Virus record (IMG/VR): IMGVR_UViG_3300025647_000026
Span: 1-64,000 of that record
Direction: 5' to 3' (one strand)
Length of the DNA: 64,000 nt
Source of the DNA: a virus
Part shown: positions 1 through 64,000 of the stretch, piece after piece
Numbering within the stretch: position 1 is the first letter of the stretch
Layout of the letters: each line of letters begins with the position of its first letter
Made by a program: the position numbers and the translations under genes
The notes under the pieces: generated by a model
Databases searched by the model: none
What the model saw: the letters and a program-made list of their open reading frames with translations, nothing else
Told to the model about the DNA's origin: nothing

Positions 1-115
1 CTTTTGAAAATTCAAAAACACTAAAATCAATCGTTGACCATGCTGTTGCAATTGCTACTAATGCGCCTATAATTGTAGATGCGTGCGAATGCCAATTTTC
101 TTTAATTTTTTTCAT
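1..115 (-). CDS. Small membrane protein, cut by window edge
   Basis: This reading frame starts at ATG 115 and runs off the left edge, so only about 38 residues are seen. The N-terminus MKKIKENWHSHA is charged and is followed by a hydrophobic segment (TIIGALVAIATAW). Its start lies inside the end of the upstream 57-aa membrane protein, so the two are translationally coupled. Two tiny membrane proteins after the tail genes are typical of a holin/spanin lysis cassette, but no lysis function can be shown from the visible part. Confidence 0.6.
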   Translation of the reverse strand, partial: MKKIKENWHSHASTIIGALVAIATAWSTIDFSVFEFSK

Positions 116-275
116 ACCAGTTTTTTATTAATTTAACGATTGATAAAATCGAAAACACAAAGGCAGCTACACCCGCTAACACCTGTATAATTGGCAGTAT
201 AGCCATTGCACAAGCTGTTATAACCCCACCCCAAACAACCCCGTTTTCAATTAATAATAATAAATTTTTTTTCAT
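102..275 (-). CDS. 57-aa two-helix membrane protein, holin-like
   Basis: The protein begins MKKNLLLLIENGVVWGG and has two hydrophobic stretches, about residues 12-30 and 33-50, with a basic C-terminus (KLIKNWYEKN). Size, two transmembrane helices and a position downstream of the tail genes fit a class II holin. It overlaps the next small membrane gene by 14 nt and starts 3 nt after the preceding gene. The holin role is an inference from context; no family motif proves it. Confidence 0.6.
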   Translation of the reverse strand: MKKNLLLLIENGVVWGGVITACAMAILPIIQVLAGVAAFVFSILSIVKLIKNWYEKN

Positions 276-278
276 GTA

Positions 279-539
279 TCAAATTTTTTCTGTCGGTAAA
301 ATAATTTCATCGTATTGCACCATTGCGCTAATTTCTAATTCTGTAAATAGGCTGCTTAATTCAGCATTCACAACTAGCCAAATTTTGCCGTTTATGTCCT
401 TTATTGGATTAGCATAATTAAGCGTACTTTCATCATCTGGCAGCCCTAATAAAGCGCTGCATTTAGCTTCTAAAATATTAAAGTTAGCAAGTGAACTACA
501 CTTGTAATAGCGTGGGTAAATTGTAGTGGTTTGTTCCAT
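279..539 (-). CDS. Hypothetical protein, tail-to-lysis junction
   Basis: An 86-aa soluble protein (MEQTTTIYPRYYKCSS...) that I do not recognise. Its ATG overlaps the stop of the upstream LamG-like tail gene as TAATG, so it is probably translated by reinitiation. It lies between tail-fibre-type genes and the small membrane proteins, and could be a minor virion or lysis-associated protein. Confidence 0.65.
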   Translation of the reverse strand: MEQTTTIYPRYYKCSSLANFNILEAKCSALLGLPDDESTLNYANPIKDINGKIWLVVNAELSSLFTELEISAMVQYDEIILPTEKI

Positions 540-1999
540 TAGAATGCGTTGTTATTAAGTGAACGAATTAGGTTGTACATTGCTAACTTTTGCTGTGTTG
601 TGTCTTCGATGGATGATATTACCGAAGTTTGAAAAGAAGAATTATCAGACCCGAAAGAATCTGTAAATATAAATATTTTATCTGCCCCAAAACCCCCCGA
701 AGCATTTGATAGTTTGGCTACATTTTGATTAATCTGCATACTTGTGTTATTTACACCTAATTTTCTTAAAACAGTAACCATATTTATTTTATTAGAATCT
801 GCGGTATCGGTCAAGTAGATAGTGCTTGGAGAGCCTCCCCACAAAAGAATTGATGTCGCGTTATTTCTGCCTATTGCCCCATCTATATTGAATTGCCCAA
901 AATTAGCCTTACCACCAGTTGCATTGTTTACATACCCCCTGAAAGCCAAGTACATAGTAAATGGCATTGCTGACAAAATATTTCCAACTGTTAATAGTCC
1001 ATCATCCACACCATCACTCATCACTATAATTCTATCACAAATTACACCTTTATAACCAGTCGTTGCTGTTCCTGTGTTAATCGTCCAAACTTCACCAGTA
1101 TCAACACTTGTAAATGTTGTTTGACTTACGCTTGCGTTGTATGTTGCAGGATTAAAGTCTACAACAGGTGCGCCACCAATTGAGTTTGATATTGTTACTC
1201 TGTAAATATTTCCTTGACTTGCATTACCTGTAAATGCTGTATTATCACCTACAACTAATTGCACAGTATTTGTAGGTAAATTACCAACTGTACTTGATTG
1301 AGTTGTTCCTAATTGCGTATATGTTACACCATCAATTGATGTGAAAAATTGAACATCTCCAGTAGTTGAATTTCTTGTAACCTTATAGTATTGTAAAATT
1401 AAAGGATTAATAGTTTGACTACTTGTTATAACATTAAATCCTCCATAAATAAAACGTAAATTATTAGTAGTTGAAATATCAACAGCATAATTATAAGCAG
1501 TTGTATTTCCTTTCATTAGTAATGTTTGTATAATTCCGATTGTATTGGATTGATATCTAACTATAATCTCAATATTACCGCTAATTTGATTAACTGTTGC
1601 ATTTGGACTACTTACAAAATTACCTGTTACTCTTGGCGAATACCAATAATTATCACTAGCAGCGCCACCGTGCATTAATAACAATGGCTGCGCACTTGCT
1701 GTTGCTTGTACTGCATCGCCCGCCACTGTTAGTGAGCATAACCTTGCACAAGCTTGTCCAGCTGTTGCACCTACGCCACTGCCTAACACGCCACCAATCC
1801 AATGCGCATCGTAACACACTGGCACGTTACTAAGTGTGCCGTAAATAGCCTTTAAGCCTTTCACAAAATAGTTCAAACGCGATAAATTACTAAAGCCATT
1901 TGGTATGGCAATAATTCGGTTGTAAATTGCTTTTGCGTCTGCGTCTATACCACCACGAAATCCATTTACGCAGAGGTTACTTACACTAATTCCTAACAT
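539..1999 (-). CDS. LamG/ConA-like tail surface protein
   Basis: A 486-aa Ser/Thr/Asn/Gly-rich protein. The centre (about residues 125-290) has the beta-rich pattern of a concanavalin A/LamG-like jelly roll (SGNIEIIVRYQS, YYKVTRNSTTGDVQFFTSIDG, IYRVTISNSIGG). A second related beta segment follows (DGLLTVGNILSAMPFTMYLA). Such domains usually bind glycans, so a receptor-binding or tail-adhesin role is likely. Start and stop overlap both neighbours as TAATG, making a tight unit with the 127-aa upstream gene. The domain is read by eye. Confidence 0.7.
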   Translation of the reverse strand: MLGISVSNLCVNGFRGGIDADAKAIYNRIIAIPNGFSNLSRLNYFVKGLKAIYGTLSNVPVCYDAHWIGGVLGSGVGATAGQACARLCSLTVAGDAVQATASAQPLLLMHGGAASDNYWYSPRVTGNFVSSPNATVNQISGNIEIIVRYQSNTIGIIQTLLMKGNTTAYNYAVDISTTNNLRFIYGGFNVITSSQTINPLILQYYKVTRNSTTGDVQFFTSIDGVTYTQLGTTQSSTVGNLPTNTVQLVVGDNTAFTGNASQGNIYRVTISNSIGGAPVVDFNPATYNASVSQTTFTSVDTGEVWTINTGTATTGYKGVICDRIIVMSDGVDDGLLTVGNILSAMPFTMYLAFRGYVNNATGGKANFGQFNIDGAIGRNNATSILLWGGSPSTIYLTDTADSNKINMVTVLRKLGVNNTSMQINQNVAKLSNASGGFGADKIFIFTDSFGSDNSSFQTSVISSIEDTTQQKLAMYNLIRSLNNNAF

Positions 2000-2382
2000 T
2001 AGTTATATCCTATTGCTGTACCACTTGTTAAAGTTACTGCTGTAAATACAGAGCCTAAAGGTGCTGGTAAGTATATGCCTGCGCTAATAGTTACACCGCT
2101 TAATCCTAATGCAGTTAATGAATTTACTCCATCTATGCTTATAGCAGCTATTACGGCATCAGTATTAATAACAATACCTTTGTATAATAACCCTGTTTGG
2201 GCAGTCGTAACGGGAATATATTTAAATCCGCCACTTCCACTCATTTTATCTAAGTTTTCAGAACTTATTTTGTGGCTTAATCCTTCTTCGTTTGTTGCTC
2301 TTAAAGCTGCTTCGTTATTATTAACGAGTGCCGAAGCATTGAAATTAGCTTTTATGTTTGGTATCTTTACTGGTGCTGCCAT
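1999..2382 (-). CDS. Small tail/adaptor protein
   Basis: A 127-aa protein. The N-terminal half is helical and polar (KIPNIKANFNASALVNNNEAALRA) and the C-terminal half is beta-rich and Gly/Thr-rich, as in tail-fibre attachment or trimerisation modules. It is the first gene of the small unit following the 1522-aa tail protein and overlaps the LamG-like gene by one base. A weak promoter match (TTG, 20 nt, CAAATTTG at 2405-2412) precedes it. Function is inferred from position. Confidence 0.6.
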   Translation of the reverse strand: MAAPVKIPNIKANFNASALVNNNEAALRATNEEGLSHKISSENLDKMSGSGGFKYIPVTTAQTGLLYKGIVINTDAVIAAISIDGVNSLTALGLSGVTISAGIYLPAPLGSVFTAVTLTSGTAIGYN

Positions 2383-2440
2383 TTTTATAAATTATTTATT
2401 ACTACAAATTTGCGATTTTTTTCTCATTAAAACAAGATTA

Positions 2441-5400
2441 TTATCGTCTTAATGGAATACTATTAAATATTCCGCTAATACTTCTTATTTTTACTAAGTC
2501 ATAACTCCTAATTTTCACTAACAAATACGTTCCAAATAGTCCTTCATCGCCATCAGGCTGTATAGGGTAGTAGGTAATGTTTGCTCTAGTTTCATGCTCT
2601 GTACATGTGCTTGAATTAGTATCTGTTTCTACTGTTACGTCAGCATCTATTATTGCATACGTACCATTCTCAAAAGTTAATGTTAAAAACCTTTTAAATG
2701 CGCCACCTTTATTAATAAGTACGTCTAAGCAAAACTGTCCTTGCTTCCATACACCGTTCTGTTCAAAGAATTTCAATGGCTCACCTACGTTTATTTCGTA
2801 AATTCTACCATATTCACTTATTCCTCTCGGTGAGAATATTCGTTTGTTATGAGTGAAGTATCTCTTTTGAAGTGCGCTTAAAAAAGTTAAGAACATATTA
2901 TCCACTTCGTTAAATATTAAACTCCAATGGTTATAATAAGCGTTATCTGTAAAGTCTTTTAAAGTCCAATGAGTAAGGTCTAAAAATGGATTTAATGCGC
3001 CTGTAATATCAGCCTTACAAACATAAGTTGCATTAATCTTCTCAAAATCACCTTCAGGGTAATATCCTTCTGCACCAAATGATACTGTATCGCCTACTAC
3101 ATAAGCTTGTCCACTCACCCAATTAGGGTAGTATTTACTTGCTCTAGCAGTTACCGTTACATCACTTTTATTAACATCGTAGTATAGGTTTACATCAAAC
3201 TCGTTCTTAATATGTGCTACATTGTTTTTAATAAATGTTCTCATACTATTTTGGTCTGTAAGTATTTTTACTCCACTATAATCGTAACGGTTAATGTTAG
3301 TAAAGTCTTTGCTTAACCAATATACTTGAGGGTTTCCGTTTACGTTATATCCTTTTAAAGTAGCTGTTCTTAACTCTGTTCCAAAGCTTGATAGTGGATA
3401 AACTCTATTGCTATATACGCTTCCACTTCCTACTAATAGTTTAGCGGTGTTATCGCTTTGAATTAACGTATCGGCAGCGTAAGGAATTGCCCCTACAAAG
3501 TTTGGCTGTATAACCATCATTACATCTCTAATATCAAATATTGCTGTAATAGCACCGTTTTGAAGTTCTAAATCTACAAAGTTTAATGGCTTTACTTTTC
3601 TGTAAGCATCATAAAGGCTACCTACTGCTTTCTCTTCAGAGTAGTATATTCTAGTTGGGTTACTTGTAGGGTATGGTAGTCTAGGGTTATAAGGGCTAAT
3701 TCTATTTATTTGATTTGCGCCTATGTAACTCTTGTCAAAGTTATGTTGTTCATCTACTATTTCTGCTGCTGTTGCAAATGGGAATAAGTATTGATATAAG
3801 CTTTTACTCCCTTGTAAGTTCCAAGTTGCTTTTGGTGCAGTGGTATCTGTATAAAACAATTGACTATTTAATCTGTTTTGTGCATAAAACGTAATTACGC
3901 TACTTGCTATCTTAGTTGAAGGGGTTGGCTCTACATACCAATCAGCTTCTTTCCTTATTACTTTTTGGGTATAAGTATCTCCACCATATACCGTTTCGGT
4001 AGGTAATACGTCTGGAGTTGATGATGTAATTCTTACTATTTCTCCTGTTGGAACGGGTCTATAATTTTTATAATCTATTATGTTTAAATCAATAGGTCTA
4101 ATATAAAATGCTATAAAAGTATTTACATCGTTTACTGTACTATTATTATAAACGCCTACTTTAGAAGTGGTTGCTACTGCTACTCCTTTAGCATTAGTGT
4201 AAGCATTGTTTAACGTGCTAGTGCTTGGTTTATAATACGAATTATTAACTGTATTATAAACAATATCCCCTACTGAATCAAACCCAATGCTAGTACTATC
4301 TTCTATTGTATAAATTCCGTTATTAAGTATGGCATCGTTAACCGTATTTGATGCGCTTCCTAGTAATTCTACTATAGCTCCTATATTATTATTTCCGCTT
4401 TTATAATTAGTATTAGAACCTAATCCTCTAGGAATACCAATAAGTTTCAGGTAATCACCATTGCTATATTTTATTACTTGATTATCTAAATCATTACTAA
4501 CGAATAATCCAAAGTTTCTTTGTGCTACTGCTCCTAAGTTACCGTTTAAATTTCCATACCCAGAAGTATAAGTATCGCCATCTATTACTCTAGCATTATG
4601 GTATATACCACTTCCAATAACTGTATTCAAAGGGTCGCTTCTTTCAAAGCTTACTCCTAATAGTTCGTCTTTAACGTAAGTAAGGTCTAGGTTAGCTACG
4701 CTTAAAGCATAGTTATATACTTTTCTGCTTGCTGTTATTGAACTTGTATCAGTAAAAGGGTTTAACGGTTCTATTGGTAGTATTTGTACTAATCCTCGTC
4801 TATAATTAACATTGTCTATGTAGTATTTTCCTAAAGGGTAAGGTGCTGTTATGTAGCCGTTCTTTAAATGAAATCTAACATAAGTCATATAATATTCGTA
4901 TAACATATACCCTGCTCTGTTAGCTACGTTAAATGGTATTTGATATTCGCCTACTTGTGTTCCTACGAATTGAGTAGAAGAAGCGGTTGCTGCTTGCACT
5001 ATATTTATATATGAATCATCTATAACAGAAATCTCATTACTACCCATATAAACGCCCCACCAAAATTCTATAAAGTCTCCATTATTTGTCTCAATATTAT
5101 AAGTCCTACTTAAATCTGCACGTGCAAAAAATTCATGAGTACTTAGCCTTGTATCAATAATATCGTTAATAATTTCAGTAGTAACGCCTGCTCTTGTTCT
5201 TTTTATTTTAAACGATACAGTAGAAGTTGTATCGTAATAAGCCCAAATAGCGGGTATCGTGCTTATTACAGTTGGTCTAGTAGTTATCCCTACCCTGCCC
5301 GATAAATTTATTTGCAATAAAGGGCTATCAGTAGCAGAGACAGTATAAACTCCTGACACGTAGCTAGGTGGTGCTACAATAGGGGGAACTGATATTTGTG

Positions 5401-7009
5401 AAACATATTCTATTTTTCTCTCTATACCTCTTGTGTCGCTACTTGGCATAATACCCATCGATATGCCATTCCCGTACCCGTAGAATCTTTGGTTACTTGC
5501 TGTTGCTGGGAGCGTCCCAGTATTCTCTATGTCATACCTTTGAGTGCCAACTACTGCATTTTCAGCTATTGTTTGCCACTTAGCATCTTCGTTAGCAGTT
5601 TCTATGTTTGCTCTGTTTATTCTATTCTTTTTGGTTTCAATATCTCTAACTTTAAGCATTACGGGTTCTGCTTCTATAAGGCTTACTACGTCTAATAATT
5701 GAGTAAGTTCTAGCCCACTATGAATAATATCAAAGCTTTCGCCTAACACATCATATCTTCCAACTAATTCTGCGCTACTAGCATTTTCGGCAGTATAGTT
5801 TATAACTGCTAGTTCTACAAAGTTAAATACATCGGCTTGTGCGTTATTTATTGTAACTATATTCTGTTTGCTTGTAGCAGTTCCGCTAGGTGTTCCTTCT
5901 GTACTTACCCAAGCTAGTCCGCTATCAGCACTTGCCTGAATTACGGGTACAATATTGCTTAGCATACTCCATTGAGTAGTAATGTTAGAACCGTTTATTC
6001 CAAACCTACACGCATATCTTTTTCCTCCTGTAAGCAAGCCACCACCGCTTTGTAGCGTATTTTTGTAAGTGACATATCCAATATTATTTATTAATTGGCT
6101 GTTAGTTTGGGAATCAGTTTGAACTAGGTTGTATATTCCTTTTCCTGCTGTTTGAATGTTGGTAGGGTTGTATGTTAGGCAGCAGTCTTGTGTTAAGCTT
6201 GGTGGAACGTATATACATTTGTCCTTAATGGTGTTGTCAGTAAAGTATAAGGCATATACTCCATCGTTTTGTTGTTCTACTATAAATTTAATAGGTTCTG
6301 TTTTGCTTAGTATAAAGTTTTTGGTTCTTAGTAATCTTACATAAGCCCAATCATTATCTTCATCTACTACTCCTAGTTCCGTAATTGTATTATCTGCGCT
6401 TACACTTAACACGAACCCTAAGTTTTGGCTATTAACGTATGTTAGTGGCTCTAGTTCTGCTTCGGTAGCTACGTAATCTCTTAAAACTGTAAGAGTATTT
6501 GTCTGTGTTCCTGTTACTGAATTTAAAGTTACTATTTGGTCTATGCTTACAATATTAGAAAAAGTACCTAATGCAAACTCTATTGTTGTGTATAATAATG
6601 CGCTAGCTTGTGTTGCTACTATTGCGCCTGCTCCTATTGCTGCTTGTAATGCTGTTGCAAAATCTGAGTTAGTAACTGTTGGGCTAGAATTTGTTATTGA
6701 TATATAATTTTGCTGAACTCCATTTATATCTCTAAAAATAAATACTTGTGATAAATAGTATTGTCCGTTTATTGCTTGTCCTATATCAGCGTAAGTTCTT
6801 ACTCTAAACATTTTTGTTTGAGTGGTTGCGCTAGGTACTTTTGTTATCTGAAGTGTTCCTGCTTTGCTATTCTTAATGTTTGAAGCAAATTCTTCATCAC
6901 TTATTTGTTCTAAATCATTCGCATAAGGATAATAATTATCGGGCATTGAGGGATAATCCGTATCTCGATTAAGCCCTTTAGTAAGGTCATTTATTTGGCT
7001 TGATTGCAT
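2441..7009 (-). CDS. 1522-aa tail protein, muzzle/stabilisation type
   Basis: The largest protein in the window. The N-terminus (INDLTKGLNRDTDYPSMPDN) matches the 'F/LTKGMNxDxxPxxxPxNxYxxAxN' opening typical of the large tail stabilisation/muzzle proteins of crAss-like and related Bacteroidota podoviruses. A segment near residues 320-350 (LLTGGKRYACRFGINGS, TTQWSMLSN) is also characteristic. The rest is long, beta-rich and free of enzymatic motifs. It probably forms the distal part of the short tail. It has its own promoter (TATCTTTG) four bases before ATG. Family assignment rests on recognised sequence style, not a database search. Confidence 0.65.
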   Translation of the reverse strand: MQSSQINDLTKGLNRDTDYPSMPDNYYPYANDLEQISDEEFASNIKNSKAGTLQITKVPSATTQTKMFRVRTYADIGQAINGQYYLSQVFIFRDINGVQQNYISITNSSPTVTNSDFATALQAAIGAGAIVATQASALLYTTIEFALGTFSNIVSIDQIVTLNSVTGTQTNTLTVLRDYVATEAELEPLTYVNSQNLGFVLSVSADNTITELGVVDEDNDWAYVRLLRTKNFILSKTEPIKFIVEQQNDGVYALYFTDNTIKDKCIYVPPSLTQDCCLTYNPTNIQTAGKGIYNLVQTDSQTNSQLINNIGYVTYKNTLQSGGGLLTGGKRYACRFGINGSNITTQWSMLSNIVPVIQASADSGLAWVSTEGTPSGTATSKQNIVTINNAQADVFNFVELAVINYTAENASSAELVGRYDVLGESFDIIHSGLELTQLLDVVSLIEAEPVMLKVRDIETKKNRINRANIETANEDAKWQTIAENAVVGTQRYDIENTGTLPATASNQRFYGYGNGISMGIMPSSDTRGIERKIEYVSQISVPPIVAPPSYVSGVYTVSATDSPLLQINLSGRVGITTRPTVISTIPAIWAYYDTTSTVSFKIKRTRAGVTTEIINDIIDTRLSTHEFFARADLSRTYNIETNNGDFIEFWWGVYMGSNEISVIDDSYINIVQAATASSTQFVGTQVGEYQIPFNVANRAGYMLYEYYMTYVRFHLKNGYITAPYPLGKYYIDNVNYRRGLVQILPIEPLNPFTDTSSITASRKVYNYALSVANLDLTYVKDELLGVSFERSDPLNTVIGSGIYHNARVIDGDTYTSGYGNLNGNLGAVAQRNFGLFVSNDLDNQVIKYSNGDYLKLIGIPRGLGSNTNYKSGNNNIGAIVELLGSASNTVNDAILNNGIYTIEDSTSIGFDSVGDIVYNTVNNSYYKPSTSTLNNAYTNAKGVAVATTSKVGVYNNSTVNDVNTFIAFYIRPIDLNIIDYKNYRPVPTGEIVRITSSTPDVLPTETVYGGDTYTQKVIRKEADWYVEPTPSTKIASSVITFYAQNRLNSQLFYTDTTAPKATWNLQGSKSLYQYLFPFATAAEIVDEQHNFDKSYIGANQINRISPYNPRLPYPTSNPTRIYYSEEKAVGSLYDAYRKVKPLNFVDLELQNGAITAIFDIRDVMMVIQPNFVGAIPYAADTLIQSDNTAKLLVGSGSVYSNRVYPLSSFGTELRTATLKGYNVNGNPQVYWLSKDFTNINRYDYSGVKILTDQNSMRTFIKNNVAHIKNEFDVNLYYDVNKSDVTVTARASKYYPNWVSGQAYVVGDTVSFGAEGYYPEGDFEKINATYVCKADITGALNPFLDLTHWTLKDFTDNAYYNHWSLIFNEVDNMFLTFLSALQKRYFTHNKRIFSPRGISEYGRIYEINVGEPLKFFEQNGVWKQGQFCLDVLINKGGAFKRFLTLTFENGTYAIIDADVTVETDTNSSTCTEHETRANITYYPIQPDGDEGLFGTYLLVKIRSYDLVKIRSISGIFNSIPLRR

Positions 7010-7021
7010 ACAGCAAAGATA
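7010..7021 (-). promoter_or_regulatory. Bacteroidota -7 box, leaderless, for 1522-aa tail gene
   Basis: On the - strand TATCTTTG (7014-7021) is followed by four bases and then ATG 7009. This matches the Bacteroidota -7 consensus TAnnTTTG and places transcription start at or very near the A of ATG. No clear -33 element is seen. Confidence 0.65.
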
Positions 7022-7080
7022 ACCAATTTTTAATTTATATTATAAAGTTTTAATATCGCATATTACAATACGCAATAAAA

Positions 7081-7104
7081 CACAAAAGCCCCCGTTTGGG
7101 AGCT
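7081..7104 (-). terminator. Rho-independent terminator of capsid operon
   Basis: On the - strand AGCTCCC and GGGGGCT form a 7-bp stem around loop AAAC (one G-U pair), followed by TTTTGTGTTTT. It lies after the decoration-protein gene and separates the capsid operon from the 1522-aa tail gene. Confidence 0.75.
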
Positions 7105-7175
7105 ATTGTGTTGGAAGAAAACAAACATTACAAGCATGGAAACAAATAATGTATGTTTTTTATAGAAGTTATTAA

Positions 7176-8144
7176 TTAGCGAGGTAAGTTACTTACAGCT
7201 ACCTTATAAGTAGTTGCTACTGTTGATATATTAGCAGGTGTAGCGCAACCAGTAGTAGCGTTTACAATACCTGTTACCAATACGTTTACAGTTGGCGATA
7301 CAACAAAATAATCACTTGGTTTTGCACCTAAAGTAGCTGCTCCAAAAGTTAATATACCTGTTGTTATTGCTGTTGCTACTGTTACTGTTGAAGCAGAAAC
7401 TACTGCTCTGTAACCTAATTGTAATTGAGTTAAAGTACCGTAAGAAGTATTGATTAACAAATCTAAATAAGCTGCTGTAGCTGCATCGTTAATAAACACT
7501 ACATACTCATTCATTGCAGTTGAATTGCTAGAAGGAGCAGCAGAAACGTTAGCGGCAGTCCAAAGAATACTCCAACGTGTGTAAGTTGCACCTGCTGTAA
7601 ATGTACCGTAAGTGTTACTTGTTAAGTACAATGGGCTAGTAGCTAATACTGTTCCTTGACCTCTGCTAGGCACACCTTGATTAGTTACTACAATAGTAGT
7701 GTTAGCAGTAGTAGTTGAAATAAATATTTCTGCAAAGCCTGTTTTAGCAGTACATATTAAAGTAGCAGTACCAGTAGCTACTATGTTTAAAATATTTACG
7801 TCAGCATTAATAAATGCTCTAAATACATCTCCAATAGTAGTTGCTGTGTCAGAAGCAGTAGCAGTGTAAGTGTAAGTTTTAACCGTTGGGTTATAACCAC
7901 CTCTAATAGAGTTACCGCCAGATACTTTCAAAATGTAAGTAGCACCGCTTACCGCTACAAAAGTAGTAGTAACAATACCTAAACTTTCTGAAACTGCATT
8001 CTGTCTTGCTAAAGTACAGCTAGTAGCTTTAGGTGCGCCATAAGCTGCACCAGTAAGCTGTAAATTCCCGTTAGAATCTACATACGCATCGGCAGCATTA
8101 TCTGCCAATGTGTTTAAAATTATCGTTTGTCTTAAAATTGTCAT
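7176..8144 (-). CDS. Capsid decoration or auxiliary head protein
   Basis: A 322-aa Ala/Thr/Val-rich beta protein encoded directly after the major capsid gene and before a terminator. It has no enzymatic motif. High content of small and beta-forming residues and its position in the scaffold-capsid operon suggest a head decoration, head fibre or auxiliary capsid protein, probably made in high copy. I do not recognise a named family. Confidence 0.6.
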   Translation of the reverse strand: MTILRQTIILNTLADNAADAYVDSNGNLQLTGAAYGAPKATSCTLARQNAVSESLGIVTTTFVAVSGATYILKVSGGNSIRGGYNPTVKTYTYTATASDTATTIGDVFRAFINADVNILNIVATGTATLICTAKTGFAEIFISTTTANTTIVVTNQGVPSRGQGTVLATSPLYLTSNTYGTFTAGATYTRWSILWTAANVSAAPSSNSTAMNEYVVFINDAATAAYLDLLINTSYGTLTQLQLGYRAVVSASTVTVATAITTGILTFGAATLGAKPSDYFVVSPTVNVLVTGIVNATTGCATPANISTVATTYKVAVSNLPR

Positions 8145-8171
8145 TTCGTTATTTATTTAGTTGTTTAAAAA

Positions 8172-9488
8172 TTAATTACCGTGATACATACATTTTTGAA
8201 CATCAGTGATAACTTTACAAGAGTTCATTTCAAAAGATACTTGACTGAATGGTTGGTCGTTTACAGGATTTGCAACGTGTTTACCCATTAAATCTTTCTT
8301 TCCTAAAATTACGCTTCTTTGTAAGCCTTCTTGTCCGTAATACACATCTACAATTGGTGGAATGTATTTTCCGTCTTCTGAATAAGCACCATCTGCACAA
8401 ACCCAATAAGCTGAATCAGATTTACCTGAACCTACTTGGTTTTTGTTTTCAAAGTACATTTCAACAACTACGTTTAATACTAAGCCCGATACTTCGAATC
8501 TACGAATATCTAAACCGCTTGTAGCTTTTAAAATGTTGTTTGTACCAGCAGTTGCAACGTAAGGTCTTAATACTCTTGATATGTTCTTAGCGTAGTCTAA
8601 ACCACAGAAAACAAACATTTCAGTACCATCACTCACCGCACCTTGACGCATAAAATCAGTAGCAATATCTTCGAAATCATTCAATGATAAATTAGCTGCT
8701 TTTGATTGAGTCATTGCACCGTATTGTTTCAATTGGTTTAAGAAAGATGCAGGTAAAGGATTTTCGCCACCAATTGCACCATAATTACCTAAGTAATAGT
8801 TGTACATTGCAGAGTGCATTAAATCAATTTTATACATTTCTTCTTTAGCCGCATAGTAGTTTTGTCCGTTCAATTTAAACCAAGTAGCTTGATTAGCATC
8901 TTCTGCTTTAACAAAAGCATCTGCTGTAAATTGACCAATTTGGTAAGTGTCATAAGTAGGTAAAGGAGTTCCTTGTTCTTGCGCTTTGTAAACTCTAGTA
9001 CCACCATTGTATCCAATGAATGATATTTGGTTGTTAATAGCAAAATCGGTTGCAGCTAATACTGTTGAACCACTAGGGCTAAACGATAAGTCTGCTGTAA
9101 TAACACCTGCTGAAATACTTGATACTTTACATGATACACCTGTTGAAGTATCAGAAATGTAAGAACCTACTCCAATTTCTTTGTAACTTGCGTCAGTCAA
9201 AGTAATTGTAACAGTCTTGTTACTATTTGATAATACAGGAGCTGCACCACTTACAGCATAAGGGAATTGATTTCCGATACGAGGGAACTTGTAAGTTCTA
9301 GTACCACTAAGGATTGAACCCGTAGAACCATTCAATTTTGATAGTTCACGCATTACTTTTGGCATATTGGCTTGACCCATTTTGAATGCCTTGTTTGTTT
9401 GAGTTACTAAGTTATAAACTTGTAACGGGGTAAAGTTCGCTGCATCAAAAATGCTACCTGCGTTTTGCCCTATTGGGATTGTATTCAT
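8172..9488 (-). CDS. Major capsid protein
   Basis: A 438-aa protein whose position (scaffold gene immediately upstream, decoration gene downstream), length and composition fit an HK97-fold major capsid protein. A long helix-rich segment (about residues 190-230, TADAFVKAEDANQATWFKLNGQ) resembles the spine helix region. A small beta-rich insertion around residues 80-150 (TVTITLTDASYKEIGVGSY) could be a surface domain. Capsid role is inferred from operon context and general features; no structural match was run. Confidence 0.75.
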   Translation of the reverse strand: MNTIPIGQNAGSIFDAANFTPLQVYNLVTQTNKAFKMGQANMPKVMRELSKLNGSTGSILSGTRTYKFPRIGNQFPYAVSGAAPVLSNSNKTVTITLTDASYKEIGVGSYISDTSTGVSCKVSSISAGVITADLSFSPSGSTVLAATDFAINNQISFIGYNGGTRVYKAQEQGTPLPTYDTYQIGQFTADAFVKAEDANQATWFKLNGQNYYAAKEEMYKIDLMHSAMYNYYLGNYGAIGGENPLPASFLNQLKQYGAMTQSKAANLSLNDFEDIATDFMRQGAVSDGTEMFVFCGLDYAKNISRVLRPYVATAGTNNILKATSGLDIRRFEVSGLVLNVVVEMYFENKNQVGSGKSDSAYWVCADGAYSEDGKYIPPIVDVYYGQEGLQRSVILGKKDLMGKHVANPVNDQPFSQVSFEMNSCKVITDVQKCMYHGN

Positions 9489-9515
9489 TCTTTATTTTTG
9501 GTTTTTAAAGTTTTT

Positions 9516-10538
9516 TTAGTTATATTTTGGTTTTGTTGCATTGTTTAAATATTCTTCATAAATTTGGTCTGGAGTTCTATCCGTTCCTACTCCTCCTCCG
9601 CCACCATGTTGTTCGGGACTACCGAATTTCTTAGCTGCTTTGTCGAATCCTCTTTGCTCTGCTTCAGCTACTGCTTTTTCAAAGTTATGTATCTTGTATT
9701 CGTTCTTAATAAATGATAACGCATCGAATTTATCGCCATTTAAGTAGCCAATACTTTTATTAAAGTTATAGCTATTTTTAATTGCTTCTACTGTTGCTTC
9801 GTCTAATTCCCCTTTGCCTTTTAAAATACCTAAGTACTTATCTATACTTTCGGTATCAGCCTTAATATTAGCAGCAGTTTGTTCTTCTTGTTGCTTAACG
9901 TATGCTTCTTGGCTTATAGGGTTCGTAGCATTTGCTTTTAAAGTATCTTCTAAAAGTTTAGTAGCTTCATCGTATTTAACTTCTGTTTTATAGTTAGCTT
10001 TTAATTCGTTGTCGTACTTTGCTTTAGCCAAAGGTGTTAATGAGTTATACCCACTTACTTCTTCTTCAATTGCTGCTTCTAAATCATCACCGCTTAATCC
10101 TGCTTTCTCTAATTCTAATTTAATCAAATCAGATGTAGTAAAGCTAGTATAATCTACTTTGGTAATTCCATTAGCAATTTGTTCTAATGTTAAACCGCTT
10201 TTAAGTAGCTTGTACATATCTGAATTAACCTCTAATTCACGTTCAGCTTTTAAGGCTTCGTATTCAGCTAATTGTGCTTTAATACTTTCGGGTAATTCTG
10301 TTGCAGCTTTTTCTTCTGCAATTACAGTTTTATCTAGGTTATCAATATTTTCAAAGAGCGATATTTTTTCTACTTCTTCTGTTTCAGGCTTTAGTGTTAC
10401 CACTTCTTCTGCTACTACTGTTGTAGGTTCTACTGCTATTGGTTCTACTTCAATTGGAGTTTCTGCTACAATTGGTTCAGCATTTTTGGAGTTTTCCTCC
10501 ATGTACTCTGCTGCAAGTCTTTCTGCTTCTGTACTCAT
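9516..10538 (-). CDS. Capsid scaffold protein
   Basis: A 340-aa, strongly acidic, Glu/Ala/Lys-rich and largely helical protein with a low-complexity Val/Glu/Pro N-terminus (EPIVAETPIEVEPIAVEP) and a C-terminal Gly run (GGGGG) before the last 25 residues. Length, charge and placement just upstream of the major capsid gene are classic for a scaffold. It would be made before or with capsid and removed on DNA packaging. No protease gene is seen nearby. Confidence 0.75.
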   Translation of the reverse strand: MSTEAERLAAEYMEENSKNAEPIVAETPIEVEPIAVEPTTVVAEEVVTLKPETEEVEKISLFENIDNLDKTVIAEEKAATELPESIKAQLAEYEALKAERELEVNSDMYKLLKSGLTLEQIANGITKVDYTSFTTSDLIKLELEKAGLSGDDLEAAIEEEVSGYNSLTPLAKAKYDNELKANYKTEVKYDEATKLLEDTLKANATNPISQEAYVKQQEEQTAANIKADTESIDKYLGILKGKGELDEATVEAIKNSYNFNKSIGYLNGDKFDALSFIKNEYKIHNFEKAVAEAEQRGFDKAAKKFGSPEQHGGGGGVGTDRTPDQIYEEYLNNATKPKYN

Positions 10539-10574
10539 TATATGGTTGTTTTCGCTACAAATGTCGTATTAATA

Positions 10575-10604
10575 TTGTTTTTTAATACTATTTTCATACC
10601 TTTG
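10575..10604 (+). promoter_or_regulatory. Promoter of the rightward virion island
   Basis: TTG (10575-10577), 19 nt, TACCTTTG (10597-10604): a full Bacteroidota promoter pair. It opens the + strand island. Three bases after the box is an ATG (10608) starting a 10-codon frame that overlaps the ATG of the 80-aa gene at 10627. Confidence 0.7.
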
Positions 10605-10626
10605 CGTATGTTATTGTCATACATAT

Positions 10627-10869
10627 ATGGAATTAAGTAATAATCAAAAGATGAGAATTGACGCTCTGCCAGAGGATATTAGGCTAAAATGCGTTAAAAA
10701 GATAGGGATAGGGATGTATGTTAGTTCTATTATTCAAACAAGGGTTAGCGTTAATCAACTTATTGATATGTACGAAATTATAGATATGAATGGGCTTAAA
10801 GGCGAAAGTGCAATTATTTGTGCTGCCTTAACAGAATACATTAAAAAGCATAAAAATATTTTAAAATAA
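10627..10869 (+). CDS. Small helical protein of unknown function
   Basis: An 80-aa protein (MELSNNQKMRIDALPEDIRL...) predicted to be all helical. It is not recognised. It is the first gene after the divergent scaffold/rightward intergenic region and could be a regulator or minor structural protein; neither can be shown. Confidence 0.6.
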   Translation: MELSNNQKMRIDALPEDIRLKCVKKIGIGMYVSSIIQTRVSVNQLIDMYEIIDMNGLKGESAIICAALTEYIKKHKNILK

Positions 10870-10872
10870 TAT

Positions 10873-10880
10873 TATATTTG
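10873..10880 (+). promoter_or_regulatory. -7 box before 87-aa fibre-module gene
   Basis: TATATTTG lies five bases before ATG 10886. The preceding AAAATAATAT is shared with the two 31-bp promoter repeats at 12410 and 13560, so this is a diverged third copy. Confidence 0.6.
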
Positions 10881-10885
10881 TACCT

Positions 10886-11149
10886 ATGAATCCGATAGAG
10901 TTAAAATCAAATAAACTAATTACGTTTGCGGACTATACGTATTTAATGCCTATTTTGCTTGACTTAATTAAGCTAGCCACAGATAGTCATTCGCCTTCGC
11001 AATATACTTACATTCAAGCGCAAGCTTTAGCTGCTACTACAACTGCCGCTAGCGACCCTCTAATAATTTTTGTTTCAACAGCAGGTGGTACAATATTTAC
11101 TTCTGTTGGATTCTGGGGTTGGGATAAAACTAATTGGATTCAATTTTAA
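10886..11149 (+). CDS. Short fibre-attachment module
   Basis: An 87-aa protein whose first 35 residues (MNPIELKSNKLITFADYTYL..) are clearly paralogous to the start of the 353-aa fibre protein at 12438 (MNPISLETQRLVTNAENTYL..), including PILxDLIxLAT. This shared N-terminus is probably an adaptor that docks a fibre onto the virion. The remainder is a short beta segment ending in WGWDKTNWIQF. It may be a free adaptor or the remnant of a longer fibre gene. Confidence 0.6.
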   Translation: MNPIELKSNKLITFADYTYLMPILLDLIKLATDSHSPSQYTYIQAQALAATTTAASDPLIIFVSTAGGTIFTSVGFWGWDKTNWIQF

Positions 11150-11160
11150 TAATATAATAT

Positions 11161-12402
11161 ATGCCAACATTCGTAGAAAGAACACCTAGACTATTTGATT
11201 CTAGTAATTTAAGCCCTTTTGGGGATTTAGTAACAAGTGAGCAAATACCATTGCTTCAATTTGACTTTGTTTATGGAATATTAAATCAGTCAGGCAATAC
11301 CGCAGCAACGGGAACGGGAGCAGTAGTCGATACTAACTTAGCTAGGCTAAGGGCACAATCAGGCATAACTCCTACAACGGGAACTGCTCTATTCACTTCT
11401 GTTAAACCCGCAAGATATAAGGCAGGAGAAGGAATAACTGCTAGGTTTACTACTGTATTTGGTAGCCCTAAAGCTGGTAACGTACAAGAAATAGGTGCAG
11501 GTACAACTGAAAATGGATATTTCTATGGTTTTAATGGTACTTCTTTCGGTATTCTTTATAGGAACAGTTCTTCAGGAAGCCTAGTAGAAACATGGATTCC
11601 TCAAACAGATTGGAATGGCGATAAAGCCGATGGTACTGGTGCTAGTCTTTTTAATTGGAATCCATTTTTCGGTAATGTGTGCATGATTAGATATGCTTTC
11701 TTAGGTTTTGGTGATGTAAACTTCTTTGTACAAGATTCTTTGTCGGGCAGGTTTATATTAGTTCATACTATTAGATATGCTAACAGTTCGGCAAATGTAC
11801 AATTGTCTAATCCTACTCTAGGGTTTTGGGTTAGATGTGCTAATACTGGAGGCAATACTTCTAATGTTACTTTATATGTAGGTTCTGTTGGGTTCTTTAT
11901 GAACGGTCTTAGGGAATATACTAATGGTAGGTTCTCTGCTGATTCAGCTAAATCAGGGGTAACAACCGAAACAAATATTTTAACTATTAAGAACGCTACT
12001 ACTTTTAATGGCATTACTAATAAAGGAGTAGTAAAGCTAGAATCAGTTTCTTTTGGTGGTAACGTAAATGGTGTAAATCCTAGTGGTTATGCTTTATTAA
12101 AAATAAAGAAAGATGTTACGCTAGGCGGAACTCCTAATTTTACTCCTATAAGCGGAACTACTTCTAATAATGGCGCAACCATTACTAATGGGCAATCATT
12201 AGCAAGTATAGATATAGCAGGAACTACCATAACAGGCGGTGTTCCTTATTTTTCTATTTCTGCTAATATGAATAATGGGTATCAAGTTGATTTAAGCCCT
12301 TATAATATTTTTATATTGCCAACAGAAACTATTACCGTATCAATTTATTGTAGTAATTCAGCTTTAGCTTTTGCTTCGTTTAATTGGGTAGAAGATATTT
12401 AA
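11161..12402 (+). CDS. Virion fibre/structural protein
   Basis: A 413-aa beta-rich protein. The N-terminal part (FGDLVTSEQIPLLQFDFVYG, then Gly/Thr/Ser-rich strands and FTSVKPARYKAGEGITARF) is a pattern seen repeatedly in phage structural/fibre proteins, with about 230 residues forming one domain and a second beta domain at the C-terminus. It begins 11 nt after the adaptor-like gene and shares its promoter. Role as fibre or head-surface protein is inferred. Confidence 0.6.
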   Translation: MPTFVERTPRLFDSSNLSPFGDLVTSEQIPLLQFDFVYGILNQSGNTAATGTGAVVDTNLARLRAQSGITPTTGTALFTSVKPARYKAGEGITARFTTVFGSPKAGNVQEIGAGTTENGYFYGFNGTSFGILYRNSSSGSLVETWIPQTDWNGDKADGTGASLFNWNPFFGNVCMIRYAFLGFGDVNFFVQDSLSGRFILVHTIRYANSSANVQLSNPTLGFWVRCANTGGNTSNVTLYVGSVGFFMNGLREYTNGRFSADSAKSGVTTETNILTIKNATTFNGITNKGVVKLESVSFGGNVNGVNPSGYALLKIKKDVTLGGTPNFTPISGTTSNNGATITNGQSLASIDIAGTTITGGVPYFSISANMNNGYQVDLSPYNIFILPTETITVSIYCSNSALAFASFNWVEDI

Positions 12403-12409
12403 TATTTAA

Positions 12410-12440
12410 TTGATTAAAATAATATTATATTTGTACCATG
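12410..12440 (+). repeat. 31-bp promoter repeat, copy 1
   Basis: This 31-bp sequence, from TTGATTAAAAT to TTTGTACCATG, is identical to 13560-13590. It contains a -7 box (TATATTTG, 12426-12433) exactly four bases before ATG 12438 and therefore acts as a leaderless promoter. Duplication of promoter plus start codon suggests that fibre genes were copied as cassettes. Confidence 0.8.
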
Positions 12441-13499
12441 AATCCAATCTCACTAGAAACGCAAAGGTTAGTAACCAATGCCGAAAATACTTATTTAAGA
12501 CCAATCTTAAATGATTTAATTACCCTTGCAACTGCTACTTCCCCTTTACAGGAAACCATAAATGATACTATAGTAATGACTGGCACAACAGCAGCCACTA
12601 CCACTACATTCCTTGTTTTTGGTTATAACGTAATTAAAAACGCTACTGCAACCAATTATGCTTGCAGATTGCCTAACCCCCCTAAAAAAGGAATGAGTAC
12701 TACTATTGTTAATACGAGTGGAGTGCCAGTCGTAATATATCCTAGTGTTACAGGAGGTTCAATCAATGGAGTAGTTAATGGAAGTGCTTTAGTACCTGCT
12801 GACGGAAAACCTTATGTTTTCTTCTGCTACGAAAACCCACTCCCAGGGGCTTGGACTTGGACTCCGCCCGCAACTGGACAATACGACAGTGGGGAAATAA
12901 TTTTAACACAAGCAAGTACTGCTGGCAGAATAAGTGTAGTTAACAATTCTTTTATAGAATATAACGCAGCTAACTCCGCATCTAATAGCATTGCAGATAA
13001 TGGGAAGGGTAAAGCTCTTATTTTAGCAGTTACAAGCGAGGGGATATGGTTTAAGCCTAGTTCGTTTTGGAATAATATTACTAAAATTAAAGTTTATACA
13101 AACAACGCAGTTAATATTAGTACTGTAAATGTAAAAATATCTTCGCAAATTACATATTATAACATATCTACAGGTGCAGTAACAGGAAACGGAGCAGGTC
13201 TGGCTGGTGATATAATTTCCACCGCTGATATAAACTCTTCTGTTAGCGGTACGTTTGTTCCTGTAACAACAGACCGCTCTGCGTTTGCAGGAAGCGAAGG
13301 CTCTTTATATAAAGAAATTTCAGTTACTCCTATTGCTGGCGTTCAAGGTACTATTGGAGATAAATATCTAGGGCAAATATCTGTATCAGGAACTCTTAGA
13401 GACGCTTGGCAAGTAGGCTATATAAAGTTTCTTTTTAATCCAAACGCTACTATTGACGGAGCAAATACTAGAATTAGATTTTTTATAGAATATAACTAA
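12438..13499 (+). CDS. Tail fibre protein with duplicated N-terminal module
   Basis: A 353-aa protein. Residues 1-35 are the docking module shared with the 87-aa gene at 10886. Residues about 45-140 form a beta domain rich in Thr and Gly, and the C-terminal 200 residues are a further beta domain ending in RIRFFIEYN. It is flanked by its own promoter repeat and a terminator at 13511, so it is an independent transcription unit. A receptor-binding or decoration role is likely but not proven. Confidence 0.65.
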   Translation: MNPISLETQRLVTNAENTYLRPILNDLITLATATSPLQETINDTIVMTGTTAATTTTFLVFGYNVIKNATATNYACRLPNPPKKGMSTTIVNTSGVPVVIYPSVTGGSINGVVNGSALVPADGKPYVFFCYENPLPGAWTWTPPATGQYDSGEIILTQASTAGRISVVNNSFIEYNAANSASNSIADNGKGKALILAVTSEGIWFKPSSFWNNITKIKVYTNNAVNISTVNVKISSQITYYNISTGAVTGNGAGLAGDIISTADINSSVSGTFVPVTTDRSAFAGSEGSLYKEISVTPIAGVQGTIGDKYLGQISVSGTLRDAWQVGYIKFLFNPNATIDGANTRIRFFIEYN

Positions 13500-13510
13500 T
13501 TAAATAATAA

Positions 13511-13545
13511 AAAAGCCTCTCTACAAATACTAGAGGGGCTTTTTA
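13511..13545 (+). terminator. Rho-independent terminator
   Basis: AAAAGCCTCTCTA pairs with TAGAGGGGCTTTT across a short loop (one G-U), followed by a T run. It ends the 353-aa fibre unit just before promoter repeat copy 2. Confidence 0.85.
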
Positions 13546-13559
13546 ATTAAAAAAGAATA

Positions 13560-13590
13560 TTGATTAAAATAATATTATATTTGTACCATG
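13560..13590 (+). repeat. 31-bp promoter repeat, copy 2
   Basis: Identical to 12410-12440. The -7 box TATATTTG (13576-13583) is four bases before ATG 13588. It starts the second fibre unit running towards the terminase genes. Confidence 0.8.
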
Positions 13591-14910
13591 CCAAGCACAT
13601 TTACACTTCCTACTCCAGAAGCAGGGAAGGAACTAACAATAATAGACTTTGCCACTAGCCAAGCACAAATACAAGCGGCTATCAGAGCCTTACAAGATGC
13701 TTCTACAAGTAGTGGAAGTGTAACTTCTATTTCAGAAGTTGATTCTGATACTAATGCTGATTTTCTTAATGTAAGTATAGCTAATCCTACTACTGCTCCT
13801 GTAATTACTTTTACTAAAGTTGCTACAGCTGCTAATCTTATTTATGCAAGTGCAGTTTCTTCGGGTTCTGCTAAGCCTACAATGAGAGCAATGGTAGCAG
13901 CAGACTTACCAACAGTACCTTACGGTAAAGGTGGTAATGGACTTACTACATTAGGGACTGCTTATCAAATGCTTAGAGCAAATAGTGCTGCTACTGCAAA
14001 CGAATGGTTTACAATGGTTGCAGGAAGTAATAAAGTTACTTTAACTCCAAGTAGTGGTACACCTAATAAACTTACAATAGATGTTGACCCAACTAAAATA
14101 GAAATAAATACTTTAGCAGCAACTGCCCCTTTAGATATTAATAAAGGAGGAACAGGAGCAGCAACAGCACAATTAGCTATAAATGCCTTAACAGCAGTAG
14201 TGAGCGCTACTATTGGAGATGTTCTTACTAAGGTAGGCTCTGCGGTTGCATGGGCTGCTCAGTCGGTTGGAATTGTAACATTAAATGGATTAACAGGAAC
14301 TTCGGTAACTATTGGAGCTGACGATATTGTAGCAGGCGCTACTAATAAGTGGTATACCGCAACAGAAATAGCGGCAATGGCGGCAAACACAGCAAAGGTT
14401 ACTAACGCTACTCACACAGGCGATGTTACGGGAAGTGGTGCTTTAACAATAGCTGCTAATGCGGTTACTTATGCTAAAATGCAAGCAGTAAGCGCTACTA
14501 AAAGTTTATTAGGAAGAATTACCGCAGGTGCAGGAAGCACAGAAGAAATAGCAATTAGCGGTAACTTAGCAATGAGTGCTACTGACCTAATTGTTAGAAC
14601 TTCTAAAGTAAAAACTATTACAGCTAATTATAGTGTACCTATTACAGAAGGAACTGTTTTAGTAAATGGCTCAAGTTTAACAATAACATTACCTGATACA
14701 GGTAGTATTTCACTATCAGTTGGCGATGAATTTATAATTAAAAACATAGCAGGAGCTACAAATAATTCGTTGGTAGTATTTAACGCTGGTATTGAAGAAA
14801 TAGATGGTTCGGCTACCTATGCTGGTTTAAACTTAGCCTACAACTGTGTTACCGTTAAATTTGGTGGTTCAAACAGATGGTATATAATGAATAAAATAAC
14901 AACAGGATAG
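13588..14910 (+). CDS. Tail fibre with GGTG-type repeat
   Basis: A 440-aa Ala/Thr/Asn-rich protein. The motif 'NKGGTGAATAQLAINAL' (about residues 188-205) and the earlier 'YGKGGNGLTTLG' belong to the repeat common in trimeric phage tail and head fibres (T4 gp12-like families). 'KWYTATEIAAM' and 'TNATHTGDVTGSGALTI' are also typical fibre-shaft segments. The C-terminal domain (from about residue 345) is globular and beta-rich. It has a leaderless promoter and is followed 2 nt later by the next gene. Confidence 0.75.
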   Translation: MPSTFTLPTPEAGKELTIIDFATSQAQIQAAIRALQDASTSSGSVTSISEVDSDTNADFLNVSIANPTTAPVITFTKVATAANLIYASAVSSGSAKPTMRAMVAADLPTVPYGKGGNGLTTLGTAYQMLRANSAATANEWFTMVAGSNKVTLTPSSGTPNKLTIDVDPTKIEINTLAATAPLDINKGGTGAATAQLAINALTAVVSATIGDVLTKVGSAVAWAAQSVGIVTLNGLTGTSVTIGADDIVAGATNKWYTATEIAAMAANTAKVTNATHTGDVTGSGALTIAANAVTYAKMQAVSATKSLLGRITAGAGSTEEIAISGNLAMSATDLIVRTSKVKTITANYSVPITEGTVLVNGSSLTITLPDTGSISLSVGDEFIIKNIAGATNNSLVVFNAGIEEIDGSATYAGLNLAYNCVTVKFGGSNRWYIMNKITTG

Positions 14911-14912
14911 TA

Positions 14913-15776
14913 ATGGCAACAGATATAATTATTTCTTATGACAAGAATACAAACGAAACAATTAGCGTTTCTGATAGTACGGACTATGCTACACTTGGTG
15001 TTAATATTTCCGCTATTAATGGTATTAGGTATTTATTTGCTACTTATAATAGTATTCTCAATGCTTCAGCAGTTGCTTCTTTATTAGCTAATACTGAATA
15101 TATTGTTGTTAGCGGTTCTTTTGTTCTTAATGGAACTACTTACGTTGCTAACGATATGTTTGTAGTACACGCTGACTTTACGCTACCTACAAGTGGTGTT
15201 GTAGTTAATACTACTGGCTATTATTGTTTGCCTAACTTAACTATTCCTTACAGCCAAATTACTAGCGTATATACTCCTAGCACTATTGGCGAAGCAGATG
15301 TTTACTTTCAAGATGACTTTAGGTATGTTCGTTACGATATTTTTAATACAGTTTATAATAGTGGCGATTTACTTTCAGATGGCGTTTGCTTAGTGCAAGG
15401 TACTTTAGGTAGTTCTATAATAGTTAATTCTACCGCTACTTATTATGTAGGGCAAACCTTTACAGCAGTTGCTAACGATGATTTTGTTGCCACAGGTACT
15501 GCTTATGTAGTAGCTTTTTTAGATACATCTACTTCTGCGTTTTGGACTGACGCTAATGCTACCGATATAATGAAAACTTATAACGATTCACTAGCTAATA
15601 GTACTTATAATGTAAGCGAAGATTTTAGAGCAAATTATATTAAAGCAGTTACTTGCTTATCAATGCCTTATATACAATCTTTTACAGGTGCTACTTATAG
15701 CGCAAGTGATATTCAGAATAACCTTGATTATATTAATTCAGTACTAACCGATAATAAAAATATACGCAATGCTTAG
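14913..15776 (+). CDS. Virion structural protein, unknown
   Basis: A 287-aa beta-rich protein with a central beta block (TYVANDMFVVHADF, YYCLPNLTIPYSQITSVYTPS) and a more helical C-terminus (NSLANSTYNVSEDFRANYIKAV). It sits between the fibre and small fibre-associated genes, and the next gene overlaps it by 8 nt. It is probably a minor tail/fibre component; no family is recognised. Confidence 0.55.
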   Translation: MATDIIISYDKNTNETISVSDSTDYATLGVNISAINGIRYLFATYNSILNASAVASLLANTEYIVVSGSFVLNGTTYVANDMFVVHADFTLPTSGVVVNTTGYYCLPNLTIPYSQITSVYTPSTIGEADVYFQDDFRYVRYDIFNTVYNSGDLLSDGVCLVQGTLGSSIIVNSTATYYVGQTFTAVANDDFVATGTAYVVAFLDTSTSAFWTDANATDIMKTYNDSLANSTYNVSEDFRANYIKAVTCLSMPYIQSFTGATYSASDIQNNLDYINSVLTDNKNIRNA

Positions 15777-15999
15777 ACCACGATATGCAACCACTTTTAA
15801 AACTATTACTAACAAGATACTTTCAAGCGAAGGTTTGGCTACAACTGACTACACAAGAGGAAAGAATAAACCTAGCACCCTTATTTCTTTTTATCCTTTT
15901 ATTAGTTTATCTATTGTGGATTCTCTTATTTCAAGTGATACCGATACCGTTTCGATGAATAATAATTTAGACTTTTTACTAACACAATGGCAATATTAA
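15769..15999 (+). CDS. Small protein in fibre cluster
   Basis: A 76-aa protein overlapping the preceding gene by 8 nt and followed after 1 nt by the next gene, so it belongs to the same operon. The N-terminus is basic (MLRPRYATTFKTITNKIL). No domain is recognised; a small structural or chaperone role is possible. Confidence 0.6.
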   Translation: MLRPRYATTFKTITNKILSSEGLATTDYTRGKNKPSTLISFYPFISLSIVDSLISSDTDTVSMNNNLDFLLTQWQY

Positions 16000-16000
16000 T

Positions 16001-16384
16001 ATGACTATACTTAAAACACCAATACCCCAATCCGTAATGGATTCCCTTAGCGATTATATCGCTAATAATTCACCTTTAAAATTTGATGCAAATAATACTG
16101 CCACAGGTACTACTTCTGCTACTTTAAATACTGATAGCGGTGTTGTAGTTTATACTACTGCTATTCCTACTGCTATTCCTAAAGCCTATACTTTAACTAA
16201 TAGCAAAGTAAAATCTACTAGCAAAGTTTCGTGGAGTCTTATTTATTCTCCACTAGCAGACGAAGCAATTGTGCCTTGTTACTATCAAGTACAAGCAGGA
16301 GCAATAGTTTTTTGGATAGGAATGCTAGGAGGTACTGTATCGGACTCTAGTATTGAAATTGATTTTCAAATATTAAACCCATAA
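16001..16384 (+). CDS. Small beta-rich virion protein
   Basis: A 127-aa protein. The first 40 residues are helical/polar, then Thr/Ser-rich strands (SGVVVYTTAIPTAIPKAYTL) and a final IEIDFQIL strand. It is the last gene before a strong hairpin at 16408, so it likely ends the fibre unit. Function unknown. Confidence 0.55.
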   Translation: MTILKTPIPQSVMDSLSDYIANNSPLKFDANNTATGTTSATLNTDSGVVVYTTAIPTAIPKAYTLTNSKVKSTSKVSWSLIYSPLADEAIVPCYYQVQAGAIVFWIGMLGGTVSDSSIEIDFQILNP

Positions 16385-16407
16385 CCAACAACAAACATTA
16401 AATTATC

Positions 16408-16438
16408 AGCTAGTACTAATTGGAAGTTAGTACTAGCT
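16408..16438 (+). other. Perfect 12-bp hairpin without T run
   Basis: AGCTAGTACTAA (16408-16419) and TTAGTACTAGCT (16427-16438) form a perfect 12-bp stem with a 7-nt loop between the fibre operon and the terminase genes. It is followed by AATAAAAAC rather than a T run, so it is not a standard intrinsic terminator. It may be an RNA processing or stability element, or a rho-assisted end. Confidence 0.7.
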
Positions 16439-16455
16439 TAATAAAAACAAACATT

Positions 16456-16845
16456 ATGCTTACAGAACAAGAATTAAAAGAATTACCCAAACTTAGCTTA
16501 GATTTTCAAATAAAAATTAAAGAATGGGATAGACTATTCTCAATTGTAAAAAAAAGCCACTCTTTAAGCACTTATATGACTATTTATAAACAAAAAAAGT
16601 CTTGGCAAGATGAGATAGATAAGTCGCCTTTTACCATTCGTAGTAAACATGAAGATGAAGATGCACGAGCGCAGTCCGAAACTAGCTTAAAAATAATCAA
16701 ACTATTACCTGATTTAGATACTGATTTAGAAAAGCTTTATATCAAAATGACTACCGATGAAAAAACAGAAGTAGAAAGAGTAAAGGCAGGAGAAGCAGAA
16801 AATATTTTAGCATTACATTTAAAAGCAAATGGCGAAAAAGCATAG
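16456..16845 (+). CDS. Probable small terminase subunit
   Basis: A 129-aa, all-helical, charged protein (start chosen at ATG 16456 just after an A-rich leader, because the longer frame begins inside the hairpin region). It overlaps TerL by 17 nt, which is the usual position of the small terminase. Small terminases recognise the packaging site and stimulate TerL. No helix-turn-helix can be confidently placed by eye, so this is a positional call. Confidence 0.5.
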   Translation: MLTEQELKELPKLSLDFQIKIKEWDRLFSIVKKSHSLSTYMTIYKQKKSWQDEIDKSPFTIRSKHEDEDARAQSETSLKIIKLLPDLDTDLEKLYIKMTTDEKTEVERVKAGEAENILALHLKANGEKA

Positions 16846-18829
16846 TGTAGAATTATTTGGAACGCAAGGCGAAAAAGGCGAAAGCGATATAGAGCCTAAA
16901 AATATGTTCTACGAATGCCCAGAGCCTTTTGAACCCGTATATAACAAAGATTTACCAAAGAAGCAACAAAAGTGGGAAAGACCTAAAGACCCTAACTTTA
17001 GCCACATGACTGTTGAAGAAAAACAAAATTATCAGTTAAAGGAACTATTTAGGTTAGAGAATGGATTTCACTTTTATAACAATGGTGAGTTAGTTTATCT
17101 TACGGGTTCTCATTACGGGTTCTTGAAGCACTGGGATTTAGGCGGGAGTACTTACCCTAGTTATAGGTGGAGTCACGCTCAATTGGCTTATATTCAAGAT
17201 ATTTGTAAAAAAGATGACAATTGTTATGGTTTAGTAGCTTACACTCAAAAACGTTGGGGAAAATCGGAAATGATTCCTTCTCGTATGCTTTTTGATAGCT
17301 TATTAAGACCTAAAGCAAGTTATTTCTTACAAGCAACCAAAGACGACAAGGCACAGTCTTTATTCCAAAGAACATTAAATGCGTTCCTTTCTTTAGGAAA
17401 CTCCCTACCTTATATTTATCAACATACCTATAAGAATGATACTATATTCTTTCGCCAGAATCAAACAATTAAAAGAAGTTCAGACAAAGTAACTTTTAAA
17501 GACGGTAACTATACTCGCATTGAAGCATTGCCTAGTAAAATAACCTCTATTCAAGGAGAAAAAATAACAGAATATTTTTTAGATGAATTTAGTAGTCAAG
17601 AACTTATGGATATGGAACAGTTGTTTGGCACACTAATAGCACAAGCAACGCAAGGTACGAAAGATATTATTGGTAAGATTTGGATGGTATCTACTGTTGA
17701 AAATGGTAAAGCTAAAGCTGTTCCTTTTAGTAAAGAGTTGTGGTACGCAAGTGATATTAACAAGAGAAATAAAAACGGTAGAACTCAAAGTGGCTTATAT
17801 CGTATGCTTATTCCTTACTATCTATCAGACCCCTCTTTTATTGACGAGCATGGAAACCCTAAAGTAGAAGAAGCTAAAGCTTACTTTGCTAATATGTGTG
17901 AAGGACTTTCTGACTCTAAAAGGGCATTACTTAAAAGACAGTTTCCCGAAAGAGTTGAAGATATTTTTGATATAAATAGAAGTGGCGGATTAGAAATTGA
18001 TGTTATTGAAACTTTAAGGTTAAGAGAAAAGCAATTAAGGGGTATTAATGCTCCTATGTATAAAGTTCATAGAAATCCTTCCACTAAAGAAATATCTTTA
18101 AACCCTATGGGGAAAGGTGAAGATACTAATGAATTTTCTTGTGAAATATTTGAACAGCCACAAGAACACCATTTATACCGTGTAGGGTTAGATGCTACAA
18201 GTACGGATATTAGCAGTACAAATAAAAATGCTGATGGTTCTGAAAAAGGTAAAACTAAATCTAAGTACGCTCTTGTTATTCATAGAGTAACTGGCGATAA
18301 TCAATATGTAGATGTAGCTAATATTTGCATTAGACCCGATAAAAGAACTATGGTAGAGAAAGCTGCTTTATGGCTATGTATGTATTACAATAAGTTTGGT
18401 GGGCTTAGAACCTATATAGAGAGAAATGCTAGTGCAGGAAGTACTATTACCGATTTATTTGAAGCAGAAGGTCAGCAAAAGTTATTGATAAGGCAGTTAG
18501 TAAAGCACAATACTGATAAATTGCTTGAAAAAAGCGGTAATGCTTACGGAATCTATTTGGACTCAAACAACAAAGAGTACCGTACTTCGGTTATGAATAA
18601 GTATTTAAGGCTATATGGGCATCAAATAAACTCTTTACGAATTGTACAAGATTTATTAATCTATGGTAGTGAGAACTCCGATTTGTCCGATGCTTACGGT
18701 GTAGGCTGTATGGCTTGTGGAAACTTTGACCCCGATACTCAAAATATAGCCAAAGAAAAAGTTAAATCTCAAATGTGGACAAGCAAATATGTCAATGGCG
18801 AGTTTAAATGGGAACTAAAAGAAGGATAG
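16829..18829 (+). CDS. terL: Terminase large subunit
   Basis: A 666-aa packaging motor. The ATPase domain carries a Walker-A-like loop (TQKRWGKSEM, about residues 139-148) and Walker B with catalytic Glu (YFLDEF, 249-254). The C-terminal RNase-H-like nuclease begins near RVGLDAT (451-457, Asp455) and includes later acidic positions (DLSDAYG). It pumps DNA into the prohead through the portal and cuts genome ends. It overlaps the putative small subunit and precedes the portal gene, the classical order. Confidence 0.9.
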   Translation: MAKKHSVELFGTQGEKGESDIEPKNMFYECPEPFEPVYNKDLPKKQQKWERPKDPNFSHMTVEEKQNYQLKELFRLENGFHFYNNGELVYLTGSHYGFLKHWDLGGSTYPSYRWSHAQLAYIQDICKKDDNCYGLVAYTQKRWGKSEMIPSRMLFDSLLRPKASYFLQATKDDKAQSLFQRTLNAFLSLGNSLPYIYQHTYKNDTIFFRQNQTIKRSSDKVTFKDGNYTRIEALPSKITSIQGEKITEYFLDEFSSQELMDMEQLFGTLIAQATQGTKDIIGKIWMVSTVENGKAKAVPFSKELWYASDINKRNKNGRTQSGLYRMLIPYYLSDPSFIDEHGNPKVEEAKAYFANMCEGLSDSKRALLKRQFPERVEDIFDINRSGGLEIDVIETLRLREKQLRGINAPMYKVHRNPSTKEISLNPMGKGEDTNEFSCEIFEQPQEHHLYRVGLDATSTDISSTNKNADGSEKGKTKSKYALVIHRVTGDNQYVDVANICIRPDKRTMVEKAALWLCMYYNKFGGLRTYIERNASAGSTITDLFEAEGQQKLLIRQLVKHNTDKLLEKSGNAYGIYLDSNNKEYRTSVMNKYLRLYGHQINSLRIVQDLLIYGSENSDLSDAYGVGCMACGNFDPDTQNIAKEKVKSQMWTSKYVNGEFKWELKEG

Positions 18830-18830
18830 A

Positions 18831-18862
18831 TTTTGAAATTATAATGTTTTAACGTAAATTTG
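18831..18862 (+). promoter_or_regulatory. Promoter of portal operon
   Basis: TTTTG (18831-18835), exactly 19 nt, TAAATTTG (18855-18862): a full Bacteroidota promoter just after TerL. Two bases downstream is ATGAAATGA, a two-codon frame whose TGA overlaps the portal ATG at 18870 (ATGA). Confidence 0.75.
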
Positions 18863-18869
18863 CAATGAA

Positions 18870-21032
18870 ATGAAATCGAAATTAATAAATTCAGTTATAT
18901 CAGGAGGAGCTTCTCCTTCAATACAACCTAATCAATCAAATGATAGGAAAGAATGGGAAGGTTCTGATTATGCTAAAAACATTCGATGGATTGTAGGTAC
19001 TTCTTATAACCAACCAATTGTTTCTACTCAAATGAGAGGTGCTATTGGCGACCCTTACGATAGAATAAACACTAGGTTTATAGACCAATATGTATTTGCT
19101 GCTCGTTATATTTACGGTTTGCAGTATAATACTGAATACGAATGGGCTTCTAAAGATGCGACAAATGCTGCTACTCAAATACCAATGTGGCGTGGACTTG
19201 AAATATCTGCTATGTTCCGTTATTTTGATGGAAAGTGCCGCCAACAGTTTAAGCCTTTACCTAAAATATTACAAGCTAATGGTATTAGTGAAGGTATATT
19301 AAGTAGGAAAGCTTTAAAATTAAACGTATTAAAGTCAGTAGTAGATGCTAAAGAGTTTCTATTAGACCAAAAAGAATTAGGTAATATTGAATTAGAAATA
19401 CCTCAAGGGTTAAATATTAACGATGAAATGAATATCCAAAAGTATTTTAAAACTTTTATGGATGACATAGAATCTGCTTATAGAAACTTAGGTAAGGATT
19501 TCTTATACCGTAATCGCTACTTTGATTTATTCCTTAAAGCTGCTCAGTATTGTTTTATTGGTGGGCGTTCTTTAATTAGAATTTACGAAAGTAAAGGTAG
19601 GGTTTATATGAGGGTTGTAGAACCTGAATATGCTATTATTGATATGACTCGTAACGAAGACCATCATATTAACGATGCTTTAGCGGGTGAATTTAAGCCT
19701 TATTCTGTTTCAGATATTGTTGCTAGGTTTGACTTTACTTCAGAAGAAGTAGAGGACTTAGAAGCAATTGCTATGAATACTGGTAATGCACAAGCCCCTT
19801 ACGTTCAAGGTTGGAATTTTATTAATTGGTACTCTAACATGACTACCGTTCCTAAAGTGTGGGTAGCAGACGTTGAATGGCGTTCTATTACTTATATTGA
19901 TGGAGTTCCTGTTGAATGTATTCGTCAAGGGCAATTAATTGGAAATAAATATTTAAGAAACTGTGGTATTAAGCCTAATAGTGTTTCTGATAAAAGAGAT
20001 AAATCAAGACGTAGATTAGATTTTTGTGCCTTTACTCCTTTCACATTACTTGGTAGTAACATGGGTGTAGTAATGCTTGTACATAAAATTCAAGATATGA
20101 AAGATGCTTTAACTACTACTATGCAAGGTATGTTAGCTAGGGCAATGGGTAAAATTCCTTTCGTAGATACATCTCAACTACCTGACTTTATGAAAACTCC
20201 CGATATGCTTGCTATGATGAAACAGCAAGGTATATTAGTAGGGAATAGAACAGAAGTAGAAGCAGGACAAGAAAAGACTAACAAGATGATTGAAATTCTT
20301 GATATGACTGTTGACCCTAATGTTCAATTATACTTAGGTCAATTACAATATTGGGATAACGTACTTGCTGATGTACTTAATATGCCTATACAATCTCGTT
20401 TAGGTTCTTCTAACTACGTTGGTGAAGCTCAATTACAGAACAATATACTTAGTGCCGAAACAGGTACACAATGGCTATACGGTGGTTTAACTACCTTCTT
20501 TCAAGATGTAATATCGTTAGGTGTTGATAAGACTAGATTAGTTCTTGCTGACCAAGATGAAGGAGCATTTAGCTTACAAATAGGTGATACTGCTGCTACA
20601 TTACTTAAAATGGATTCAGTACAAGAAATGCTTAACGATGACTTTGAGATTAGATTTGATTTTGATAGTCAATTAACAGAACAAGTGAAAGCTACATTAT
20701 CTCAAATTACTGTTCAAGAAGCAGGTGTTAACCCTGATGCTAAACGTGAGTTTATTAAGATAATGAGAGCAGAAACTTTAGATAACGTAGAAGAGATACT
20801 TGATAATATGGCTTTATTACGCCAACAAGCTGAACAAGCTGCTATTAAACAACAACAAGATGCTGCTGCTGCTAATTCAGCAATGCAAGCACAAGCCCAA
20901 CAGAATATAGCTGCTACGGGTGCTGCTACAAGTATGCAAAACAAAGAAGAAGAAGGCGACCAAAAGTTAATGCAACAAATGCTTGACCAAGACCACCAAA
21001 AAGAAATGCAACAAGGAGAAATTAAACAATAA
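18870..21032 (+). CDS. Portal protein
   Basis: A 720-aa protein directly after TerL. Size and sequence style fit the large portal proteins of Bacteroidota podoviruses: helix-rich wing/stem and a Gln/Ala-rich C-terminal tail (QQQDAAAANSAMQAQAQQ) typical of the crown region. It forms the dodecameric DNA channel at one vertex. It has its own promoter. Confidence 0.8.
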   Translation: MKSKLINSVISGGASPSIQPNQSNDRKEWEGSDYAKNIRWIVGTSYNQPIVSTQMRGAIGDPYDRINTRFIDQYVFAARYIYGLQYNTEYEWASKDATNAATQIPMWRGLEISAMFRYFDGKCRQQFKPLPKILQANGISEGILSRKALKLNVLKSVVDAKEFLLDQKELGNIELEIPQGLNINDEMNIQKYFKTFMDDIESAYRNLGKDFLYRNRYFDLFLKAAQYCFIGGRSLIRIYESKGRVYMRVVEPEYAIIDMTRNEDHHINDALAGEFKPYSVSDIVARFDFTSEEVEDLEAIAMNTGNAQAPYVQGWNFINWYSNMTTVPKVWVADVEWRSITYIDGVPVECIRQGQLIGNKYLRNCGIKPNSVSDKRDKSRRRLDFCAFTPFTLLGSNMGVVMLVHKIQDMKDALTTTMQGMLARAMGKIPFVDTSQLPDFMKTPDMLAMMKQQGILVGNRTEVEAGQEKTNKMIEILDMTVDPNVQLYLGQLQYWDNVLADVLNMPIQSRLGSSNYVGEAQLQNNILSAETGTQWLYGGLTTFFQDVISLGVDKTRLVLADQDEGAFSLQIGDTAATLLKMDSVQEMLNDDFEIRFDFDSQLTEQVKATLSQITVQEAGVNPDAKREFIKIMRAETLDNVEEILDNMALLRQQAEQAAIKQQQDAAAANSAMQAQAQQNIAATGAATSMQNKEEEGDQKLMQQMLDQDHQKEMQQGEIKQ

Positions 21033-21049
21033 AAGAAAACAAACAAACA

Positions 21050-22276
21050 ATGAAAAGAGAAGTAACAATCAAAACGAAGCAAGCCCTAAGCGCTGCTCCC
21101 AAAATCAGGTTCGAAACGAAAGCTAGAACAACAAACGTAAACAAAGGAGATTGGGCTTGCCTTATTTCTGAAGGAAATGTATTGCGTAAATTAGATTATT
21201 TGCCTAGTGGCTTAGATGAGAAATCAATACAAGCTGCTGAAAGAAATAAGATTCATTCAATTGAATTAAATGGATTTATGACAGAGGGCGATAAGAAAGT
21301 ATTCTTTACTACTTTTACTTATTTTGATTCAAGTACAGAAGCAGTAGAAAATGGTCTATCGCCAGAGGATAATGATAATATTAAAGTATTGTTAGCTTTC
21401 CTTAAACTTCATAACGAAGTATCTTTTAGAAACGATGCAGGGGCTGAATTAAACCCTAATGTGAACTTTAACTTAGTGAAGTATGATTACATTGATAACG
21501 TAGCTAAAATTGAAAAAGTAACTGAAAATAATTTCTTAGTTATTGATGCTACTTCTCAATTGAAATCATGGTTCGAAAATGACAAGCAAAAGCTAATTGA
21601 TTTCGCCTACATTTGGGGTGTTAAGAATATTAGTGGTTACGAAGAAAGAAGTTTATTTAACCATTGTGTATCGTTAGTTAATTCTGACATTAACAAATAC
21701 AGCATTGTTGCTAAGAAATTAGAAGATTCAATGCAAGTAGCTGTTACTAAAGGTACTGTTTTGATTAAGAACGATAAGTTTATTATTGAAAAGGTTGGTG
21801 CTTACTTCATGTTTAACGAAGAAAATATAGGTACTGATGCTAATGAAGCTGTGGCTTACTTTAAAAAGAACAAACAACAGTATAACTTATTGAAGCTTGA
21901 ATTAGGTATTTCAGAACCTAGTGCTGATATTCAATTAGCAGAAACTACTGTTGAACCTATTGGTGATGGATTAAAAACTAAACCTGCTGTGTTTGAACGC
22001 ATGGAAAAGGATAGAGATTTTAAAGAAATTGAAAGCACTAAGCTTAAAATAAGTAATAAACTGATGCAAATCATGGGTAAAGGACAAGATGTTACTGCCG
22101 ATATGATTTCTAATAGATACCAATTCCTTAAAGATACTGGTAAAAGTGAAGCTAAGTGTATTGCTGAATTAGCGCAAGACCCTCGTATTTCAAGCGTAGA
22201 GTTACAAGAGTGGTATTCAACTGAAATAGAAAGAGTGAGAGTTGAGAAAACTCCATACATAATTAAAACTAAATAA
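21050..22276 (+). CDS. Portal-adjacent virion protein, unknown
   Basis: A 408-aa acidic protein between the portal gene (17 nt upstream) and the connector gene (2 nt downstream). The N-terminal third is beta-rich (GDWACLISEGNVLRKLDYLP) and the C-terminal 130 residues are helical and charged. In related phages this slot holds proteins of unknown role in head assembly. No enzymatic motif seen. Confidence 0.55.
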   Translation: MKREVTIKTKQALSAAPKIRFETKARTTNVNKGDWACLISEGNVLRKLDYLPSGLDEKSIQAAERNKIHSIELNGFMTEGDKKVFFTTFTYFDSSTEAVENGLSPEDNDNIKVLLAFLKLHNEVSFRNDAGAELNPNVNFNLVKYDYIDNVAKIEKVTENNFLVIDATSQLKSWFENDKQKLIDFAYIWGVKNISGYEERSLFNHCVSLVNSDINKYSIVAKKLEDSMQVAVTKGTVLIKNDKFIIEKVGAYFMFNEENIGTDANEAVAYFKKNKQQYNLLKLELGISEPSADIQLAETTVEPIGDGLKTKPAVFERMEKDRDFKEIESTKLKISNKLMQIMGKGQDVTADMISNRYQFLKDTGKSEAKCIAELAQDPRISSVELQEWYSTEIERVRVEKTPYIIKTK

Positions 22277-22278
22277 TA

Positions 22279-22944
22279 ATGACTAACGACAACGGGATTT
22301 ACGATGTGGTTTCTGAAAATGAAATTATACAACGAGTAAAATTAAAACTAGGAATAAGTGATACGCCTTTACACGATGCGTACCTTTACAATAGTTTAAA
22401 TGATAAGGTAAGACAATTAAGGAACTTCTTTGTGTTTCCTTCTCACGTTGCGCAAATACCTATTGATTTAACCACGTTTACAGCACCGTTGCCGAAAGGA
22501 TTTATTATTCTTGAAGGTCATAATCCTATAAGAACTTTTGCTTCTATTGGTAGTCTTAATTCTTCTGCTCCTTATATGCCAACTAACGGTTTTTATAAGG
22601 GCAGTTTTAATAATAATACTTCTGCTAGGGTTAAAGACGGATATGTGTGGTTTGGAACGCAAATTGAAGATTCTTATTGCCAAATATCATATATTGGTAT
22701 TGCTTTAGATGAAAATGGCGAATTATCTTTGCCTAGAGTAGCTGATTTGTGTTTAACCTATGGAGTTATGTCTGATTTCTGTTTAGAGCGTGGCGACCCT
22801 TCGCAAATGGCTAAATATGCTACCTACTTGCACGAATACAAGGTAGAGAAAAGATATATTCGAGGATTGGCTGCTGAAAGCGATAGCCAAGAAGGCAAAC
22901 GAATTGCAGATATTAACAATCACTTTGCTTTCAAGACTTATTAA
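22279..22944 (+). CDS. Head-tail connector / ring protein
   Basis: A 221-aa helical protein: the N-terminal helix (NEIIQRVKLKLGI), a DxYLYNSLNDKVRQLRNFF segment, and a C-terminal helical part with YATYLHEYKVEKRYIRG. Position downstream of portal and this architecture fit the gp4/ring-type adaptor proteins of podoviruses and crAss-like phages. It would join the portal to the tail. Ends at a bidirectional terminator. Confidence 0.6.
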   Translation: MTNDNGIYDVVSENEIIQRVKLKLGISDTPLHDAYLYNSLNDKVRQLRNFFVFPSHVAQIPIDLTTFTAPLPKGFIILEGHNPIRTFASIGSLNSSAPYMPTNGFYKGSFNNNTSARVKDGYVWFGTQIEDSYCQISYIGIALDENGELSLPRVADLCLTYGVMSDFCLERGDPSQMAKYATYLHEYKVEKRYIRGLAAESDSQEGKRIADINNHFAFKTY

Positions 22945-22945
22945 C

Positions 22946-22980
22946 AAAAAAGCCCTAATGTTTAGTTAGGGCTTTTTTGT
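22946..22980. terminator. Bidirectional terminator between convergent operons
   Basis: AAAAAAGCCCTAA (22946-22958) pairs perfectly with TTAGGGCTTTTTT (22966-22978). Both arms end in A/T runs, so it can terminate the + connector operon and the converging - strand collar gene. Confidence 0.9.
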
Positions 22981-22992
22981 TTGTTAAAATTA

Positions 22993-23679
22993 TTATCCTA
23001 GAATACTATTCTTTAAAGCTGCTTGCTGTTCATTCCCAGCATCAGCAGTTACATCTTTTATGGCTCTAAACTCTGTTCTTAACGCTGCTATTGCTATTTC
23101 TTTCATTAAAGGAATATCACCTTCTCCAATCGGAAAAGTGTCCGTAGCGTAGTTAAAATTAGCTTTAGCTGCGTAAGGGTTTTGGTATATTCCTACTTCT
23201 AACACTTCTTTTAAAAGTTTATTTCCGTAAATCCTTCTTTCGTTTCCTACTATTAGCACAGCAGGTTTTTTAGCTAGTAGGCGTAAATCTTTAAACTGTT
23301 GAATTTCGTTTAAGCTTCTTGCGTAAAAGAATCCATTAGCTATGCTTTTAGTTCCGAAGTATTGTATTCCATCGTTGTATTCATTTAAGCTTACTATGGG
23401 TAATCCTTCTACCGTTAGATAGTCTAATGTTGGGTCTTGTGATAATAAATTAATCGTATAGGTTACTTCTTGCTTCCAACTTGCAGGTATAAGTTTGTTA
23501 CCTTTTATAATAGTATTACTACCTTGTAATTTACCGCCATTGTAAGTAAGTATCATCACTTGCGCTCTCCATTGTGGCAGCATTTCAAAAATATAATTAT
23601 CGTCAACTTTTTTATCGCTGCTGTTATAGCCACTATTTACGGCTCTAACTAATTCATCTACGAGTTTTAATGTATTCAT
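22993..23679 (-). CDS. Collar/ring-type virion protein
   Basis: A 228-aa protein starting MNTLKLVDELVRAVNSGYNSS. The segment MLPQWRAQVMILTYNGGK is typical of a protein found next to ring proteins in crAss-like and other Bacteroidota podoviruses. It probably forms part of the collar below the portal. A TAACTTTG box four bases before its ATG overlaps the end of the upstream 84-aa gene, so it can be made as a leaderless mRNA. Confidence 0.6.
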   Translation of the reverse strand: MNTLKLVDELVRAVNSGYNSSDKKVDDNYIFEMLPQWRAQVMILTYNGGKLQGSNTIIKGNKLIPASWKQEVTYTINLLSQDPTLDYLTVEGLPIVSLNEYNDGIQYFGTKSIANGFFYARSLNEIQQFKDLRLLAKKPAVLIVGNERRIYGNKLLKEVLEVGIYQNPYAAKANFNYATDTFPIGEGDIPLMKEIAIAALRTEFRAIKDVTADAGNEQQAALKNSILG

Positions 23680-23683
23680 GTTG

Positions 23684-23691
23684 CAAAGTTA
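23684..23691 (-). promoter_or_regulatory. -7 box, leaderless, for collar protein
   Basis: TAACTTTG on the - strand ends four bases before ATG 23679. It overlaps the last codons of the upstream gene (stop at 23689). Confidence 0.5.
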
Positions 23692-23943
23692 AGCTATTAC
23701 TTGAAAATATCCGTTAAAAATTCCTTGCGTGTAACGTGTTGTCGCTCGCCAAAATCCTAAAAGTTGGTTTAGCCTATTAGTTATTAAAAGTGTATCGCTT
23801 TCAGTACAGCCTATAAATTGTTGGGCTGCTAGTAGGTTTGTTGCTTCTATTATTATTTTGTTTAGGTAGTTGTTGTTTGGTAGTCCTTTTTGTTCTAAGG
23901 CTATTTGTTCTAGTATTATTTCGTTTAGTTTATGAGTGTTCAT
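23689..23943 (-). CDS. Small helical protein, collar operon
   Basis: An 84-aa helical protein (MNTHKLNEIILEQIALEQKG...) encoded immediately upstream of the collar-type protein and sharing a similar opening MNT.KL.. with it. Its promoter is TATCTTTG seven bases upstream. It is probably another minor connector/ring component; family unknown. Confidence 0.6.
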   Translation of the reverse strand: MNTHKLNEIILEQIALEQKGLPNNNYLNKIIIEATNLLAAQQFIGCTESDTLLITNRLNQLLGFWRATTRYTQGIFNGYFQVIA

Positions 23944-23950
23944 GTCATTA

Positions 23951-23958
23951 CAAAGATA
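23951..23958 (-). promoter_or_regulatory. -7 box of collar operon
   Basis: TATCTTTG on the - strand, seven bases before ATG 23943. It directly follows the U-tract side of the terminator at 23972, a terminator-promoter fusion also seen at 28.7 and 34.7 kb, where GTTG and an A-rich stretch precede the box. Confidence 0.6.
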
Positions 23959-23971
23959 AGGGTTTTATGCA

Positions 23972-24005
23972 ACAAAAAGAAAAGCCGACTTGAAGTAAGT
24001 CAGCT
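23972..24005 (-). terminator. Rho-independent terminator
   Basis: On the - strand AGCTGACTT pairs with AAGTCGGCT (one G-U) followed by TTTCTTTTTG. It ends the leftward accessory operon that begins near 26.7 kb. Confidence 0.8.
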
Positions 24006-24017
24006 ATCCCTTTTTGT

Positions 24018-24191
24018 TTATTTTTTAGGCTTCAATGCTCGCTCACTAAAATCTCTACTTACTGAGTACCCACATTTCCAACACGTTTTGTTCTCGTCTT
24101 TTAAAGGCAAATGACTTTTTGCTGTGTCGTAACCACAGTTTTGACATTTTTTATACCAAACGTCAAAGTCCCCTAGCGTTTTATTTTTCAT
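24018..24191 (-). CDS. Small zinc-ribbon protein
   Basis: A 57-aa protein with two CxxC knuckles (KKCQNCGYD and KTCWKCGYS), the signature of a zinc ribbon. Start chosen at ATG 24191 (an upstream in-frame GTG at 24200 is less likely). Probably DNA/RNA or protein binding; it ends at a terminator. Confidence 0.65.
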   Translation of the reverse strand: MKNKTLGDFDVWYKKCQNCGYDTAKSHLPLKDENKTCWKCGYSVSRDFSERALKPKK

Positions 24192-24199
24192 AGTCAGCA

Positions 24200-24742
24200 C
24201 TAATCTACTTGAACCAATTGCGGGGGAGTAGATAGTAAAGATGCTTTCACTCTACCTAATTCAAACCCTAATGCAAAACGTGCTTCTGCTAGATATTGTA
24301 AAGAAATATTTGTATATCGTTCTAGTTTAGAATTAGGTTTAGTATTTACGCTTTCATCAACTTCGCCTTCAATATTTTCTAGCTTATCGAATATTGCTTG
24401 GATTTCAGTTCTTATCCAATCTACTCTTTCAACGTGGTTGGTACTATCCCAATCAATTACTTGGGTAAAAGTATCTCTACCTCCCGTTGCTACATCAGTA
24501 GGTAATTCAATATCTTCTACCGATTTTCTTTTACCATCGTTAGCGTAAGGTGTTTTGTCGCCAAGTTCTGCCATACATTTCCCTAGCCATGCTTTTGCAT
24601 AAATAAGGCTATGTGCAGCATCTTCTATTTCTTGTGAGTTACTAAATTTGTAATGCACCTCTTTTGTTACGGGCATTAGTAGTAATGTTAATTGGTGTAG
24701 CGCATCTATTTGAATACGCAATTCTTTGATTTGATTTTTCAT
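24200..24742 (-). CDS. Acb2/Tad1-pattern helical phage protein
   Basis: A 180-aa protein of a family common in Bacteroidota phages. The hallmark parts are 'SLIYAKAWLGKCMAELG' (about residues 45-61), 'PYANDGKRKSVEDIELPTDV' and a C-terminal helical pair 'YLAEARFALGFELGRVK'. The helix pattern AxxWLGxxxxELG plus a second hairpin resembles the Acb2/Tad1 hairpin fold that sponges cyclic nucleotide or gcADPR signals of CBASS/Thoeris defence. That link is by pattern only. It lies in a run of accessory genes, which suits an anti-defence role. Confidence 0.45.
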   Translation of the reverse strand: MKNQIKELRIQIDALHQLTLLLMPVTKEVHYKFSNSQEIEDAAHSLIYAKAWLGKCMAELGDKTPYANDGKRKSVEDIELPTDVATGGRDTFTQVIDWDSTNHVERVDWIRTEIQAIFDKLENIEGEVDESVNTKPNSKLERYTNISLQYLAEARFALGFELGRVKASLLSTPPQLVQVD

Positions 24743-24743
24743 A

Positions 24744-24956
24744 TTATTTGTTTGTTTTTATAAATTTTACTGTATCTCCAATATTAAATTTACCGCAACT
24801 ATCGTTAAAGTGCCTAAATCTTGGTACTCCATTAGTTTGAACGGTGTATTCGCAATAATTATTGTAGGAATTAAATGCTGTAACTATTATTGGTTCTGTA
24901 TTGTCAAAATTACAACCAATAATCATTATTATCAAGGCTAAATATATTCTTTTCAT
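24744..24956 (-). CDS. Small lipoprotein
   Basis: A 70-aa protein with a short basic start, hydrophobic core and lipobox-like IMIIGC (cleavage before Cys15). The mature part (about 55 aa) has two further cysteines (YCEYT, DSCGKF). Phage-encoded lipoproteins often block superinfection by related phages; that is an inference. It sits between accessory genes with 1-2 nt gaps. Confidence 0.65.
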   Translation of the reverse strand: MKRIYLALIIMIIGCNFDNTEPIIVTAFNSYNNYCEYTVQTNGVPRFRHFNDSCGKFNIGDTVKFIKTNK

Positions 24957-24957
24957 A

Positions 24958-25128
24958 TTATTCGTTTGTTATAAAGCAGTTCATTAATTCATCTGTTGTA
25001 ACTATATCAGGCTTTAAATTTGGCTTATATTTTATACACCACAAGCCCGTTGCGGTATTATACTCTACTGTCTTAATGTTGTTAGTTAATTCGATTGCTT
25101 TAACTAACTCTTCAATTGTTGTTCCCAT
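24958..25128 (-). CDS. Small protein, unknown
   Basis: A 56-aa open frame beginning MGTTIEELVKAIELTNN and ending CFITNE. Its TAA is followed within two bases by the lipoprotein ATG, so it fits the tight leftward operon. No domain recognised. Confidence 0.6.
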   Translation of the reverse strand: MGTTIEELVKAIELTNNIKTVEYNTATGLWCIKYKPNLKPDIVTTDELMNCFITNE

Positions 25129-25130
25129 TT

Positions 25131-25343
25131 TTATTTGTATTTTATGATTATTATTTTTTCGTTATTTAAAACCGATTCTCCAATTAAATCATGCTTGGTA
25201 TTCTCTAAATACTCCCCAATTTCCATTGGCTCTACAATAGAAGATAAACGACCTTCTTGAGTAGAAAATCTTAAGCATCCTGCATTATTAATAAAATAAT
25301 CAGTGCTGTCTTTTGGTACTTTTACTAAAATATGTTTTTCCAT
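25131..25343 (-). CDS. Small protein, unknown
   Basis: A 70-aa beta-rich protein (MEKHILVKVPKDSTDYF...) with 2 nt between its stop and the next start. Not recognised; accessory operon member. Confidence 0.55.
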   Translation of the reverse strand: MEKHILVKVPKDSTDYFINNAGCLRFSTQEGRLSSIVEPMEIGEYLENTKHDLIGESVLNNEKIIIIKYK

Positions 25344-25357
25344 GTTTTTTATTTAAT

Positions 25358-25495
25358 TTAATTACCTATATTGTATTTAGTCCAATCTTTAAATTCTTCG
25401 TCAATATCTCGCTTAATACCACTTTCTGTTGTTTCGTTTGTATAAATAGACCCTAGAAAGGAATCTCCATTATATACCTCTAATTTTATCCACAT
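25358..25495 (-). CDS. 45-aa protein, unknown
   Basis: A short frame MWIKLEVYNGDSFLGSIYTN... that overlaps the stop of the upstream 70-aa gene as TAATG and precedes another operon gene, which supports it as real. No function visible. Confidence 0.5.
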   Translation of the reverse strand: MWIKLEVYNGDSFLGSIYTNETTESGIKRDIDEEFKDWTKYNIGN

Positions 25496-25707
25496 TATTC
25501 TATTATTTGTTTTTGTAAAAATTTAATTACTTCTTTTAATTGGTCGTTTGGAATCCAAGTTTCAACTATGTATTTATCTTCGTTATGAATTTGAATCCTA
25601 ACTTCTCCTTTTTCGTCTTTAGTAAAGAATAGAATAGGGTCATTACCAAATGAGCGCAGCTCAATCTTTTCGTTACTTAAAGCAACTGTGCTAAGCGATA
25701 GTCTCAT
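25495..25707 (-). CDS. Small protein, unknown
   Basis: A 70-aa protein (MRLSLSTVALSNEKIELRS...), beta then helical, overlapping both neighbours by one base (TAATG at both ends). Not recognised. Confidence 0.6.
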   Translation of the reverse strand: MRLSLSTVALSNEKIELRSFGNDPILFFTKDEKGEVRIQIHNEDKYIVETWIPNDQLKEVIKFLQKQIIE

Positions 25708-26159
25708 TATTTTTTAGTTAATTCTAGTTGCTGTGGCACTAAATCTTCAATAGTTTTGATTATCTTAGTTGTTCCATTAAGTAAATGGTCAAAAAATATT
25801 TGATTATCTTTTTTAAAGAATGAAAGTTGAATCCTTCCTCTTGTTATGCAAATTACATTTTTAAGTTTAGAAATATCTTTTTGGTTTAACTCCCAACCTT
25901 CAAATAAAACTGATTCTTTTTCTTTTTCGTATGCTTTCCAGTACTCTGTTTTAACCGAAGTTCCCCATCTTTCTTCGTTACTTTGCCATTTGTTTTGAGG
26001 CGGTACTGAAATATTACCATCTTTATCGCAAGGTATAAACATTCCTAGTGTAAGTGGTTGCTTTAAAAAATTAGCATAATCAACTATTTGCTTATATCTT
26101 ACTTCTTTGTGTTTATCTTGTTCCAACACGTAATCTATCATTGTCATCAGTCTTTCCAT
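25707..26159 (-). CDS. Conserved phage hypothetical protein
   Basis: A 150-aa protein. The parts 'NFLKQPLTLGMFIPCDKDG' and 'VLFEGWE' are characteristic of a small hypothetical family common in phages of Bacteroidota. Alternating helical and beta segments; no catalytic motif identified. Located in the accessory operon. Confidence 0.65.
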   Translation of the reverse strand: MERLMTMIDYVLEQDKHKEVRYKQIVDYANFLKQPLTLGMFIPCDKDGNISVPPQNKWQSNEERWGTSVKTEYWKAYEKEKESVLFEGWELNQKDISKLKNVICITRGRIQLSFFKKDNQIFFDHLLNGTTKIIKTIEDLVPQQLELTKK

Positions 26160-26224
26160 TTTTATCTTTTAGTTATTAATTCAACATTTGTTTTTAAAAG
26201 TCGGCTTCTTCGAATTAACCAATT

Positions 26225-26452
26225 TTAGCGGTAATTTATTGTATGGTGTTTAATCTGTTCAACCCCTTTAAAGTTCCGATTTGCTTCTGCAATAAGTTCA
26301 TTCATTGTGCAACCACCTTCTCTTCTTCTCAGTTCTTCAATCATCCAAATAAGCGGAACTAAATCTCCGTTATTATATTGTGGTTGTTCATAATTACCGC
26401 TAATATCGGTTTTGCGAAGAAGACGTTTTAGTGCTAATTTTAATCTTTTCAT
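26225..26452 (-). CDS. Small basic protein, unknown
   Basis: A 75-aa protein with a very basic N-terminus (MKRLKLALKRLLRK) followed by a helical region (LVPLIWMIEELRRR). Start overlaps the stop of the 33-aa frame upstream as ATGA. Possibly nucleic-acid or membrane associated. Confidence 0.55.
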   Translation of the reverse strand: MKRLKLALKRLLRKTDISGNYEQPQYNNGDLVPLIWMIEELRRREGGCTMNELIAEANRNFKGVEQIKHHTINYR

Positions 26453-26550
26453 TTCTGTTTATCTTTATTTATTAATTCGTAATTTTTTGTTTTGTCGTTT
26501 ATTAGTTTCCATTCAAGCCAAATACTAATATCTATCTCTTTTAAAGCCAT
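26449..26550 (-). CDS. 33-aa frame, uncertain
   Basis: MALKEIDISIWLEWKLIND... ends with TGA overlapping the next ATG (ATGA). Size is minimal, but the coupling with the 75-aa gene makes it credible. Confidence 0.35.
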   Translation of the reverse strand: MALKEIDISIWLEWKLINDKTKNYELINKDKQK

Positions 26551-26579
26551 CATTATCAAAGTCTTTTAGTTCGTTCATT

Positions 26580-26753
26580 TTATAGCTTTTTAAATATTTG
26601 TGGGTAATCAAATAGGCATACGTCTTCTGAATTTTGTAAAGCGTAAGCATTTCCTTCTTTAAAAGTGTATATCATTTCGCCTTTTTTATACAAGGCGTTA
26701 GGATAGTCTGCAATTACCTCAAATTGTATCATATTTTCGTTGGTCGTTTCCAT
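26580..26753 (-). CDS. 57-aa protein, first gene of accessory operon
   Basis: A 57-aa protein starting METTNENMIQFEVIADYPN. Its ATG lies exactly four bases after a TATTTTTG -7 box, so it is the leaderless first gene of the leftward accessory operon that runs to 24.0 kb. Function unknown. Confidence 0.65.
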   Translation of the reverse strand: METTNENMIQFEVIADYPNALYKKGEMIYTFKEGNAYALQNSEDVCLFDYPQIFKKL

Positions 26754-26757
26754 AACA

Positions 26758-26793
26758 CAAAAATAGTATTCACTTACGCTAAACCTAATTAAA
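26758..26793 (-). promoter_or_regulatory. CTAATTAAA-type promoter 1
   Basis: + strand CTAATTAAA (26785-26793, -33 side), exactly 19 nt, CAAAAATA (26758-26765, TATTTTTG on the - strand). It drives the accessory operon. One of five promoters with an identical -33 nonamer. Confidence 0.75.
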
Positions 26794-26803
26794 CTTCTTT
26801 AAC

Positions 26804-27682
26804 CTAGTAATTATTATTTGCCAAAGCTGTGCAAGTGTTGGCTATGTCTTGTATGTTGTCGTAAGTGTTTGTTTGACTTACGTTTCCTAGTCCGTTATTC
26901 CACGTCATTGCTTGAATCCTTGAGTATAACCTTGCTATAATTGTTTGGTACTGTTCGTTTTGTGGCTTTGGATTGTTAATATTACTCACAATTAAATCCT
27001 TTAATTGCTGAGTAATATTGAACGAGGTTTGAAATACATTGTAGTAACCTCCTTCGTATGGGCTAAAATCTCCGCTTGCACTAGCAACGCTATAAGCCGT
27101 GAATGTTTCCCCCGCCCTATAAGTATCGTTCTCGTATGTTGCGCCATCGCTTTGAACTAAGTATTCCATTCCTACTACCGTTAAAGGGTCGCCCACGCTT
27201 GCCCCAAATACTTTATATTCTATTGGAAGTATTGTGTCTATAATTGTATTGTTAATTCCTAGCCCTAAGTTTTCGCTTGTCAAATATATTGGCGTAGTTA
27301 CGCTTGGTCGCCATGTCCCTATCGGTGTGTAATAGTAGCCCGTTTCTTCAAAAGTATCTCCGCTTTGAACTGTTATACCCGCTATAAATGGCGTAAAAAT
27401 ACTTCCAACTCCTATTAATTTATTGTCGTAGGTTTTTATAGTTCCCGCAGTTTTTATATACTCCTTGTATTGGGTTAAAGCCCCGCTACTAATGGAGTTT
27501 AGGCTTTGTAAGCTAAGGTAGTTTCCTACTCTAAGTACGCCAAAACTATCAGAAATAGGGAGATTTGGCGAGTTATAGCCTCCGCTATTGTTAGCTGAAT
27601 ACAGTCCCGTTGTGTCTAAAATTTCTACAACGGAATTGTCTTCGCTGTTTTGGTATAGGTTTATTTTTGGTAGTAGTGCCAT
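26804..27682 (-). CDS. Virion structural protein, unknown
   Basis: A 292-aa beta-rich protein (Tyr/Thr/Gly/Asn-rich) with its own promoter (TATCTTTG seven bases upstream). It resembles other structural proteins of the window in composition. The C-terminal part (PKPQNEQYQTIIARLYSRIQAM) is helical. Likely a tail or head surface component. Confidence 0.5.
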   Translation of the reverse strand: MALLPKINLYQNSEDNSVVEILDTTGLYSANNSGGYNSPNLPISDSFGVLRVGNYLSLQSLNSISSGALTQYKEYIKTAGTIKTYDNKLIGVGSIFTPFIAGITVQSGDTFEETGYYYTPIGTWRPSVTTPIYLTSENLGLGINNTIIDTILPIEYKVFGASVGDPLTVVGMEYLVQSDGATYENDTYRAGETFTAYSVASASGDFSPYEGGYYNVFQTSFNITQQLKDLIVSNINNPKPQNEQYQTIIARLYSRIQAMTWNNGLGNVSQTNTYDNIQDIANTCTALANNNY

Positions 27683-27689
27683 TGTGGTA

Positions 27690-27697
27690 CAAAGATA
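27690..27697 (-). promoter_or_regulatory. -7 box before 292-aa virion gene
   Basis: TATCTTTG on the - strand, seven bases before ATG 27682. Same box variant as other virion-gene promoters (7014, 23951, 28682). Confidence 0.55.
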
Positions 27698-27703
27698 ATG
27701 ATT

Positions 27704-28012
27704 TTAACTGTCAAACAAATTTTTAAAACAATGCCCGATATATCCTTTGTATTTAGTGTAGAAAGCCACAATTTCTTTTTGCATAAAATTGCCGTCATTA
27801 AATTTATTATCATCAAGCCCTATATGCGCTTTAGATAATAGTAAGTTCATTTCTTCGTGTATTTCTTTTTTAAACTGCCTCTCACGCTCTAGAATTTTCA
27901 TTACAACAGTGATTACGTTTTCATCCTTTGCAAGAGAGTTAATAATTTCAGCTTTTACTACGTCATCAGGCAGCCCCGAATTGATAATTGATTTTAATTC
28001 TTGTAGGTTCAT
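27704..28012 (-). CDS. 102-aa helical protein, unknown
   Basis: An all-helical charged protein (MNLQELKSIINSGLPDDVVKA...) with ATG four bases after TATTTTTG. It lies between two structural genes; not recognised. Confidence 0.6.
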   Translation of the reverse strand: MNLQELKSIINSGLPDDVVKAEIINSLAKDENVITVVMKILERERQFKKEIHEEMNLLLSKAHIGLDDNKFNDGNFMQKEIVAFYTKYKGYIGHCFKNLFDS

Positions 28013-28016
28013 AATT

Positions 28017-28052
28017 CAAAAATAAGAAGTACTTCTGCTATTCCTAATTAAA
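28017..28052 (-). promoter_or_regulatory. CTAATTAAA-type promoter 2
   Basis: CTAATTAAA (28044-28052), 19 nt, CAAAAATA (28017-28024; TATTTTTG on the - strand), four bases before ATG 28012. Same architecture as the promoter at 26758. Confidence 0.75.
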
Positions 28053-28676
28053 TTATCTTAACACAGTATTATTTGTTTGCATAATTTCTCTCTCCCATTG
28101 TTGGTAGCGTGGGTCTGAGAGGCTTAATCCATAAGCAGAAAGTAATTGACGTACTATGCCTGTTATGGTGTTTAGGTTGTAAGTTAATTGGGTTGTGCTG
28201 TCTGTTACGTCTATTGCAAATGGTGTTCTAAAATAGTTTCCTTCTGCTAGTGTGCATTGCACAGTACTTGGGGAAATATTTATATCGTTATTTACTATAA
28301 AGTATTTGGGGTATAAAAATGTTCCATCGCTGAAACTTCCTTTCATTGCGTTTGGCGGTAATGGCGAAGCAGTATTTGTGTAAGTATTGCCGTTTACTAC
28401 AAAGGTTGCGTCTAGGTTTATTAGCCCAAAGTAATTTGTCATATCAGTTGTTTTTGATACTTTGTTATTGGTTGGTGTCGCTACGCTAAAGGTTTGCATT
28501 AGTGGTTCTAATTCTGCGTTTATTTCACCGTTCTCGCCAAATAGTTTGAACATTGGTTTGAAGTATTCTCCTTGTATTTGTTCGAGTTGTTTGTTTACGC
28601 TTGCAGTTGGTACTATTCCGTTAATCGGGAAGTCGTATAATGCTTTTAATATTCCGTATATCTGTGAACCTGTCAT
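28053..28676 (-). CDS. Virion protein, ring/collar-like
   Basis: A 207-aa protein. The start is set at ATG 28676 (MTGSQIYGILKALYDF) because a TATCTTTG box lies five bases upstream and the longer frame would run through the terminator at 28702. Helical ends and a beta middle. Its unit is flanked by other virion genes, so a tail/collar role is likely; family unknown. Confidence 0.55.
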   Translation of the reverse strand: MTGSQIYGILKALYDFPINGIVPTASVNKQLEQIQGEYFKPMFKLFGENGEINAELEPLMQTFSVATPTNNKVSKTTDMTNYFGLINLDATFVVNGNTYTNTASPLPPNAMKGSFSDGTFLYPKYFIVNNDINISPSTVQCTLAEGNYFRTPFAIDVTDSTTQLTYNLNTITGIVRQLLSAYGLSLSDPRYQQWEREIMQTNNTVLR

Positions 28677-28681
28677 GGGTA

Positions 28682-28689
28682 CAAAGATA
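28682..28689 (-). promoter_or_regulatory. -7 box for 207-aa virion gene
   Basis: TATCTTTG on the - strand, five bases before ATG 28676, immediately after the T run of the terminator at 28702. Confidence 0.6.
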
Positions 28690-28701
28690 GTAGTTTTATG
28701 C

Positions 28702-28736
28702 AACAAAAAATAGGCTATCTGAAAATTAGATAGCCT
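28702..28736 (-). terminator. Rho-independent terminator
   Basis: AGGCTATCT (28712-28720) and AGATAGCCT (28728-28736) form a 9-bp stem; on the - strand it is followed by ATTTTTTG. Ends the 1382-aa gene transcript. Confidence 0.85.
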
Positions 28737-28750
28737 TGATTTTTTGTTTG

Positions 28751-31700
28751 TTATTTCAGTTCGTTCTCTAGTTCTTTTTGCTGAACGTCTGTTATCCACT
28801 TCAATTCTTTGTATCTCTTTATGTCGGTTGACGGGTCGGTTGATTTCTTTAAAGTAGGTAGGTAAACTTTGAATTTTAAGTCGTCAAAAGATTTCCCTTT
28901 AGTTCTTTCTCTGAACGCTTTTTCTTCGGCAGTTACTTCATGCTTCTCGTCAAAGGCAATTTGGTCTTCGGTATCTTTTGCTTTCTTTTCTTTTTGAGCC
29001 AAACTTTCTTTTTCTTTTTCTCCAAAAAACTGCTTAAAGTCATTTTCGCTAAACGAAACCTTAGCTTTAGCTATAACTGTTGCTTCTGAAACTCCATTGC
29101 TAATAGCTTTTTGAGCATCTTCTAAGTCCATTTTCTTTAGTTCATCGTAATTATCCTCTAGGAATTTAGATATTTCCGCACCTCTAGTTTCTGAGTATAT
29201 TTTAAATTGTTTGCCGTTCATTACTTTATCCTTTTGTTCGGCAGTATCAAAGTAAACTTCTTTTCTTATGTCGGGCGGTTTTATTAATGATTTCTTTTCT
29301 GCCAATAGCTTAACTATTTTATTGCCTTCTCCCGCAGAAACTAATATATCGGTATCAGGGACTACTTCTTTGCCTAGTGCGTCTATTTTATTCTCAAAGT
29401 AGTTTCTCAAGTAAGGAATATCTTCAACTATCATTCCTAGCGGGTTTAGTTTCGTTTGTTTTACGGGAATATCAAACGCTGCTTCTACTTCCTTAGCAGC
29501 TTGGGTGTATAATGCGGGGACAACTACTGATTTAGTTGTTTTTACTGCTGATTTATATAAGTTAGTTGCGTTATCTTCCGAAGCTGCTGCGCCACTAAAT
29601 AAAGTTCCTAAAAACGTATTAATAGAAGCCAAGAAAGTTGCGTCAAAAAATACTCGTGAAGTAGCTGTCATTGCCACGCCAAGTTTTGTCCATTGCGAAT
29701 CAGTTAGCTTTTCTCTCCTATATGCTTCGTAATCCTTTAAATTACCAATGGCAGAAAACATTACTATTAAAGGGGTATATCTATAAGAAACCCATGCTCC
29801 ATATTTTTTAGTTATAGGATTCCATACTCTAAGTGAATATGGTTGCCATCCTTCGTCTTTCTTTAATAATTCATTTTTTTGATAGTCTCCTGTTCCGTTT
29901 GCAGTAATTTGTAGTATAGGCTCATCGTCATCATCTCCTTTAAGTGTTGTTAGCATTGCCACTGCCGTTGTTAGCGCAAGCCCTATTAATGCTTTTGTTT
30001 TAAGTTCTGCCTTAAATTCTGCTTGTCTTGTTTCTGACATATCTTCAAAATCCTTTCTAGGCATATTTGAAATAGAGCCGTTACCCATTCCTCTTATATA
30101 TCCAACAGGTGTATAGTTTAGTGCTTCATTTGCTACGTTTGCTACAATTGTTGTAAAAGGAACTACAAATTTCAATAGTTTTGTTTTATTATTTTTTTCT
30201 ATGAAATTATTGATACTTGTTACTAACCCACCTAAAAGCCCTTCTGTTTTGTAATTAAAAGTTGACCTTGCTGCAAAGTTAGCACTTTCTTCTATTATTT
30301 CAGAGCCTCTACCCATTTCAATTAATTCAAATACACGTCTTCCTTCATCGTTTTTAGCCTTATTTATTTTGGCATCTTTTTCTTTTTGGCTAATAGGCTC
30401 ATTATTTATTTCCTCTATTTCTTTTTGTAGTTCAAGTGCTGCTAGGTGTTTAGTTTCATTTATTGAATTATCGTCTTTTCTTAAATATTCTAAAGCTCGC
30501 TGCCTTGTATTTACGCTAGGTTCTAACTTGCCATCATTTACCGCCATCATTCTTGCCCATTGGTAGGCTCTCATTTCTTTAAGTCCACCTGCAATAAAAA
30601 CATCGGTAGCAGCCATTATTCTTCTTACGTACTTCAAATAATTAGCAGGGTTAATACTCCCACCTTTAAATGGATATAATTCTAATGTTGAAGGTACTTC
30701 TACTCTCCCTCTTAGTGGGCTGTATCCAGTTACTAATGTGCTTTTAGCTTCAAGCATACCTTGTTTTATTCCATTCAGCCAACCATTTACAAGGAATGGT
30801 ACTGATTTAGGTCTTCTTAATGTTGCTATACCAAATACCGCAAAAGTATTATATAATCCCGAAGCGGCATTTACTATTTGTGTATTATACCCACTTAGTA
30901 AATTTGCATACCACACAGAGAACATTACGTCAATAAGTGATACTCCTTTAAGTTTAGCTTGGTATCCTAATAAATCCTCAATAGCACTTGCTTTTTTTAA
31001 CCCATCGGCAGTTCTTTCTACTATGTTTGCTAGTCGTTCAATTTCTTTAATGTTTTCTGGAGTTAATGTTGCCCAGCCCATTTTCTCTGCATAAGCACTT
31101 ACTAAAGCATCATCGCTAAATGCGCCTAAGTTAGTTAGTCTTATTAACTCCGATTCTAGGTTTTTTATTTGATTTTTGCCACGTTCTTTTTTGCTAAAAA
31201 TAGTTGCTAGTATTTGTTGTTTTTTCTCTAAAGCCAATCTATCAAATTCTTTGCTTATAGCGTCTCCTAGTTCTTTTGCTTGCTCTTCTGTTAAGCCAGC
31301 TTCTTCTGTTAACTTTTCTATTAGGCTTCTTTTTGTTGCATCGTAAATAGTATAATGCTGTTGAGCTACTTTTGCAATAGTTTCGCCTTCGTCTTTAAGC
31401 CCTTTTATTACAGCTTTTGTAATTTCTTTTTGACTAAATGGCGTTGCTAATATATCTCCAAAGTAAGCATCAATAGCTTCTAACGCTTGTTCGTTGTCTT
31501 TGTATTTCTCCTGAAACTCTGCTTTAGTTTTCTCCCAAACGTCTGCATATTTATCTAAGTTTTTATAAGCATCGCCAATAACTTCAATTGAACTTCTTAA
31601 TGGTTTACTTATTCTTTCGCTTTCTGGTAATGACTCTATAATCTTTGCTTGCATATTTCTTACTAATCCATTAGTAAAATCTTCTAAGGCAGCATTTTCT

Positions 31701-32899
31701 CTTATATCTGTACTTGTTTGTTCTAGGCTAATGTTCTTTAACCTTTTTGCAGCCATATCCCTATATTTACCCCATAAGCCATCTTCTTTTGCTATGTTTT
31801 GTAGGTTAGCTATTGCTTTTTCGATTCCTTTTCTATCTGCTCTTGCTAATGCTGCTTCTAATTTGTCTTTCCATTTCTTGCCTCTTGCTTCATTAATTTC
31901 TGTATCTACTTTATCAATAGCTGCGTTATAAAGGTCGGTTAAGAATGGTTTTACCTTTTCTCCTACTGCTTCTATTATTGCTTCGCTAAATGCTATAAAA
32001 TTTCTTGTCCCTGCTTCTATATGGTAAACTCCTATTGGAATCAATTGAACAGGTAGCGCAGCAGCAAAAGTCATTTTATTTAAGTCTTTTAATAACTTAT
32101 CATAATTTTCTTTTGTTACTAATTTATTTTTAGACCCGTATGTTGGTGATTTTCTATTAGGGGATTGGGTAATCTTGTTTATTTTGCCTTGTACTTTTTC
32201 TACTGCTTCTTTTGCCGCTTCCTTATTGGCTTTTTTAAATTCTTTGGCAATCTTTTTAGGTTTGCCATCTTTTTCAGCACGTTCTTGGTTAATCTTTTTT
32301 ATTGCTTGGCTTACAGCAAATACTTCTGTTGCGGGGCTTAGTGTAGGTAGTTTCCAATTTGCTTGGTTAAACTGTCCGAAATCTGTACTAGCAAATGCTA
32401 ACCATTCTCTCAAGGCTATTGCGTCTTGGCTTCTGCCTAGTCTATCATATTCTTTAATTATTAGTTGAGCAATAATATTTCTTACAGCACCGTTCATTCC
32501 GTTGTTTAAATCTCTTATTCCTTTTTCTAAATAGTCAATAGGTGTTACTTCAATTATTTTTCTAGCTTCTGCCTCTGAAAGTTTGTTTGGCATTTGGTCG
32601 TAATAAATAGCATCTTCCGAAAGTATTTCCGCTAAGCTAGGGTTTTCTTTTAGGAATTGTTTTGTTACACCTCTCATTAGCTTCTTCCCTCCCTCACTTG
32701 GGGCAGCTTCTTTTTTAGGTGCTTTTGGTGGGGTTATTGGAGGTAATGCGTTATCTGTTCCTGCTAGTTTTTCGGTTAGCTTGTCGTATTCTGTCTTGCC
32801 GTTTTCATCAGGTGTTGCTAAAAATGTTATCCATTCTGCTTCTGTTAGTGTTATAGGTTCTGTTGCGCCAATAGGAGTGAAAGTTATATTACAAGGCAT
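28751..32899 (-). CDS. 1382-aa internal virion (ejection) protein, LPD38-like region
   Basis: A very long helical, charged protein. Residues about 905-1105 contain 'LLKFVVPFTTIVANVANEAL', 'TPVGYIRGMGN' and a hydrophobic stretch 'ALIGLALTTAVAML', the pattern of the large polyvalent protein-associated domain 38 found in phage proteins ejected with DNA. The N-terminus is Pro/Lys-rich and probably flexible, and the last 250 residues are coiled. It is likely packed inside the capsid and forms part of the DNA-ejection channel. Promoter box TAAATTTG is 22 nt upstream. Confidence 0.6.
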   Translation of the reverse strand: MPCNITFTPIGATEPITLTEAEWITFLATPDENGKTEYDKLTEKLAGTDNALPPITPPKAPKKEAAPSEGGKKLMRGVTKQFLKENPSLAEILSEDAIYYDQMPNKLSEAEARKIIEVTPIDYLEKGIRDLNNGMNGAVRNIIAQLIIKEYDRLGRSQDAIALREWLAFASTDFGQFNQANWKLPTLSPATEVFAVSQAIKKINQERAEKDGKPKKIAKEFKKANKEAAKEAVEKVQGKINKITQSPNRKSPTYGSKNKLVTKENYDKLLKDLNKMTFAAALPVQLIPIGVYHIEAGTRNFIAFSEAIIEAVGEKVKPFLTDLYNAAIDKVDTEINEARGKKWKDKLEAALARADRKGIEKAIANLQNIAKEDGLWGKYRDMAAKRLKNISLEQTSTDIRENAALEDFTNGLVRNMQAKIIESLPESERISKPLRSSIEVIGDAYKNLDKYADVWEKTKAEFQEKYKDNEQALEAIDAYFGDILATPFSQKEITKAVIKGLKDEGETIAKVAQQHYTIYDATKRSLIEKLTEEAGLTEEQAKELGDAISKEFDRLALEKKQQILATIFSKKERGKNQIKNLESELIRLTNLGAFSDDALVSAYAEKMGWATLTPENIKEIERLANIVERTADGLKKASAIEDLLGYQAKLKGVSLIDVMFSVWYANLLSGYNTQIVNAASGLYNTFAVFGIATLRRPKSVPFLVNGWLNGIKQGMLEAKSTLVTGYSPLRGRVEVPSTLELYPFKGGSINPANYLKYVRRIMAATDVFIAGGLKEMRAYQWARMMAVNDGKLEPSVNTRQRALEYLRKDDNSINETKHLAALELQKEIEEINNEPISQKEKDAKINKAKNDEGRRVFELIEMGRGSEIIEESANFAARSTFNYKTEGLLGGLVTSINNFIEKNNKTKLLKFVVPFTTIVANVANEALNYTPVGYIRGMGNGSISNMPRKDFEDMSETRQAEFKAELKTKALIGLALTTAVAMLTTLKGDDDDEPILQITANGTGDYQKNELLKKDEGWQPYSLRVWNPITKKYGAWVSYRYTPLIVMFSAIGNLKDYEAYRREKLTDSQWTKLGVAMTATSRVFFDATFLASINTFLGTLFSGAAASEDNATNLYKSAVKTTKSVVVPALYTQAAKEVEAAFDIPVKQTKLNPLGMIVEDIPYLRNYFENKIDALGKEVVPDTDILVSAGEGNKIVKLLAEKKSLIKPPDIRKEVYFDTAEQKDKVMNGKQFKIYSETRGAEISKFLEDNYDELKKMDLEDAQKAISNGVSEATVIAKAKVSFSENDFKQFFGEKEKESLAQKEKKAKDTEDQIAFDEKHEVTAEEKAFRERTKGKSFDDLKFKVYLPTLKKSTDPSTDIKRYKELKWITDVQQKELENELK

Positions 32900-32921
32900 A
32901 GTGTTTGTATTTTTAAAGTAA

Positions 32922-32929
32922 CAAATTTA
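32922..32929 (-). promoter_or_regulatory. -7 box of 1382-aa gene
   Basis: TAAATTTG on the - strand, 22 nt before ATG 32899. A rare case here with a real 5' leader. Confidence 0.5.
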
Positions 32930-32943
32930 GTCTTTTTTTGTTA

Positions 32944-32976
32944 CAAAAAGAAAGCCACCTTGAAATAAGGCAGCTT
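32944..32976 (-). terminator. Rho-independent terminator
   Basis: On the - strand AAGCTGCCTT pairs with AAGGTGGCTT (two G-U) around ATTTC, followed by TCTTTTTG. Ends the BRO/69-aa unit. Confidence 0.8.
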
Positions 32977-32998
32977 ACTCTTTTTGTAAGTTGTTTTC

Positions 32999-33208
32999 TT
33001 AACCTTTTATGTATCTCATATAATTAATGGCAGCGTACTCTTTGATTATCTTATCTCTATTCGGCTCGTAAACCATATCCATTATAACGAAAATTTCTTC
33101 GACACCGTTTTCTTTTTCGTCAATTAAAACTACTTCTGCGCCATGCTTTTTAAGCAATAAGCTTAAATCTTTTTCAAAAGATTCTATTCTTTCTTTTTCT
33201 GTTATCAT
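32999..33208 (-). CDS. Small acidic protein, unknown
   Basis: A 69-aa protein (MITEKERIESFEKDLSLLLKKHG...) with an N-terminal helix and a beta hairpin (AEVVLIDEKENG, EIFVIMDMVY). It is 12 nt after the BRO gene and is co-transcribed with it. Not recognised. Confidence 0.6.
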   Translation of the reverse strand: MITEKERIESFEKDLSLLLKKHGAEVVLIDEKENGVEEIFVIMDMVYEPNRDKIIKEYAAINYMRYIKG

Positions 33209-33220
33209 GTTTTTGTTTAT

Positions 33221-33973
33221 TTAATTCGTTATTTCTATTCCTAGTTTATTTAATTCTTTAAATGCTGGTAAAAAGGCTTTATCAAGTTCTCTTAATTGCT
33301 CTAATTCTACATGGTGGTTAATAATTAAATGGTCATTTAAACTCATTACTGCTGCCATTTCTGGTTTATTTTCTCTTAATACTTCTTTTGCTGATTTACT
33401 TTTATTTGCATTAAACAAGTTTTTTATTTCTTTTGGCTCAAGCCCTGTTACTTGTTTGCAATTCTTTCTATTATAGTCAATAGTAGAATATTTACCGCCT
33501 TTATTGTAGTTTTCAGTATTTATTAATTTACTATTATTTAATTGAGTTAATCTATCTGTTTGTGCGTGTAGAACCGCTTTGCTTATCTTTAAATTATAGC
33601 TACCATATTTTCTAATATTAGGTAAAACTTCTTTTGTAACCCAATCTTTAAATGGTTGCGCTGTTTCTAAATTTGATGCAAGTGATAACTTATACATTCC
33701 GCTTTCTGCTAATAATGTTACCGAAGACGCTCTCCCACCGACTAATTTTGAATTAGTCAGTTGTTTTTTAAAATCCTTAAAGTCTTTAAGATTAATTACT
33801 TTGTATTCCGTACTATCTAAACTTGCTGCTTTTATAGCTTGGGTTAAATTTGTGTGTCCCCAAATATTTGCTATTTCAGTTCCCAAGAACATTGTTACCC
33901 CACTTTTATTATTTGTGAATGTAGTTAGTGAGCCAAAACTTTCTTTGGTAAATTTTTCTATGTTTATTTTCAT
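33221..33973 (-). CDS. BRO-N antirepressor-type protein
   Basis: A 250-aa protein. The N-terminal half has the BRO-N fold pattern: 'TMFLGTEIANIWGHTNLTQAIK', 'VTLLAESGMYKLSLASNLETAQPFKDWVTKEVLPNIRKYG'. The C-terminal part (VTGLEPKEIKNLF, KSAKEVLRENKPE) is shared with the BRO protein at 51550. BRO proteins bind DNA and in phages often act as antirepressors or regulators. The gene has a leaderless promoter (TATCTTTG, four bases). Confidence 0.8.
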   Translation of the reverse strand: MKINIEKFTKESFGSLTTFTNNKSGVTMFLGTEIANIWGHTNLTQAIKAASLDSTEYKVINLKDFKDFKKQLTNSKLVGGRASSVTLLAESGMYKLSLASNLETAQPFKDWVTKEVLPNIRKYGSYNLKISKAVLHAQTDRLTQLNNSKLINTENYNKGGKYSTIDYNRKNCKQVTGLEPKEIKNLFNANKSKSAKEVLRENKPEMAAVMSLNDHLIINHHVELEQLRELDKAFLPAFKELNKLGIEITN

Positions 33974-33977
33974 GTGG

Positions 33978-33985
33978 CAAAGATA
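33978..33985 (-). promoter_or_regulatory. -7 box, leaderless, BRO gene
   Basis: TATCTTTG on the - strand exactly four bases before ATG 33973. Confidence 0.6.
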
Positions 33986-34035
33986 ATTAATTAAACCATT
34001 TACGAAAATATATTTAGTTAAAACTTATCCACACA

Positions 34036-34084
34036 AAATAGAAAGCCCTCCAAAGTGTGCATCGCAATGATAGGCATGGAGGGC
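34036..34084 (-). terminator. Rho-independent terminator
   Basis: GCCCTCCA (34045-34052) and TGGAGGGC (34077-34084) form an 8-bp stem with a structured loop; on the - strand it is followed by TTTCTATTTTG. Ends the ferritin-like/zinc mini-gene unit. Confidence 0.75.
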
Positions 34085-34109
34085 GTTTTAAAATTGTAAT
34101 GTGTTAGTG

Positions 34110-34211
34110 TTATTCTTCTTCCATGTCCATCCAATCAGCGTGTTCTCGGCATGTGCCGCAAATACCTGTATCTTGAATCCATTCTTCTGCTCCGCAGCAT
34201 TCGCTTTCCAT
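34110..34211 (-). CDS. 33-aa Cys-rich zinc-type mini-protein
   Basis: MESECCGAEEW... with CC at residues 5-6 and CGTC at about 19-22, followed by EH. Very short proteins with CCGA...CxxCxEH are recurrent in phages, which supports this as a real gene. Two bases separate it from the ferritin-like gene. Metal binding is likely, role unknown. Confidence 0.6.
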   Translation of the reverse strand: MESECCGAEEWIQDTGICGTCREHADWMDMEEE

Positions 34212-34213
34212 AG

Positions 34214-34702
34214 TTAGTTCTCCTCAAAAATGCTATGTTCTGCTATTAATTGACCGCTTTTATCTAGCCCTTCAAATGTTGCTGCGTAGTCTTTGTATAT
34301 TGCTACTGCTGCTGTTTGAATTACTATATATTCTATTGCTTTTATGGCAGTAGGCACGTCTATGCTTAGTAGTTCGCTGTATGCTTCGTTGTAGGCTATG
34401 CTTACTTCTATTTCTTTTTCTAGGCTTAGTTCTATAAGTTCTGTTAGGTCTTTGGCTTCTATGTCATATTCTTCAGTTGATGGCACACAGAAGTCGTTTC
34501 CTCTGCCATTAACGTAATTTTGCCAGCCTAAGAAGTGTTCATTCTCTTCTATGCTTTCGGCTATGAAATATTTCTCGGCTAATAGGAATCCGCTTTTGTT
34601 GGCTTGTTGGGCTAGTCTTTTGTAAAAGCTTGTTTGTCCTAGTTCTAGTTTAGCTAATGAATTTATGATGTTCATTGCTTTTTTTGGTATTTCGTATTTC
34701 AT
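34214..34702 (-). CDS. Ferritin-like protein
   Basis: A 162-aa four-helix protein. The first helix ELGQTSFYKRLA (Glu20), then 'GFLLAEKYFIAESIEENEHFLGWQNYVNGRG' with Glu53 and His56 in an ExxH motif, a third helix (LEKEIEVSIAYNEAY) and a fourth with Gln129 (YIVIQTAAVAIYKDY). This matches the ferritin pattern of diiron ligands and the 'NxRG' end of helix B. It could store iron or protect DNA from oxidation. Start set at ATG 34702, four bases after TATCTTTG; the longer frame runs into the terminator. Confidence 0.75.
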   Translation of the reverse strand: MKYEIPKKAMNIINSLAKLELGQTSFYKRLAQQANKSGFLLAEKYFIAESIEENEHFLGWQNYVNGRGNDFCVPSTEEYDIEAKDLTELIELSLEKEIEVSIAYNEAYSELLSIDVPTAIKAIEYIVIQTAAVAIYKDYAATFEGLDKSGQLIAEHSIFEEN

Positions 34703-34706
34703 GATG

Positions 34707-34714
34707 CAAAGATA
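34707..34714 (-). promoter_or_regulatory. -7 box, leaderless, ferritin-like gene
   Basis: TATCTTTG on the - strand exactly four bases before ATG 34702, abutting the terminator at 34728. Confidence 0.65.
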
Positions 34715-34727
34715 GGGATTTTTCAAC

Positions 34728-34761
34728 AAAAACAAAAAGCTACGCTGTATTAGCATAGCTT
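34728..34761 (-). terminator. Rho-independent terminator
   Basis: AAGCTACGC (34737-34745) and GCATAGCTT (34753-34761) pair (one G-U on the - strand), followed on the - strand by TTTGTTTTTG. It ends the transcript that contains the non-coding stretch 34764-34940. Confidence 0.85.
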
Positions 34762-34763
34762 TC

Positions 34764-34940
34764 TATTTTTGTTTGTTATCTGATACAAACAACCGTTCCG
34801 AAGGTATTAGTCAGACACTCTCACCGTTTAAGATTTACCCGCTTTACGGTAATGGGAATTAGTAGGCAGCTCAGAAAGGTAGCCGAGCAGTCTTTGTTTA
34901 ATGTGGGAATCGCTATTAACCCATTACTTCGTTTGTACTA
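34764..34940 (-). ncRNA. Candidate structured non-coding RNA
   Basis: About 180 nt without a credible reading frame between the 104-aa gene and a terminator. On the - strand an outer stem pairs GTTTGTAC (34931-34938) with ATACAAAC (34783-34790), and an inner perfect 8-bp stem pairs 34920-34927 with 34849-34856. Further short helices lie inside. The sequence is less AT-rich than its surroundings. It could be a 3'-UTR-derived small RNA or a structural phage RNA. No known family is recognised. Confidence 0.45.
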
Positions 34941-34945
34941 ATATT

Positions 34946-35260
34946 TTAAATTATCCTTACCTCTCTGCACTCGGTACACTTTTTAGCGGGTTTGTGGTTT
35001 TTAGTCGTTCTGAACCACTTATGGTCGCACTCTTCATTGCTAGGGGCAATTGTAAAATTTGTCTTGTTTAAGCCATCGTCTATCCAATAAATATACTTGG
35101 CTTTAACTCCTTTGTAATCAGGAAAATCCTTTTTAAGTTGTTGTTTTAACGTAGCTGTATCGTAAAGTAATTTCATAATGTCAGCAGAAAATCTTTCCCA
35201 ATTCTCTACCGTAACTATATCGAACATCTCTTGTATTGTTGTTATTTTATGCGCTTCCAT
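34946..35260 (-). CDS. 104-aa protein with C-terminal Cys/His motif
   Basis: Helical N-terminus and a C-terminal 'EECDHKWF...KKCTECREV' with Cys/His ligands suggesting a zinc site. It is co-transcribed with the following non-coding stretch. Function unknown. Confidence 0.6.
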   Translation of the reverse strand: MEAHKITTIQEMFDIVTVENWERFSADIMKLLYDTATLKQQLKKDFPDYKGVKAKYIYWIDDGLNKTNFTIAPSNEECDHKWFRTTKNHKPAKKCTECREVRII

Positions 35261-35262
35261 TT

Positions 35263-35412
35263 TTAATCTAAGTTAGCTTTATCTAATATCGTTCTAAGTT
35301 TTTTCTTGTCTATCTTTACCCTTAACTCAGGGTTATTTAAATAAAAATCTAAATTTTTCTTTGCTTTGGCTTCAAATACCTTTGCGCTAGTCCCATTTAG
35401 TTCTATTACCAT
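35263..35412 (-). CDS. 49-aa protein, unknown
   Basis: MVIELNGTSAKVFEAKAKKNLD... a small basic helical protein 2 nt upstream of the 104-aa gene and preceded by hairpins at 35427-35497. Operon spacing supports it. Confidence 0.5.
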   Translation of the reverse strand: MVIELNGTSAKVFEAKAKKNLDFYLNNPELRVKIDKKKLRTILDKANLD

Positions 35413-35426
35413 ACTTTTAAATTAAA

Positions 35427-35497
35427 CACCCGCACTTGCAGTATAAATGGATTACTGTAAGTGCAAGGTGTTTGTTTGCCCTGTACGAATACTGTGG
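35427..35497 (-). other. Two adjacent hairpins in intergenic region
   Basis: 35427-35470: CACC + GCACTTGCAGTA pairs with TACTGTAAGTGC + GGTG (long stem, one G-T or A-C position). 35479-35497: GCCC and GGGC flank GTA-TTCG-TAC. On the - strand neither has a clear T run, but the second is followed by TTTTATCTTT on the + strand. They separate the 73-aa zinc-type gene from the 49-aa gene and may act as terminator, processing site or regulatory leader. Confidence 0.5.
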
Positions 35498-35515
35498 GGC
35501 TTTTATCTTTAATGG

Positions 35516-35737
35516 CTAAATCGCCACTTCTTCGTAGTTCGTGTTGAAATTGTATTTTTTCAATGCTCTATCGCAAAGTTTTTTTATTGAATTTTTATGT
35601 AATCCACATACATTTTCACTTACCGTATTCCCTCTTGTGCCTTCTCTATAAGTTACCTTATATTTAGCTTCATTTTCGCAGTCATCCCAATAAGGTAACC
35701 CACAATTTGTTCTTTCAATTGACCTATCGCATTTCAT
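35516..35737 (-). CDS. Small Cys-rich protein
   Basis: A 73-aa basic protein with Cys at positions 3, 12, 20, 44 and 55 and a His at 47 (MKCDRS, NCGLP, DDCEN, NVCGLHK), suggestive of a zinc-binding fold. It is 2 nt from the upstream 75-aa gene. Role unknown. Confidence 0.6.
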   Translation of the reverse strand: MKCDRSIERTNCGLPYWDDCENEAKYKVTYREGTRGNTVSENVCGLHKNSIKKLCDRALKKYNFNTNYEEVAI

Positions 35738-35739
35738 AT

Positions 35740-35967
35740 TTATAAATTTGTTAATCCATTAAAAAGAGGTGTTGCAAAATATCCATTTTGGATAGAGCAA
35801 ATACAATCCATTTTAAAAAACTTCCTTTGTAGTTTACTCATTGTAGCATAGTCGTATCCTAATATGTCTGATACTTTTTGCGCTTGCCTTGATGTTATTC
35901 TAATTGGAATAACAAAGTCATTTACGTTTTTTAAAAGATATTCAAAAGCTTCGTCTTGCATTGTCAT
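35740..35967 (-). CDS. Small HTH-like protein
   Basis: A 75-aa protein with 'ITSRQAQKVSDILGYDYATMSKLQRKF', which reads like a helix-turn-helix. First gene after a CTAATTAAA-type promoter. A DNA-binding regulatory role is possible but unproven. Start at 35967; ATG 35961 is an alternative. Confidence 0.5.
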   Translation of the reverse strand: MTMQDEAFEYLLKNVNDFVIPIRITSRQAQKVSDILGYDYATMSKLQRKFFKMDCICSIQNGYFATPLFNGLTNL

Positions 35968-35983
35968 AGTTTTTATTTTTTGA

Positions 35984-36019
35984 CAAAAGTATTTCTAATC
36001 TCAAATATTCCTAATTAAA
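35984..36019 (-). promoter_or_regulatory. CTAATTAAA-type promoter 3
   Basis: CTAATTAAA (36011-36019), 19 nt, CAAAAGTA (35984-35991; TACTTTTG on the - strand). Leader of 16 nt to ATG 35967. The -33 element overlaps the 3' end of the 1269-aa gene. Confidence 0.75.
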
Positions 36020-39000
36020 CTTTTTTAACCCAACTACAATCAATCGCTTTTATATCTCCACTAGCTAGTAATTTCTCTCTTATTTTGTCTAAGTTGGTGG
36101 TTATAGCTAGTATTGCATTAGCGTTTTCAGTTTCTTTAATTGTTTTGTCGGCTTCGTTTTTCCTTTTTCTATTGGAAATAGCATCTCCTAGCTTTATCCT
36201 TTCCTTTTCTTCCGCAGCCAAAACTTTAGTTACCGCTTCTACTTCTGCGGTATTCAAGGCTTTTGTGGCTTTTTCTGTCGCTTTTTTTGATGATTTTTGC
36301 GAATTAGGCTTTCTTTGCCCATTATCTTGGTCAAAAACAAAACCCTCTGCCTCGTACAGTTTTTTAAGCCCTTCTTCTGTTGTTGCGTCATCTTGAGGCG
36401 CAATATCCAAAAATAAAGTAGCATTGTTTTCGTCAGCCCACTTAGTTACTTTTCTTAATAATTCTTTCGCTTTCCCTTTGCCTCTTTCTTTTGGGTCGGT
36501 ATATAATAATTCTACCTTAACGCCATTTGTAACATTTTCAATGCTATTATCATTCTCTTCGTCCTCAACTTCTACTTCATTAGGCTTAATGAATATACTA
36601 GCATCTTTTGTTTTGTTTTGAAGCACATCGCCCATTTCATCTCCGAATGGATTTACGTTGTCGCCCCATTGTCTTTCGCTGCTTTTAAACCCTAAGTCGG
36701 CTACTGCTTTATTGTAAAGTTTTTCGCCTTGCTCTTGTTGTTCCTCTACCTTAGTTCTAGGTATCTTTGGAAGTTTATCAATCTCCACTTTAATATTGTC
36801 AGAATCCTCTTTCATCATCTGAACAATTGCTTTCTCCCCATCGCCTAGTTCTAACGAAAGCTTATCGTATCTTTTTTTCTTTTCTTCGCTAGTGCCTTCT
36901 ATTCTTTTTCTTATCTCTTGTATTTTATCAAGCCTTTCGGTTATAAATTCTTGCTTGCTTTTATTTTTAAAAGGGCTTTTCTCTTCCTCCTTTGTCCCGT
37001 TTTTATCACTAAAAACTGGACTTTCGCTAGGCGGTGTTTCTTTGGCAGTAGGCTTCTCGGTGGTTTCACCTATGGGTGCTTTCTCGGTTAGGTTGGTTTC
37101 GGTTTTTTGTTCAAAAGATTCATTAAATGCTTGTTCTTCTTTACTCCCTTTTTCTAATATTTCAGTAGGTATGTTTTTTAACAAACTTGGCGAAACATCT
37201 TTATTCATAGCTAAAATCCATATATCTTCAGCAGATATTCTACCCTCATTATATGCTTTAATTACGCTACCGCTAGAAACCGCTTTATCTATTATTGCTT
37301 TTTGCTTTGCAATATTTGAACTTCTTGAAGGTAAATTCATCCAATCTTCTTTAGGATTACCTTTTAAGTCTTTATCTCCTTTATATAATATAGAATCTGT
37401 ATAGCCCTTTTCCTTTTGTAAAGCTATCTCTTTACTTTTATCTTCTGTTGGTAAGGTGGTGGGTTTGTTTTCTGCTACTACTTCTATTGGTTTAGTAGTT
37501 TCTTTAGGCTTATATTCTTTTGGTAAAATAAAATCAGAATCTTCCAATTTTACAATATTTTCATACAAATTTTTACCTTCTTGAATAGCTTTTTTAATCA
37601 ACAATTCATCAATATTGTCTGGAAGATTTCCGTTATCCTCTATCGTAGCATAACTCATTCCAGACCTGTTTGATTTTCCGTCAAGAACTGTTTCGGGATT
37701 ACTCATTCTTAATCCAAGAACTCTGTATTTTTTACCTTTTTTTTCTATAATTTTAATAAAAGATTCGCCTGAATTTTCTCCACTTTCATTTCTTGGGTCA
37801 AAAGCCTCTTTATATTGAATAGAATCTTTGGTTATTCCTGCTCGTGTTTTATTGCTTACAGTCCATCCGTCACTAAGTCCTGATACTATTATTTTGTTTT
37901 CTAAAGCTACTTCTTCTTCACGCAGTTGTTCACTACTTTTCCCGACTTCATTTTGTTGTTCGTTATTTGTTATGTTAATAGGTGTCTGTACTTCACTACT
38001 AATATTGCTGCTTGGTGTAGGAGGGGTTTTAGTTTCTTCAGGTGTTTCAATTATTGTTTCTTGATTTATGTCAGCTTCTTGTTTAGCTTGTTCTACTAAA
38101 AGTTTATGTTCTTTTTCTGTTTCTTTTATTTGACTATCTATCGCAATAATAGCTTCACTATTATCTGCACTAGATAGGTCGTTTTTTGCTTGTTCTAGTT
38201 CGTCTAATTCGCTATTTTTGGCTTCTATTAGCTGTACTGTTTCTTTGTTTGCAAATTCGCCTATTTTATTTTGTTCTTCAGCTATTTTATCCGCTTCTGT
38301 ATGTAGCTTTTCTGCTTGTTTTTCTAAAGCATTACTCACTACTTGGCTTTGAGAGTCTAATGATTGATTCATTAAATCATCTGCCTTAGTTTTTAGTTCT
38401 TGATGTTTTGCAGCTTGTTTCTTTTCAATATAATGATTTAAAGTTGTTGTTGCACCTCCTTGACCTCCTCCTGCAAATAAAGATATAATAGCAGCATCTC
38501 CAACTCCATCAAATAACCCAACATTTTTTTTATCAAGTATATATTTATCAACTACATTTGAACCTATTTGATTAACTACCTCTCCTCCAATTTCTTCTGC
38601 TGTGTTTTTACCTAATTTACTAGTAAGTGTTTTCTTTAAAGCAGCTTCTATTGCTTCTTTAGCCATTCTTTCGGCTGTTTCCTTTCCAAACTTAGCTATT
38701 AATTCCCTTGAGGCTTTACCTGCTCCAAACATTCTTTCTGTTATAACCTCTAAACCTGCTTTTATAACACCTGCTGCCAAATCATTTGCATTTGCGCTGC
38801 CTTTTTCTGCTATTGCTTCGTCTAGTTGACTGCCAACTGTACCTCCAGAAATTGCTGTTGCTGTGTATGGGTTTAAAAATAATGCGCTTGTTGGGATACT
38901 ACCTATAAACCCTTTGAACCCATAATCTGCCGCTTGTGCTATTTTGCCATCTTTTAAAGACTCCCATGCACTACCGCCATTTTCTAGTCCAATATTTTTT

Positions 39001-39824
39001 ATTTCAGATTTTTCGTTTGCTGCTTTTATTAAATCTTTTCCTGTTTGAGCGATAATATCTGAAGGCTGTTTAAATCCGCCTTTACTTTCTTCTAAAAATT
39101 TAGCATAAGCAGCTTCTGATTCTTTAGATGGTGCTAATCCAACAGATGCCCATAAATCTTTTTTAATAATATTAATTGATTCATCTAGCGATGTAGCACT
39201 TCTTGCTAACATTCCTAATGCTTGTTGCCCACCTATTAGTAAGTTATTTGAAATAGTATTTGGTTGGTCTATTTGCGCTTGTTGTTTTTGAGCATCTATA
39301 CCTTTGTTTAAAACCTCAATTTTCTTTTGGTCTTGGTCTATTTGCGTTAGAATATTACGCATACCCTGCTCATCCCCTTGTTGTTTAAATTGGTCTGCAA
39401 GCAAAAGATTTTCAGAAGTTCTTTTTTGAATATTATTTAAAGTGTTGGTATAAAGTCCTATTCTTTCTACTGGTTTCTTCTCTATTATTGGCTTAACTGT
39501 CGGTATCTCCGATTTTAAGTTCGATTTTAATGGAGATTGCGAAACTTCTTCTGCACCACTTGGTAATGGCTTTGTATAGTCTTCCACACTTGTTGAAAAA
39601 GTTGGTTGTGAACCATTCTTTTTTTTTTCGCCATATAAAGGTTTTGCATTTGGCATATCCTTTATAAAATCATTTACTTCGTTTACGGGGATATCAAAAG
39701 TATCTTTATCTAAAACAAAAGATTTTACCTCTACAGCTTTTGGCATATCTTTTAAAAAAGAACCTGCTTCATTTTCTTCTATGTCGTAAAGGTCTTCACC
39801 TACTTTATATGTTTTTTTTGGCAT
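36015..39824 (-). CDS. 1269-aa internal virion protein with GNAT-like domain
   Basis: The N-terminus has two copies of a short motif, 'YDIEENEAGSFLKDMPKA' and 'FDIPVNEVNDFIKDMPNAKP', known from internal proteins of Bacteroidota phages. A long helical/hydrophobic middle (about residues 180-430) resembles membrane-active ejection proteins. Near residues 1101-1173 there is a GNAT acetyltransferase-like stretch: 'LLYTDPKERGKGKAKELLRK' with the RGKGKA acetyl-CoA loop, then 'LFLDIA' and 'LKKLYEAEGFVF'. It is probably injected with DNA. It is followed by no close gene and preceded by the 449-aa gene. Confidence 0.6.
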   Translation of the reverse strand: MPKKTYKVGEDLYDIEENEAGSFLKDMPKAVEVKSFVLDKDTFDIPVNEVNDFIKDMPNAKPLYGEKKKNGSQPTFSTSVEDYTKPLPSGAEEVSQSPLKSNLKSEIPTVKPIIEKKPVERIGLYTNTLNNIQKRTSENLLLADQFKQQGDEQGMRNILTQIDQDQKKIEVLNKGIDAQKQQAQIDQPNTISNNLLIGGQQALGMLARSATSLDESINIIKKDLWASVGLAPSKESEAAYAKFLEESKGGFKQPSDIIAQTGKDLIKAANEKSEIKNIGLENGGSAWESLKDGKIAQAADYGFKGFIGSIPTSALFLNPYTATAISGGTVGSQLDEAIAEKGSANANDLAAGVIKAGLEVITERMFGAGKASRELIAKFGKETAERMAKEAIEAALKKTLTSKLGKNTAEEIGGEVVNQIGSNVVDKYILDKKNVGLFDGVGDAAIISLFAGGGQGGATTTLNHYIEKKQAAKHQELKTKADDLMNQSLDSQSQVVSNALEKQAEKLHTEADKIAEEQNKIGEFANKETVQLIEAKNSELDELEQAKNDLSSADNSEAIIAIDSQIKETEKEHKLLVEQAKQEADINQETIIETPEETKTPPTPSSNISSEVQTPINITNNEQQNEVGKSSEQLREEEVALENKIIVSGLSDGWTVSNKTRAGITKDSIQYKEAFDPRNESGENSGESFIKIIEKKGKKYRVLGLRMSNPETVLDGKSNRSGMSYATIEDNGNLPDNIDELLIKKAIQEGKNLYENIVKLEDSDFILPKEYKPKETTKPIEVVAENKPTTLPTEDKSKEIALQKEKGYTDSILYKGDKDLKGNPKEDWMNLPSRSSNIAKQKAIIDKAVSSGSVIKAYNEGRISAEDIWILAMNKDVSPSLLKNIPTEILEKGSKEEQAFNESFEQKTETNLTEKAPIGETTEKPTAKETPPSESPVFSDKNGTKEEEKSPFKNKSKQEFITERLDKIQEIRKRIEGTSEEKKKRYDKLSLELGDGEKAIVQMMKEDSDNIKVEIDKLPKIPRTKVEEQQEQGEKLYNKAVADLGFKSSERQWGDNVNPFGDEMGDVLQNKTKDASIFIKPNEVEVEDEENDNSIENVTNGVKVELLYTDPKERGKGKAKELLRKVTKWADENNATLFLDIAPQDDATTEEGLKKLYEAEGFVFDQDNGQRKPNSQKSSKKATEKATKALNTAEVEAVTKVLAAEEKERIKLGDAISNRKRKNEADKTIKETENANAILAITTNLDKIREKLLASGDIKAIDCSWVKKV

Positions 39825-39829
39825 AATAA

Positions 39830-41179
39830 TTATTTCCTTTTGTTTTTACTCCAATCCTTCTTTTCAGTAGTAGTTTCTGGTTTCTGATAAGGATGAAATC
39901 CTGATACATATTTTTTGTTTTCAGATGTTTTTAACATCTTATCCACTAATTCATTCCCAAAAAATGATTGCATTGATTTTGTGTCTGCTTTATGCTTCAC
40001 CTTGTCTTCTCCAACTACTTCCCACATTCCATCACCCAAGTAATTACTTTTAGTGGGTAATATTCTAATAGCTTCAGGAGGTGGTTGTCTAAATTTACCG
40101 CTTCCTTCTGCATCACCTCCTGTAACACTTGTTAAAAGTGCCTCTTGTAGGTCAGGGATAATAGTCATATTTTGTTCAGTAATTCCGCTTGTTGCACCTG
40201 TATTTAATAACCAGCTTCCGTCTGCTTGTCTTATTCCTGTGAATCCACTTCCTTTTATTGGAATTATATCTCCGTTTGAATTTACTCTATATTTACTTTC
40301 GTCACCACTTGCTTTAGGTACGTCTTTAATGTCTACTTGCTTCCAAAACGTAGGCTCTAGTTCTTTTTTTACTGCATTTTTAATTGCAAGTAAGTGAGCA
40401 GCAACAACAGCATCAGGGTTATTTGCATCTACTTTTGCAAGTTCGGCAGGTAATTCGGCAGCTACTTTTTCTTTGTTTTTGTGTAAATAATTTTGTGCAA
40501 AATCTGGATTGTTAAATAATGAATTAATTTTCATATCAACAACTTCGGGGGCTATTCTTAATGCTGAATGCAAATGTCCATTTTCATCTTTGTATGATTT
40601 ACTTGTAGTTTTATCTAACTTAACATCACTACCAAATACTAAATTCTTTTTGTACTCGGCATTTAAATCAACATCAGGAACAACGTGCTTAACAACAGGT
40701 CTGTCAGATACTTTATCCCAAGTTATATTACTATCAGGTATTTCTGCTAATTTCTTTAACTTAGTAAAATCATCGTTTTTTAATGCGGTTCTTTCTTCTT
40801 CTGTTAAAAGTATCTTATCAGCACTTTCTTTTAATTTATTAAAATCGTTACTATATTGCACCTCCCTATTCATTTTTTGCTGCCCTAACATTGCGCCCAT
40901 TTGGGTTTTAAATTCGCCTGATTGCAATCCTTCAATAGTTATTTTTTGTATTCTGTCAGCTCCAATTTTATCAACATTTGCAGGAGGTTTAATAATATTT
41001 GCATATTCTTTTTCTACCTTAGCTTTTTCAGCAGCTAGTTTAGCTTCATCAGCTTTAGCTTTTAATCCTAAAGTTAATTCTTGTTGTGCTGCCCTTGTAA
41101 AAGGTTTGTCACTTATAGGTTTTAAGTTAGTGCTTTCGCCTAATATTCCTGCAAGTCCTAGTGTTACGTCTTCTGCCAT
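39830..41179 (-). CDS. 449-aa internal virion protein
   Basis: A Lys/Ala/Glu-rich, helical N-terminal half (coiled) and a more beta C-terminal half (GSGFTGIRQADGSWLLNTG). Position between the 257-aa and 1269-aa internal proteins suggests an order comparable with T7 gp14-gp15-gp16. Starts 7 nt downstream of the 257-aa gene. Confidence 0.55.
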   Translation of the reverse strand: MAEDVTLGLAGILGESTNLKPISDKPFTRAAQQELTLGLKAKADEAKLAAEKAKVEKEYANIIKPPANVDKIGADRIQKITIEGLQSGEFKTQMGAMLGQQKMNREVQYSNDFNKLKESADKILLTEEERTALKNDDFTKLKKLAEIPDSNITWDKVSDRPVVKHVVPDVDLNAEYKKNLVFGSDVKLDKTTSKSYKDENGHLHSALRIAPEVVDMKINSLFNNPDFAQNYLHKNKEKVAAELPAELAKVDANNPDAVVAAHLLAIKNAVKKELEPTFWKQVDIKDVPKASGDESKYRVNSNGDIIPIKGSGFTGIRQADGSWLLNTGATSGITEQNMTIIPDLQEALLTSVTGGDAEGSGKFRQPPPEAIRILPTKSNYLGDGMWEVVGEDKVKHKADTKSMQSFFGNELVDKMLKTSENKKYVSGFHPYQKPETTTEKKDWSKNKRK

Positions 41180-41186
41180 AATTTAA

Positions 41187-41960
41187 TTAACCTCCGTATT
41201 TATTTATAAGGTCTGAATCTCCGTATTCATCACCCATATTTCCACCTGTTCCGTAATTAGGAATTGGGGCTGTGTAGGTTGCATTTCTAAATCTATTAGG
41301 TAAATTCATTCTGCTTCCTGTACTTAAATATGTTTTGCCTAAGCTACCACCTAAACCAGTTGTTGTCGTAGGTAATTTCGGTGTTAATCCTGCTCCTAGT
41401 AAATCTCCGCCCATATTCATCATCGAGCCTTGCCATTGGTCACGATTACTTTTTATAGCGTTGCCTAATGCTTGTTCGGTTTGTTGTCTTCTATTTTGTA
41501 AGTAAGCAGTATTTTGGTTTTTCATGCCTTGAATTTGCCCTACTATGTTGCTTAATCTACTTTGAGCAATATTTCTTTGCCCTCTGTTTAAGTTAGCATC
41601 AGATGCAGCAAAGTCAGCGTTAGAATTAAAAGCGTTAGCACTACCCATTGCACCAATTGCTCTTGAAACTCCTCCTCCACCCATGTTTTGAGCGTTGCCT
41701 TGTTGAGTAGCAAGTATTTGTGATAGTCTATTTTGGAATTTAGAAGTTTCTGCTCCACTATACCCTTGTGGGCTAGCTACTCCAGCAGTTGCCATCCTAA
41801 ATTGTTCGTTAGTTTGCTCTGTTGGTTTATATTCAGGAAGTGGTTGTCCTGCTAATTGTGCAGCTTGTGACTCGGCTTCCTTTTGGCGTTGGTAAGACGC
41901 AAGTGCTGATAAACCTTGCATAGCCATTCCTGCTATCGGTATAATTAATGGTAAAGCCAT
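41187..41960 (-). CDS. 257-aa internal virion protein (gp14-like)
   Basis: Begins with a hydrophobic helix (LPLIIPIAGMAMQGLSALA) followed by a Gln/Ala/Asn/Gly-rich helical body (MGGGGVSRAIGAMGSANAFNSNADF). This layout matches small ejection proteins such as T7 gp14 and P22 gp7. The start is set at ATG 41960 because the -7 box lies at 41985, so the longer frame cannot be fully transcribed. Confidence 0.6.
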   Translation of the reverse strand: MALPLIIPIAGMAMQGLSALASYQRQKEAESQAAQLAGQPLPEYKPTEQTNEQFRMATAGVASPQGYSGAETSKFQNRLSQILATQQGNAQNMGGGGVSRAIGAMGSANAFNSNADFAASDANLNRGQRNIAQSRLSNIVGQIQGMKNQNTAYLQNRRQQTEQALGNAIKSNRDQWQGSMMNMGGDLLGAGLTPKLPTTTTGLGGSLGKTYLSTGSRMNLPNRFRNATYTAPIPNYGTGGNMGDEYGDSDLINKYGG

Positions 41961-41984
41961 AATATTAAATCTAATTTTAAGGTA

Positions 41985-41992
41985 CAAATATA
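41985..41992 (-). promoter_or_regulatory. -7 box of internal virion protein operon
   Basis: TATATTTG on the - strand, 24 nt before ATG 41960. It probably drives the three ejection-protein genes to 36.0 kb. Confidence 0.6.
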
Positions 41993-42018
41993 ACATATTA
42001 GTTTTAAATTACATTAAT

Positions 42019-42807
42019 TTAATGGTTTAAAATTCCCTTCAATTCATTGTATTTTGATTGATAAGCGTAATGGGCATCTATTTCATTTTCAAAAGTTCCT
42101 AAAAACATATATTTTTTGTTTTTAACTATTTGAGCTTGAAATTTTCCATTTTTTCTTTTATGAACTCCTTTGTAAGTAGAAGAAACTACATACGGATTTG
42201 CAACTATATCTTCAACTTTCCCTTCTTGAATATATTTAAGAGCCTTTTTATAGGCAAGACCAGCTTCTTTTTCGTCAATAAACGTACCTAAATATATTTG
42301 TTTTTTAGTTCCATTTTTAATTCGAGAAGTCCATTTTTTTATATTTTTATTACAAACCATTGTAACACCAGTATAATTACTTGTGTTATTAATTCTGTCT
42401 TTGCTTGAGTTTTCTCTGTTAGATATTAACTGCAAATTTGATAATTTATTATTTAGCTTATTGTTATCAATATGGTCAACAACTATTTTAAATTTATTTG
42501 GAATATGACCTAAATATGTTATTGCTATAATTTGATGATAAGTTAAATTTCTTTTAATATTCCCTATTTTTATAGATGTGTTTAAATAACCAGTATCAAA
42601 AATACTGCCTTTAATTTTTTTAGCTGGTAAAATTCTTTCAATACTATTTATGTTAATTTCTTTTACTTTTATTCTTACAATATTACCATTTTTACTTACT
42701 ATATAATTATTATTTAAAGGAAATCTTTTCCAAGTTTCACCATTAAAATCAAACTCCATTTCAACTGGAGTTTGATTTACAATAAAATCTAATTCATCAA
42801 AGTTCAT
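42019..42807 (-). CDS. HNH homing endonuclease with two AP2 domains
   Basis: A 262-aa free-standing endonuclease. An N-terminal NUMOD4-like part (ETWKRFPLNNNYIVSKNGNIVR), an HNH core (VVDHIDNNKLNNKLSNLQLISNREN, about residues 110-135), then two AP2-type DNA-binding repeats: 'YTGVTMVCNKNIKKWTSRI...YLGTFIDEKEA' and 'YKGVHKRKNGKFQAQI...FLGTFENEIDA'. It cuts specific sites and spreads itself. It sits between the internal-virion operon and a 60-aa gene and is more AT-rich than the virion genes, as expected of a mobile insertion. Confidence 0.85.
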   Translation of the reverse strand: MNFDELDFIVNQTPVEMEFDFNGETWKRFPLNNNYIVSKNGNIVRIKVKEININSIERILPAKKIKGSIFDTGYLNTSIKIGNIKRNLTYHQIIAITYLGHIPNKFKIVVDHIDNNKLNNKLSNLQLISNRENSSKDRINNTSNYTGVTMVCNKNIKKWTSRIKNGTKKQIYLGTFIDEKEAGLAYKKALKYIQEGKVEDIVANPYVVSSTYKGVHKRKNGKFQAQIVKNKKYMFLGTFENEIDAHYAYQSKYNELKGILNH

Positions 42808-42809
42808 TA

Positions 42810-42992
42810 CTAAAATCCAAAATATTTGTTTAGCCCTAATTCTCCTACTGTACCTCTAAACCATGCTTTTAAAGTTTCTAATGAGTCTGCTTCTTCTATA
42901 GCATCTTTTGTTTCAAGTGCTAGTTGAGTAAATTCTCTGCTTCTTAAAGCTATTTCTAGTGATGTTCTTTTTAATTCTTCTATATTTTCCAT
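42810..42992 (-). CDS. 60-aa helical protein
   Basis: An all-helical protein (MENIEELKRTSLEIALRSREF...) with ATG four bases after TACATTTG. Two bases separate it from the endonuclease gene. Not recognised. Confidence 0.6.
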   Translation of the reverse strand: MENIEELKRTSLEIALRSREFTQLALETKDAIEEADSLETLKAWFRGTVGELGLNKYFGF

Positions 42993-42996
42993 AGTA

Positions 42997-43033
42997 CAAA
43001 TGTATTTAGTTAGAACCGAATTATCTAGTTAAA
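42997..43033 (-). promoter_or_regulatory. Promoter with CTAGTTAAA -33 variant
   Basis: CTAGTTAAA (43025-43033), 20 nt, CAAATGTA (42997-43004; TACATTTG on the - strand), four bases before ATG 42992. A one-base variant of the CTAATTAAA family. Confidence 0.6.
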
Positions 43034-43038
43034 TGTTT

Positions 43039-43491
43039 TTAATAGGCTCGTACTTCACTTTCACAGAAGTTTTTGAATGGTTTCGGGAGGGTAGGTATGT
43101 TTTCCATAGCCCATTTAAGGTAGTTGTGAGGCACTTCTCCAATCGCATCTCCTTTGTATTTCCCAAAAGGTATTTTATATGCTCGGTTTATTTTTATTGG
43201 TGGTTGCTTTTTAGGTTTTGCTTTTGGCTTTGATACCTTTTTTCTTTCTAAAGTATAGTGTGCGCTTCTTTTTGGATTGCTAGTTACTATTGTTAGTGCA
43301 TGATTTATTCTATCGTCTTCTTTTTTAAATACAAGTATTTCAGTTGTGATTAAATTTCTTAGTTTTAAGCTGTTTCTATAAATCTCAACTATTCCATTTA
43401 CTCGGTAGGCGTGTTCGTATTCAACTATTTCGCAGCCTTCTTGTTCCATTATAATTATAATAGTTGGCTTTTCGTAATCTTTGTAGTCCAT
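43039..43491 (-). CDS. DUF3820 protein
   Basis: A 150-aa protein with a C-terminal DUF3820 domain: 'YKIPFGKYKGDAIGEVPHNYLKWAMENI' (about residues 108-135). DUF3820 is found alone or fused to exonucleases and helicases of phages and plasmids and is thought to bind nucleic acid. The N-terminus is unrelated. The start at ATG 43491 is chosen because the repaired upstream gene would end at 43527. Confidence 0.65.
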   Translation of the reverse strand: MDYKDYEKPTIIIIMEQEGCEIVEYEHAYRVNGIVEIYRNSLKLRNLITTEILVFKKEDDRINHALTIVTSNPKRSAHYTLERKKVSKPKAKPKKQPPIKINRAYKIPFGKYKGDAIGEVPHNYLKWAMENIPTLPKPFKNFCESEVRAY

Positions 43492-43526
43492 TGGTTTTAT
43501 TGGGTTTGTAAATTTTTGAGTACTAT

Positions 43527-44421
43527 TTATAACATAAATATAACAGCTTCTTTCTTTAGAGGTTTGAGGTTGACTGAGTATCTGAAACACTCTTTATTAT
43601 AGAGGTTGCCAAATTTATCGTAGAAATGCTTGTTTGGGTTGAACTTTTTATATTTAACCATTCTTACTGCATCTCTCTCTTTAGAAAGTACTCCGTTTGA
43701 TTCTAGTAATTTAAGTCTTTTTTCTAACAGTATTAGTTGATTTAACTCCTAATAGTTCTGCTATTCTTGTTTGACTGATACTTTGTGATTTTGCTATTGC
43801 TTTTCCCTCATGCGATTGTTTGTAAGCAGCTACTGCTATGCTTACTAATTTGATTCCACCTATAATATTATCAATTTCTTGTTCTTTATTGATTATACTA
43901 TCGTCTGCGTAGATTCTCTCTCTTATGTTTTTAAATTCTCCGTTTTGGGCTAGTTCGCTAACTAATTCTTTAGCTTTATTCTTTACTGAATCTTTTTTAA
44001 ATATTTTCTTTGCTGATTTTTTAGCTTTATATTTTTGTCTTTTTAATTGTGTTAATAACTTTATTTTAGCCATTTCTAGCTTTAATTGAGTAGGGTCTAT
44101 TTTAACTTTGGTTATTTGTTGGTAATGAGCAGCAGTATGTTTTCTATCTTTATTTATTATTGGGTTACGCCAAATAGATACTAATACTAATTTATTTTTT
44201 TCTAATCTTACAAAACCGTTTTCTTGTAGTAAATTAACGTGTTTGCGTAGGCTGCTTTCGCTTATCTTTAAGTCTATGGCTATTTGCTTGTACTTAGTAG
44301 AAATATGCTTATAATGACCACTTTTATTGTGTAGCTTTAACTTGAAATATGTTTTCATACTTGGGCTGTAATTTAATTCAGCTATAAGTTGTACTGGTAT
44401 TTTAAGTTTAGTTTTTTGCAT
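43527..44421 (-). pseudogene. Winged-helix protein with poly-A frameshift
   Basis: The frame opened at ATG 44421 encodes a winged helix near the N-terminus ('YKQIAIDLKISESSLRKHVNLLQENGFVRLEKN'), a basic linker, and a second HTH ('ISQTRIAELLGV') and stops at 43711. Removing one A from the 6-A run (T run at 43718-43723) lets the reading continue: 'VRKRLKLLESNGVL' and on to a stop at 43527, completing the second HTH. So the gene is either broken by a homopolymer insertion or this is an assembly error. Two DNA-binding domains suggest a replication initiator or regulator. Confidence 0.6.
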
Positions 44422-44531
44422 AAAAAAAAGCCCCAAGAAATAGAGTCTCGGAGCTTTTTTTTTAAATATAAATATACAAAAAAAATTCAATTAAAATTAA
44501 GACTCTATTCCCTAATTGTTCTACAAATATA
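44422..44531 (-). promoter_or_regulatory. Transcription attenuator leader
   Basis: A promoter (TATATTTG box 44524-44531; TTTG 19 nt further upstream) starts a roughly 95-nt leader before ATG 44421. Just before ATG lies a strong terminator: AAGCTCCGAGA pairs with TCTTGGGGCTT, then a T8 run (44422-44456). Upstream bases 44500-44509 (AATAGAGTCT on the - strand) are perfectly complementary to 44439-44448, which form part of that terminator's 5' arm and loop. The two structures are mutually exclusive, the hallmark of an attenuator/antiterminator. Confidence 0.65.
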
Positions 44532-44571
44532 AAACAATTATTTTAGAATCCAAATTTATTTTTAAAATAAA

Positions 44572-44661
44572 TCCCTCGAAGTAAATCGAGGGATTATATT
44601 ACAAAACAAATTATCAGGAATAGATTATGAGAACTACTCCTTCAACACAAGAGCAAATATA
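44572..44661 (-). ncRNA. Candidate small RNA with own promoter and terminator
   Basis: A CTAATTAAA-type promoter (-33 nonamer 44681-44689, box CAAATATA 44654-44661) points into about 75 nt with no ATG, ending in a perfect hairpin (TCCCTCGA / TCGAGGGA, about 44573-44596) followed by TTTATTTT on the - strand. This is the layout of a free-standing small RNA. No coding frame is present. Confidence 0.5.
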
Positions 44662-44689
44662 GGTATTCTAAAATCAATTCCTAATTAAA
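44654..44689 (-). promoter_or_regulatory. CTAATTAAA-type promoter 4
   Basis: CTAATTAAA (44681-44689), 19 nt, TATATTTG box on the - strand (44654-44661). It starts the candidate small RNA; no ORF follows. The -33 element lies just past the stop of the 124-aa gene. Confidence 0.75.
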
Positions 44690-44694
44690 TCTTT

Positions 44695-45069
44695 TTAATT
44701 CGCCATATTTTTAATCATTGATTCAAACATAGCTTCTTTTTCAGTATCTGTCATTAGTATTTTCTCTTTGTAATCAAGTTTTACGGCTCTTGCTTCCTCG
44801 CATAACTTCCAAAGCTCTTTCTCGTTCCTACATATCTCTTTGCCGTATTTATCGAAAGCTTTCATGTCCTTATCTCCATTTTTCTCGTACAAATACCAAC
44901 CTATCCATTCGTTAGCATCTTCTCCATAGTAATGCTCTAGTAAAAGTGCTATTATAGCATTGTACTCCTCTGTAATGGTAGTTATGTTAATATATTTGTA
45001 TAATACGTCAATAGTATCGTCTGTTTTCTTAATTTTGCTAAGAAGTTGTTTAAATATTGGTAGTTCCAT
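44695..45069 (-). CDS. Conserved phage hypothetical protein
   Basis: A 124-aa helical protein with 'DANEWIGWYLYEK' and 'DKYGKEICRNEKELWKLCEEA', features of a hypothetical family recurring in phages (an Asn-Glu-Trp-Ile-x-Trp core). Last gene of the leftward small-gene operon; overlaps its upstream neighbour by 20 nt. Confidence 0.6.
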   Translation of the reverse strand: MELPIFKQLLSKIKKTDDTIDVLYKYINITTITEEYNAIIALLLEHYYGEDANEWIGWYLYEKNGDKDMKAFDKYGKEICRNEKELWKLCEEARAVKLDYKEKILMTDTEKEAMFESMIKNMAN

Positions 45070-45268
45070 TTTTTCTGTTTATTATTTCGCAATTTCTACT
45101 TTTTTTATTATAAAATACATTCTCCTTGTCTATAATCTTAACTTCACTTATTAAAATTTTACAAGGTTCATCTAAGTACCAAATGTAATCAGGGTCTGTC
45201 TCTGAAATCATACCTACTTCGCAGTATTTCGGGTTAATTCCTTTTGGTTGGAAATATATTGGTGTCAT
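45050..45268 (-). CDS. Small protein, unknown
   Basis: 72 aa (MTPIYFQPKGINPKYCEVG...), beta-rich with a basic C-terminus. It overlaps the next gene by 20 nt and follows the previous by 1 nt. Not recognised. Confidence 0.55.
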   Translation of the reverse strand: MTPIYFQPKGINPKYCEVGMISETDPDYIWYLDEPCKILISEVKIIDKENVFYNKKSRNCEIINRKNGTTNI

Positions 45269-45269
45269 T

Positions 45270-45485
45270 TTATTCTTGTGTAAAGTTTTCTTTAAAATAG
45301 TTATTACAGTCTTCTTCTGTGGCTATTGCTCCCTCATCGTAAGTTCCCTGTGCATAAGCGTTCTTTAAGTCCTGCTCTTCTATTAGAAGGAATCTCTGAA
45401 ACTCTGTGTTTAAGTTATTACCTATAAAGTATTGGTTAGCCTTCATGTAGGTTATTAGCTGCGCTACTGCTGTTTTAGTCTTCAT
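45270..45485 (-). CDS. Small protein, unknown
   Basis: 71 aa, helical and acidic at the C-terminus (EEDCNNYFKENFTQE). The opening 'VAQLITYMKANQYFIGNNL' recurs in small phage proteins. Overlaps its upstream gene by 11 nt. Confidence 0.6.
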   Translation of the reverse strand: MKTKTAVAQLITYMKANQYFIGNNLNTEFQRFLLIEEQDLKNAYAQGTYDEGAIATEEDCNNYFKENFTQE

Positions 45486-45669
45486 TCATTCTTATGTTTT
45501 CTGCTAATTCTAAAATATGATTGTCTATTTGGTCTTGATGAAATGTCATACCTATCAGCATTGCGTTTATTGCGTTGTATATTTCTTCTAGTCCTGCCGC
45601 ATCACTCATTGTAGCAACTTGCTTAATTCCATGTGCCTTGAATGATATTTTTAATTTTCCTTCTTCCAT
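45475..45669 (-). CDS. Small protein, unknown
   Basis: 64 aa, helical, containing GLEEIYNAINAMLIGM. Its ATG overlaps the TAA of the 52-aa gene as TAATG. No function visible. Confidence 0.55.
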   Translation of the reverse strand: MEEGKLKISFKAHGIKQVATMSDAAGLEEIYNAINAMLIGMTFHQDQIDNHILELAENIRMNED

Positions 45670-45827
45670 TATATTTTATTTATTTTTCTTTTAAAAACTT
45701 CTATCCAAATATTTAACCAACCAATTTGGATGTCAACAAATGAATAATAATTTGAATATCCCATACCTTTAACTATTCTGAACATAATTCCAAAGTCTGT
45801 CCAATCCCATAATATATTTACTTTCAT
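45669..45827 (-). CDS. 52-aa protein, unknown
   Basis: MKVNILWDWTDFGIMFR... fills the gap between two operon genes and overlaps both (ATGA upstream, TAATG downstream), strong support that it is translated. Aromatic-rich; possibly membrane-proximal. Confidence 0.6.
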   Translation of the reverse strand: MKVNILWDWTDFGIMFRIVKGMGYSNYYSFVDIQIGWLNIWIEVFKRKINKI

Positions 45828-46060
45828 AGTTTATCGTAATTATTTTTATACAAATTTAAGGTTTCAATAAGTTCTTCAAAATCGTTAAAAGACCATCTTT
45901 CGGTTTTCATAATAAAGAAAGCACCTCCGCCTCCATCTTCTTCTGATTCTATACTCAGGAATTGACCTAAGTCTCCACCTTCTACGCAATCGCTATCTTG
46001 AGTGATTGTTATAATAAGTTTTTTACTTAATATTTCTGCTTTTTCTGTTAGTTCTTCCAT
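45824..46060 (-). CDS. Small acidic protein, unknown
   Basis: 78 aa with an acidic, glycine-rich middle (ESEEDGGGGAFFI). Overlaps its upstream neighbour by 13 nt. Highly acidic small phage proteins can mimic DNA, but this is only a possibility. Confidence 0.55.
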   Translation of the reverse strand: MEELTEKAEILSKKLIITITQDSDCVEGGDLGQFLSIESEEDGGGGAFFIMKTERWSFNDFEELIETLNLYKNNYDKL

Positions 46061-46260
46061 AATTCTTGTATTCTTTCTTTTAAACTTAATTTTATTACTA
46101 CGAATTTGCCATCTTGCCTTCTTACTACCCTATCTTTGGCTAATATAAAGTTACATACTTTACATACATAGGCTTTATTACAGCACCATTTAACCGGGCT
46201 TTTTGAGCTACCAAATAAGAATAATGGTAGCTTTAATTTGCAATTATAGCAGTCCCTCAC
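46048..46260 (-). CDS. Zinc-ribbon-type small protein, GTG start
   Basis: 70 aa with CYNC near the N-terminus and CC...CKVC in the middle, a zinc-ribbon arrangement. The only possible start is GTG 46260, overlapping the previous stop (GTGA). C-terminal half basic. Likely nucleic-acid or protein binding. Confidence 0.6.
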   Translation of the reverse strand: MRDCYNCKLKLPLFLFGSSKSPVKWCCNKAYVCKVCNFILAKDRVVRRQDGKFVVIKLSLKERIQELWKN

Positions 46261-46700
46261 GACATATCTCCTTCTACTTCTGGGTTAGTAGTGGTTGTTC
46301 TGTTACTTCCTGTTCCTTTTATCTCTATATGCATTTCGTACCATCTTTTGTTAGCTTCTACTAACTTATCTACTTCTTTTTGAGGAATATACCTGTCAGA
46401 AATCCTTTGCAAAGCTTCTATTTTATTCCTACTGTTTTGAGAAGCTATTTCTTCTAGTAAATGTTCCGTAGGTTTTATGGCTTTCATTGGGTGTGGAATA
46501 TCCTTTTCTAAGGGTGCTACTGCATCTACTAATTCCTTAGCTAAGTTAGTAGCAGCAACGTACTGATTAGTTCCTCCTAAGCCACTTTGACTAACGGATA
46601 ATAGGCATGTTGGGCAGTAGTATGTAAATAAATACTGTCTGTATTCTTCTTGCGTGTTAAAATCGTTTTTACTTTTCATTTTATTATTATTTAGTGCCAT
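46257..46700 (-). CDS. 147-aa protein, unknown
   Basis: Helical protein with CPTC near residue 29 and a disordered Thr-rich C-terminus. Start 46700 overlaps the membrane protein gene; ATG 46679 is an alternative. Not recognised. Confidence 0.55.
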   Translation of the reverse strand: MALNNNKMKSKNDFNTQEEYRQYLFTYYCPTCLLSVSQSGLGGTNQYVAATNLAKELVDAVAPLEKDIPHPMKAIKPTEHLLEEIASQNSRNKIEALQRISDRYIPQKEVDKLVEANKRWYEMHIEIKGTGSNRTTTTNPEVEGDMS

Positions 46701-46927
46701 TTAAAAGGGTTGGTTATTTCCATTTCTTTCCACATTCCTACAAATCCAAACATTAAAATAGCTGTTATTATTATTATAGTTAATGCTACATAACTAAGCG
46801 GATTGTAAGGGTTGAATCTATATGCGTTAAAATATCCTTCACCTAATCTTTTTAAGCCTTCCTTATGTCTTTTTTCGTTTGATACTATTTGCAGAATTTG
46901 CAAGTACCCTAGTATTTTTCTTACCAT
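46691..46927 (-). CDS. Single-pass membrane protein
   Basis: 78 aa with a basic, helical N-terminal half and a transmembrane segment 'YVALTIIIITAILMFGFVGMW' at about residues 46-66, with a short tail. Could act in superinfection exclusion or host-membrane takeover; not determinable. Confidence 0.6.
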   Translation of the reverse strand: MVRKILGYLQILQIVSNEKRHKEGLKRLGEGYFNAYRFNPYNPLSYVALTIIIITAILMFGFVGMWKEMEITNPFKWH

Positions 46928-46928
46928 G

Positions 46929-47132
46929 TTATATATTTTCTAAAATTTCTTGTACTTCACTGTAATGTAAATAAGCCCTGTCTGAGCCTGTATTTGAAAG
47001 CATTTTACTTACACATAACTTTGCGTGTAATACTGCTGTTGGGTATTCTATTCTACTATAATCACTTATTTTTTCCGATGTTTGAGAGAATAATTCTATT
47101 AAATTATCTGCTTCTTCTTGTGGCGTGTTCAT
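46929..47132 (-). CDS. 67-aa helical protein
   Basis: Start set at ATG 47132 (MNTPQEEADN) because the longer frame would begin inside the tRNA-like gene. Helical with a Ser/Tyr-rich middle. Starts 17 nt after the tRNA 3' end. Unknown function. Confidence 0.6.
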   Translation of the reverse strand: MNTPQEEADNLIELFSQTSEKISDYSRIEYPTAVLHAKLCVSKMLSNTGSDRAYLHYSEVQEILENI

Positions 47133-47148
47133 AGTTTTATTTAATTTA

Positions 47149-47221
47149 GTCGGAAGCAAGGAATTGAGCCTCATTTTCTACCTCTCATAGGTAGTGTAAT
47201 TGCCATTATACGACATTCCGA
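47149..47221 (-). tRNA. tRNA-like gene with unusual anticodon loop
   Basis: 73-nt cloverleaf on the - strand: acceptor TCGGAAT/CTTCCGA (one mismatch), D arm like tRNA-Gly (GTATAATGGCAATTAC), anticodon stem CTACC/GGTAG, T arm TGAGG-CTCAATT-CCTTG. The anticodon loop reads TATGAGA, with A instead of T at position 33; position 34-36 would be TGA. The discriminator is C. The mismatches suggest a degenerate or unusual tRNA. Confidence 0.5.
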
Positions 47222-47268
47222 TATTTACACTTCCTCTATTCGTTGTATAGTGATAACCAACCCAAAGT

Positions 47269-47354
47269 CAGTCAGAACATGATTCGAACATGTAAAAATA
47301 TAGGTAGTTAACACGCCTCAACCCTATAACGTATACCACTTCCGCCACCTGACT
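47269..47354 (-). tRNA. Class II tRNA, probably Ser(UGA)
   Basis: 86-nt class II tRNA on the - strand: acceptor AGTCAGG/TCTGACT, Leu-like D arm (GCGGAAGTGGTATACGT), anticodon stem ATAGG/CGTGT (one G-G mismatch), loop GTTGAGG (anticodon TGA), a 17-nt variable region, and a perfect T arm ACATG-TTCGAAT-CATGT. The G discriminator and TGA anticodon favour serine; the D arm is Leu-like, so a shifted GAG (Leu) reading cannot be excluded. Confidence 0.7.
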
Positions 47355-47360
47355 AATTAT

Positions 47361-47726
47361 TTATCTACTCACTACTACTCCATTATGAGTTAGCGTTACC
47401 TGACAAGGATTTTCTTTATCTTCTATTTTTTTGTGTCTACGTCTTAAACCTTTACAGTATTGAGAATAAGTCCATTGGGTATCGTTCTTTATGTTATAAT
47501 CTTGCCAACTAAATATCTTCCCTTTAGGTTTGTTATTATTCATATCGTAAGCTATATCCTCCATATTAAAATAATACTGTTCAATAAAACTTGCTATCCC
47601 ACCTACTTCACTTGATACCCAGTAATCAAATTCGTAACCTTGTTTCTTTACAAATTCGTCTACATAAGCGTTGCAAATACGATTATATTCGTTATTTAAA
47701 GTGATTATAGTTTCTTTGCGTGTCAT
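47361..47726 (-). CDS. 121-aa protein, unknown
   Basis: A basic, aromatic protein (MTRKETIITLNNEYNRICNAY...). Its ATG overlaps the TAA of a five-codon frame (MKYIK) that begins exactly four bases after a TACTTTTG box, so translation is probably coupled to that mini-cistron. It precedes the tRNA genes in the same transcript. Not recognised. Confidence 0.6.
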   Translation of the reverse strand: MTRKETIITLNNEYNRICNAYVDEFVKKQGYEFDYWVSSEVGGIASFIEQYYFNMEDIAYDMNNNKPKGKIFSWQDYNIKNDTQWTYSQYCKGLRRRHKKIEDKENPCQVTLTHNGVVVSR

Positions 47727-47747
47727 TATTTAATGTATTTCATATCA

Positions 47748-47783
47748 CAAAAGTATTAATTTAATTCATAATAACTAATTAAA
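47748..47783 (-). promoter_or_regulatory. CTAATTAAA-type promoter 5 with mini-cistron
   Basis: CTAATTAAA (47775-47783), 19 nt, TACTTTTG box on the - strand (47748-47755). Four bases later, ATG begins MKYIK-stop, whose TAA overlaps the ATG of the 121-aa gene. Confidence 0.75.
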
Positions 47784-47853
47784 TCTTTTTAATTAACAAA
47801 TTATGTTTTATATTCTAAATGTCATGTTTAACCTTATCTTCTTACTATAATAC

Positions 47854-48159
47854 CTATTTTTTACTTATCATATATTGATGAAGGAAATTACCAAGTTTAT
47901 CTACTAACTTCTCATCAAGCCAACTTTTACTATCAGCGTAGAATAACAGGCAATGCATCATCTCATGAAAAAACGTGCTATCAATAATTTCAGTTTTATA
48001 ATCAACCCAAACCTTTTTACTCTTATATTTATTAGCAATTATTATCTTATTCTCGAAAGGTATAAACTGACCGTAACACTTATTCTTATGGCAGTATTCG
48101 TTATCAATAATAATCTCAATCGTTTGTCCTAGAAGTTGGAAGGAAGAAGGTATAATCAT
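47854..48159 (-). CDS. Zincin-like metallopeptidase
   Basis: 101 aa with HEMMH (residues 65-69), the HExxH zinc site, in 'DSTFFHEMMHCLLFYA'. Small free-standing zincins of this kind (SprT/ImmA-like) occur in phages. Possible roles include repressor cleavage; the substrate is unknown. It starts 3 nt after the phosphoesterase gene. Confidence 0.65.
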   Translation of the reverse strand: MIIPSSFQLLGQTIEIIIDNEYCHKNKCYGQFIPFENKIIIANKYKSKKVWVDYKTEIIDSTFFHEMMHCLLFYADSKSWLDEKLVDKLGNFLHQYMISKK

Positions 48160-48162
48160 AGG

Positions 48163-49377
48163 TTAAAAAATATAATCGTGATTACTAACTTGCCCGTTTA
48201 AATAATAGTTCCTAAAAGTAAAGCCACTCATACTGTTGTTAAAGTTGATTTTCACCCAATTTGATGGAGGAGCAAAGCTTGGAAAGTTATGGTACTGAAA
48301 CTTTTTACTGCAAGATTTATCTATAAGTGATTGATGACTATCTCCTTTATCAAACTCTATAATAACATTTTTTTTGTATAAGAAGTTCTCGTCAATAAAA
48401 TGAGAAATAGTTTTTATAATTTTATCATTTATTTGCGGCTTAAGACCAAACTTCATTGTGCCGCCATCTTTCCCGTGACACTCAATTATACAGAATTTAT
48501 CCATAACCATATAGTAGTCCATAAACTTACGCTGTATGTTTACTGTAACCTTATTAGGGTATTTTATTTCAATGTAAGCTTTAAATGCTGAATTAACTAT
48601 ATAGGCAAATGAACCGCTATGGTTATCATCGGTAATATTATTACAAACAATCTTGTCGTAATAAGGAATTAGGCTGTCAATCATTTTAATCTTAAACCTT
48701 AATCCTACATCAAAAGCCATTTGGTTATCCATATTCTGCGGTAAATGGTGTTCTCTACGAATTGTCATGCCGTCCCAACCGTCCATATAATCCCCTAAAT
48801 CACTGATATACAACGTATTAAACTTTTTATGTTCTAATATCCATTTAAGGGATATTGCTAACCTATTATTTAACTCTTCCTCATCCCACTTGCCTTCGTA
48901 CAATGCAAAGCCATCTTTATCTACACACATTCCAACGTGAACGTCTGTGTAAATAAATCTATCAAAGCCATCCATTTTAGTTGGAGTAGATGCTAGGCTA
49001 ATAGGTTCTATTTTATCCTTAAATATTGATAGAAAGTCTATTTCTTTAGGTTCTGTTTCGCCTTCTTCTATAAAATTAGGATTCTTAATAAACAAACTAG
49101 CGGTTTTATTTTTAAGCCACATGTGTTTAACGTTCCCAAAATCTACGTTCAATTCTTCCGTTGCATCGTAAATGCCTTCGTGGTCGTCTAGTATTCTTCG
49201 TTTATTTCTAAGAATATACTTTCTAAACTCTCTTAATTCACTATTTTCAAGTGTAAGTTTTAGTTTTTGACAAACCTGTCTTGCAATTTCGGTGTCTGAT
49301 TCTAAATTCTTTTCAATAATAATTTCTTTTATTGCCTCCTCATAAATCGCCCACCTAGATTTTTTGTTATTCGCCAT
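48163..49377 (-). CDS. Calcineurin-like phosphoesterase (SbcD/Mre11-like)
   Basis: 404 aa. The metal-binding motifs of the calcineurin family are in order: TDVH (144-147), DLGDYMD (193-199), TDDNH (249-253), CHGKD (300-304) and GDSH (345-348). The N-terminal 120 residues are helical and charged, possibly DNA-binding. It probably degrades DNA or processes ends during phage replication, as phage SbcD-like proteins do. No SbcC partner is visible. Confidence 0.75.
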   Translation of the reverse strand: MANNKKSRWAIYEEAIKEIIIEKNLESDTEIARQVCQKLKLTLENSELREFRKYILRNKRRILDDHEGIYDATEELNVDFGNVKHMWLKNKTASLFIKNPNFIEEGETEPKEIDFLSIFKDKIEPISLASTPTKMDGFDRFIYTDVHVGMCVDKDGFALYEGKWDEEELNNRLAISLKWILEHKKFNTLYISDLGDYMDGWDGMTIRREHHLPQNMDNQMAFDVGLRFKIKMIDSLIPYYDKIVCNNITDDNHSGSFAYIVNSAFKAYIEIKYPNKVTVNIQRKFMDYYMVMDKFCIIECHGKDGGTMKFGLKPQINDKIIKTISHFIDENFLYKKNVIIEFDKGDSHQSLIDKSCSKKFQYHNFPSFAPPSNWVKINFNNSMSGFTFRNYYLNGQVSNHDYIF

Positions 49378-49379
49378 GT

Positions 49380-49751
49380 TTATTTGTTTTTTACTATTTC
49401 TATTAATTTTTTAAGACATTCAAGTTCTGCTTCTTCGTAGGTTTTAAAATCTGTTTCAAATTCTGATATTGATTGGCTGTGGTTTATTATTTGATAATCA
49501 CAATTAACATCATTTTCCAATGAATTATCTAATCCTATTGAATGATATAATCCATACTTCTCTCTAAACCATCTAAATGCTTGTTGGTATAGTGGTGCTG
49601 AACATTCTTGGTCAGCATGTGTATATCCATCAGTTCTTGTTTTTTCTTGGATTAGCCAGTTTTTAGATTTCCAATATCCAAAACAAAGTTCGTCAAATCC
49701 TAATTCTTTAAGAGCTAATGCCTGTTCATAGCTAACAAATTCTTTATTCAT
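49380..49751 (-). CDS. Conserved phage hypothetical protein
   Basis: 123 aa of a family widespread in Bacteroidota phages: 'ALALKELGFDELCFGYW' and 'APLYQQAFRWFREKYGL' are its hallmarks. Function unknown. Encoded 2 nt upstream of the phosphoesterase. Confidence 0.75.
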   Translation of the reverse strand: MNKEFVSYEQALALKELGFDELCFGYWKSKNWLIQEKTRTDGYTHADQECSAPLYQQAFRWFREKYGLYHSIGLDNSLENDVNCDYQIINHSQSISEFETDFKTYEEAELECLKKLIEIVKNK

Positions 49752-49780
49752 TATTTTTATTTTATACTATTTGGATTAAT

Positions 49781-50134
49781 TTAACAACCAAATTCTTTTT
49801 TTAATTTTTCAAACTCCGCAAATCTTTTTATTTTTTCCTCTTGTTTATATCGTTCATTATTTTCCTTTTGGCGTTTTTCTTGCTCTTGTCTTTCTACCTC
49901 TTCTTTATCTTTACGTATTTTAATTAGCTCGTCTAAATCGGTAGTTAAATCTTCCGCAGTAACTATTTCACTTCTATAATCGATTCCTCCATATGAGGTA
50001 CTCCACGATTCGTTACAATAAAAATCACCGTTACTAGTTAATTCAATTGAGTCTGGCGTACTATTGGTTTTGGCCAAATAAATTTGTTCTACTCTGTTAT
50101 AGATTGTTTCTAATAATTTTGTTGTTATTTCCAT
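49781..50134 (-). CDS. 117-aa protein with charged coiled coil
   Basis: N-terminal beta segment and a C-terminal highly charged helix (EEVERQEQEKRQKENNERYK). Not recognised; operon member. Confidence 0.6.
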   Translation of the reverse strand: MEITTKLLETIYNRVEQIYLAKTNSTPDSIELTSNGDFYCNESWSTSYGGIDYRSEIVTAEDLTTDLDELIKIRKDKEEVERQEQEKRQKENNERYKQEEKIKRFAEFEKLKKEFGC

Positions 50135-50148
50135 ATTATTTGTTTTTA

Positions 50149-50688
50149 TTAAAAATTATTTATTGATTCAATTTTTGCAGTATCTAAAAAACCACCCATC
50201 AATTGTCTTTGTTGTAAATCGGTATTTAGTTTCATGTTTATTTGGTTTAAAAAACTTTCCATTTCTGGCATTGGAGGCAAATAACCACGACTACAATTAG
50301 CATATAATTGGTTTATAAAACCTCGCTTTAAATCGGATTCATACTGGTGTCCAGTTCTCATGTAATAGTAAGCAGCTCTAACAGTTTGACTTCTATTAAC
50401 TCCCGCATGGCAATGCAAATAAACCCTGCTATTACTTTTTTCAGCTGCAAATAAAACTACCATCGCTCCATAAATTGAATTTAAGCCAATATCTCTTTTA
50501 CATTCGTTCATTGGAAACCAAAATGACTTTATATTATTGGCAATTAGTAATAAATGATGACTTGTGTAGTATTCGTCAGAAACGTTAATTACATAGTCAA
50601 ATTCATTTACATCAAACCTTCTATTATCTTCGTGAGGGAATCCTCCAACTATTAAATTTTTTTCAAACCATTCTTTAAATTTTGACAT
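50149..50688 (-). CDS. Dual-specificity/tyrosine phosphatase-like protein
   Basis: 179 aa with the protein-tyrosine-phosphatase signature HCHAGVNRS (residues 92-100; catalytic Cys93, Arg99) preceded by a beta strand (RVYL) and followed by 'QTVRAAYYYMR', as in dual-specificity phosphatases. Upstream 'DYVINVSDEYY' fits the DSP fold. A phage protein phosphatase could alter host or phage phosphoproteins or RNA ends; the substrate is unknown. Confidence 0.75.
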   Translation of the reverse strand: MSKFKEWFEKNLIVGGFPHEDNRRFDVNEFDYVINVSDEYYTSHHLLLIANNIKSFWFPMNECKRDIGLNSIYGAMVVLFAAEKSNSRVYLHCHAGVNRSQTVRAAYYYMRTGHQYESDLKRGFINQLYANCSRGYLPPMPEMESFLNQINMKLNTDLQQRQLMGGFLDTAKIESINNF

Positions 50689-50689
50689 A

Positions 50690-50902
50690 TTATTTGTTTT
50701 TCAGATTATCAATTTCTCGTTGTAAGTAAAATAAAGCTTTTTCTAAGTCTTCAAGTTTATCGCCTTTCTTGCCTGCTCTAAGCACATATTTTGTACAATT
50801 ACCTAGCATAAAGTTTAAGTCGTAATGTTCTATTATCTTAATAGGTTCAAAAGGGTTATCTTCCCCTCCGTAATGTACTGGGTGATTGACTTTGTTTTCC
50901 AT
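50690..50902 (-). CDS. DUF3310 protein
   Basis: 70 aa with the DUF3310 pattern 'VNHPVHYGG...EPIKIIEHY...GNCTKYVLRAGKKG...DLEKALFYLQREI'. This short family (once called nucleotide-kinase-like, SaV) is common in phages near replication genes; its function is unclear. Confidence 0.85.
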   Translation of the reverse strand: MENKVNHPVHYGGEDNPFEPIKIIEHYDLNFMLGNCTKYVLRAGKKGDKLEDLEKALFYLQREIDNLKNK

Positions 50903-51097
50903 TTATTTAATTCCAAATAGGTTTTTAATATTGTTTAGCATATCGTCTGATGAGAAATCAGGCTCTGTAATATCTTCTATGCTAATGAAATTTAGCCTGT
51001 CATTTATTTGACGTTTAGCATCTTCAATGCTATATGCTCTTACTTTTGTACTCATTTTCCTTCCGTAAAATTCAAAGCGCAATATGTAATCTTTCAT
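50903..51097 (-). CDS. 64-aa protein, first gene of leftward operon
   Basis: MKDYILRFEFYGRKMSTKVRAY... a beta-strand then helical C-terminus. ATG lies four bases after a TACTTTTG box. Unknown function. Confidence 0.65.
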   Translation of the reverse strand: MKDYILRFEFYGRKMSTKVRAYSIEDAKRQINDRLNFISIEDITEPDFSSDDMLNNIKNLFGIK

Positions 51098-51101
51098 TAT
51101 A

Positions 51102-51137
51102 CAAAAGTAGTGATATTTAGCTAAATAACAAGTTAAA
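51102..51137 (-). promoter_or_regulatory. Leftward promoter with CAAGTTAAA -33 variant
   Basis: CAAGTTAAA (51129-51137), 19 nt, CAAAAGTA (51102-51109; TACTTTTG on the - strand), four bases before ATG 51097. Left half of a divergent promoter pair. Confidence 0.65.
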
Positions 51138-51169
51138 TTAATTTAATACAATTATACTATTAGGTATTA

Positions 51170-51177
51170 TACCTTTG
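51170..51177 (+). promoter_or_regulatory. -7 box of rightward broken gene
   Basis: TACCTTTG on the + strand, four bases before ATG 51182. Right half of the divergent pair with 51102. Confidence 0.6.
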
Positions 51178-51181
51178 TGGT

Positions 51182-51451
51182 ATGGAAATAATAATTGACA
51201 ATACCTTGTTTACTGTAACCAAAAAGAAGAATTATGGAAGCCACTTTAAAATTTAACCTGCCGAAGAAGCAACAGAACACCTTCGTTGCGTAAAAGCTGA
51301 TAGTATATATATGTGCTTATGGGAATTTGACCAATATTTAAGGGAGCAAATTAAGTACCACGAGAAGAATGAACTGCAAGTTGTGAGGGATAGGCTGTCG
51401 GAAATAATGTTCGAGAATGGCGTTGGGTTTAATGAGTTGGCGGTGGGATAG
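51182..51451 (+). pseudogene. Disrupted phage hypothetical gene
   Basis: One 90-codon frame from ATG 51182 to TAG 51451 interrupted by an in-frame TAA after 'GSHFKI' (at about 51254-51256). The remainder 'PAEEATEHLRCVKADSIY' and 'WEFDQYLREQIKYHEKNE' matches a common small phage family whose usual core reads FKFNLPEEA. Restoring that core needs one inserted and one deleted base around 51247-51270, so compensating indels (or assembly errors in the AAAATTTAA run) are likely. The gene is followed by the BRO promoter. Confidence 0.55.
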
Positions 51452-51492
51452 TAAAAACATTATGTTAAGTAGAAAAATAAATAAAATAAAAC

Positions 51493-51523
51493 TTGCACAT
51501 ATAACAACCGTTTAATATATTTG
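51493..51523 (+). promoter_or_regulatory. Promoter of rightward replication operon
   Basis: TTG (51493-51495), 20 nt, TATATTTG (51516-51523), 26 nt before ATG 51550. Confidence 0.7.
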
Positions 51524-51549
51524 CACTCGTACTAAACGTATTTATTTAA

Positions 51550-52293
51550 ATGGAACATTCAATAATAACAAATCAAGAACTAGGACACGCTTACTTTTAT
51601 TGGGAAAGCAAACACGGAAGATTATTTTTAGCAAAGCAAATTATGTTTGAACTTGGCTATAAAGGAGTGGGAGATACTTTAAGAAGTTATGAATTAATAG
51701 ATGGGCATGATTTCATAAAATTCACTAAGAAAAACGACCCTTTTCTGTTTAAAGAACTGTTTGATTTGAAATCAATCGGTCAAAGAGCTTCTGAGATAAT
51801 TATGCTAACAGAAAGTGGTTTTTGGAAGTTATTAATGCAAAGCAGAAAATCTGTTGGTGTAAAAACAAGACATTGGTTAGCAAGTGAGGTTTTGCCATCT
51901 ATAAGAAAAACGGGAGTTTATTCAATAGCGAATAATAGCCCATTAGCTATATTTACAGAAAGAGGAAAGCAACTAGAACTAAGTAAGGCAGTAAACGCTC
52001 AAATAGGAAAAACAACAGAGGAGTATTCTAAGTTTTGGAACGACTTACATAAAATGGTTGTAGGGTTAGATGCGAAAGGAATTAAGAACTTATATCAAAG
52101 TAAAACATCTGCAAAAGAAGTTCTTAGGAAACATTTGCCGCATTTAGAAGCAACGGAAGCTGTTATAGAGGATATTTGGAAACAAGGAGTTGGATTAGAA
52201 AAAATAAAAGATTCTAATTTACATAAATCTTTAGCACACTCTTTTAACGCTATATTATCATTAGGAATTGATTTAAAAAATTTAGGTAAATAA
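51550..52293 (+). CDS. BRO-N antirepressor-type protein, second copy
   Basis: 247 aa. BRO-N features: 'LFLAKQIMFELGYKGVGDTLRSYE', 'IIMLTESGFWKLLMQSRKSVGVKTRHWLASEVLPSIRKTG'. The C-terminal domain (VVGLDAKGIKNLY, SAKEVLRKHLPHLEA) is paralogous to that of the 33221-33973 protein. It opens the replication operon and is 2 nt from the next gene, so it may regulate this operon or a host/phage repressor. Confidence 0.8.
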   Translation: MEHSIITNQELGHAYFYWESKHGRLFLAKQIMFELGYKGVGDTLRSYELIDGHDFIKFTKKNDPFLFKELFDLKSIGQRASEIIMLTESGFWKLLMQSRKSVGVKTRHWLASEVLPSIRKTGVYSIANNSPLAIFTERGKQLELSKAVNAQIGKTTEEYSKFWNDLHKMVVGLDAKGIKNLYQSKTSAKEVLRKHLPHLEATEAVIEDIWKQGVGLEKIKDSNLHKSLAHSFNAILSLGIDLKNLGK

Positions 52294-52295
52294 TT

Positions 52296-53129
52296 ATGGC
52301 TATATTTAGAAAAATACATACGTCATTTTGGAGCGACACATTTGTTTCTGAATTAACAGAAAAGGAAAAGCTGTTTTATTTATACATTTTAACCAATGAA
52401 AGAACTACCCAATTAGGAGTATATGAAATAAGTAAAAAACAAATTTGCTTTGACTTATCATACAGTATCGATTTAGTATCTATGCTAATAAAAAAGTTCG
52501 AAAAATGGAATAAAATCAAGTACAATAATACCACTAATGAAATTTCTGTGAAAAATTGGGATAAGTATAATTTAAACCCATCATCAAAGGTTCAAGTACT
52601 TGTAAACAAAGAGATTGCTAAAGTAAAAGACAAAGCCTTGATACAGTATAAATACAGTAGCGATACAGTATCAATACATAATCCACAAGAAGAAGAAGAA
52701 GAAGAAGAAGAAACTAAGGAGAAGGAGATAGGCGGTTCTATCGAACCTGCCCTCCCACCTCTAACTTTAGAATTAGAAGCTACTACCCTACCCGCACCAC
52801 CAAGAGAGGAATCGGAACATAAACTGATAATTCACATTAAATCTAATTACCCAACGGTAGCGAGGTTGGCGCAAATGACGAATAAGCAAGCAGAAGAGTT
52901 GGTTGCTACCTACAAAAGAGAATCTATTTCTAAAAAACTAGGGGCTATGGAAAACAAAAAATCACTATTAAAGGACTATAAATCATGCTTTTTAACCCTT
53001 AAAAATTGGTTGGATATGGATGATAATTCAAGATTAGTAAAACAGATTACTACTGGTGAAACCGAATCAGAAAAAAGAGCAAGGGAAATTAAAGAGCGAG
53101 AGGACTCTTGGAAAAAAAGGAATATATGA
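52296..53129 (+). CDS. Replisome organiser / DnaD-like protein
   Basis: 277 aa. N-terminal winged-helix region 'IFRKIHTSFWSDTFVSELTEKEKLFYLYILTNERTTQLGVYEIS' is the standard opening of phage replication organiser proteins. A run of glutamates (EEEEEEEE, about residues 130-140) separates it from a C-terminal helical domain with 'YKSCFLTLKNWLD' as in helicase-loading domains. It should bind the origin and recruit the helicase encoded next. Confidence 0.75.
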   Translation: MAIFRKIHTSFWSDTFVSELTEKEKLFYLYILTNERTTQLGVYEISKKQICFDLSYSIDLVSMLIKKFEKWNKIKYNNTTNEISVKNWDKYNLNPSSKVQVLVNKEIAKVKDKALIQYKYSSDTVSIHNPQEEEEEEEETKEKEIGGSIEPALPPLTLELEATTLPAPPREESEHKLIIHIKSNYPTVARLAQMTNKQAEELVATYKRESISKKLGAMENKKSLLKDYKSCFLTLKNWLDMDDNSRLVKQITTGETESEKRAREIKEREDSWKKRNI

Positions 53130-54085
53130 ACGCAACAGTAATTAACTATAACGAAAAAAACAACGAGTTTTTAAATTACCACGAAACGGGCGGGGCGGGA
53201 TTAAATTATACGGGTTTTGAAAGCCTAGTAGGTACATTCCAATTCGCTCACGATGGGGTTACAGACCTTACGGGGGCGGGTGGCTCGGGCAAAACTGAGT
53301 TCGCATTAGAGCTTTTATTTTACCAATCCGAGAAGTTTGGATTTAGGCATTTGCTTTACGTCCCTGATATTGGAAGTTATAAAGAAATTCGCAGAAAACT
53401 AATGGTTAAACATTATAAAAAATCTTTTAGGGGATATTCTAATTCAATACAACAACACGAATTAATATCTGCATCAGCTTGGATTGACCACCATTTTTTA
53501 ATAATTGGCAAAAAAGATTTCAAAAAACCACTTACCCCTCAAATGATTTGGGAATTTGCTTCTGAATATAAAGATGATAGTGGAAGTATTCAAACATGTT
53601 TTATTGATTCTTGGAAAAATCTTTATCACCCAATTAGGGATTATGGTAGAGAAGACCAATATAACGATTATGTTTTAAGTTTTAGAAATGAATTAGCAGA
53701 AGCATCTTGTAAACATTTTATGACTATTGCTCATGCTATTAAAACAGAAAGAGAAAAAACAGGAGAAGATGATAAAAGCAAAAGAAGAATCCCTGATGCT
53801 GATGATATTAAGGGTGGTGGTTGGCTCGCAAATGGCAAAACAATTATAACAATTGACCGACCAAATAAAGAATACGAGGATTTTGATGTGTACTTTAGTA
53901 AAGTTAAGCCAGACACAATCGGTACTGCAAAACCTATAATAGGTAAATTTGGGTTTAATTGGCGAAGAAGCAGAACTTACGAAACAATTGAAGGGCAAAT
54001 GTATTATGCAGGAGAAGCTCAAAATAGAGAGCAAAAAGAAACAGGTTTTAGATTTGAACTAAACGAAGATAAATTAGATTTTTAA
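53126..54085 (+). CDS. RecA-like ATPase, DnaB/Twinkle-type helicase
   Basis: 319 aa. Walker A GAGGSGKT (residues 50-57), Walker B CFIDSW (158-163), and a helicase H3/H4-like pattern 'MTIAHAIKTERE...PDADDIKGGGWLANGKTIITIDRP', which in Twinkle/T7 gp4 helicases follows the phosphate sensor. No primase domain. Start ATG 53126 overlaps the previous stop as ATGA. It probably works as replicative helicase with the organiser protein. Confidence 0.75.
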   Translation: MNATVINYNEKNNEFLNYHETGGAGLNYTGFESLVGTFQFAHDGVTDLTGAGGSGKTEFALELLFYQSEKFGFRHLLYVPDIGSYKEIRRKLMVKHYKKSFRGYSNSIQQHELISASAWIDHHFLIIGKKDFKKPLTPQMIWEFASEYKDDSGSIQTCFIDSWKNLYHPIRDYGREDQYNDYVLSFRNELAEASCKHFMTIAHAIKTEREKTGEDDKSKRRIPDADDIKGGGWLANGKTIITIDRPNKEYEDFDVYFSKVKPDTIGTAKPIIGKFGFNWRRSRTYETIEGQMYYAGEAQNREQKETGFRFELNEDKLDF

Positions 54086-54489
54086 TGATGGACGAGGAAT
54101 TAAAAGCATTTTTTGCGAAAGATGCTGAGATAAACAAAATAAGAACCGAAGACTACAAGAAACTTCGTAAAATCATGGACGAATATTGTGGATTTACAAA
54201 TTTATCTACACAATCAGAACCTTGTTGGGTTAATTTATGGGCTATTTCTTTGTTTATAGAGAACTTTGAAGACAAAGCTATACTAGCGGAAGGAAAGTCA
54301 AAAGATAATGCCTTAAAACACCTTAAAACGCTTTATGAAATTCAACAACAATATGGCAAATTTTATTTCGAGTCAATAATCTACCGAGAAAAGGTAACTA
54401 CACTTGAAAAAAATCAATTTAGGTTTATTGAAAAAATAAAAGAACTTCAAAAGGAAAATGCAACACTAAAACAACAATTAAACTTTTAA
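54085..54489 (+). CDS. 134-aa coiled-coil protein
   Basis: Helical, charged protein ending in a coiled coil (EKIKELQKENATLKQQL). It overlaps the helicase stop as TAATG. Perhaps a replication accessory protein; unknown. Confidence 0.55.
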   Translation: MMDEELKAFFAKDAEINKIRTEDYKKLRKIMDEYCGFTNLSTQSEPCWVNLWAISLFIENFEDKAILAEGKSKDNALKHLKTLYEIQQQYGKFYFESIIYREKVTTLEKNQFRFIEKIKELQKENATLKQQLNF

Positions 54490-54503
54490 ACCAAACAAAA
54501 ATC

Positions 54504-54902
54504 ATGAAAAATAAAGTAAAAAGAGAAGCACCAATTACAAAACTAGAAATTAGTAAGTTAAGTGCAGAAGAAAAAGAAAAAATGCTAATGAACGTAAGAG
54601 TAGCTTTAGTAGGCTTCCATGCCACCTTAAAGGCATCAAAACATTTAGCGGATTTTATTGAGTATCATAGGTTTATGCTTAATCCTAAAACAGTAAAGCT
54701 AATTAAAGATGCTTTTATTGAACAAGATTACTTGTGTACAATTTTAGACAAGGCATTTGACGAAAGTAAAGACTTAGACGCTCAGCACAAAGAAAATCAA
54801 CAAGAAGCTAGCTATGAAATACTAGAATCTATTGAAGAAAAGTGTAAAGAGTACCTTCAAAATGAGATGGGATTTAGAATTGTAAAGGAGGTAATTGGAT
54901 AA
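54504..54902 (+). CDS. 132-aa helical protein
   Basis: Helical protein with a basic N-terminus (MKNKVKREAPITKLEISKLSAEEKEK). 14 nt after its neighbour and overlapping the next by 1 nt. Not recognised. Confidence 0.55.
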   Translation: MKNKVKREAPITKLEISKLSAEEKEKMLMNVRVALVGFHATLKASKHLADFIEYHRFMLNPKTVKLIKDAFIEQDYLCTILDKAFDESKDLDAQHKENQQEASYEILESIEEKCKEYLQNEMGFRIVKEVIG

Positions 54903-55252
54903 TGAAAAGCAGCGTAGAACAAAATAATATATATTTACTAGATAAATTAGTAAAAGTAACTATCTGTGATGCAGAAGTTGAGCGATTATATTGCTCAAAG
55001 AAAGAAATAAAGATTTTTGGAATAGTTTTTCGAAAAGAAGGCGTGTATTGGCGTTATCTTTCTCATAATTTTATTAGCGAAGGTGCGCCCGAAAACTGTT
55101 TTATTGACGGTGAAAATATTTATTACAATCCAAGAGTTAAGTTAGATTTTGGCAATAGAGTTACTGCTACGATGTATTTTGAAAGCATTGTAGCCTGTCA
55201 TAATTATGTAGCTTTTATTACAAAAGGTAAAAATATAGTTACGACCATATAA
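54902..55252 (+). CDS. 116-aa beta-rich protein
   Basis: Beta-rich protein (VKVTICDAEVERLYCSKKEIKIFGIVF) followed by a 12-bp hairpin. Operon member of the replication region; function unknown. Confidence 0.55.
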   Translation: MKSSVEQNNIYLLDKLVKVTICDAEVERLYCSKKEIKIFGIVFRKEGVYWRYLSHNFISEGAPENCFIDGENIYYNPRVKLDFGNRVTATMYFESIVACHNYVAFITKGKNIVTTI

Positions 55253-55260
55253 AAAAAACA

Positions 55261-55304
55261 AAGAATTGTGGCGGATAAATGCTAATTTAGCTGCCACAAT
55301 TCTT
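55261..55304 (+). other. Perfect 12-bp hairpin without T run
   Basis: AAGAATTGTGGC (55261-55272) pairs perfectly with GCCACAATTCTT (55293-55304); the loop contains a further TAAAT/ATTTA stem. Followed by AAATAAAAC, so not a standard terminator. Compare the similar element at 16408. Confidence 0.7.
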
Positions 55305-55322
55305 AAATAAAACAACAAAAAC

Positions 55323-55547
55323 ATGAACATTAGACACATAATAATAAAAACCTACGACAACAAGTACGAATATTTCCTTGAAAAAGAAGAATTTAACTAC
55401 GAATTTCGAGAAGAAACTAACGGAAAAGTAACCCACAAGGAATATAGAAGCAGTAATGCTGAAGCAATAGAACTCTTTGACGAATATATTCTAGCAGTAA
55501 AAGGAGCATTAGTAAGCATGGAAGTAAACTTCAAACAAACTGATTAG
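55323..55547 (+). CDS. 74-aa protein, unknown
   Basis: MNIRHIIIKTYDNKYEYFLEK... acidic, beta then helical. First gene after the hairpin; A-rich leader AACAACAAAAAC. Confidence 0.55.
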   Translation: MNIRHIIIKTYDNKYEYFLEKEEFNYEFREETNGKVTHKEYRSSNAEAIELFDEYILAVKGALVSMEVNFKQTD

Positions 55548-55551
55548 TAGT

Positions 55552-55740
55552 ATGAAAATAACAATTCACCAACAAGGGAACTACGAAACAAGCGATGGAT
55601 ACGACCTAACTATAACAGAAATATGGTACGGAAAAGACGAAAGAATAGACTTTGAAGTACGAGGAAAGCTATATTCCAGAACCAGAGAACAGTTTGAACA
55701 AGCTTTAAGAGATAAGAAAATAGTAAAAATACCGAATTAA
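55552..55740 (+). CDS. 62-aa protein, unknown
   Basis: MKITIHQQGNYETSDGYDLT... a beta protein 4 nt after the 74-aa gene. Not recognised. Confidence 0.5.
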   Translation: MKITIHQQGNYETSDGYDLTITEIWYGKDERIDFEVRGKLYSRTREQFEQALRDKKIVKIPN

Positions 55741-55773
55741 TAAAATTTAATTAGTTATTCTACTTTGCATTTT

Positions 55774-55781
55774 TAACTTTG
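55774..55781 (+). promoter_or_regulatory. -7 box of recombinase gene
   Basis: TAACTTTG, 21 nt before ATG 55803; no clear -33. Confidence 0.45.
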
Positions 55782-55802
55782 TGAAACCAAAACGAACAAA
55801 TT

Positions 55803-56510
55803 ATGACACAGAATACAACACAAAATACAACACAAAATACTAATAAGTATGTTAGTTATTTTAGGGTTTCGACCCAAGAACAAGGAAGAAGTGGTCTAGG
55901 ACTTGAGGCTCAAGAACAAATGGTAAAAAGAATTACCGACAATGGTATAGTTCTATCTACTTTTACTGAAATAGAATCAGGTAAAAAGGCAAATAGACCT
56001 AAGTTACTAGAAGCTATTGCCTTGTGTAAAGCAAATAATGCTACCCTTATTGTTGCTAAATTAGACAGGTTATCTCGTAACGTACACTTCATTAGTACAC
56101 TTATGGAAAGCAAGGTTAAGTTTATTTGTAGTGATATGCCAGAGTGTGATAGCTTCACTATAAATTTATTTGCAGCTATGGCACAGAGAGAAAGAGAAAT
56201 GATTTCCGAAAGAACCTCTAAAGCATTACAAGTAATAAAAGCTAGAATAGCAGCAGATGGCGAATACACTACTAAAGCAGGTAAAATAATATCTACACTA
56301 GGTAATGGCACATTACAAAATAAAGAAACCGCCAAAAAACAAATGGCTTACGTAGCATCTCATAGGGTATACGAAAAGAAATCAAACATAGGGTTTACTC
56401 TTGTCCAATCGCTTTCTCAAAACGGTATTCCTAAAAAAGAAATCAAACAAAGACTTGCCGATAACGGTATCATCGTATCATTACAAACAGTATACAAATA
56501 CGCAAAATAA
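55803..56510 (+). CDS. Small serine recombinase (resolvase/invertase)
   Basis: 235 aa. The catalytic N-terminal domain has 'YVSYFRVSTQEQG' (Ser23 nucleophile), 'VAKLDRLSRN' (Arg89, Arg92) and 'FAAMAQREREMISERTSKAL' (long E helix); the C-terminal region (KKEIKQRLADNGIIVSLQTVYKY) is a resolvase-type HTH. An N-terminal TQNTTQNTTQNT repeat is odd. It could act as integrase-like recombinase, dimer resolvase or DNA invertase. It is the only site-specific recombinase seen. Confidence 0.85.
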   Translation: MTQNTTQNTTQNTNKYVSYFRVSTQEQGRSGLGLEAQEQMVKRITDNGIVLSTFTEIESGKKANRPKLLEAIALCKANNATLIVAKLDRLSRNVHFISTLMESKVKFICSDMPECDSFTINLFAAMAQREREMISERTSKALQVIKARIAADGEYTTKAGKIISTLGNGTLQNKETAKKQMAYVASHRVYEKKSNIGFTLVQSLSQNGIPKKEIKQRLADNGIIVSLQTVYKYAK

Positions 56511-56511
56511 A

Positions 56512-56670
56512 ATGAAAACAGTAATAAAAGTAATAGTAACCTTGTCAATTCTTTGGTTTTTATTTTTAGCCACTGATTCCTTAGCTAACGGGAATCATCA
56601 AGATGTATTTAACTATGCAATTTTAGCAATTTTAACAAATATTCAATATTTACTAATAACAAAAAAATGA
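56512..56670 (+). CDS. 52-aa membrane protein
   Basis: MKTVIKVIVTLSILWFLFLATD... with two hydrophobic segments (residues 5-20 and 33-49). Follows the recombinase by 1 nt. Function unknown. Confidence 0.55.
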   Translation: MKTVIKVIVTLSILWFLFLATDSLANGNHQDVFNYAILAILTNIQYLLITKK

Positions 56671-56876
56671 AAACAGAAAATTTAGAACAAGCTGCTGAAA
56701 ACTATGCAGAAAAATGGAATGATTTAGAAAATCAATTTAAGCTAAGCAGTTGTTTTATTGCAGGTGCTAAATTCCAGCAAGAACAAGATAAAAAATGTTA
56801 CCATCCAATGACAGAAAGGAAACACACATCAGATGTCCATTTTGAATGTACTATTTGTGGATATAATAATTATTAA
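56667..56876 (+). CDS. EQAAExYAE-family small protein 1
   Basis: 69 aa: 'LEQAAENYAEKW...FIAGAKFQQEQDKKCYHPM' and a C-terminal CTICG zinc-like motif. First of three tandem paralogues; overlaps the membrane gene by 4 nt. The family is common in Bacteroidota phages; function unknown. Confidence 0.65.
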   Translation: MKTENLEQAAENYAEKWNDLENQFKLSSCFIAGAKFQQEQDKKCYHPMTERKHTSDVHFECTICGYNNY

Positions 56877-56903
56877 CCTATAACAACATTAAGAAGAAAT
56901 AAA

Positions 56904-57107
56904 ATGAAAAAAGAAACAATTGAACAAGCTGCTGAAAAATATGCAGAATCTACTCCAGATAACGACCCTGTAAGAATTAATTCATTTATTGCAGGTGCTA
57001 AATTCCAACAAGAAAGAATGCTTGAAACTATGGACGCATTTACCGAAGATGTTATGGGTGGCTGTAATTTACGAGCGAAAGAATGGTTAGAAACTTTTAA
57101 CAAATAA
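56904..57107 (+). CDS. EQAAExYAE-family small protein 2
   Basis: 67 aa: 'IEQAAEKYAESTPDN...SFIAGAKFQQERMLETMDAF' ending EWLETFNK. Clear paralogue of the genes at 56667 and 57360. Confidence 0.65.
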   Translation: MKKETIEQAAEKYAESTPDNDPVRINSFIAGAKFQQERMLETMDAFTEDVMGGCNLRAKEWLETFNK

Positions 57108-57118
57108 AAATAAATAAT

Positions 57119-57355
57119 ATGGTAAGAACAATCAGAGAATGGGAAACAGTGTATTTCCAAGCAGTAAAAAAAGGTTACAACTCAGTAACTATTGAGTTAA
57201 GTTTTAACCACAAAACAAATAAATACACACTATGTACGGCAAACGAAGAGAGTGTATCATTTAAAGATGATTCTATTCAAACTTCTAGAATGAAAATAGA
57301 AGCAATCACAGCAGCAATTAAATATGTAGATAATATCATTAATAAAAAGAAATAA
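57119..57355 (+). CDS. 78-aa protein, unknown
   Basis: MVRTIREWETVYFQAVKKGYN... a basic, mixed alpha/beta protein between the paralogues. Not recognised. Confidence 0.55.
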   Translation: MVRTIREWETVYFQAVKKGYNSVTIELSFNHKTNKYTLCTANEESVSFKDDSIQTSRMKIEAITAAIKYVDNIINKKK

Positions 57356-57359
57356 AATT

Positions 57360-57743
57360 ATGAACCAAGAAACACTTGAACAAGCTGCTGAAAGATTATA
57401 TCCTAAATCTTCAATACCAAGAAAACTTTTTACTAAATGTGCGAAATGGCAGCAAGAAACACATCTGGATATTAAAGATAACAAAATAGAATTATTAGAG
57501 GAAGATTTAGAATGTATTAGGATGTATCTAAATGATTTAAAAATACCTAGAACTGATAAAGATGATAAAGAGTATTCTATTGTTGGAAGGATTAAATGGC
57601 AAACAGAAAGAAGTTATAGTGAGGAAGAAGTTTTAGAAATATTATTAAAACATCAATCTGATTATAGAAGTGCTGTAAGAAATACATCTCCTTTAAATTG
57701 GAGTTTTGATATTAATAAATGGTTTGAAACTTTTAAAAAATAA
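57360..57743 (+). CDS. EQAAExxx-family protein 3, long form
   Basis: 127 aa: 'LEQAAERLYPKSSIPRK...AKWQQETHLDI', then a helical insert with 'RSYSEEEVLEILLKHQSDYR' and the ending INKWFETFKK. The longest of the three paralogues and the closest to the usual family form. Confidence 0.7.
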   Translation: MNQETLEQAAERLYPKSSIPRKLFTKCAKWQQETHLDIKDNKIELLEEDLECIRMYLNDLKIPRTDKDDKEYSIVGRIKWQTERSYSEEEVLEILLKHQSDYRSAVRNTSPLNWSFDINKWFETFKK

Positions 57744-57747
57744 TAAA

Positions 57748-57981
57748 ATGAAAACAGCAAAAGAAAAAGCAGCGGAATTAGTAGAGTCAAATTTAAAAGT
57801 TTTGTGTAGCAATCCTGCTGAATATGAACTTGAATTTTTTAAAAGCAGAGCAAAACAATGCGCAATTAATACAGTTGACGAAATTATTAATACTTTGATT
57901 ATTGAACCTATTAGAGTTAATAATAAATATCAAACACCAAATTATTGGCAAGAAGTAAAAGAGGAAATAAATAAATTATGA
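57748..57981 (+). CDS. 77-aa helical protein
   Basis: MKTAKEKAAELVESNLKVL... start set at ATG 57748, 5 nt after the previous stop. Overlaps the next gene by 4 nt (ATGA-type). Unknown. Confidence 0.6.
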   Translation: MKTAKEKAAELVESNLKVLCSNPAEYELEFFKSRAKQCAINTVDEIINTLIIEPIRVNNKYQTPNYWQEVKEEINKL

Positions 57982-58574
57982 ATTATAAAATAAAAATAAC
58001 CGAAGAGAACCAAGCAATTGTAAAGAGAATTGCAGACGAGAATGGAATGAATCCGAATTTATTTGATTTCAATCCAGAATCTGTTTGCTACGAAATAATG
58101 GAAGAAAAATTCGTGTATCTTGGAACAATTTTAAATAGTGAATTTCGTATTTTAACAACTGAAAAATTTATTGAAATGTTTGATAAGAAGCAAAGCGAAT
58201 GGAAGCCAAAAAGAGGTGAAAGAGTGTTAGTGTGGGATGAAAATGATGACCCCGTAGAACGGTTTTTTATAGATAAAATAGATAATTGCCTTGACGGTAT
58301 AATAATAGTACAACTAGAATACGAAAAAACTTTTTTAAATGGCAATGAGTTTAGGTGCGCAACTTACGAGTACATGAAACAAATACCAAAACCAGAAGCA
58401 ATAGTTGAAACTGATTTTAAAACGAAGGTTGTTGAATTAATTGAAAAAAGAATTGAAATACATAATAAACAAATAGACGACTGCTATAAGGGGAAAGTAG
58501 CATATACAGCTTTAAATCTTGAAATATGCAAGGGGGAATTAGAAGATATTTTAGAACGAATAAAAGAACTATAA
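57978..58574 (+). CDS. 198-aa protein, unknown
   Basis: N-terminal helical part, a middle beta segment 'KPKRGERVLVWDENDDPVERFFI' that reads like a small SH3-type barrel found in phage proteins, and a C-terminal coiled part. Last gene before the terminator at 58634. Confidence 0.6.
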   Translation: MNYKIKITEENQAIVKRIADENGMNPNLFDFNPESVCYEIMEEKFVYLGTILNSEFRILTTEKFIEMFDKKQSEWKPKRGERVLVWDENDDPVERFFIDKIDNCLDGIIIVQLEYEKTFLNGNEFRCATYEYMKQIPKPEAIVETDFKTKVVELIEKRIEIHNKQIDDCYKGKVAYTALNLEICKGELEDILERIKEL

Positions 58575-58633
58575 CGAGCGAATAGTTATAGATAACGCCC
58601 TTGCGTTAGATAGAATCTATTCCTCCATAAAAG

Positions 58634-58672
58634 AAAAGGGAACTAGCTAACAACTACTTCCCTTTTATTGTT
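58634..58672 (+). terminator. Rho-independent terminator
   Basis: AAAAGGGAA (58634-58642) pairs with TTCCCTTTT (58658-58666), followed by ATTGTTTATT. Ends the rightward replication/recombinase operon. Confidence 0.85.
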
Positions 58673-58697
58673 TATTAATATTAAAGTTAAAATATTG

Positions 58698-58727
58698 TTG
58701 TAAATCTTAATAAAAACATTATATTTG
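58698..58727 (+). promoter_or_regulatory. Leaderless promoter of AntA/AntB gene
   Basis: TTG (58698-58700), exactly 19 nt, TATATTTG (58720-58727), four bases before ATG 58732. A textbook example of the leaderless arrangement in this phage. Confidence 0.8.
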
Positions 58728-58731
58728 CAAC

Positions 58732-59496
58732 ATGATACAAGTAGATGCTAACAACCAAGTAGAGGGAAGAGAACTACATAAAGAAGTAGAAGTAAAAACA
58801 AGATACAGAGAATGGGTAAGAAGATGTATAGATTATGCCGACTTAATAGAAGGTAAAGACTATTGTTACGAACTGTGCGCTGGGAATAGAGGTGGTTCAC
58901 CTGCTGTTAACCACACCTTTACATTAGACGCAGCAAAAGAAATATGTATAGTATCAGCTACTCCAAAAGCAAAAGAACTAAGAAGGTGGCTAATAAACCT
59001 ATCTAACAAAGTAGAAAACGGAGAACTATTCTCTCCAGAACAAATAATCTACATGACTAAACTCAAAGAAGTATTCAAATACATTGACCTATGTAGAGAG
59101 CAAGAGAAAAACCATTTAGAAACATTCAAAACAAATAACCCTAAATCTTACAACATATACGCAGAGTTTCATACTATGAGAAATAATGCCTTAAACATAC
59201 ACCCTAACACAATAGACCAACGTATCAAAGAATGGTGTATAGAAAACAATAAAGCTACAACTAAAAGTAATATGTCTAAAACAGACAAACTACTACTATT
59301 AGACAAGTATGAAGTGCTTAGAAACGGTGTATGGGATTTCCTTAAAGCAAAGGAATCTAAATGGGCAGATAACGTAGCAAACCTCGTAAAAGCAATGGCT
59401 AAAACAGAAAGTATAGAAATGTATCGCAATAACAATGATTCGCTATTCCGTTCACAGCAAGTATTGCCCAATGTAAGTACTAACATATTAAGCTAA
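58732..59496 (+). CDS. AntA/AntB antirepressor
   Basis: 254 aa. The N-terminal part matches AntA/AntB: 'VEGRELHKEVEVKTRYREWVRRCIDYADLIEGKDYC' and 'HTFTLDAAKEICIVSATPKAKELRRWLINLSNKVE'. The C-terminal half is helical and unrelated to known effector domains. Such proteins bind a phage repressor and release lytic growth. Third antirepressor-type gene of the window. Confidence 0.85.
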   Translation: MIQVDANNQVEGRELHKEVEVKTRYREWVRRCIDYADLIEGKDYCYELCAGNRGGSPAVNHTFTLDAAKEICIVSATPKAKELRRWLINLSNKVENGELFSPEQIIYMTKLKEVFKYIDLCREQEKNHLETFKTNNPKSYNIYAEFHTMRNNALNIHPNTIDQRIKEWCIENNKATTKSNMSKTDKLLLLDKYEVLRNGVWDFLKAKESKWADNVANLVKAMAKTESIEMYRNNNDSLFRSQQVLPNVSTNILS

Positions 59497-60076
59497 GGAG
59501 ATGGTTGGAGAGGATTGTGTTCAGAGAGGGGTGTTAAACGATGGTGATGTTAGAAAAAATATATGGGAGTATAAGTCAATAGTCATACGCACTCATTTGA
59601 CTTCTGCGCTCCTACAAAAAAACACCCGCACCCCTTATAAACCACTGCACACCAATTTTTTAAATATATATGTAAGCAACAACAAGCATATAAATTTATT
59701 AAAATTAAAATATAAAAATCTATCATTCAACATTTTAAACCATGCTAAACGTTCAATGTACAAGGTTTAAGGCTTACACTGTTAGCATTAAAATAAACCT
59801 TGTAAAACCCAACAAATAGGCTTAATGAATACCAATACATTACAAAAACAATGCAAAAATATAACTGCTTAATAATCAAATGCAAAGGCAACTTCACTCA
59901 CGGGCTGAAGACAACTTTCCCAAGGGGTAAATTTTTAGGGGTTATTTTTAACAGTTTTCAATGTAAAAATGAATAATCACCTCCATAAATAACAGTTCAA
60001 ACCTCCAATTTTCATAGTACTATATTATTACCTACTTTTAAGCCTATCTAATTAACTAACTAATTAACTTCAATCA
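59497..60076 (+). other. 580-nt non-coding region with nested inverted repeats
   Basis: No convincing gene (a weak 89-aa frame is rejected). Contains AAGTCAA/TTGACTT near 59574-59604, the interleaved pairs ATGCTAA (59742) with TTAGCAT (59782) and TACAAGGTTTA (59759) with TAAACCTTGTA (59794), which form a pseudoknot-like order, and two GGGGTWAWTTTT repeats near 59925-59945. Candidate origin, attachment site or structured RNA. No iterons recognised. Confidence 0.5.
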
Positions 60077-60328
60077 ATGGATAAAAAACAACAAATAAAC
60101 TACTCAAATCAAATATTTGCCTTATTCGTTCAAGACTTATGCAATACTAATAATATTACTATCTATAAACTAGCTAAGGAAACTAAAATTAACAAATCTT
60201 TTTTTTACAATAAAATAAATAACTACTCTTTGCATTACGTTACTTTGCCAACTATCATAATAATCTGTAATACTTTTAATTTTGCTTTTGACATACCTAA
60301 ATATATTAAACAACTCGAATCAAAATAG
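60077..60328 (+). CDS. HTH (XRE/Cro-like) regulator
   Basis: 83 aa. 'NNITIYKLAKETKINKSFFYNKIN' reads as a Cro/C1-type helix-turn-helix, with a C-terminal ILICNTFNFAFD helix as in XRE domains. Small size and position after a non-coding region suit a repressor or Cro-like regulator. Confidence 0.65.
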   Translation: MDKKQQINYSNQIFALFVQDLCNTNNITIYKLAKETKINKSFFYNKINNYSLHYVTLPTIIIICNTFNFAFDIPKYIKQLESK

Positions 60329-60607
60329 TTTCTTTCCTCCTTACATTCTTTGTCTTTTGCCCTATCATTTTTATATAACATGTAGTTTCTTTTTTGTGGT
60401 TTATTTTCTTTATTTTAAAAACAAAATAAAGCCAAATAAACACACGTTTTAGCATAGAATCATTCTAAATAACATTTATTTTAAGCCTTTTTGCATTTTA
60501 ATTGATTGATTACTAACCATTAATTCATTTTAATTCTATTTATATTGTAGTTTAATACGCTTGGTTGTTCCTTTGCCTCATCAAATAACAACTAAACAAA
60601 TTTAATT
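60329..60607 (+). other. Intergenic region with AT-rich hairpin
   Basis: No gene seen. GTTTATTT (60399) and AAATAAAC (60434) enclose TTTATTTT/AAAATAAA (60409/60423), a 16-bp interrupted stem. Near the end TTCCTTTG with TTG 20 nt upstream is a possible promoter for the gene at 60608. Confidence 0.45.
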
Positions 60608-60904
60608 ATGAAAACATTACAACAACAATTTAATGAAATTACTTTATTAAGATTATTCGAGATTGAAGTAATAAACAAAAATACTTTTGAAACTGACTAT
60701 ATTATTTTCAATATTGAACTAGATAATAATTGCCTTATTGCTACTCATGAAAGTTTGACAATTGAGCAACAAAATAGCAATAAAATTGCTTTTGTTTCAA
60801 TTGAGTTAGATGGTTGTTTTTCACTAGATGAAAATTTACAAGGTTTGCACGGTGAATGTATAGATGCAATTTTAAATAGTGACTTTTTTGAACTAGCTAA
60901 ATAA
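60608..60904 (+). CDS. 98-aa acidic protein, unknown
   Basis: Acidic beta-rich protein (MKTLQQQFNEITLLRLFEIEV...). Start follows ATTTAATT-ATG. First of the right-end small-gene cluster. Not recognised. Confidence 0.6.
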   Translation: MKTLQQQFNEITLLRLFEIEVINKNTFETDYIIFNIELDNNCLIATHESLTIEQQNSNKIAFVSIELDGCFSLDENLQGLHGECIDAILNSDFFELAK

Positions 60905-60912
60905 ACAAAATT

Positions 60913-61068
60913 ATGAAAAACTTATTATTTACAATTCTTTATTTGGGCTTCATTTTAGCTATTATTTCAATCGCAACAACTAATATATATTTATTAGGAT
61001 TGTCGGAGCTAATTTGTTTCCCGATAATAATCAGATTATTATTTTTAAACTTCAAAAATAAAGTTTAA
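60913..61068 (+). CDS. 51-aa membrane protein
   Basis: MKNLLFTILYLGFILAIIS... with two hydrophobic helices (3-20, 27-45) and a basic end. Preceded by AACAAAATT-ATG. Confidence 0.5.
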   Translation: MKNLLFTILYLGFILAIISIATTNIYLLGLSELICFPIIIRLLFLNFKNKV

Positions 61069-61159
61069 CTAACAAATAATTTTAACTAAATTTCATTTTA
61101 ATAACTTAGCTGTAATATTGCAGCATTCAATTAACAAATTAAAAACACAAATCAAAATT

Positions 61160-61402
61160 ATGAATTATTCAAACGTAAATTTAAAAAGACCTTACGAGGC
61201 AAATCAAAACATTTTAGACTCAATTAATTTTGATGTTTTATTGTTAGAAATATCTTGCAATTTACCAATAATTAACAAAGAAACAATAAGAAAGCAGTTT
61301 GAAACAAGTTTAAACGCTAAAATTAACGAGGCGAAACAAGTTTTTAATGATAATTTAGAAAACATTTTAACTGAGGCTTTAGAGTATCAAAATATGAAAT
61401 AA
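61160..61402 (+). CDS. 80-aa helical protein, unknown
   Basis: MNYSNVNLKRPYEANQN... start at ATG 61160 after the conserved AATCAAAATT leader; the longer frame is less likely. Not recognised. Confidence 0.55.
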   Translation: MNYSNVNLKRPYEANQNILDSINFDVLLLEISCNLPIINKETIRKQFETSLNAKINEAKQVFNDNLENILTEALEYQNMK

Positions 61403-61437
61403 ATAAGAGTTTAACTGACGAGAATTTAATATTCGAA

Positions 61438-61457
61438 ACAAGGTTTAAAAGCCTTGT
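61438..61457 (+). other. Short hairpin ACAAGG...CCTTGT
   Basis: ACAAGG (61438-61443) pairs with CCTTGT (61452-61457). The motif ACAAGGTTTAA also occurs at 59760, inside the pseudoknot-like repeat; no T run follows. Confidence 0.5.
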
Positions 61458-61482
61458 ATTAAACAAATTAAAAAACAAAATT

Positions 61483-61746
61483 ATGAATACAATTGAAAAC
61501 AAAAAAGCTAAAAAATGGGATTACTCAAAAGTAATACAACAAAATTGTTGTTATGGTTGGGAAGATGTAAGCACATACGAAACAAACAGCCAATTTTTAA
61601 ACTTTCAAAAAAGCGGAGTTTTTAAAGAAAATAGCAAAGGGAAAAATTTTGAAGTATCTTTAATTAATCATGATTTTGCGGAGTATGCTCGTATGGGTTA
61701 CGCTGTAAGAATAATAAAAAGAAAAACACTAAATAAAGGAGAATAA
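61483..61746 (+). CDS. 87-aa protein, unknown
   Basis: MNTIENKKAKKWDYSKVIQQN... contains NCCYGWEDVSTYE; possibly a small beta fold. Leader AACAAAATT-ATG. Not recognised. Confidence 0.55.
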   Translation: MNTIENKKAKKWDYSKVIQQNCCYGWEDVSTYETNSQFLNFQKSGVFKENSKGKNFEVSLINHDFAEYARMGYAVRIIKRKTLNKGE

Positions 61747-61750
61747 AAAA

Positions 61751-62158
61751 ATGGATATTCAAGACTTAAAAACAGCTAAAGAACAAAAAGTTAGTTTATT
61801 GTTAAAAGATTGTAAAGTATTTTTTGCTTTCAGTAATCAACAATTTGAAGAAAATAAAACACCTTTAGAGGAGGGAGAAAAATATGTTTCTATTGGTGCG
61901 GGTGGATATATGCCAAAAAGCCAAAAAGAAAATTTTAATAATGGTATGGATTTAATACATAATTGGTATAAAGGCGAAACGAAAAACAATAAATTAAGAA
62001 AGGAAAATATACTGTATGAGTTAAATAATCATGAAGCCTTTTATACAATGAGTATTGATACTACATTGGAAGTTTTAGGAAGCGAATATACAAGAAAAGA
62101 GGTTTTCAGCGTATATTCTAGGGAGTTAAAAAAATTAATTAAGGCGGATAAAATATAA
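61751..62158 (+). CDS. 135-aa protein, Bacteroidota-specific hypothetical
   Basis: 135 aa: 'CKVFFAFSNQQFEENKTPLEEGEKYVSIGAGGYMPK' recalls a small hypothetical family (DUF7659-like) of Bacteroidota mobile elements, with an Asn/Glu-rich helical C-terminus. The link is by memory of the motif. Confidence 0.5.
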   Translation: MDIQDLKTAKEQKVSLLLKDCKVFFAFSNQQFEENKTPLEEGEKYVSIGAGGYMPKSQKENFNNGMDLIHNWYKGETKNNKLRKENILYELNNHEAFYTMSIDTTLEVLGSEYTRKEVFSVYSRELKKLIKADKI

Positions 62159-62162
62159 AATT

Positions 62163-62393
62163 ATGAAAAACGAAATTTATAAAAACTGCAAAAGTATTTT
62201 AATTGATACAGCTAAAGAAGCCAAAAGGCACAATAAAACAGATAAGCCTTATATAAGACAATGTATAAACGAACAAGCCGACCAATTGCACCGACAAATT
62301 GATTTTCACGAAATAAAGGAAACAATAAGCCAAAAGCAAGCAAATTTATATAAATTATGGATTACTAATTTAGCTTGTAATTTACACCCCTAA
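62163..62393 (+). CDS. 76-aa helical protein
   Basis: MKNEIYKNCKSILIDTAKEAKRH... basic and helical, with two cysteines. Unknown. Confidence 0.55.
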   Translation: MKNEIYKNCKSILIDTAKEAKRHNKTDKPYIRQCINEQADQLHRQIDFHEIKETISQKQANLYKLWITNLACNLHP

Positions 62394-62404
62394 AAATTAA
62401 ACCA

Positions 62405-62500
62405 ATGAAAACAATAATTAAAATCTTCCTTTCAATAGGTGAATTTATAGGCATTGCAATTTTATTATTTGGCTTAATTATACTAATTGAATTACTTTAA
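62405..62500 (+). CDS. 31-aa single-helix membrane peptide
   Basis: MKTIIKIFLSIGEFIGIAIL... almost entirely hydrophobic after a short basic start. Could be a small toxin or membrane regulator; only size and hydrophobicity support it. Confidence 0.4.
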   Translation: MKTIIKIFLSIGEFIGIAILLFGLIILIELL

Positions 62501-62508
62501 AGCCTTAT

Positions 62509-62565
62509 AACGTGGCTTAATAGCTTGAAAATAAAGCTATGTAAATATTGAATATTTGCCACGTT
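62509..62565 (+). other. Two nested stems between small genes
   Basis: AACGTGGC (62509-62516) and GCCACGTT (62558-62565) enclose ATAGCTT (62520) with AAGCTAT (62534). No T run. Possible regulatory RNA element upstream of the gene at 62593. Confidence 0.5.
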
Positions 62566-62592
62566 CAAACACAAAAAAACAACAAATAAAAT

Positions 62593-62826
62593 ATGAATAT
62601 TCGCACAAAGAGACCCATAAATACAGTTAGAATAGTTAAAATTAGTTGCACTAATGAAATAGGGCAAACCAATCAAACTTTTACAGTGGATGAAAATAGT
62701 AAACAAAACAGCCCTAGTTTTGATAGTTATAATAATTTTATTGATTGGAAAAACAAACTTATTAATTATGCTTTTCGCACTGATTTAGAATATACTAAAC
62801 AAAACTATACTTCACCTTGTAACTAA
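62593..62826 (+). CDS. 77-aa protein, unknown
   Basis: MNIRTKRPINTVRIVKISC... beta then helical. Leader AACAAATAAAAT-ATG. Not recognised. Confidence 0.55.
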   Translation: MNIRTKRPINTVRIVKISCTNEIGQTNQTFTVDENSKQNSPSFDSYNNFIDWKNKLINYAFRTDLEYTKQNYTSPCN

Positions 62827-62833
62827 ATTAACC

Positions 62834-63019
62834 ATGCAAAATTTAACCGATAAACAACTTCTTGATATGTGTGTAAATTACATGTACACGCCTCAAGGCT
62901 TATTAATTAGCTGTATTGCATTTATGATTTTAATTGGATTAATAGGCTTAACAATTGGATTGTTTCGCACAATTGCGCTAATTAAAACAGACTGCGAGGA
63001 AATTTTAAAAGATAAATAA
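62834..63019 (+). CDS. 61-aa membrane protein
   Basis: MQNLTDKQLLDMCVNYM... with a transmembrane helix 'LLISCIAFMILIGLIGLTIGLF'. Unknown. Confidence 0.55.
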   Translation: MQNLTDKQLLDMCVNYMYTPQGLLISCIAFMILIGLIGLTIGLFRTIALIKTDCEEILKDK

Positions 63020-63057
63020 ACATACAATTTTAAACAAATAAGGAACACAATAAAATT

Positions 63058-63264
63058 ATGGAAACTTTACAGCAAACAAGCTTTAATTTAAGAAATGCAG
63101 CTATTCAAAATATTACAGACTACTGTAATAAAAACAATTGTATGGAGCAATTTAATTCAATCAAAAAAGAGTTAATTTTACAAGCGGAAAAAGATAATAA
63201 TGAATTGATACCAATTGAATTTTACAGAAAATTTTATAATTTATCAATTGAATTTCTAAAATAA
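63058..63264 (+). CDS. 68-aa helical protein
   Basis: METLQQTSFNLRNAAIQNIT... helical, unknown. Leader AATAAAATT-ATG. Confidence 0.55.
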   Translation: METLQQTSFNLRNAAIQNITDYCNKNNCMEQFNSIKKELILQAEKDNNELIPIEFYRKFYNLSIEFLK

Positions 63265-63366
63265 GGAACAAATAAATTTAACTTTAAAGTATTGTAAAAT
63301 AACTATTTACCTACATTAAGGAACAAACAAACTAAAATAAGGAATATAAAAAAACATCAAAACATC

Positions 63367-63504
63367 ATGAATAAAGAAAATTATTTTATAGTATATTGGT
63401 TTGGCAGCCCAATATTTCAAACAAAAGACGAATTAACTGCTTATGCTTATGCAAATACATATAACACAGCAATTGTAAAAAAATCAAATAAATCATTATT
63501 ATAA
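63367..63504 (+). CDS. 45-aa protein
   Basis: MNKENYFIVYWFGSPIFQTK... aromatic-rich; A-rich leader AACATC-ATG. Its stop is 4 nt before the next gene, which begins with the same ACATC-ATG context. Confidence 0.45.
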   Translation: MNKENYFIVYWFGSPIFQTKDELTAYAYANTYNTAIVKKSNKSLL

Positions 63505-63508
63505 CATC

Positions 63509-63703
63509 ATGCAAGCAATATATTTCAAAGGCACAATAATAGCTATATCCACAGCAGACAAAAATACAAGAGTAATTTTAAAACAACATAGCTGCGAAAG
63601 GTTGCAGCCAGCAGACTTTGCAGATTTATTTGTGAGCGGGCAAACTTATAAACTAAAAGATAATTATACAGTTAAACCAATTTATTTAAATCAAATATTT
63701 TAA
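63509..63703 (+). CDS. 64-aa protein, unknown
   Basis: MQAIYFKGTIIAISTADKN... beta-rich. Not recognised. Confidence 0.5.
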   Translation: MQAIYFKGTIIAISTADKNTRVILKQHSCERLQPADFADLFVSGQTYKLKDNYTVKPIYLNQIF

Positions 63704-63722
63704 ACATACAAACACAAACAAA

Positions 63723-63965
63723 ATGAAATTAACATACGTTTTAAAAGAAAATGTACTTTCTGATAATATTTTAGAAGTGCCCGAAAAAGGTTATATTTTC
63801 AAAGGTGGGATTATAGCAGTTTTAAAAGAATATAGTTTTCAAAATGAATGGAGCGATAAGCTAACAACTAAAAAATTTAAAAAGCAAAGTAGTTTATTTG
63901 AATACTTAAATAAAAACTATCAAAATTTAGATTTAGATTTTACAAACACAATTTTAACCAATTAA
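63723..63965 (+). CDS. 80-aa protein, unknown
   Basis: MKLTYVLKENVLSDNILEVP... mixed alpha/beta. Last complete gene in the window; nothing further readable to 64000. Confidence 0.5.
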   Translation: MKLTYVLKENVLSDNILEVPEKGYIFKGGIIAVLKEYSFQNEWSDKLTTKKFKKQSSLFEYLNKNYQNLDLDFTNTILTN

Positions 63966-64000
63966 AAACTCGAACAATTTAAAAACACAAAACAAAATTA

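Follow-up and report, generated by a model that had tools for sequence, protein, structure and literature searches.

In a 64-kb stretch of viral DNA (positions 1 to 64,000 of IMG/VR record IMGVR_UViG_3300025647_000026; hereafter the window), a winged-helix gene is preceded by a short leader in which an upstream segment, termed X, is exactly complementary to X′, the apical loop region of the intrinsic terminator that ends the leader. Leaders of this design recur in related phages, where the complementarity exceeds chance, is centred on the terminator loop, is retained through compensatory changes in X and X′, and stands before genes. The element is probably a cis-acting transcription attenuator, of one sign or the other, belonging to a family of phage leader RNAs, and its recurrence in many related phages, ahead of genes for replication and for DNA cutting, suggests a gene-switch family that has not been described before.

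The leader of the window

By sequence and fold, a promoter, a leader and an intrinsic terminator precede the coding start of the winged-helix gene (Table 1). The first-pass annotation had placed a promoter box at 44524 at the head of the leader and had described a strong terminator with a T8 run leading directly into the start codon at 44421; both descriptions hold, and the box proves to belong to a Bacteroidetes-type promoter. The pattern TTTG-N19-TAnnTTTG has four matches on both strands of the 64 kb, against 0.87 expected, and the window promoter is one of these. A generic promoter scan (TTGACA/TATAAT model) did not give this promoter among the matches listed, and the leader terminator was likewise not reported by the generic scan of the window. 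In the Flavobacterium johnsoniae register, in which a G occupies position −5 (PMC6847099, in excerpt), transcription would start at approximately 44519, and the terminated RNA would thus be approximately 97 nt long. The fold of 44411–44531 is more stable than those of 200 out of 200 shuffled sequences (z = −4.44). X is located inside the 19-nt loop of H1, a weak hairpin (−2.8 kcal/mol) for which the program favours another register; H1 stems comparable to that of the window covary in relatives. Counterparts of the separate terminator at the 3′ side of the preceding gene (44695–45069) occur in the syntenic contigs L012 and L029; this terminator probably serves to insulate the leader.

Table 1. 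Features of the leader region and adjoining gene in the window (positions are those of the 64-kb stretch)
Feature	Position	Strand	Details
Bacteroidetes-type promoter	44524..44554	minus	TTTG-N19-TATATTTG: −33 TTTG 44554–44551, 19-nt spacer, −7 TATATTTG 44531–44524; consensus and register from PMC6847099 (excerpt)
Weak hairpin H1	44488..44518	minus	CAATTA 44518–44513 / TAATTG 44493–44488; drawn from sequence
X, upstream pairing strand	44500..44509	minus	AATAGAGTCT; exact-copy search
X′	44439..44448	minus	AGACTCTATT; entire 7-nt apical loop and 3 nt of the 5′ arm
Intrinsic terminator	44422..44461	minus	A-tract; 9-bp core stem 44454–44446 / 44438–44430; apical loop CTCTATT 44445–44439; T8 44429–44422, abutting ATG 44421–44419
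Separate terminator	44570..44595	minus	3′ of the preceding gene; counterparts in L012 and L029
Winged-helix gene	43711..44421	minus	236 aa; starts directly after T8

X and X′ are the sole two exact copies within the 64-kb window, and an exact complement of at least 10 nt arose in 1 of 20,000 dinucleotide shuffles of the leader (5e-5). Across the whole 77.9-kb record (77,878 bases), a complement of at least 8 nt was found at 1 of 28 terminators, namely that of the window element. The perfect 10-base complement noticed in the first-pass annotation is therefore exact and rare, and its description as matching the arm and loop of the terminator is to be amended: the match is loop-centred, with 7 of its 10 positions in the apical loop and 3 in the 5′ arm.

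For the full leader the minimum fold is the terminator (−28.3 kcal/mol, versus −21.4 when X:X′ is forced), whereas for the leader up to 44430, without the T8, the minimum is a long-range X:X′ helix with further pairs (−21.0 kcal/mol, a value as low being reached by 1 of 200 shuffles); leaving out the 3′ arm likewise gives X:X′ as the minimum (−15.4 kcal/mol), and the pairing can be extended past 10 bp. X:X′ together with the terminator stem constitutes a pseudoknot, a class of structure that these folding programs do not treat. Since X:X′ is the minimum before the T8 and the terminator is the minimum after it, the two states are predicted to compete in the window, where X:X′ could form first; an alternative structure competing with the terminator, as an attenuator calls for, is thus predicted for this leader. 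The earlier claim of two mutually exclusive structures is accordingly upheld as competition in the window leader and not as a rule for the family, because the conserved pairing is loop-centred (a kissing geometry) and both structures may coexist in many relatives.

The lack of an ATG in 44519–44430 argues against a leader-peptide attenuator, and the TTG at 44490 shares the frame of the gene, with no stop codon between them. In F. johnsoniae, translation tends to be lower where RNA structure surrounds the initiation codon (PMC6847099, in excerpt), so the conserved hairpin lying 8 nt ahead of the ATG might reduce translation as well.

Recurrence of the element and its place before genes

Complementarity was counted in two samples of terminators, divided according to whether the box TAnnTTTG occurs 45–130 nt upstream. 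The first sample (1.32 Mb scanned, near-duplicates removed) comprised relatives of HNH genes, fetched irrespective of complementarity; it also includes the window and L012, both of which gave rise to the idea, and L083–L089, which were fetched by leader pattern, lie on contigs mostly fetched before and passed through the near-duplicate filter. Among its 309 non-redundant terminators, 56 have the box and 253 do not. Complements of at least 7 nt were found for 19 of the boxed terminators (2.4 expected) and of at least 8 nt for 14 (0.7 expected), while the unboxed terminators gave 14 (13.3 expected) and 5 (4.1 expected), respectively, with 10 nt reached in 4 (0.3 expected). The second sample was drawn by the replication ATPase, using query A6 built from three element-bearing loci, and covers 80 of 132 matching loci, terminators resembling those of the first sample being omitted from the count. 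Here, the 21 new boxed terminators include 18 with complements of at least 6 nt (4.1 expected), 12 with at least 8 nt (0.4 expected) and 5 with 10 nt (0.0 expected); the 83 unboxed ones show a slight excess (at least 8 nt in 5, versus 1.6 expected). The complement scan was confined to the inner part of each hairpin plus the final 4 nt of its outer 5′ arm; it misses the CCGCCAAG class (L045, L048, L060 and the elemo phages), and the element counts are therefore incomplete.

Members of the family are recognized by a loop complement upstream of the terminator, mostly 10–16 nt (or approximately 26 nt) after TAnnTTTG; in the window the distance is 14 nt and 7 of 7 loop positions are matched. A pattern match in L090 (Prevotellaceae) was discarded, as neither a terminator nor a loop complement lies behind it and it looks like coding sequence. 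Among 395 genomes from the class of G001, two HNH genes were found, neither with a paired leader. By such criteria, no element was seen in eight other cultured flavophages, of which phi46:3, Nekkels_1, phiST, phi3ST:2, phiSM and phi13:1 were scanned in part and 6H and P12024S entire; in the cultured Cellulophaga phages phi10:1 and phi19:1, replication genes are preceded by a less convincing candidate that pairs over 7 bp and has a TATATTTA box.

Because the first scan favoured the inner hairpin, the search was repeated over whole hairpins, arms included. Complements of at least 7 nt were obtained for 36 of 88 boxed terminators, 34 of them centred on the apical loop, and for 47 of 403 unboxed terminators, only 14 of them loop-centred; this difference indicates that the pairing is loop-to-upstream and not arm-to-upstream. 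In the boxed set, 233 of the 300 complement positions lie in the loop, although the loop accounts for 279 of 1,213 nt. The corresponding figure from the narrower scan, 254 of 307, is partly a product of its construction, which required half of the complement to lie in the loop.

The sequences of X and X′ change together. Alignment A7 contains 12 of 15 replication-type leaders (L196, L198 and L207 were too different to align), and its X columns read AGGTCGAAGC, AGGTTGTAGC, AAGTCGCATC, ATGTCAGAGC, AGGTAGTAGC and others, matched by the X′ columns save at some end positions. Both sides are changed in 5 of the 10 X:X′ pairs (19 cells). Over the 17 pairs of H1 and X:X′, 93.1% of cells pair, versus 75.7% in shuffled and at most 38.1% in slid versions, and 31 cells are doubly changed (19 of them in X:X′), versus 8.0 in shuffles. 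The covariation score of 0.512, versus 0.180, was reached by 0 of 500 shuffles, a control that does not remove relatedness, and slid versions score only 0.10. Without a given structure, RNAalifold returns the X:X′ helix alone, and 5 of its 8 pairs have changed on both sides. Smaller sets of L034-type (4 rows) and L031-type (3 rows) leaders agree with the replication-type set; the HNH set A2, of which the six members are too alike to tell, has a covariation value reached by 85 of 500 shuffles, and A4 (4 rows) was aligned and not counted. Compensatory change is thus seen in replication-type, L034-type and L031-type relatives, and the window gene itself has no diverged homologue.

Placement was scanned in 2.04 Mb by promoter, complement and loop criteria, with the identical contigs L001, L003, L026 and L027 left out, yielding 38 non-redundant elements, two of which (L042 at 969, minus strand, and L145) look like chance matches. 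For 25 of the 38 elements, an ORF of at least 60 aa begins no more than 40 nt downstream, compared with 7 of 47 among the other boxed terminators (p 2e-6) and 64 of 382 among the unboxed ones (p 4e-10 by Fisher's test); the loci were fetched around genes, and the control terminators include operon ends. This excess leaves little room for another promoter. Of the 13 elements without such a start, five lack one even in the first 200 nt: those of L029, L037, L125, L148 and L154. The proteins encoded behind the elements include HNH endonucleases, a DUF6291 protein (L032) and a Phg_2220_C protein (L084). A BT4734-like/PriCT_1 primase gene follows the element of L147, where only 3 nt separate the box from X, so that this element falls outside the placement criterion; in L161 the gene starts alike but its frame is broken. 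An ATPase is encoded further downstream (AAA_25 below its cut-off).

Sufficient upstream sequence was available for 86 HNH ORFs. The box precedes 17 of them, 13 of which also have a paired leader (10 detected by the scan and 3 by the longest complement); for the remaining 73 of the 86, a paired leader was not found within 160 nt upstream. L144 carries two HNH genes (162 and 2770), each with a paired leader of its own (GTGAGACA and GTGAGAAG), and the subgroup of L125, L148, L154 and L137 has a conserved CCTATTGATTTAGGT after X and an HNH ORF approximately 270–350 nt from the terminator start. Two HNH ORFs without a box (L058 2850 and L159 2907) have 8–9-nt upstream complements, which may be due to chance or to another leader type.

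The leader can travel with its gene. In the Flavobacterium phages elemoA_10-9C, elemoB_14-3B and elemoA_7-5A, a box, a leader with the pair CCGCCAAG/CTTGGCGG, a terminator and an HNH gene lie between two genes that adjoin each other in the sister phage elemoA_2-5C, from which the leader and the HNH gene are both absent. The left flank of elemoA_10-9C equals that of elemoA_2-5C for 283 nt up to the insertion, and on the other side the two phages differ in the opening bases of the following gene. A second HNH gene, in elemoA_2-5C, is preceded by an ordinary terminator without a paired leader, and this terminator also occurs in elemoA_10-9C without the gene.

At the syntenic place in L012, the upstream terminator and promoter are followed by a leader of unrelated sequence, in which GTGAGAG complements the terminator loop CTCTCAC, and by an HNH endonuclease gene in place of the winged-helix gene. 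At the same place in L029 there is a GCGTGCGGC/GCCGCACGC pair with no ORF behind it. The downstream gene therefore varies while the design of the element persists. When L012 12525–13339 is compared with window 43083–44517, the HNH gene and its leader occupy the place of the winged-helix gene and of all but the end of the gene after it, this end being retained (76% identity); the arrangement suggests that a cassette was exchanged for local genes.

Mechanism, alternatives and known systems

Our first, though tentative, choice is a cis attenuator in which the loop pairing opposes or delays the terminator. A housekeeping-type promoter would produce a leader of approximately 100 nt, an early hairpin would display the 6–10-nt X in its loop, and the last hairpin would serve as the intrinsic terminator, with X′, the exact complement of X, in its apical loop region. 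X would pair with X′ once X′ exits the polymerase and before the 3′ arm of the terminator exists, and this would hinder or delay closure of the terminator, such that some polymerases read into the gene, at a level set by whatever frees or blocks X. The two elements on the single contig L084, of which the loops are unrelated, fit pairing in cis.

Next in order comes the opposite sign of the same attenuator, which we regard as rather unlikely and yet as a serious rival, because in many members the match is confined to the loop: the loop pairing may stabilise the terminator, producing a tight stop that keeps the gene off until transcription passes it from another promoter or with the help of an antitermination factor. 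The loop-centred position of 34 of the 36 boxed complements, with 233 of 300 positions in the loop, would allow the stem to form around the pairing; in the window, however, X:X′ extends into the stem and competes with it, and a plain strong stop would need neither a dedicated promoter nor a kept pairing. A similarly low probability, ranked after it, is given to a stand-alone phage small RNA with its own terminator, in which the loop pairing would be part of a tertiary fold and the downstream gene incidental. The syntenic element of L029 without a following ORF would suit such an RNA, as would L125, L148, L154 and L137 with their distant HNH ORFs, but against it stand the marked over-representation of ORF starts in the 40 nt after the elements, relative to controls that include ordinary operon ends, and the insertion of element and HNH gene as one unit in the elemo phages.

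Control in trans, on the lines of P4 immunity or the copy control of plasmids, would have the terminated leader pair with nascent leaders of its own phage, with loop diversity providing specificity. The great variation of X among phages, with complementarity kept, would be expected of it, but X is already matched in cis by X′ in each RNA, and from X to 200 nt past the terminator an antisense TAnnTTTG is absent in 20 of 26 elements and present in 6; this reading is thus improbable, and a pT181-like antisense countertranscript was rejected on the same count. A chance complement beside an ordinary terminator, which is what the 253 unboxed terminators show for complements of 7 or 8 nt, is very improbable, being refuted for the family by the excess in two samples, covariation, RNAalifold and loop centring; for the window alone, 1 of 20,000 shuffles reached the match.

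The element can be set beside several known systems. The phage P4 CI and P1 c4 immunity RNAs and the pT181-type attenuators are short phage or plasmid RNAs that exert control in the leaders of replication genes, and they act in trans or via antisense RNA; in contrast, the match described here lies inside one leader. The c4 antisense RNA is tabulated in PMC2864571 (in excerpt). The nearest printed idea found is the candidate fhsA motif (WRC-63-1), found in Leptotrichia and environmental DNA before the formate-tetrahydrofolate ligase gene and with a speculated ligand, in which the terminator loop is predicted to be able to pair with a preceding hairpin, preventing termination (PMC11109978, in excerpt); the comparison covers the published description. 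The Rfam trpB motif (RF04312) is also a two-hairpin leader with a terminator, and L198 aligns over all 107 model positions with 36.2 bits, which is below the curated 59, and L198 was therefore not accepted as a member; the motif differs in occurring in Firmicutes and Fusobacteria and, in the excerpted description, in having its antiterminator in the right shoulder of P1 and no loop–loop match (PMC11109978). In the env8 cobalamin riboswitch, a kissing loop (L5-L13) likewise docks an expression-platform hairpin, but according to excerpts of PMC10907184 it controls translation and is ligand-dependent, whereas here the hairpin is a terminator and no conserved aptamer was seen.

At curated thresholds, Rfam gave no matches in the whole window; with looser limits, applied to the window, 18 loci and further element searches, the matches listed were all below threshold, the best on the tested elements being trpB with 36.2 bits. 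L048 3246–3278 has a DUF805b match just below threshold (33.9 versus 35.6 bits). No description of this loop-pairing phage leader family was found among the literature matches listed, in a search mainly of openly accessible papers. There is perhaps an even chance that the elements constitute a widespread, undescribed class of phage cis-RNAs, in which a freely varying, always self-matching loop–loop helix controls an intrinsic terminator, and that one switch serves replication operons and is carried by mobile HNH genes, the cassettes of which plug into phage timing. Leader switches are usually found by conserved letters; here, the letters vary and it is the pairing that is kept, a possible reason for the absence of the element from the RNA family library. 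If the element works as proposed, Bacteroidetes phages possess a simple terminator control, one RNA design is common to replication genes and homing-type endonucleases, and natural, interchangeable terminator switches would be available for this phylum.

The winged-helix gene and its surroundings

A single homologue of the winged-helix gene was found, in the identical contig L001 (6,708 nt), and searches of phage proteins and genome contigs gave no match to a diverged homologue. Phage DNA and protein searches with the window leader region and the L043 leader also gave no match, while the best phage matches of a nearby phosphoesterase gene are in Cellulophaga phages (48–50% identity). The suggestion that the winged-helix protein regulates its own leader found no support, as the elements of relatives precede unrelated genes and the syntenic element of L029 has no ORF.

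Type III toxin–antitoxin systems consist of tandem RNA repeats before a ToxN-like endoribonuclease gene. The element does not fit this description: the Pfam matches of the downstream protein are mostly weak and of helix-turn-helix type, none being ToxN-like, and no leader repeats were visible by eye.

The frame of the winged-helix gene is broken at a run of seven A (approximately 43723–43717; region 43525–43725, minus strand), after which the +1 frame runs on for approximately 63 aa, and a second helix-turn-helix match, HTH_11 (E 2.4e-5, just under its cut-off), spans the frame junction. The break is identical in L001, and slippage, frameshift, mutation and assembly error are all possible; a −1 programmed frameshift at the A run was rejected, as the open frame downstream is +1. 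Elsewhere in the window, the phage ORF at 50149–50688 encodes a dual-specificity phosphatase domain (DSPc, 3.6e-11).
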